This document shows positions 1 through 21,701 of a DNA stretch of 21,701 bases, piece by piece. Location: positions 1 to 21,701 of IMG/VR virus record IMGVR_UViG_3300024492_000010. The stretch is one strand, 5' to 3'. The notes beneath the pieces are model-generated. The model saw only the letters and a list, made by a program, of their open reading frames with translations. It was not told where the DNA came from and did not search any database. The stretch comes from a virus. The stretch's first letter is position 1; each line of letters begins with the position of its first letter. The translations under genes were made by a program, and so were the position numbers.

Positions 1-139
1 GGCCAGCAATGGCTTGCGGCTGCCAGCCGGTGGTCTCTTGTCCTGCGGTAGGCTCGAGCGTCGTGCCACCAGTGGCCCACGGCAGGATCTCGGGGTCTCC
101 GGTGCCGGTGGTGGGGTACTGTTTGATCACGTTCGCCAT
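1..139 (-). CDS. Hypothetical phage protein, 3'-truncated by window edge
   Basis: Only the first 46 codons are in the window; the gene runs off the left edge. The ATG at 139 is preceded by GAGG (147-150) with 7-base spacing, and lies 9 bases after the stop of the DUF2612 gene. The visible N-terminus begins MANVIKQYPTTG, is rich in Thr, Gly and Pro, and contains no recognisable domain, signal peptide or membrane segment. Position after the last baseplate genes suggests a tail- or fibre-associated structural protein, but that is inference from gene order only. The start context is almost the same as in front of the sheath and tube genes, which suggests it is translated strongly. Confidence 0.7.
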   Translation of the reverse strand, partial: MANVIKQYPTTGTGDPEILPWATGGTTLEPTAGQETTGWQPQAIAG

Positions 140-146
140 GGTTCAA

Positions 147-150
147 CCTC
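147..150 (-). promoter_or_regulatory. Ribosome binding site, GAGGTTGAACC leader copy 1
   Basis: GAGG followed by TTGAACC and then ATGGC. The same arrangement with 7-base spacing recurs before the tail tube (9485-9488) and tail sheath (10895-10899) genes. It fixes the ATG at 139 as the start of the leftmost gene. Confidence 0.65.
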
Positions 151-760
151 AGGGGTAGATGTAATTTGCGTACGCGCCACCTGGGCCGCCGACGCCGTCG
201 CCATAGCCCTGCACGGGTGGATTGGTCGACGGTACGAAGCCGAACACCGGCGCCTGATACCATGCGATGCCCACGATCTTGACGCCGGCTGCCTTGGCTG
301 CCACCGCGAAGTCGATCAGCGCCTGCTGTTGTGAGCTCGACAACGCCGATGAGACATACACGGCCAAGTTGAACGCGGCCGGCGGAACGTCCGAGACCTG
401 TACCGCGATCGCATCCGACAACAGGGCGTGAACCATCGCTGCGATTTCTCGAGCTGTGCCCTTCGAGCGATTGCGAAGGATGGCCGCCTGTAGCTTGCCC
501 CGATAGTCGGCATCGGTCTCGCCGAGCGGATACGCGCCACCGAGCCGCGGCTGGCCGAGGAGCTGCCCAAGCGCATCAAGCTGCACGCCGGTGCCGAGCG
601 AGACGGTGAAGGCCGATTGGAGCCACACGACCGCGGCGTCGGCATCCTTGATCGGCTGGCCGAGTGCGGCCCATGCAGCCTCGAGCTTAGGACGGCGGAA
701 TTCGCTCGGTAGAGCGTCCACCATCAACTGCCCGGCATCAAGTTGAACAAGGTCTGCCAT
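149..760 (-). CDS. DUF2612-type baseplate/tail protein
   Basis: A 203-residue protein with the DUF2612 signature: VQLDALGQLLGQPR around residues 59-72, then the DADYRGKLQAAILRN segment at 83-97 and a following TAREI helix. Proteins of this type follow the J-type wedge gene in myovirus baseplate operons and are thought to sit at the baseplate rim, functionally like gpI/YmfQ proteins, although the biochemical role is not established. The C-terminus is rich in Gly and Pro. It starts at ATG 760, three bases past the stop of the J-type gene, so translation is probably coupled. No signal peptide or membrane segment is visible. Family assignment is fairly firm; the exact role is inferred from position. 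Confidence 0.8.
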   Translation of the reverse strand: MADLVQLDAGQLMVDALPSEFRRPKLEAAWAALGQPIKDADAAVVWLQSAFTVSLGTGVQLDALGQLLGQPRLGGAYPLGETDADYRGKLQAAILRNRSKGTAREIAAMVHALLSDAIAVQVSDVPPAAFNLAVYVSSALSSSQQQALIDFAVAAKAAGVKIVGIAWYQAPVFGFVPSTNPPVQGYGDGVGGPGGAYANYIYP

Positions 761-763
761 GGG

Positions 764-1993
764 TCACACGAACGTCAGCGCGATGTGGACATCGTTTGCG
801 ACGGTCTGGGGATACTCATTCCATGCCACCGGAAGGTTGCTCGTGTTGACCGGCGGGTTCGCAGTGTCGAACTTGAGCAGGCTGATGCCTGTGCAGGTCG
901 ACACGCCGTTGACCTTGGTCGCGTCGTAGATCACGTCGGTAAGAGCGATCCCGATAATGGTCGATCCCATCGTCAGGCCGGGCGTGGCGCTGGTGCCGAT
1001 ATAGGCTGCCACTGCCGCTTGAATCGCTGCCTTGAAGCTCGCAGACACACCAGCGATGGTGGCCGAAACAAAAATCGTCGACGCTGCTGCGGCCTCATAC
1101 TTCACATTCACCGTGAAGCCATCAGGATCCGTCACCGCGTAGGTTGTGTCGCCGAAGGTCTGGATGCCTGCTGCCTTCTGGTTGTAGATCACCGGGCCGA
1201 TCGCACTGGCCGCGGCAGACCCGCGCACTACAGCCGTGAAGCTGTGCGCTGGCAACGTCGGAATGTTCACCGGCGACGTGATGCCAGCGAAGTCGCTGGT
1301 ATTCTCGAACACTCGGCACTCGACGACGCCATCGAGGTCAGCGATGGCCGAGCGGATGCTATCCACCGTGGCGTTGCCGGGCAGGTGCGCGGATTCGAGC
1401 GTTCGCACGCGGAGCTCGCCGTCGGTCTCCTGCGCTGTGCCGGTTACGCCGGCGGTGGGATTGGTCAACGTCAAGAAGCTCGAGCCGACAAAGCTGGTGG
1501 TGATCGCCCACGTCGTCTGTCCGGCGGCGACGTCGGTCGGGCCGGGCACGAGCGCGATCACAGAGACGTTGGCGTTGCCGAGCGGAGCAATCGTCACCGA
1601 GGTGACCACGCCGTATAGGTCGCCAGTCGCCCCGAGCGCGATGATGGTGCCCTGCGGCACGACGACCGCGCCCACGCTCGAATTGGCCATATTGATCGTG
1701 ACCGTCGTTGAGGTCGCGATATTGCGCGTCAGGCCAAGGTTCTGCACCAGCCGATCGAGGTTCACGCCCTCGGCGCCATCGAGCGTCGACGCCTGATAGG
1801 CGTAGTCGATGCCCTCTTGATAGCTCGCCAAGACCTGCGCCAGAGCCGACACGAGCTGCCCGACGACGGTGTTGCCGTTGAGAGATTGCAGCGAGGCGCC
1901 GAACGCGGCCTGCAAGTAGTTGGACAGCTCGGTCTGGATCTCGGTCGCTGTCTGGATCTGGAGGCCCGATGGGCCGAACGTGGGGCCGGGCAT
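764..1993 (-). CDS. Baseplate J-like wedge protein
   Basis: 409 residues, matching the Mu gp47 / P2 gpJ-like baseplate wedge family. Characteristic features are an N-terminal helical region (about residues 15-90, ending GVNLDRLVQNLGL), a beta-rich middle with the typical PQGTII turn (113-118), and the segment DGELRVR (191-197) followed by GNATVDSIRSAIADLDGV (206-223). The protein forms the wedge that links the central hub to the baseplate rim. The start is taken at ATG 1993 because it overlaps the upstream TGA by one base (TGATG) and the family N-terminus begins there; the reading frame stays open upstream only as a shadow of the gp25-like gene. It lies directly after the gp25-like gene, the normal wedge gene order. 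Confidence 0.92.
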   Translation of the reverse strand: MPGPTFGPSGLQIQTATEIQTELSNYLQAAFGASLQSLNGNTVVGQLVSALAQVLASYQEGIDYAYQASTLDGAEGVNLDRLVQNLGLTRNIATSTTVTINMANSSVGAVVVPQGTIIALGATGDLYGVVTSVTIAPLGNANVSVIALVPGPTDVAAGQTTWAITTSFVGSSFLTLTNPTAGVTGTAQETDGELRVRTLESAHLPGNATVDSIRSAIADLDGVVECRVFENTSDFAGITSPVNIPTLPAHSFTAVVRGSAAASAIGPVIYNQKAAGIQTFGDTTYAVTDPDGFTVNVKYEAAAASTIFVSATIAGVSASFKAAIQAAVAAYIGTSATPGLTMGSTIIGIALTDVIYDATKVNGVSTCTGISLLKFDTANPPVNTSNLPVAWNEYPQTVANDVHIALTFV

Positions 1994-2373
1994 CAAAGAC
2001 CTCCGACCGCGACGGGCACAGCCAGCACGGCGGCCTCGTCGGTGGTGAGATAGATGGTTAGCGACGACGTGCGCGCGGTCGTGTTGGTCTCGATGTCCAC
2101 GCGATCGACGCTGGCCACGCCTTGCACGGTCGACAGGACGCGCCGCACCTCGGCAGTAACCTGCGAATCGCGCACGCCCTTCTGGTTGAGCAGGCCGGGC
2201 CAATTGGTGCCGATCGTCGTGTCGAAGGGATACTCGCCGAGCCACAGGCCGAGCGCCGTCTGGCACTCCTGCACGATCGCGTCGTTGCCCTGCAAGAGGC
2301 GAAAGTCGCCGCCCTCGATCAGCAGATCGCCAGCCGAGTCCAGAGCCAGATCGCGCCACGCTGTCGCCACCAT
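1993..2373 (-). CDS. gp25/gpW-like baseplate wedge protein
   Basis: 126 residues, beginning MVATAWRDLALDSAGDLL and containing the family pattern IEGGDFRLLQGNDAIVQECQ (20 residues), then LGEYPFDTTIGTNWPGLL. It resembles the T4 gp25 / P2 gpW group, historically called lysozyme-like, which polymerises the sheath onto the baseplate. Its stop overlaps the J-type start by one base. Start choice is slightly uncertain: ATG 2373 sits only three bases after GAGG, while the next codon, GTG at 2370, has the better six-base spacing; this changes the protein by one residue. It follows a 41-base gap after the fibre-like gene, one of the larger gaps here. Confidence 0.88.
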   Translation of the reverse strand: MVATAWRDLALDSAGDLLIEGGDFRLLQGNDAIVQECQTALGLWLGEYPFDTTIGTNWPGLLNQKGVRDSQVTAEVRRVLSTVQGVASVDRVDIETNTTARTSSLTIYLTTDEAAVLAVPVAVGGL

Positions 2374-2414
2374 CCACCTCGCTCGGCCATGCTACGCCGT
2401 GCAGGCTCGCAACG

Positions 2415-4169
2415 CTAGGATCGGATCGCGACGATGCGGTAGGTGCCCGCCGGCGGGGTGTAGCTGCCGGCAGCCGGTGGCATGAAGGTAATCGCCAGCG
2501 TATTGGCGGCCGACACGCGGGCGTTGAACACCGCCGCTCCTGGCGCGTTCACGGTCACGGTGTCGGTGGTCGCGAGACCGGTCACGGCGAAGGTCTGCTC
2601 GGCTGGGGCGCCGGCACTGACCGCGGCAGGCGTGAGCGTCGGGGTGTAGACGGTCTGTTGCGTGATGGCCGTTCCCGACGTGCCAATCTTGAGCGAAACA
2701 GGAACGGTGACCGCTCGACTGTTTGCGATTTCGAGCGCGTTGTTGCTGGAAATCTTGAACACGATTGTTCCACCAGCAGCTAGCTGGTTGAAACGGAATT
2801 CGCCAGTGCTGTTCTGGTAGCCGGTAAACACACGGACAGTGCCGCCGTTGTCGAGGTACTCGACGCCGGAAAAACCAGAAGCGTTCGCATTTTGCACGCC
2901 AAATGTTGCGCCGGGATTGCTGCCAATGACCTTGATCGAATCGTTGCCCGTGCCTCCGCTATTGTATTCGTGCAAACCCTTGGTGGTTGCGCCGAAGTTC
3001 AGCAGATAGCTCGTGGCACTAGAAGCAATTGCGGCCCTATAGTTGATCCCAACAAATCCGCTGTTGTCGATTCGCATTCGCAGTTGGTCTGCGCCTGTGA
3101 GGAAGATGATCGCACCCTCAGCCGCCGCCGGTGTGCTTGGGTTGCCAGCAGCAAAAAACACATTGCCACGCTGGCTACTGATCGCGCTGTAAGTGTTGCC
3201 GCGCATACCCACGTAGGGGCCGTTGGCTGCGCCGAATGCAGGCGTCGCAGAGCAGACCATGCCCATTGTTCGCGTATTGGCATCAGCGTAGAGCAGGTTT
3301 GAGTCATACGCAGGATTGGCCGCAGCGCCCATCCGAATGTTGCCTTGGCCCGACAGTGTGCCGCCGCTCATGGTCAATGATGCACCGGAGCCCAAGACCA
3401 GCGAGCCGCTCATCGTATCGCCAATCCGTGCCACAAAATCGGTACTGTTCGCTGTCGCTGCCGTTCCGAGACCGAGATTTGTGCGGGCCGTGGCCGTGTT
3501 GCCCACGTCGCTGAGGTTGTTTGCGGCGAGCAGAGCGCCCACAAGGTTGGCTTGCAGGATGCTCCAGCTCGAGCCGACCGCCGCCTGTGTGCCGCCGGCA
3601 TTGTCGGCGAGCGCAAGGATCGCGTCGCCGGCCTGCACTGAGATGCCCGAGGCGCCACCGATGAGGCCAGCCACAGAGATCACCCACACGTCGCCCTTGA
3701 GCGCCGCTGGGTAGTTGGGATTTCCCGAGCAGTCGATCGAGCCCTTGAGGTCAAGCAGACCGACGACTGCCGTGTCGACGTATCCCTTCGTTGCGGCGTC
3801 GGTGGTCGCTGTCGGAGTGCCGAGCGACGTGATCTTCTGGCTGCCCATGTCAATCGCGCCAGTCATCGTGCCGCCGGCCTTGGGCAGTGCTGCACCAGCA
3901 GTGCTCGCAGCCGTGGCAAGCGTCGCGACTTGCGTCGTCGTCATGTACCCGTCATTGCCCGCTGTCGCCGCCGCAATGGCAATCGTGCGATCGGCTGAGA
4001 GGTCGCCGCCGCCGGTGAGAGGCGCTGTCGTGTTGATCTGTCGACTGGCGGGTACCGTGCCTGGTGCAGTGGCCGCGATAGTCCACACGCCGCCGACCTG
4101 CACGAGCGCGTCGGGGACGCCGACGATGACCCCAGTGTCTGCGTTGATGATTCCGGCCTTGTTTGCCAT
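2415..4169 (-). CDS. Tail-fibre-like protein with repeat modules
   Basis: 584 residues built from modules common in phage fibres: LTGGGDLSADRTIAI (51-65), a GGTMTGAIDMGSQKITSL repeat ending in DAATKGYVD (99-132), a central DLKGSIDCSGNPNYP module (140-205), NLSDVGNTATARTNLGLGTAA (218-238), and GDTMSGSL (250-257). The last 65 residues (from AEQTFAVTG, 523) form a separate beta-rich end module. Residues 270-480 are the most unusual and are encoded by lower-GC DNA (30 of 60 bases G or C at 3001-3060), as expected for a fast-changing receptor-binding region. No SDARLK-type S74 self-cleaving chaperone motif is visible. Start is ATG 4169, overlapping the spike stop as TGATG, with GAGG five to seven bases upstream; a GTG at 4172 is an alternative. 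Likely role: host recognition or a baseplate-attached fibre. Confidence 0.82.
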   Translation of the reverse strand: MANKAGIINADTGVIVGVPDALVQVGGVWTIAATAPGTVPASRQINTTAPLTGGGDLSADRTIAIAAATAGNDGYMTTTQVATLATAASTAGAALPKAGGTMTGAIDMGSQKITSLGTPTATTDAATKGYVDTAVVGLLDLKGSIDCSGNPNYPAALKGDVWVISVAGLIGGASGISVQAGDAILALADNAGGTQAAVGSSWSILQANLVGALLAANNLSDVGNTATARTNLGLGTAATANSTDFVARIGDTMSGSLVLGSGASLTMSGGTLSGQGNIRMGAAANPAYDSNLLYADANTRTMGMVCSATPAFGAANGPYVGMRGNTYSAISSQRGNVFFAAGNPSTPAAAEGAIIFLTGADQLRMRIDNSGFVGINYRAAIASSATSYLLNFGATTKGLHEYNSGGTGNDSIKVIGSNPGATFGVQNANASGFSGVEYLDNGGTVRVFTGYQNSTGEFRFNQLAAGGTIVFKISSNNALEIANSRAVTVPVSLKIGTSGTAITQQTVYTPTLTPAAVSAGAPAEQTFAVTGLATTDTVTVNAPGAAVFNARVSAANTLAITFMPPAAGSYTPPAGTYRIVAIRS

Positions 4170-4873
4170 CACTCCACCTCGACGATGTCGGAACCGCTCG
4201 CGATGCAGCCGGTCATGTCAAACGGGGTCACCGGCGCGCCTGCCGCCACCGCTGCCATGCCGGCGATAAAGTTCTGGACCACCGTCTGATCCACGATGAT
4301 CTTGATCGCGTCGCCAGTGCGAGCTGCGCGGCCGCTGGTCTGTCGCAGACCGGGCAGGAGCGGCGGGACGATGCCGTCGGGCAGGGCTGGCACTTGTGCC
4401 GGTGGCGTGGCGGGTAGGAGCGGAGCCACGCCGAGCTGGAGCTTGTCGTTTTGGCCCGAGGGCTGCGAGATGATGACGCGGTCGGCCTGCGCGGCGGGCG
4501 CACTGCCGCCGGCGACAGGGATGCACCATGCGTCCGACAGGTCATGCCGACGGACGTCGAACGGGTCGGCCTCGTCGCCGGTGTCGCGCCAGAGGGCCAG
4601 CGGCGAGCTCGAGAAGATCAGGATGACCTTGTCGCCGGCCTCGAGAGGATACGTCATGCTGCCGCCGGCGCCCGCAGGATAGGCCACCGGAACGTCGGTC
4701 AGGACCGGCAGCGACTGGAGCTCGCCGTTGATCAGCACGCCGGGGAAGGGTTGCACCGACGCCGTGCCGCTGGTCGACCACGACACGACGACGCCGGGCA
4801 GAGCTGTCCACACGTTCTGGAGTCGGCTGGTGATGGCTTCGTCTATCACCTGCTCGAGTGTGATCCCGATCAT
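4169..4873 (-). CDS. Gp138-like baseplate spike protein
   Basis: 234 residues. The N-terminal 120 residues match the Gp138 OB-fold domain of membrane-puncturing spikes: SRLQNVWTALPGVVVSW, VQPFPGVLING, LPVLTDVPVAYP and GDKVILIFSSSPLALW are in family order, ending in a DPFDVRRHDLSDAWCIP segment. Such proteins form the trimeric tip of the tail needle. The C-terminal part (about 125-234) is rich in Pro, Ala and Gly and shows no HxH metal-binding motif of the kind seen at the tip of some spikes. Start at ATG 4873 is preferred over an ATG eight codons upstream because it makes an ATGA overlap with the stop of the hub gene. It is the third gene in the hub/spike/fibre run. Confidence 0.87.
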   Translation of the reverse strand: MIGITLEQVIDEAITSRLQNVWTALPGVVVSWSTSGTASVQPFPGVLINGELQSLPVLTDVPVAYPAGAGGSMTYPLEAGDKVILIFSSSPLALWRDTGDEADPFDVRRHDLSDAWCIPVAGGSAPAAQADRVIISQPSGQNDKLQLGVAPLLPATPPAQVPALPDGIVPPLLPGLRQTSGRAARTGDAIKIIVDQTVVQNFIAGMAAVAAGAPVTPFDMTGCIASGSDIVEVE

Positions 4874-5718
4874 GTCGCCCCCGAGAGCAGCGTACACTCT
4901 ACGACGCTATACCAGTCTTGGCCGCGCGAGTCGCCGCGATGCACGGCCGAATCCACGCGATAGGTGCCGTTGTATTGCGTCGACTGCAAGACGACCGGCC
5001 GGCCGGGGTTTAGGTCGGGCTGGAGCAGCGCAGTCAATCGGAGCCGCTTGCCGGTCTTGTCGTTGGGCTGGTTCTTCTTGAATGGCTTTTTGGCTTGGTC
5101 GGTCATGGGTTCGGGCGAACCGACGAGGCCAGTGGTCGGCGACAGGAGCACTGCTGTCTGGTTGGTGGCGCCATCGAGCGGCAGGATGACCAGCACGCCG
5201 TCTTGAATGCACCACCGGAGCGACCACGGCGAGAGCAGCTTCGAAAGCGCGTCTTGACCGGGGCCGACGTGGATGGAGCCGGCGCGAACAGAGTAGCCCT
5301 CGAGGAGCGGTCGCGACGTGGGCAGGATGGCGAGACCCATGTCGGCGGCGATGCGCTGCACGGCGATGGACAGCGGCGCCGAGGTCGAGAACGACCGATT
5401 GACCTGCGTGCGCCACGCGGAGTCACCATCGCGCACAGTGATCGTCGTGGCCCAGTCTGGTCCATCGCGCGCCACGATCTGATCTTGGAGCTGGCCGCTG
5501 TAGATCAAGCTCGAGGCCTCGGTGTAGCCGGCGACCAGCCGCACCTCGTCGCCGCGTTGGAAGCTCGCGCGAGTCTCGGCCGACAAGTTGTAGACCGTGA
5601 TCGTCGCCGGGTCGGGGTACTTGCTCAACGTGCGCTTGATCTCGAACGACACGCGAAGGTCGGTCCACTGGCGACCGCCAATCGTGAGCACCCATTGCCG
5701 GCCGTAGAGCTGCGCCAT
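4870..5718 (-). CDS. Baseplate hub protein (gpD/gp27-like)
   Basis: 282 residues starting MAQLYGRQWVLTIGG. The N-terminal domain has the strand-rich pattern of phage hub proteins (DLRVSFEIKRTLSKYPDPATITVYNLS), followed by GDEVRLVAGY and the middle segment ITVRDGDSAWR, typical of small myovirus hubs related to T4 gp27 and P2 gpD. The C-terminus holds a basic linker (KKPFKKNQPNDKTGKRLR) and a final beta region. It should form the trimeric ring that carries the spike encoded next. Start ATG 5718 gives a TGATG overlap with the upstream stop. The open frame upstream of this is a low-complexity Arg-rich shadow and was discarded. Confidence 0.82.
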   Translation of the reverse strand: MAQLYGRQWVLTIGGRQWTDLRVSFEIKRTLSKYPDPATITVYNLSAETRASFQRGDEVRLVAGYTEASSLIYSGQLQDQIVARDGPDWATTITVRDGDSAWRTQVNRSFSTSAPLSIAVQRIAADMGLAILPTSRPLLEGYSVRAGSIHVGPGQDALSKLLSPWSLRWCIQDGVLVILPLDGATNQTAVLLSPTTGLVGSPEPMTDQAKKPFKKNQPNDKTGKRLRLTALLQPDLNPGRPVVLQSTQYNGTYRVDSAVHRGDSRGQDWYSVVECTLLSGAT

Positions 5719-6050
5719 CAGTCGATCGCCGTGCGGTAGTAGACGCCCACGCGGCCGCCGAGCTCGTTGGCCCCAGCGTCGACGCCGGGCGTGGCGGTAG
5801 CGAAGCAGCGGAGCAGGCCTTGCACCATGCCCTCGTGCAGGTAGAGCGCCTGATTCCACGCGATGCCAGAATTGCGAACGGCGAGGCCCGCCGCCAGCGC
5901 CACGCCTTGCGTGTTGCGGATGTCGCAGCGCCAGAAGCCGGCGCGGACGTTGTAGCGGAAGAAGAGCTGATAGGCTTCGCCCTCGAGCTGCACCTCGGCG
6001 ACGATGGGCGTGGCGTCCTCGGTCGTGTTGATCGGGATCTTGAGGTACAC
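5718..6050 (-). CDS. Baseplate plug protein (Pam3 gp18-like)
   Basis: 110 residues with the pattern of the small baseplate plug family: MYLKIPINTTEDATPIV, then LEGEAYQLFFRYNVRAGFWRC and LAAGLAVRNSG. Plug proteins of this size sit between Dit-like and hub genes and close the tail channel. The start is GTG at 6050, chosen because a perfect GGAGG (6056-6060) lies five bases upstream; no ATG fits. The gene begins 12 bases after the upstream TAG. It has no signal peptide or membrane segment. Family match is by motif and gene order. Confidence 0.8.
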   Translation of the reverse strand: MYLKIPINTTEDATPIVAEVQLEGEAYQLFFRYNVRAGFWRCDIRNTQGVALAAGLAVRNSGIAWNQALYLHEGMVQGLLRCFATATPGVDAGANELGGRVGVYYRTAID

Positions 6051-6055
6051 GCGCG

Positions 6056-6060
6056 CCTCC
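6056..6060 (-). promoter_or_regulatory. Strong ribosome binding site for GTG-started plug gene
   Basis: GGAGG with a five-base spacer (CGCGC) before GTG at 6050. It decides the non-ATG start of the plug gene. Confidence 0.75.
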
Positions 6061-6062
6061 TG

Positions 6063-6719
6063 CTACGGGTTCAGCACCTGGTAGAAGTTGGACTGCAAGA
6101 CCGGATTGGTCGAGGCCGCCTTGCGGGCGACGTAGTTCGCCGGGGCTTGCGGGTTGGCTGTCGGGGTCGAGGCGCCGTTCTGCCAGTAGCTGTTGGCGGT
6201 AGGGTTGGGGTCAGTCCAGTAGACGGTGGTATTGTCGACCTCGAGCGAGACCTTCTTCTTCTTGGGCTTGCCCTTGGGTTTGAGCGTCGACTTGAGCTTG
6301 ACCGCGACCGTCTTGCCCGAAACGATGGTGATCACCTTGCACTCGAGCTGGATCGTGCGGCTGTCGCCGTCGGCGAACTGGCGCTGCATCGTCACGCGCT
6401 CGAGCACGACCGGCTGGTAGTCGATGTCATCGACTTGGATCCACAGCGAGGTCTTGTCCTGGCACGCCAGCGCGAGGATGTCGAAGGCCTGCTGCGGCCG
6501 GTTGATGCCGCTGGGCTTAAAGCTGTCGTCCCACGGTCGAGGCGTCCAAATCGTCACGAGCGTGAACGTCTTGGGCTTCACGATGACGTGATCGGCGATG
6601 GCCGATCCGTCCTCGACAGGGTGATCGGTGGCCTGCGCCTCGCGCGTGTGCGTGATCGTCTCTGCCGTGTCCGGCGAGATGACGAGGCCGCTGGAAAGCT
6701 CAATCTCGCAGAAGGCCAT
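6063..6719 (-). CDS. Dit-like baseplate protein
   Basis: 218 residues beginning MAFCEIELSSGLVISPDTAETI. The first about 130 residues resemble the Dit-like N-terminal domain of myovirus baseplate proteins (TREAQATDHPVEDGSAIADHV, then RPQQAFDILALACQ), which connects tube end and hub. The C-terminal part has an unusually basic patch around residues 143-156 (LKPKGKPKKKK) and a Thr, Asn and Gln-rich tail. Start ATG 6719 makes a TGATG overlap with the tape measure stop, with GGGAGA upstream; the longer open frame has no homologous N-terminus. It is followed by plug, hub and spike, the expected order. Function is assigned by family resemblance and context; the C-terminal part is unassigned. Confidence 0.75.
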   Translation of the reverse strand: MAFCEIELSSGLVISPDTAETITHTREAQATDHPVEDGSAIADHVIVKPKTFTLVTIWTPRPWDDSFKPSGINRPQQAFDILALACQDKTSLWIQVDDIDYQPVVLERVTMQRQFADGDSRTIQLECKVITIVSGKTVAVKLKSTLKPKGKPKKKKVSLEVDNTTVYWTDPNPTANSYWQNGASTPTANPQAPANYVARKAASTNPVLQSNFYQVLNP

Positions 6720-8395
6720 CAGTAGTCTCCCGCCAGCGCCGCTTGGGCCTGCATCAGATTTTGATCCCACAGGCCGCGCGCGACTGTGTCCAGCTCGCGA
6801 GAGACAGCGGCCGCCTCGGTGCCGGGTGCAGCGTTCACGGTGATGCTGATCCCGCCGACGTCGGTATTGATCGCCGGCGCACCAGCCGGGCCAGCCGTTG
6901 CCGCCGCCTCGGCCATCCCTTGCGCCTTGGGCACGTCGAACAGGGCGCGGCCCATGATGTCGCCATAGCCGGTGGCCCTTGAGACATAGGCCTGCCCCTG
7001 AGTCATGAACTCGGCGCCAGTCTGGCGAAGTGTGGCGCCGGCTGCGGCAAAGTTTCCGGTCGCGACGTGAGCGACAGCAGCCGCGAGACCAGCGAGCGCC
7101 TTGGCAACCATGACCACGGTGGTCAACATCGTGTCGAGGATGCCCATCACTGCGCCGAGCACAACGGCGAGACCACGGAAGCTGACAGACAGCAGATCCA
7201 CTCCCTTCGAGCTATCGCCCGCATTCTTGGTCACATCGGAGAAAAGCGGCAGGATGTAGTCGACGAACAGGAGCTTGATGGTGCCGAGGGTCTCCTCGAA
7301 CTTGAGGAAAGCCGGCGTCATTCGCTCGCCGATCTGCCGCGAGAGCGCATCCGAGCGGGCCTTGGCCTTGTCCATCTCGAAGCCAGCAGCGCCGAGGCCG
7401 GTGGTCTGCGCGCGATACTGCGCGTCGACTTCGCCGGCGACTTCGCCCATGGCCTTCATCTTGTCCTTGAAGTCGGCCGCTTGATTGCCTGTCAGCGACA
7501 ACGCTTCCTTGAGGCCTTCGATGCGGCCGAACAGGGCGTTGATCTGCTCCATGCTGCCGTCGGTCGTGTTGACCAGCATCTGCATGACGCCGACAAAGCC
7601 GTACTTGCTGATCGCCTCTTTCATGCCGGTGATGCCGAGAGGCTTGAAGGCTTTTTGGAACGCGGCCTCCATGGGCTTCGAGCGGTCGATGAGCGCACGC
7701 ATGGCCGAGGACATTTGCGTCATGACTTCTGCGCCGCTGCCTGTCACGCCGGTAAGCGTGGCGGTATTGGCCATCACTTCCTCGATGCTGACACCGAGCT
7801 GCGCGGCCAAAGGTGTGACTTGGCCAATGCTGGCGGCCATCTCGGGCAGCGTGATCTTGCCGAGGTTGACCGTCTTGGAGCTGAGATCAGCGACCTTCTG
7901 CATGGTCGCCAGCGACGTGTCGCCGTAGGCCTTGGTCACTGCCGCCAACACCGAGAGGCCGTCCTTGGTCGTCGCGGCACCAGCGGCGCCGAGCTTCATG
8001 GCGATCTCGAGCTGCTGGGTCGCTTCCTTGCTATCGCCGAGCGTGCCGATTAGGTCGTAGAGACCATCGTTGATCTCGCTCGTGCCCTTGCCGAACTGCA
8101 ACGCCATGCGCTCGACGTCTGCGGCGAGCTCGCGGGTGCGGAGTTGGTCTCCACCGATCAGCGAGCTGATGTTGGCCATCTCGCGACCGAACTGCACCGA
8201 CTGATCGACGCCCTCCTTGAGCGTGCCGATGACCTTGCCGACGCCTTGCATGGCCAGATTCGACAACATGGCGCCGGCGGCGACATCGAGCGCGCCCACA
8301 CTCGACTTGATGCCGGCGAGCTTCTGATCGGTCTTGTCGAGCTGGCTGGTGTCCGAGCGGAAACCGAGCTTGATCAATAGGTCGCGGACGATCAT
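6719..8395 (-). CDS. Tail tape measure protein (TP901-like)
   Basis: 558 residues. It opens with MIVRDLLIKLGFRSDTSQLDK, a standard tape measure N-terminus, followed by the TP901-type core at about residues 65-290 (MANISSLIGGDQLRTREL, LSVLAAVTKAYGD, TLPEMAASIGQVTPLA). Residues about 405-447 are strongly hydrophobic and could cross a membrane, as in other tape measures that leave the virion during ejection. At about 1.5 angstrom per residue, the length rule would give a tail near 80 nm, so this would be a short contractile tail. Start ATG 8395 forms an ATGA overlap with the end of the frameshifted chaperone. No lytic (lysozyme or peptidase) domain is visible. Confidence 0.92.
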   Translation of the reverse strand: MIVRDLLIKLGFRSDTSQLDKTDQKLAGIKSSVGALDVAAGAMLSNLAMQGVGKVIGTLKEGVDQSVQFGREMANISSLIGGDQLRTRELAADVERMALQFGKGTSEINDGLYDLIGTLGDSKEATQQLEIAMKLGAAGAATTKDGLSVLAAVTKAYGDTSLATMQKVADLSSKTVNLGKITLPEMAASIGQVTPLAAQLGVSIEEVMANTATLTGVTGSGAEVMTQMSSAMRALIDRSKPMEAAFQKAFKPLGITGMKEAISKYGFVGVMQMLVNTTDGSMEQINALFGRIEGLKEALSLTGNQAADFKDKMKAMGEVAGEVDAQYRAQTTGLGAAGFEMDKAKARSDALSRQIGERMTPAFLKFEETLGTIKLLFVDYILPLFSDVTKNAGDSSKGVDLLSVSFRGLAVVLGAVMGILDTMLTTVVMVAKALAGLAAAVAHVATGNFAAAGATLRQTGAEFMTQGQAYVSRATGYGDIMGRALFDVPKAQGMAEAAATAGPAGAPAINTDVGGISITVNAAPGTEAAAVSRELDTVARGLWDQNLMQAQAALAGDY

Positions 8396-9026
8396 CGGTG
8401 CGCTCCCTTACGTGCCTTCTCCATCTGCCGGTTGCGTTCACGAACGCGATCGGAGACGAGCAGCACGTCGTCGAGGCTCCATTCTGTCTGAACTTCGATC
8501 AGGCTGCGAGCATAACCAGCCTCGACCGGCAGCGTCCAAAGCCACCGCGTCTTGATGGCCTGCTCGCGGAGCTTGCGAATCTCGGCCGACTGCTGGGCTG
8601 GTGTCAGCTCATGCCCTGAAGCGCGCCCACGCCCAGAGCCGCCAAAAAAGACCCGCAGCTGTGGTCGATCGACAGCAGGTGCAGGCGATACAGATCGGCG
8701 AGGTCGTGGGTGTCGCGCGGCGTCTTGCCGTCTGGCCCCATCACAGGCTCGCCGCCCAGCGTGCAGCCGTGCAGGACGCGCGTCCACACGAGGTCGCGGT
8801 ATTCCTTGTCGCGGAGCATCTTTGCGGCCTGAGCGAGCATTCGACCGGTCGCCGCGAAGTTGTCGACGCCGGCTGCCTCGCTCCTGAGGCCATCGTCGCC
8901 GGCGGCGGCCAGCATACGCCCCCGCCACTCAGCGACAATGCACGCGACGTCGAAGGCAGAAGCAGCGTCCAGCTTGGGGATAGTGGCCTGCTTGCCGTTG
9001 ACGTCGATCGTCTTGATGTCTCGCAC
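8392..9026 (-). CDS. Tail assembly chaperone, -1 frameshift fusion form (gpGT-like)
   Basis: This is the predicted long product: 127 codons of the upstream frame, a slip at 8643-8649, then the -1 frame to the TGA at 8392, 211 residues in total. The -1 part reads GGSGRGRASGHELTPAQQ and then AEIRKLREQAIKTRW, LIEVQTEWSLDDVLL and a basic end. It has no usable ATG or GTG start near its beginning, so it can hardly be made on its own. The position between tube and tape measure genes is exactly where lambda-type G/GT chaperone pairs occur; the fusion recruits the tape measure protein to the chaperone coat. The frameshift is inferred from sequence, not measured. Confidence 0.82.
8604..9026 (-). CDS. 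Tail assembly chaperone, short form (gpG-like)
   Basis: 140 residues in the unshifted frame, ending at TGA 8604. The start is taken as GTG 9026, ten bases after the tube stop; the sequence then reads VRDIKTIDVNGKQATIPKL, a beta-hairpin opening typical of these chaperones, followed by a helical region (AASAFDVACIVAEW, ATGRMLAQAAKML). The longer open frame upstream overlaps the tube gene and is a shadow. Upstream of GTG there is only a GGGG stretch, so the ribosome binding site is weak and coupling with the tube gene is likely. The protein is expected to coat the tape measure during tail assembly and to be absent from the virion. Confidence 0.8.
   Translation of the reverse strand: MRDIKTIDVNGKQATIPKLDAASAFDVACIVAEWRGRMLAAAGDDGLRSEAAGVDNFAATGRMLAQAAKMLRDKEYRDLVWTRVLHGCTLGGEPVMGPDGKTPRDTHDLADLYRLHLLSIDHSCGSFLAALGVGALQGMS
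8643..8649 (-). other. Programmed -1 frameshift slippery heptamer TTTTTTG
   Basis: On the coding strand the zero frame reads TCT TTT TTG, giving the X XXY YYZ heptamer T TTT TTG. A -1 slip changes TTT TTG to TTT TTT, enters the frame ending at 8392 and bypasses the stop at 8604-8606. A possible six-base stem (CTGGGC at 8631-8636 with GCCCAG at 8593-8598) lies downstream, but its loop is over 30 bases, so I give it little weight. Confidence 0.8.
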
Positions 9027-9036
9027 TTGGCCCCGC

Positions 9037-9477
9037 TTAGACCGCCATGCCCGCGAACTCGGACACGAGCTGGCCGATGAAGGTCCACTCCACCGTGGAC
9101 ACCTCGGGACCATACGTCACGGTTGGTTCTTTCTGCAAGGCCGCCCGCTGCATGGTCACCGTCTGGCCGCCCTGCGCGTTACGGATCACCACGGGCACCG
9201 TCGACTGCGCGCCACCGACCGTCTTTTGCGCGAACAACAGGCCATTGAGGTAGTTGTTCGACATCGAGGTCTGCAACAGCGTGACGGTGATGGTGCCGCC
9301 ACGAGCGCCGCGCTTGTAGCTGATCGCCGGCGAGCCGTCGGCGCCTTCCTTCAACATCGCGGCATCCGAGGCGAACTCGGCCGAGACGAAGTCGCCATCG
9401 CCATAGCCCGAGACCGGGACGCCGGCTACGATGATCGAGATGTCGTTGGGGCTGTAGCTTCCGAGCAGGTTGGCCAT
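9037..9477 (-). CDS. Tail tube protein (DUF3277-like)
   Basis: 146 residues. The pattern GADGSPAISYKRGARGGTIT followed by VTLLQTSMSNNYLNGLL is that of the DUF3277/Phage_tube_2 family of myovirus inner tube proteins. The order sheath, tube, chaperone pair, tape measure confirms it. Start ATG 9477 has GGAG at 9485-9488 with 7-base spacing. The gap from the sheath stop is 12 bases and holds the ribosome binding site, so this high-copy protein is translated from its own signal. No signal peptide. Confidence 0.87.
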   Translation of the reverse strand: MANLLGSYSPNDISIIVAGVPVSGYGDGDFVSAEFASDAAMLKEGADGSPAISYKRGARGGTITVTLLQTSMSNNYLNGLLFAQKTVGGAQSTVPVVIRNAQGGQTVTMQRAALQKEPTVTYGPEVSTVEWTFIGQLVSEFAGMAV

Positions 9478-9484
9478 GGTTCGA

Positions 9485-9488
9485 CTCC
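9485..9488 (-). promoter_or_regulatory. Ribosome binding site, leader copy 2 (tail tube)
   Basis: GGAG, spacer TCGAACC, then ATGGC. It is nearly the same as the leaders at 147-150 and 10895-10899. Confidence 0.65.
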
Positions 9489-9489
9489 G

Positions 9490-10887
9490 TTAGACCGCGA
9501 TGTTGAGCGTCAATTCCACCGACTGGATAGCGCCGGTGCCGACGAGGTTGGCCGTGATGCCGGGCAGGTAGCGCGCGGTCTTGTTGGCCGGCGAAATCTC
9601 GCTGATGTCGGGGATCGTCCACGACTCGGCCACCTTGAAGGGCTCGAGCATGCCAAGCGAAACGTACCGCTGGCAGACGTTGATCGCCGCACCAGCCACC
9701 GCCGCGATGCCGGTGTTGTTGTAGGGCAGCTTGCCGACCTGCGGCGAGAGAACCGCCAATACTGCGGCCTGAATGTCCGACTCGAGCCGATCGCGCATGG
9801 CGACCGTGTCCATAAAGGCATGCTGACCAGCGGCCACAAAGCCGGAGGTCTGGCCCTTCTGCACCTGGTCGATGCCGCCGATCGTGACGTACACGTTTCC
9901 GCCGTGGGTCGTGACGTTGTTGTATTCCGCCGTCGACAGGTCGTCGGTCTCGGGGCCAGTCAGCGTCTTGCCGTGCGCGGTCGCTTGGCCGAGGCCCTGC
10001 GGGATCAGCTTGCCAGCCAGAGCCGCATCGCACGCGCCAGCGCCGACGTTGGTCGTGGCAAAGCTCGCGGTGTTCTGCGCGGCACCCAGCGTGCAGGAGT
10101 AGTCCGAGAGCACGAGGTCGACCAGCGGATCCAACGCGGTCAGCACGATCACGCGATCGTTGTCCGTGCCGCCACCGACCGAAACGACCGAGGCCGAGCA
10201 GATGAGACCACCGCCGACCGCGGCAATCGCCGACGCGAAAGACGCCAAGGTCGCGTCGCTGCTCACGCCGAACACAGTCGGAGCCGTGGCCACACCGTTG
10301 AGCTTCACCGTGACGCTGTTGAGGGCCACGAAGGCCGAACTGATCGTGAGGGTCACGGTCTGCGCGTCAGCCTTGCGGGCGAAGATGCCGGTGCGGATGC
10401 TGCCGCTCGACTCGAGCGTCGTGACCGCCGAGGGCGCGCCGGTGAAGGCCGCGGCCTCTTGGGTCTCGGCGAAAAAGAGGTGACGGCGAGCGGCCACGGT
10501 CTCGACCCAAGTGTCGGTGGTGACGATGTCAGCCGCGCTGCGCGAGGTCAGGAGCAGGGCATACCAGATGCCATCCTGCGCCTCGACCGCCGACAGCGAC
10601 GCCGAACTCAGGGTCGACACCGAGGCGACCTTGAAGCTCTTGGTTCGCTGGGTCTGGCCCTGAAGGGCGGCGGCGAGCTTGTAGGCCTTGTGATAGGGCG
10701 CGAAGCCAAAGCCGATCAAGTCCTGCATGTTGTAGCAGGTACGGATCTCGGGAGTGCTGGGACCAGCGGCGCCGAGCACGTTCTGCGTGTCGATGATCAT
10801 CGGGACGCCGAAGCCATCGACCGAGGCCGCCGCGCCGATGAGGTTGATCTGGATGTCCACCAGAGTGCTGCTAGGTAGCTTTGCCAT
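9490..10887 (-). CDS. Contractile tail sheath protein (DUF3383-like) with inserted domain
   Basis: 465 residues. The N-terminal strand LVDIQINLIGAAASVDGFGVP and the parts TAEYNNVTTHGGNVYVTIGG (319-338) and FMDTVAMRDRLESDIQ (358-373) are those of DUF3383 sheath proteins, which contract to drive the tube into the cell. Between the strand IRTGIFAR (164-171) and ACDAALAGKLIP (285-296), which should be nearly adjacent, about 110 residues are inserted. The insert is Thr, Ser, Val and Ala rich and looks like a beta-sandwich module (QTVTLTISSAFVALNSVTVK, then a DATLASFASAI helix). Start ATG 10887 has AGAGG at 10895-10899. Surface decoration by the insert is inference. Confidence 0.87.
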   Translation of the reverse strand: MAKLPSSTLVDIQINLIGAAASVDGFGVPMIIDTQNVLGAAGPSTPEIRTCYNMQDLIGFGFAPYHKAYKLAAALQGQTQRTKSFKVASVSTLSSASLSAVEAQDGIWYALLLTSRSAADIVTTDTWVETVAARRHLFFAETQEAAAFTGAPSAVTTLESSGSIRTGIFARKADAQTVTLTISSAFVALNSVTVKLNGVATAPTVFGVSSDATLASFASAIAAVGGGLICSASVVSVGGGTDNDRVIVLTALDPLVDLVLSDYSCTLGAAQNTASFATTNVGAGACDAALAGKLIPQGLGQATAHGKTLTGPETDDLSTAEYNNVTTHGGNVYVTIGGIDQVQKGQTSGFVAAGQHAFMDTVAMRDRLESDIQAAVLAVLSPQVGKLPYNNTGIAAVAGAAINVCQRYVSLGMLEPFKVAESWTIPDISEISPANKTARYLPGITANLVGTGAIQSVELTLNIAV

Positions 10888-10894
10888 CGTTCAA

Positions 10895-10899
10895 CCTCT
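10895..10899 (-). promoter_or_regulatory. Ribosome binding site, leader copy 3 (tail sheath)
   Basis: AGAGG with spacer TTGAACG before ATGGC; same design as the leaders before the tube gene and the leftmost gene. Confidence 0.65.
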
Positions 10900-11447
10900 C
10901 AGATCGGCACGCCGTCGACTTCGATTCCGCTGAGGTCGACCGTCTCGATCCAGCCCGTCACTTCCGACGAGCTTTCGAGCGTGGCGACCACGACCTCGCA
11001 TTGTGCGCGACTTTCCGCGCGGGTGTCTAGCAGCGCCGTGAGGTCTTGCACCGGCCCCAGCGGCCACGCCTTGCAGCCAGCCTGCCGCAGGGCGAGGATC
11101 CGCGAATCCTTCCGCAGCTCTCGCTTGAGCGCCGAGAGGAGCACCGTCGCATGGTTGGCCCCGTAGGCGCTGTTCGAGTAGACGTTCACCTGCAAGATGT
11201 GACGCCGGTGCTGGGCATAGGCGACCGTGCCAGCCGTCGACGTGATCTGCGCCTCATCGCTGCCCTGCTGTCCTGGCGCGATGTCGCGCGTCGTCAGGTT
11301 CAGCGCCGCGAAGGGCTTGGCTGGAATCGGGAACTGCGCGCCGTTGTTCGACGTGGCAAATTCCCAATACACCGTGCAGCTCGGCATCGCGGCCTTGACG
11401 GCGTCGTAAAGTGCATCTTGCACGTTGGGCCAAGTGTAGCTCGCCAT
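10899..11447 (-). CDS. Neck/tail terminator-like protein (LIC_12616-type)
   Basis: 182 residues starting MASYTWPNVQDALYDAVKAAM. The pattern PFAALNLTTRDIAPGQQG, then QHRRHILQVNVYSNSAYG and HATVLLSALKREL resembles the LIC_12616-type neck or tail terminator proteins that sit just before the sheath gene. Such a protein caps the tube and sheath and joins the tail to the head. Start ATG 11447 overlaps the previous stop as TGATG; a longer open frame upstream overlaps the neighbouring gene and was rejected. Assignment rests on weak motif resemblance plus position. Confidence 0.68.
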   Translation of the reverse strand: MASYTWPNVQDALYDAVKAAMPSCTVYWEFATSNNGAQFPIPAKPFAALNLTTRDIAPGQQGSDEAQITSTAGTVAYAQHRRHILQVNVYSNSAYGANHATVLLSALKRELRKDSRILALRQAGCKAWPLGPVQDLTALLDTRAESRAQCEVVVATLESSSEVTGWIETVDLSGIEVDGVPI

Positions 11448-11848
11448 CAGGGCTCCACCGTCGCGCTGTAGAGCACGAAACGCCGATACGTGCCGTGGCC
11501 GACCCACCGTCGGTCTTGCCATACCTGATAGACGCGGCCGTCGTAGATGATCTGATCGGCCTGCTGGATGCTCGAGGTCGTCGTCGGCTGGTCGCCTTGC
11601 ACGTCGGCCAGCGTGTGCATCATGTAGCGCGAGCTCAAGCGAATACCCTCGGGCAGCATTGCGCGCGTCCGACCGCTGATCGGGCCGATGCTGGCCGCGA
11701 TCGTCGTGTCGGTGTAGGCGCCGACGGTGAACACGCCCTTGCTTCCGGTCGTCGTCGAGATGGCGCCGGCCGCGTACCGCCGGCGAGTGACATCCTGAGC
11801 GGCGAGCGAGATCACTGCATCGCTTACGATCACAGGGACGCCGCTCAT
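11447..11848 (-). CDS. Putative head-closure/neck protein
   Basis: 133 residues, beginning MSGVPVIVSDAVISLAAQD. It is beta-rich, with VFTVGAYTDTTIAASIGPIS, a central DVQGDQPTTTSSIQQADQI segment and an ending YDGRVYQVWQDRRWVGHGTYRRFVLY, a pattern common in small head-closure or stopper proteins whose last strand describes a modified surface barrel. I do not recognise a named family with certainty. It lies between the gp10-like and terminator-like genes with an ATGA overlap on one side and TGATG on the other, so it is surely part of the connector set. Confidence 0.62.
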   Translation of the reverse strand: MSGVPVIVSDAVISLAAQDVTRRRYAAGAISTTTGSKGVFTVGAYTDTTIAASIGPISGRTRAMLPEGIRLSSRYMMHTLADVQGDQPTTTSSIQQADQIIYDGRVYQVWQDRRWVGHGTYRRFVLYSATVEP

Positions 11849-12342
11849 TGCTTCACCTTGTACGTGATGGAGTTGATCAACTGTCCGGTGTCGATGAGCG
11901 GAGCCGCCGCATTGCCAGCCATCGAGGCCAAGCCGCTACCGTGCGCGCCTTTCTCGATCTTGCGCTGGATGGTGACCGCGGCCAGCGGCGGCGGGATGTG
12001 GTCGCGAATCCGAGTCTTGACCGCGTTCGACGTCATCACGCCGATCCGTTCGCCAGCTTGGCTTGCCGGGCGCACGCCGGTCGCGACCTCGGCAGCCTGC
12101 TCTCGCGCGAAGTCCTCAACGCGACGATCTTGGTCAATCGTGGCTCGCAGAAACGACCGCTCTGGGATGCGTCCGGCGCCGAACTCGTGAATCGCGGCGA
12201 GCTGTGGATTGGTCAGGCTGTCACCGGCGCGGGCTGAATCGTCTTGATGGACGCCGACGGTGACGACGGTGCGCCGGAGCTTGCCGAGCTCGCGTAGAAT
12301 CTTGTCCCACACTGCGCGGTTGTCGATGACTTGGGTGGCCAT
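11845..12342 (-). CDS. HK97 gp10 / Mu G-like virion morphogenesis protein
   Basis: 165 residues, beginning MATQVIDNRAVWDKILRELGKL. Two patterns are informative: LAAIHEFGAGRIPERSFLR (48-66) and the C-terminal LIDTGQLINSITYKV (149-163). Both are typical of the HK97 gp10 and Mu gpG type head-tail or tail-completion proteins. Start ATG 12342 shares one base with the upstream TAA (TAATG); the open frame upstream is a shadow of the DUF4054 gene. Gene order (capsid, DUF4054, this, closure, terminator, sheath) fits a neck or connector role. Confidence 0.72.
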   Translation of the reverse strand: MATQVIDNRAVWDKILRELGKLRRTVVTVGVHQDDSARAGDSLTNPQLAAIHEFGAGRIPERSFLRATIDQDRRVEDFAREQAAEVATGVRPASQAGERIGVMTSNAVKTRIRDHIPPPLAAVTIQRKIEKGAHGSGLASMAGNAAAPLIDTGQLINSITYKVKQ

Positions 12343-12692
12343 TAGACCACCAGCCCGCCAGCCGTTCGCCGCCGGATCAACTGCATCAGCGCCACACCGT
12401 AGGCCGTCGTCCGCAGGCCCATGACGAGTCCCGCGGTATCGCTTGAGCCGTTTGAGACCGACACGTCGCCGACGTCGCGATTTGTCACAGGCCCGACCGT
12501 GCCAGAGGCCCCGCCGCTCGAGCGCACGCACTGGTGGCAGACCCACAGGAGCGTGGCCTGGTCGGCATCGGTGCCCATGACGCTCGGGGCCACAGCACCG
12601 GGCGCAAAGGCGATCCACTGGTTGACCAGAGAATCAGAGAGGCCCGACAGCTCTGGCGCGAACGTCTTAACGTCGGTCGCGGTCACAGCCAT
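12342..12692 (-). CDS. DUF4054-type head-tail connector protein
   Basis: 116 residues, mostly helical: TATDVKTFAPELSGLSDSLVNQWI, then DADQATLLWVCHQCVRSSGG and a C-terminal LVMGLRTTAYGVALMQLIRRR. This is the layout of DUF4054 proteins, small adaptors found right after the capsid gene that probably bind the portal as in HK97 gp6. A CHQC pair is present but with no second pair, so I do not propose zinc binding. Start ATG 12692 follows a GGGAGG ribosome binding site; the gene lies 34 bases after the capsid stop. Confidence 0.75.
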   Translation of the reverse strand: MAVTATDVKTFAPELSGLSDSLVNQWIAFAPGAVAPSVMGTDADQATLLWVCHQCVRSSGGASGTVGPVTNRDVGDVSVSNGSSDTAGLVMGLRTTAYGVALMQLIRRRTAGGLVV

Positions 12693-12726
12693 CGGGCCTC
12701 CCTCAAGTCAGCCAGCTGGATCTGGC

Positions 12727-13797
12727 TCAGCTCATGCCGTAGCGGATCAGCATCGCGATCGGGTAGCGGATGTTGAGGCCGCCAGCCTGCGCGTGGATCG
12801 CCTGGGTGATGTAGGTGTTTTCGATGTCCGGCGGCAGGAACACCGGAGCGAGCGGCAGGATGCGGCCGGCGACCTGCGGGTCGTGACGGTAGCACACCAT
12901 GAAGCTCGCGCCGCTGCCGTTGTTGGCCAGCTCGGGGTGCGACGTGATCTGCGAGTCGCCGCCGCCCGCCGCCGCCAGCGCCTGCTGGGCGAACTGGAGG
13001 ATGGTGGTGGTGGTGAGCTGCGAGCGCGCCGTCGTCGCGATCTTCATGTAGTCGCCGACGCTCAGGGCCAGACGATTCGGGAGCAGGTTGCCCTTGCCCT
13101 TCACGTTGAACACCACGGTCTTGATCAGGTCGACGATGTCGGCCTCGATCTCGTCCGGCGTCTTGTTCGCCCACAGCGGCGAGCCAGCGGCGCCGTTGGC
13201 CACCACCGACTTGGTGATGTTGGCGTCCGAGTACAGACCGTTGATGCCTTCCTGCGAGTCGCCGAACCAGTTTTCGGCGTTGATGGTCTCGCTGATGAAA
13301 CGCATCGCGCCCTGCAGCTCGAGGGCCGGCAGCGGGATGTTGCCGAGAGCGGCGCGAGCGATGTCGTCCAAGCCCCACGAGGCGTGGCCGATCAGCGGCG
13401 CGACGTTCTGGCTGTTCTTGGAGACCTGAATGTCGCCGCGGGTGCCGATGTCCTTGTAGGAGCGCGACAGCCGACCGCCGGTCGTCCAAGTCTGCGCCTT
13501 CCAAGTGTAGACCTCTTGGTAGGGCGCCGGCTGGTCGACGGCCATCGGAAACGCGGTCATCGAGGTCAGGTCGGTCAGCGGCTGCTGAGCGATGACGGCC
13601 GAGACGTACTCGAGCTCACGAGCCAGAGCATAGCCCGACGCGGCGTCGGAGCGGAAGCCCATGCTCTTGCCCAGAGCGTCTACGGTGTGGCGAAGCTGGC
13701 TGGCATCGTAGCGATCCCACCGCTTTGCGGTCTTGTTGGCGCCGATCGGATCCATGTCGAACACGGTGCGACGGCTGGGGAACTTGATCTCGCTCAT
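12727..13797 (-). CDS. Major capsid protein (DUF2184-like)
   Basis: 356 residues starting MSEIKFPSRRTVFDMDPIGA. The sequence matches the DUF2184 group of HK97-fold major capsid proteins: ELEYVSAVIAQQPLTDLTSM, AQTWTTGGRLSRSYKDIG, FISETINAENWFGDSQEGINGL, and near the C-terminus ILPLAPVFLPPDIENTYI. It forms the icosahedral shell. Start ATG 13797 has AGGAG (13805-13809) with 7-base spacing; the upstream extension of the open frame is Arg-rich shadow. It follows the decoration-type gene after a 26-base gap, a usual arrangement for capsid pairs. Confidence 0.9.
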   Translation of the reverse strand: MSEIKFPSRRTVFDMDPIGANKTAKRWDRYDASQLRHTVDALGKSMGFRSDAASGYALARELEYVSAVIAQQPLTDLTSMTAFPMAVDQPAPYQEVYTWKAQTWTTGGRLSRSYKDIGTRGDIQVSKNSQNVAPLIGHASWGLDDIARAALGNIPLPALELQGAMRFISETINAENWFGDSQEGINGLYSDANITKSVVANGAAGSPLWANKTPDEIEADIVDLIKTVVFNVKGKGNLLPNRLALSVGDYMKIATTARSQLTTTTILQFAQQALAAAGGGDSQITSHPELANNGSGASFMVCYRHDPQVAGRILPLAPVFLPPDIENTYITQAIHAQAGGLNIRYPIAMLIRYGMS

Positions 13798-13804
13798 GAT
13801 GGTT

Positions 13805-13809
13805 CTCCT
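13805..13809 (-). promoter_or_regulatory. Ribosome binding site of the major capsid gene
   Basis: AGGAG seven bases before ATG 13797; it settles that start against the longer open frame. Confidence 0.7.
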
Positions 13810-13823
13810 GTGTTCCCTTAGCC

Positions 13824-14312
13824 TTACGCCGGGAGGTTGAGCACGAGGGCAGCCTTGTTGTTGCCCGCGACGGTGAAGCTTCCGGCCCACTGGACGTTCG
13901 CCAGCAGATCAGCGTTGCCGCCGTCGTTGTCCTTGCGGAACGAGCCCTTGGGCTTGCCCACGCCAGCGGTCTTCTGGATGTAGACCGGATCGGCCGGGGT
14001 GACATCCTGAGTGCAGTAGACCCACACGCCAGCGGTCTTCTGGACCACCGGCATGTTGGGATTGCCCGCGTTGTCGTACACCAGCGACTCGATGGCGAGC
14101 GAGCCGTCATCGAAGCACACGCCGAGGAAGTTGCCGTCGTACAACTTGGCGCTGTCATTGGTGGCGTCGTAGCCCACACCGTAGCCGGGGGCGACATCAG
14201 TCGCGTCGACCAGCACGTAGCTGCGAACGTACTTGTTGGCGTCGGCGCCGTAGGCGAGCTGCCCGATGGTGCCGGCGGTGAGGCGAGCGGTAACCGAAGT
14301 GAAAGCTGCCAT
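13824..14312 (-). CDS. Putative capsid decoration/cement protein
   Basis: 162 residues, beginning MAAFTSVTARLTAGTIGQLAYG. It is beta-rich and Gly/Asp/Val-rich and carries two short QKTAGV copies (in VVQKTAGVWVYC and YIQKTAGVGKPKG). Size and location directly before the major capsid gene match cement or decoration proteins in DUF2184-type phages. I see no enzyme motif. Start ATG 14312 has AGGAG at 14318-14322 with a five-base spacer. The decoration role is inferred from context and composition. Confidence 0.7.
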   Translation of the reverse strand: MAAFTSVTARLTAGTIGQLAYGADANKYVRSYVLVDATDVAPGYGVGYDATNDSAKLYDGNFLGVCFDDGSLAIESLVYDNAGNPNMPVVQKTAGVWVYCTQDVTPADPVYIQKTAGVGKPKGSFRKDNDGGNADLLANVQWAGSFTVAGNNKAALVLNLPA

Positions 14313-14317
14313 TGGAT

Positions 14318-14322
14318 CTCCT
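14318..14322 (-). promoter_or_regulatory. Ribosome binding site of the decoration gene
   Basis: AGGAG five bases before ATG 14312; it selects that ATG over an in-frame upstream start. Confidence 0.65.
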
Positions 14323-14323
14323 G

Positions 14324-15931
14324 TTAGCCCCACCGCGAGCGGAGCAGTTCATTCGCCGAGGGCGCGGCGTCCTTCTTGCCCTTCTTGTCCTTGCCCTTGC
14401 GATCATAGAGATCGGAGCCTTCGACTTCTTCGTCGTCGTCCATCTCCTCGTCGTCGCTGCCCTTGTGCATCTTGTCGGCGTTCAGCGCACCGGCGATAAC
14501 CGAGGCGGCCGAGTGCTGCTTGGCGGCGAGCTCGAGGGCCGCATCGAGGCGGGCCACTACGTAGTCGTCCGAGCGGTCGTCGCCGACGGTCACGCCGAGC
14601 TTGGCGAGCATGTCGACGCGCACCTGGCGATCGCTCTTGTCGGCGCAGTCGTACTTGCGACCGCACACGGCGGTGGCCAGCGTTTCGAGCTGCACGCGCG
14701 CCTTGGCGGTGGCGACGGCATCGGCCTTCACGGTCTCGAGGGCCTTGGTGTGCTCGGCCTTGGCGGTCTCGAGCGCGGCCTTCGCGGCGTCGAGCTCGGC
14801 CTCGGCGCGATCAGCACGAGCGGCGGCCTCGGTGGCCTTGGTGTTCAGCGCATCGAGGTGCGCGGTGGCGGCGGCAGCGGAGGCGCTGTCGACGTCCAGC
14901 TTGAGGGAACCGATCATCAGTGCGGCCATGCAATCCTCGCTCGCGTCGATTCGTTGCGCGTTGTGCGCGACTCCCAACCATGCTGGGACAGCCGCAACCG
15001 CCATGTCAACAGCATCCGACGTTTGCCGCCGGGCGATACTCTCGGCCCACCGCTTGCCCGCGTCGCCGCCCCAAAGCTCCCACGCCACCTTGCCGCGGGT
15101 GGGATAGCCTTCCTCGCCCTTGCGGAAGCCCTTGGCCTTCTTGTCGACCTCGTGCCGGGCGAAGAATGAGACCATGCGTTTGATCGTACTAAGGCTGACC
15201 GGTTGCCGATTGGCGAGCTGGCGAGCGCGAGCGACGCCAACCTCAGTACCACCGCGCCGGCTCGGCGGGAGCTCCTCGCGCATGGCCAGCGCCCGGCGAG
15301 CGGCTGCGGCAACATCGGCCGGCGGGCGAAAGCTCGCCTCGTCCTGGCGTGGCTCCTCATCGGGCTGGTCGTCGCCCTCGTCGACATCGGAGGCGTCGGT
15401 CTGCACGCGGACGTCGGGGCCATGCCGGCCACGGTCGACCAGTGCGACGTGATTCGCGCGGCGGGCGACTTGGATCGAGTCATAGGCGATGCCCTTCCAT
15501 GTGCCGGGCGTTGGGTCGAGGTCGCATTCGTAGCCGAGCGACACTTCGCGGTGAGTGGTCATCGCAGCATCGATCGCGAGACCGTCCCAGATGGTGATCG
15601 AGCTGCCGATCATGTCCTGCAAGCGCACCACCGTCTCGCCGATGCTGCCGACCGCGAGCTGCCGCGCGTTGTCGCGATTCACCGGCCGCACGGGATGGTT
15701 GAGCGTGACTGGGGCCAGCCGCAGGCTGTCGAGCCACTGCGGATTGGTCAATGTCGACATCGGCACGAACTCGCGCCACGTCCGGTCGCCGTCGACATAG
15801 GTGTAGACGCCTTCCTTGGCCAGCGTCGCGCGACCGATGAAGCGGCCGCTCGTGGCCTCGATGGCGTCGATCTTGAAGTCCAGCGTATCGGTGCGCTTCT
15901 GCATGGTGTCCATGGTAGCGGTCGGCCTCAC
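14324..15931 (-). CDS. DUF2213-type head maturation protease fused to scaffold-like domain
   Basis: 535 residues in three parts. Residues 15-177 match DUF2213 prohead proteases: the likely catalytic His is in TLNHP (His79) and Ser in VSLGY (Ser131), followed by ARRANHVALVDRGRHGPDV. After an acidic linker (about 180-200), residues 205-302 form a separate domain (RRGGTEVGVARARQL, MVSFFARHEVDK, KVAWELWGGDAGKRWAES). From about 345 it is helical and charged with a coiled-coil look (360-415), ending in acidic DDEEMDDDEE and a Lys-rich stretch, like internal scaffolds. Its start is uncertain: GTG 15931 makes a GTGA overlap with the minor head stop, while ATG codons at 15913 and 15904 are alternatives. 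It would process and scaffold the capsid next door. Confidence 0.85.
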   Translation of the reverse strand: MRPTATMDTMQKRTDTLDFKIDAIEATSGRFIGRATLAKEGVYTYVDGDRTWREFVPMSTLTNPQWLDSLRLAPVTLNHPVRPVNRDNARQLAVGSIGETVVRLQDMIGSSITIWDGLAIDAAMTTHREVSLGYECDLDPTPGTWKGIAYDSIQVARRANHVALVDRGRHGPDVRVQTDASDVDEGDDQPDEEPRQDEASFRPPADVAAAARRALAMREELPPSRRGGTEVGVARARQLANRQPVSLSTIKRMVSFFARHEVDKKAKGFRKGEEGYPTRGKVAWELWGGDAGKRWAESIARRQTSDAVDMAVAAVPAWLGVAHNAQRIDASEDCMAALMIGSLKLDVDSASAAAATAHLDALNTKATEAAARADRAEAELDAAKAALETAKAEHTKALETVKADAVATAKARVQLETLATAVCGRKYDCADKSDRQVRVDMLAKLGVTVGDDRSDDYVVARLDAALELAAKQHSAASVIAGALNADKMHKGSDDEEMDDDEEVEGSDLYDRKGKDKKGKKDAAPSANELLRSRWG

Positions 15932-17121
15932 CGTCGCGTCAAGGTGCGTCTTTCGGCGAGGCGCACTTCGCTAGCGACTTCCGACGCCGCGCGCTTGCGG
16001 ATCGCCTCTTGGCTCGCGCCTTCGCCCTGCTTCTGCGTCGGGCCGAGGGCTGCCGTGCGTTCGATTAGCTCCTCTTCGCTCCACGTCGAGGTGCGCCGGA
16101 TGTCTTGGGCCGATGTCACGGGCGACGCCGTGCAGCGACACTGGATCGGCTCGCCGGGGTGTCCGATCGGCGGCGGGCTGTCCCACGACCAGACCGAGTG
16201 TTGAAGCGCGACGTGGGTCGGCCGCTCGCGGTTGTCCATGACGCCGATCCACTCGTAGTGGTTGAAGCCGGCGGCCTGCTGCTGCGTGCGGTTGCAATCG
16301 CTGTTGTACTTGCCGACCTGGTCGCGGGCGATGAGGGCCGCCCGTCGTTGGGCGATGCCTTCCTCTTGCTCGAGGCGGCGGGCGATAGTCTCCCAACGAG
16401 CGCCGGCCGGCACCATCTCGCGCACGATCACCCCGATACGCTCGGAGATCTCCTGTGGCTGCGACGTGATCAGCTCGGCATTGACGCGCACCCAGCGATC
16501 GCGGGCGACCTCGAGCGGCGAGCCGGGCTCGATCGGATTGACGCCCAGCGTCTGAAATACTCGCAGGTTCGCGCGCACGGCATGGCGTTCGATGTCGCGG
16601 GCGATGACGTCGGGCAGGCCGGGCGGCAGGCCGTCGGCGAACAGGTCAAGCCGCCGTTGGGTGGCGACAAGGGTCTGTTGCACGATGGTGGGCAACGTGA
16701 GCTGCGCGCGCTCGGCCGGGGTGTGCGGTCGATTCTGCTCGGCTGCTCGTCGGGCCGCTTGCCGCTCGGCGCCACGTTGGGCAATCCGCACGGCGGCCTC
16801 GGGCTCCGGTGGTCGCAGTTCCTCCTCGGGTGGCTCGTCGGCGTCGGCGCGGGCCTGCTCGGCGTCGGCCAGTGCTTGCCATAGCCAGAGCTCGTCGATG
16901 AGCGGTCGCACCAGCCAAAAGGCATCGGCCGCGATGCGCTGGAGCTTGCGCCGATAGCTGGCCTCGACAGCGTGCGGGAACGGCAGCGGCGGCGTCTTGA
17001 TCGGCGGCTGCTTGGCGAGCTCGGCGAGGCGCGCGCGATTCTGTGCGAGCGGATCGTCGCGAACACCGCCGCGAACTGGTCGCAGGTCTTTGCCTTTAGC
17101 GAGCGGGCGAAGCGGTCTCAC
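15928..17121 (-). CDS. Mu F-like minor head protein
   Basis: 397 residues. The C-terminal domain (about 250-335) has the Mu gpF-like pattern: IARDQVGKYNSDCNRTQQ, WIGVMDNRERPTHV (Asp296, Arg300, His303), the HPGEPIQCRC end with Cys328 and Cys330. Residues 85-135 are a highly charged Glu/Ala/Arg stretch, likely helical. Such proteins are low-copy head components needed early in head assembly, near the portal. The start is GTG 17121, overlapping the upstream TGA as GTGA, with AAGG a few bases ahead; no ATG lies nearby. Portal, small acidic protein, this gene and protease form the expected order. Confidence 0.85.
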   Translation of the reverse strand: MRPLRPLAKGKDLRPVRGGVRDDPLAQNRARLAELAKQPPIKTPPLPFPHAVEASYRRKLQRIAADAFWLVRPLIDELWLWQALADAEQARADADEPPEEELRPPEPEAAVRIAQRGAERQAARRAAEQNRPHTPAERAQLTLPTIVQQTLVATQRRLDLFADGLPPGLPDVIARDIERHAVRANLRVFQTLGVNPIEPGSPLEVARDRWVRVNAELITSQPQEISERIGVIVREMVPAGARWETIARRLEQEEGIAQRRAALIARDQVGKYNSDCNRTQQQAAGFNHYEWIGVMDNRERPTHVALQHSVWSWDSPPPIGHPGEPIQCRCTASPVTSAQDIRRTSTWSEEELIERTAALGPTQKQGEGASQEAIRKRAASEVASEVRLAERRTLTRR

Positions 17122-17441
17122 ACGACCTTGATCACCAGCGGCAGCTCGGGCGCACGCTGCTGGATCGCGCGGTACGCTGCACCCTCGACGCCGGGCCGGC
17201 GCGGAGCATGGAACGACAGTTCATCGCCGCCGGGATAGGTGACGCGAGCGCCCCACCAGCCGTCCTCGCGCTCGTGCAGCTCGAGCAGCACGAAGATCTC
17301 CGGCTCGGCTGGGGCCAGCTCGACAACCGGCGCCGCTTCCTCGACCGGGTCGACGGTGACGACGACGACCGGCGCCTCGAGCTCCTCGACGGGAGTCTCG
17401 ACGGCGGCGGCCTTTGGCTTGGTGCTCTTTTTGGTGGCCAT
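17118..17441 (-). CDS. Small acidic hypothetical protein
   Basis: 107 residues. It begins MATKKSTKPKAAA, a Lys/Ala-rich start, followed by about 40 residues rich in Glu, Pro and Val (EELEAPVVVVTVDPVEEAAP), then a more ordered end with LELHEREDGWWGARVTYPGG and ELPLVIKVV. I recognise no family. Start ATG 17441 is preferred over GTG 17447 because GAGGAG lies five bases upstream. It sits between portal and minor head genes with short overlaps on its far side, so it is probably a head-assembly accessory, but this is only context. Confidence 0.65.
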   Translation of the reverse strand: MATKKSTKPKAAAVETPVEELEAPVVVVTVDPVEEAAPVVELAPAEPEIFVLLELHEREDGWWGARVTYPGGDELSFHAPRRPGVEGAAYRAIQQRAPELPLVIKVV

Positions 17442-17443
17442 GG

Positions 17444-18979
17444 TCACTCCTCGGGCAGGCCGGGCTCTGGCGCTGCGGCGGCCGTCTGGGCCTCGGCCTT
17501 CTGCTCGCTGATCGCTTGATCAAGAGTCGTTTCGTAGCTGTAGGAGACACCGCCGAAGCGCGACTGGCGAATCTCCACCGGCTCGAGCGCGTCCATCTGA
17601 TAGTAGGCCTGGTCGACCTTGGCTTGCCGTTCGCGCCGCTCGATCTCCTTGTCGAGGTCGGGCGGATCGATCGGGTTGGCGCGAATCACCCACCGGGGCG
17701 GCAGCTCGCCCTTGGTCGGGCCGTCCTTCGACGCGAAGATGAGAGTGGTCAACCGTGTCAGCTGCGGGATGACCGACTGCACCTGCCAGCCGTGGACGTA
17801 CTCGGCCCACAGGCGGTGGTCCTCTTGAGCTCCAGCGAGGCGGCCTGATTGATTACCCCACAAGCGCGACTGCGGGATCCGCGATGCGCCGGCGATCTCG
17901 ATCTTGAACTTCTCGAGCAGGCTATCGAGGCCGCCGACGGGCTGGCCGAGCCGCTGGTATTCCTCGGCGTCGGCATCGATGAGCGCCAAGCCGAACGCGC
18001 CGAGGCCCATCTTGAAGGCCTGCGTCCGTGTGATGACCGACGAGACCTGATCGCTCGCGAGGTTGAGCGAAAGATCCTTCATCTTGAGCACGCCTTGCGC
18101 GAACTCGGAGACCGTGACGGCCACGCCGTCGAAGGCCATCCCGTAACGACGCAGCGCGTCAAAGCACGCCTCGTAGACCGAATCGCCCCACGTCAGGTTG
18201 GCCACGCGAGTCAGCATGTCGGTGGGGACGCCGTTGAAGCGGAGCAGGCGCGACCAGTGGACGCGATAGCTCACCGTGTTGGTCGACTGGCCGTAGGGCG
18301 TGACCTGGTAGTACACCGGGAGGCCAAAGTTGATGCTGTCGACGTCGTCGTCGTACAGCGAGATGTCTGGCAGCGCGTAGCGTGCATCGACGATCACGAT
18401 CTGCTTGACCGCGCCGAAGTCGCCCTCGGGCAGCGGCGTCGCGAGCGTCGTGTAGGCTTCCATGCCCGACTGCATCGGCTGCGACAGGCCGGCCGGAACG
18501 TCGTCGGTGAGCAGCAGGCCGACCGCGCCGCGAAAGACCATCGCCCACCGGAGGCCGTCGGCGCACTGCTGGATCGCGTGCAGCCGCTGCCACTCCTGCT
18601 TGACCATCGACTTGAGGTCGTCCGTCGGAGCGCCGCCGTCGGTGGCCTCGAAGTCGATCTCGAAACCGCTGCGGGTGGCATCGCCGACGACGTCGTCGAC
18701 CAGCCGCTTTGCGATCCAGTTCTGTCGGTAGAGGTTCTGGAGCTGGTTCCACTCGATTCGAGCGCGCGCCTTGAACTCAAACGATTCGGTCTTGTCGCGA
18801 CCGGGAAGGCCGGCGCCGGTGTAGAGCGACGACCAGCCGTCGGCGCGGGCCATCGTGCGCTCGGCCTGTCGGCGGGCGTCCTCCATGCGCGCTCGGCGAC
18901 GCTCGGCGGCGGCGTCCTGTCGGGCGGCGTCGTCGGACATGCGGCGGGAGGTCTGATCGGCGATCTTCTTGCGTGCCAT
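17444..18979 (-). CDS. Portal protein (DUF1073-type)
   Basis: 511 residues. After a charged, Arg/Ala-rich N-terminal helix (1-47), the DUF1073 portal patterns appear: NLYRQNWIAKRLVDDVVGDATRSGF (82-106, shown in part as RQNWIAKRLVDDVVGD), then WAMVFRGAVGLLL, and later GLDSLLEKFKIEIAGASRIP followed by SRLWGNQSGRLAGAQEDHR. Twelve copies should form the ring through which DNA is packaged. Some DUF1073 proteins are named after the Acb1 anti-CBASS enzyme, but I see no paired HxT/HxS motif here, so portal is the call. Start ATG 18979 has AGGA nine bases upstream and lies 17 bases after the terminase stop. Confidence 0.88.
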   Translation of the reverse strand: MARKKIADQTSRRMSDDAARQDAAAERRRARMEDARRQAERTMARADGWSSLYTGAGLPGRDKTESFEFKARARIEWNQLQNLYRQNWIAKRLVDDVVGDATRSGFEIDFEATDGGAPTDDLKSMVKQEWQRLHAIQQCADGLRWAMVFRGAVGLLLTDDVPAGLSQPMQSGMEAYTTLATPLPEGDFGAVKQIVIVDARYALPDISLYDDDVDSINFGLPVYYQVTPYGQSTNTVSYRVHWSRLLRFNGVPTDMLTRVANLTWGDSVYEACFDALRRYGMAFDGVAVTVSEFAQGVLKMKDLSLNLASDQVSSVITRTQAFKMGLGAFGLALIDADAEEYQRLGQPVGGLDSLLEKFKIEIAGASRIPQSRLWGNQSGRLAGAQEDHRLWAEYVHGWQVQSVIPQLTRLTTLIFASKDGPTKGELPPRWVIRANPIDPPDLDKEIERRERQAKVDQAYYQMDALEPVEIRQSRFGGVSYSYETTLDQAISEQKAEAQTAAAAPEPGLPEE

Positions 18980-18996
18980 GGTGGCCAATCCTGCCG

Positions 18997-20298
18997 CTAT
19001 GCCGAAAGGAGCGCAAGCGCCGCGTGACCGCTGCCGAAGTAGCGCAAGAGCTGCGAGGTCGCGTCGACGCGGTTGTCGCGCTCGTTGAGCTTGCGATTGC
19101 CAGTGAAGCGCAGCAGCTCGCGGCGGTAGTCGTAGAGCCACGGCGCCGACTTGGGCACCAGTACGCGACCGCCTTGGAACCACGGCGCCTGTGCCCACAT
19201 GCGCTCGGCCTTCGAGCTGCGGCCGGGGTCGAGGGCCTGCGTCGCCCACCGCCAACCTGGTCGACGTCGCAGGTTCTGCACAAGCGGGCCGCCCACCGAC
19301 TTCTTTTCGACGAGGATCAGATCGGGCTGATGCTCGCGACAGAGCTGCTCGATCCGTTCCTCGAGCGGCGCCAACAGCAGCTTGACCGCCTCGGCGTGCA
19401 GCAGGTAGACGAAATGGCCGTGATGCAGGCCGACGACGATGCCGGTCTCGTCGTTGGTTGCGCCAACGTCCTCCGCCGGGTCGATGCTGATGACCAGCCG
19501 ACCTTTGCCACGCTCGGGCAGCACATCGAAGGTGTTATCGAGCCACGCCGGCTCGAGCATGGCGCCACCGGGCTCGAGGTCCCAGTCGCCGTCGATCCAT
19601 GCCGCGACGATATGCGCCGGGCCTGCATGGTGGAGCTGCGTCAGGTACTGCTTTCCCGCCTCGGTGTCCGGTGCGAGGTAGGGGTTGTCCTTGATGGTCG
19701 ACGGGATGTAGACGCGCTGAATCGGTGGCTTGCCGCCCTCGTCCGACCAGAACGGCGACAGCGGTCGCGATGGCGTGAGATACCGCGCCTTGAGCCATTC
19801 GTGACCGGGGCCTGCCGGATTGGCCGAGCTGATCATCCGGCACGGCACGCCGGCGGCCGAGCGCAAGGTGCCGCGCAAGAAGTCGATCGGGACCGGCGAG
19901 GGCCACGTGCCGACGTCGTCGTACAGGAGCAGCGTGTACTCGTGGCCCTGGTAGCGGTTGGCGTCTTGGTCGCTCTCGAGATACCGCAGCTTGAGCGTGG
20001 CGCCGCTAGGGAACACCCACGTCCGGCCCTGCGCTTGGTACTGCGCCCCGACCAACGGAAAAATCTTGAGCATCTCGGCCTGAGCGCCTTCGATCTCAGG
20101 AATCGACCGCCGAAACCAGACGCCCTTGGCGTCCTTGCCGTAGGTCGCCTGATGCTGGAGCCAGCAGCCGAGCATCCCGAAGGTCTTACCGCCGCCTCGC
20201 GCGCCACCGCAGAGGATGTCGGCGACCGGGCAGGTCACCAGCCACGTCTGCGGGCCGGGATTCGGCCGCCACGCGACTTTGGGCTTAGTCGGCGCCAT
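18997..20298 (-). CDS. terL: Terminase large subunit
   Basis: 433 residues. ATPase part: Walker A GGARGGGKT (31-39), Walker B TLLLYDDVG (122-130, with Asp-Asp rather than the usual Asp-Glu), coupling motif SSANP (157-161). Nuclease part: acidic residues Asp273 in VISIDPAED, Glu331 in LILVEKKSVG and Asp412 in NRVDATSQLL, as expected for the RNase H-like fold. It pumps DNA into the prohead through the portal and cuts the concatemer. Start ATG 20298 overlaps the small subunit gene by 14 bases. Length is within the usual range. The missing Walker B Glu is an oddity; the neighbouring Asp may replace it. Confidence 0.95.
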   Translation of the reverse strand: MAPTKPKVAWRPNPGPQTWLVTCPVADILCGGARGGGKTFGMLGCWLQHQATYGKDAKGVWFRRSIPEIEGAQAEMLKIFPLVGAQYQAQGRTWVFPSGATLKLRYLESDQDANRYQGHEYTLLLYDDVGTWPSPVPIDFLRGTLRSAAGVPCRMISSANPAGPGHEWLKARYLTPSRPLSPFWSDEGGKPPIQRVYIPSTIKDNPYLAPDTEAGKQYLTQLHHAGPAHIVAAWIDGDWDLEPGGAMLEPAWLDNTFDVLPERGKGRLVISIDPAEDVGATNDETGIVVGLHHGHFVYLLHAEAVKLLLAPLEERIEQLCREHQPDLILVEKKSVGGPLVQNLRRRPGWRWATQALDPGRSSKAERMWAQAPWFQGGRVLVPKSAPWLYDYRRELLRFTGNRKLNERDNRVDATSQLLRYFGSGHAALALLSA

Positions 20299-20719
20299 CG
20301 CTCGGCGCCTCGATGGCCAGCGTCGATGCCCACTCGTCGGACGAGCTTGCCAGCGCCGGAACCACCACGACCTGAGCCGCCATCTGCACCGGGCCGCCGT
20401 CGGCGCCGGTCACCTGCGTCCGCATGGTGCGCCCGTAATTCTGCGGGTCTCGCCGCTCGAGCATCCACGCTGCCGCTTGCCAGTTGCCGTCATTCGCCGC
20501 CTTCTGGATCTTGGCGATGAGCTGCACGCGGCCGCTGCCTTCTGCTTCCTTTACTTCTGCCGCAAATTCCGGGAAATCCTGCCGCCACCGCGTAAATGTG
20601 TCATGGTCGATCCCAGCATAGCCGCACGCATCGCCGTAGCTTGCGCCGAGCCGAATCGCATCGCACAGCTTCTTGACCGTCTCAGGCGTGCGCTTGGTTG
20701 GCCGACCTGGACTACCCAT
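20285..20719 (-). CDS. terS: Terminase small subunit
   Basis: 144 residues, starting MGSPGRPTKRTPETVKKL. An N-terminal helix-turn-helix is clear: KKLCDAIRLGASYGDACGYA followed by IDHDTFTRWRQDFPEF (37-52), which binds the packaging site. A helical oligomerisation region follows (AAEVKEAEGSGRVQLIAKIQ, WQAAAWMLERRDP), and a flexible end. Start ATG 20719 overlaps the methyltransferase stop by eight bases; the open frame upstream of it is a shadow of that gene. Helix-turn-helix at the front and the large subunit directly behind make the call firm, though no packaging site can be named. Confidence 0.9.
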   Translation of the reverse strand: MGSPGRPTKRTPETVKKLCDAIRLGASYGDACGYAGIDHDTFTRWRQDFPEFAAEVKEAEGSGRVQLIAKIQKAANDGNWQAAAWMLERRDPQNYGRTMRTQVTGADGGPVQMAAQVVVVPALASSSDEWASTLAIEAPSDGAD

Positions 20720-21701
20720 CGAGCGCCCCGCTACCGGCCTCGACGTTGTTGGCCTTGGCCCATCGCGTCCACCGCCGCCGGATGACGTCACAGTATCGCG
20801 GATCAAGCTCCATCAGCCGCGCCTTGCGTCCGCTTTGCGCCGAGGCGATAAGCGTCGTCCCCGTTCCACCAAAAGCATCGCTTATGATTGCGTCAACTGA
20901 TGTAAATGTTTCGATTGCCCACGTTGGCAGATGAATCGGAAAAGTTGCGGCATGAATGTTCGCAAACTCATTGTTCCGTTGAGGTGGCGCAGAATAAACG
21001 TTCTGCACTGTGCCTTGAAAAGAGGCGCATGGTATCGCCCTGCTCGGATTGGGTTGTGGCGATAGAAAGATAAGGTATTCAAAGCGATTAGCCATAACGT
21101 TGGCCGCCATCTGAGGGGCGCCGTGACCTTTATCCCAGATTGCAACGTCAACAAGATGCGATCTCATTTCGTGCAGATACTCAACAAACGCAATCTTGTT
21201 ACCGGCAAGCTGTTGCATGTTGACACACAGGCACTTGCTAACCATCAGCCATGTAGAGCTAAACTCACACAATAGGTCTTTGTATTCGCCATGGGACTTG
21301 TTGTCTTGATACAGTCCATACTTGTTGTCTGTTGTGTGCGTGTTGCCTGATAGTCGCTCGCTATCGCCAGCATTGTAGGGCGGGGACGTAAAGCAAAGAT
21401 CCGCCTTCTCGCCCTGCATCAACCGCTCGACCGCATCCACGCTCGTCGAGTCGCCGCACATCAACCGATGCGGCCCTAGCTGATAGATCTCTCCCGGCAC
21501 GCTATGCACCGGCCCCGCCTCGTCGACCTCTGGCGGCTCGCCTTCTGGCTCCAGCACCGTCGGCTCGACATCGCCAAGCAGCCGCGCCAATTCCTCGTCG
21601 CTGAAGCCTGTATCCGCCAGCAGCGATTCGTCTGCCTCCTTCAGCTCGGCGAGCACTTGGCGCAACGTCGCATCGTCCCACGTCGCCACTTCGCCCACCT
21701 T
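20712..21701 (-). CDS. Beta-class DNA methyltransferase, 5' end outside window
   Basis: At least 329 codons are present. The frame is open to the window edge and the first residues (VGEVATWDDATLRQVL) look like the link that follows a ParB-like N-terminal domain in phage ParB/methylase fusions, so the real start is probably beyond 21701; a GTG at 21698 is the only internal alternative. Counted from that GTG, motif IV is TSPPY (104-108) and the cofactor motif I comes last, DAFGGTGTTLI (274-284), so the class is beta. SPPY is frequent in N4-cytosine enzymes but also occurs in adenine ones. The region between motifs has far lower GC than the flanks. It may protect phage DNA from host restriction. 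Confidence 0.87.
   Translation of the reverse strand, partial: KVGEVATWDDATLRQVLAELKEADESLLADTGFSDEELARLLGDVEPTVLEPEGEPPEVDEAGPVHSVPGEIYQLGPHRLMCGDSTSVDAVERLMQGEKADLCFTSPPYNAGDSERLSGNTHTTDNKYGLYQDNKSHGEYKDLLCEFSSTWLMVSKCLCVNMQQLAGNKIAFVEYLHEMRSHLVDVAIWDKGHGAPQMAANVMANRFEYLIFLSPQPNPSRAIPCASFQGTVQNVYSAPPQRNNEFANIHAATFPIHLPTWAIETFTSVDAIISDAFGGTGTTLIASAQSGRKARLMELDPRYCDVIRRRWTRWAKANNVEAGSGALDG

Follow-up and report, generated by a model that had tools for sequence, protein, structure and literature searches.

Tail assembly chaperone gene of an uncultured contractile-tailed phage with a probable −1 ribosomal frameshift

Background

In phage P2, the proteins E and E+E' are produced via a −1 frameshift at TTTTTTG. 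This site is kept in P2-like phages (such as KS5, KS14, KL3 and Smp131), and a downstream hairpin was not found at P2-type sites (PMC3091744, PMC3931495). In Vandenendeviridae and Andersonviridae (phage Adele and its relatives), the tail assembly chaperones are predicted to involve a −1 frameshift whose GTTTTT motif is invariant, and the C part is usually annotated as a separate gene or is missing (PMC12846349). The lambda pair gpG/gpGT consists of a short chaperone and its −1 frameshift fusion, and the ratio of the two matters for tail assembly (PMC5009743).

The window, i.e. the whole stretch of 21,701 nt analysed here, contains at a probability of roughly 95% the tail assembly chaperone gene of a contractile-tailed phage, with a short form (TAC-N) and a −1 fusion (TAC-NC). 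The uncultured phage very probably makes this short and this long chaperone by −1 ribosomal frameshifting near the end of the gene. Since the P2 slip site, the Vandenendeviridae and Andersonviridae chaperones and the lambda model have already been described, the case is a new and distant example of a well-known kind, and the frameshift device itself is already known. It adds an uncultured myophage lineage to the users of −1 frameshifting for the tail chaperone and leaves the general picture unchanged.

Results and discussion

Genomic context and comparison with described systems

The window is a contractile-tail morphogenesis module with all genes in the same direction. The head part comprises the small and large terminase, portal, a Mu F-like protein, a DUF2213 protein and the major capsid protein; it is followed by tail terminator, sheath, KPP10_Orf10 tube, chaperone pair, tape measure, baseplate hub and Baseplate_J. 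An N6_N4_Mtase DNA methylase gene (20712-21698) immediately precedes the gene of the small terminase subunit, whose start it overlaps. The features of the chaperone locus are:

9490 to 10887, minus strand: tail sheath gene (phrog_205 tail sheath, 9.8e-44)
9037 to 9477, minus strand: tail tube gene, upstream of the pair (Pfam KPP10_Orf10, 3.2e-16; phrog_280)
8604 to 9026, minus strand: putative tail assembly chaperone, short form (TAC-N), zero frame, 140 aa (open reading frame; Pfam and PHROG matches of relatives; fold)
8643 to 8649, minus strand: slippery heptamer T TTT TTG, in phase for −1 slippage (sequence; relatives)
8392 to 8642, minus strand: predicted −1 frame part (TAC-C) of a 211-residue fusion (open frame; protein-level conservation)
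6719 to 8395, minus strand: tape measure gene, downstream of the pair (Pfam PhageMin_Tail, 2e-21; PHROG tape measure families)

The pair lies between tube and tape measure in the window as well as in the relatives L019, L022, L023 and L025 (loci are given by L numbers) and, with these neighbors, sits exactly where frameshifted tail assembly chaperones sit. With P2 E/E+E', the locus has in common TTTTTTG without a downstream hairpin. The P2 proteins are shorter (91/142 aa versus 140/211 aa), and there is no shared sequence family, the window being linked to Phage_TAC_15 (via relatives) and a KPP10_Orf10 tube. The order tube, TAC-N, TAC-C in the −1 frame and tape measure is that of Vandenendeviridae and Andersonviridae, and the tube of the window matches, besides KPP10_Orf10 and phrog_280, phages of this type by tblastn. 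Their motif is GTTTTT, however, rather than T TTT TTG, and the Pseudomonas and Acinetobacter examples, unlike the window, have several tube-type genes before the chaperone. The functional model is common to lambda and the window, but lambda is a siphophage with no detected sequence relation to it. The slip heptamer of gpG/gpGT also differs from T TTT TTG. The sequence-only reading had proposed a lambda G/GT-type pair; position and layout agree with this, whereas P2 E/E+E' is closer in its slip site and the Vandenendeviridae and Andersonviridae in their tube family.

Reading frames at the locus

The zero frame starts with GTG (9026-9024) and ends with TGA (8606-8604) on the minus strand. Its codons TTT and TTG lie inside TTTTTTG (8649-8643, minus strand), so that a −1 slip re-pairs as TTT TTT, and 36 nt separate the last base of the heptamer from the zero-frame stop. 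The −1 frame ends on the minus strand at 8394-8392 with a stop codon that overlaps the ATG of the tape measure gene (8395-8393), forming ATGA at 8395-8392. After a −1 slip, the fusion has 211 aa with the junction ...SCGSF-L-GGSGRGRASGHELTP. Among the 23 predicted genes of the window, TTTTTTG is the only in-frame T TTT TTN, and six in-frame X XXY YYZ heptamers of any kind are found in them. The coordinates and the fusion length given by the sequence-only reading all hold in sequence and open reading frames.

That reading had further assumed that the −1 frame lacks a start codon of its own. Between the heptamer and the conserved core of the C part, the window indeed contains no ATG, GTG or TTG in this frame. 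Farther upstream, however, no stop interrupts the frame as far as 8928, and GTG codons occur at 8928 and 8787. A gene caller would therefore start at 8928, and the mechanical caller did return a 178-residue open reading frame from there, just the wrong upstream start that had been predicted for ordinary annotation. Positions 8392-8642 should be annotated as the fusion part, neither omitted nor started at 8928.

Slippage, its rate and the roles of both products, as we infer them, would be as follows, the roles being drawn by analogy with lambda gpG/gpGT. Most ribosomes would read the zero frame and yield the 140-residue TAC-N. A minority would shift by −1 at T TTT TTG, with Phe TTT in the P site re-pairing to TTT and Leu TTG in the A site to TTT, read past the stop at 8604 and produce the 211-residue TAC-NC. 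Many short copies may coat the tape measure protein, while the few long copies may recruit tube subunits via the C part; both forms would leave before the tail is finished.

Protein family and fold

The family assignment of the window protein goes through its relatives, as the zero-frame protein itself has no Pfam and no PHROG match. Phage_TAC_15 (PF21822) is matched by 9 of 13 family members at an E-value of 0.1 or better: L006, which is 73% identical to the window, reaches 22.3 bits over residues 10-130 against a cut-off of 22, and L025 lies clearly above it with 35.2 bits. Of the PHROG families matched by members, one is unnamed and every other bears the name tail assembly chaperone. At the profile level, no P2 gpE family match was obtained: the window protein has none in Pfam or PHROG, and the members match Phage_TAC_15 and PHROG chaperone families only. 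The AlphaFold2 model of the zero-frame protein (mean pLDDT 85, pTM 0.78) consists of two strands followed by helices. The fold search ranks an annotated tail assembly chaperone first among the viral matches, and chaperones of the phages Moogle, LIET2, POR1 and Rheinheimera phage appear lower in the list; E-values are modest. Searches of the PDB by sequence and by fold gave nothing convincing. Position, the Pfam and PHROG matches of the relatives and the modelled fold support the view that the zero-frame gene is a tail assembly chaperone. For the C part, an all-helical structure is predicted, and no member has a Pfam or PHROG match in it.

Conservation of both frames in relatives

The two-frame layout is present in 17 IMG/VR contigs, several of them near-identical to one another, of which 12 were analysed in detail. 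A tblastn search of the chaperone against 50,697 phage records gave no match, two scans of GTDB bacterial genomes yielded no chaperone relatives, and a further viral scan with a wider profile added no new loci. In all relatives found, the second frame lies in the −1 register of the first, whose end it overlaps. Identities to the window (zero frame first, −1 frame second) are 73-99% and 67-100% for L001-L006, 44% and 59% for L019 and L020, 46% and 57% for L021, 28% and 44% for L023, and 17-20% and about 30% for L025-L029. In near relatives, the −1 frame protein is 56-100% identical. The WSLDDV core of the C part is invariant across all members, and the fusion varies little in length (211-214 aa in most members). 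Unlike its near-identical relatives, L005 (1336-1701) lacks 18 codons of the N-terminal helix of the chaperone, lost in frame; it retains both frames and the heptamer.

The −1 frame could alternatively be a separate small gene, translated from its own start or by re-initiation after the zero-frame stop, with an incidental heptamer. The open frame of the window with its GTG codons at 8928 and 8787 would allow this, as would the GTG that L006, L019, L020 and L021 have three codons ahead of the heptamer. In L003, L004 and L005, however, the −1 frame is closed by a stop codon three codons upstream of the heptamer, and neither ATG nor GTG nor TTG lies between the two; in L001, L005, L025, L027 and L029, all three codons are absent from the stretch that links the last −1 stop to the conserved core. 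L003 and L004 offer only a GTG about 62 nt past the heptamer that is absent from the others. With the −1 frame closed or without a start, the zero frame is the only route to the C part in these relatives. The heptamer, moreover, is present in every case. A separate gene is largely refuted by these sequences and very unlikely.

Exchange of the slippery heptamer

T TTT TTG is identical in L001-L006, L019 and L020 and thus kept down to 44% identity; in L006, it is followed by only 24 nt to the zero-frame stop. L019 and L020 hold a second site, G GGT TTT, one codon upstream of T TTT TTG. Compared with these two, a T to C change in L021 and L022 (GGGGGTTTCTTG) destroys T TTT TTG and leaves G GGT TTC. 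L023 (2968-2976) and likewise L024 have nine T and then a G, which gives both T TTT TTT and T TTT TTG, and C CCT TTA lies in the overlap of L025-L029. A slippery heptamer is therefore always present in the overlap of every relative found, and where T TTT TTG is lost, another X XXY YYZ stands in its place. The conservation check that had been suggested along with the frameshift thus came out in its favor: layout and slippery heptamer are conserved throughout, as expected for a programmed −1 frameshift of a tail chaperone pair. The relatives form a small natural series of slip-site exchange.

The probability of an A/T-type heptamer arising by chance in the open overlap was estimated by synonymous randomisation with the protein and the codon usage of each locus fixed (X XXY YYZ with Y = A or T). 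It amounts to 0.002 (0.2% of trials) for the window, 0.004 for L006, 0.06 for L019, 0.03 for L021, 0.19 for L023 and 0.03-0.07 for L025, L027 and L029. These values are non-independent within a clade and jointly speak against chance. With any Y, the chance value is high, probably because Met-Gly-Pro codons make GGGCCCN.

The same series bears on the idea that RNA polymerase, and not the ribosome, slips on the T run. The window has a homopolymer of six T, and L023/L024 have one of nine. Yet L021/L022 (GGGGGTTTC) and L025-L029 (CCCTTTA) keep the two frames without such a run, and six bases are short for transcriptional slippage, which makes this explanation highly improbable. In L023/L024, the nine-T run has a length at which transcriptional slippage might contribute alongside ribosomal slippage.

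RNA structure around the site

The RNA downstream of the heptamer is not unusually stable in the window (z-scores of +0.77 over 100 nt and −0.71 over 46 nt). Minimum free energies are ordinary in the window and most relatives, and no conserved downstream structure was found, the consensus fold being almost without covariation. A conserved downstream RNA stimulator was rejected on these two results; only L021/L022 stand out. Upstream of the heptamer, no obvious Shine-Dalgarno-like stimulator was seen by eye, and a search of Rfam gave no match.

In L021 (746-788) and L022 (2989-3031), a 10-bp G+C stem starts four bases after G GGT TTC, with z-scores of −3.96 over 100 nt and about −2 over 36-43 nt. 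As both loci are identical at the hairpin, it counts as a single observation and only as a lead. It is possible that the hairpin compensates for the changed slip site. More broadly, though rather doubtfully, the slip site may turn over in this chaperone lineage while the fusion is kept, the L021/L022 hairpin looking as if it compensated a weaker heptamer.

Selection across the site

When the window is compared with L003, third positions of the zero frame account for 48 of the 77 substitutions before the site. Past the zero-frame stop, 25 of 40 substitutions hit third positions of the −1 frame. The ratio of synonymous to nonsynonymous changed codons is 37:20 in the zero frame before the site and 17:14 in the −1 frame after the zero-frame stop; in the wrong frames, changed codons are mostly nonsynonymous. 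This pattern of third positions and synonymous changes indicates that both halves are real protein and that the coding frame switches at the site. One single-base change would join both frames, which could point to gene decay or to an error in sequencing or assembly. This explanation is refuted by the relatives, whose frame relation is identical across different assemblies and whose two frames are under purifying selection, and its probability is next to nil.

Heptamers in known phages with a KPP10-type tube

Known KPP10-tube phages were scanned for in-frame heptamers at the chaperone position. Klebsiella phage ST16-OXA48phi5.2 has an in-frame T TTT TTG, and POR1 and FP_Brigit have T TTT TTC in the same place. 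As in the window, a KPP10-type tube gene, a chaperone gene and a −1 open reading frame up to the tape measure gene are found in these three phages, but their tubes are only 31-33% identical to that of the window, and the chaperone of the window has no tblastn match in the phage collection. T TTT TTC is located at 3866 in POR1 (L033) and at 3860 in FP_Brigit (L034), and the frameshifts are unannotated in both records. In the Klebsiella phage L030 (MK448230.1, 3828-4067), the site is T TTT TTG and the C part in the −1 frame is annotated as a separate 'NTP pyrophosphohydrolase', which is very likely a fragment of a frameshift fusion.
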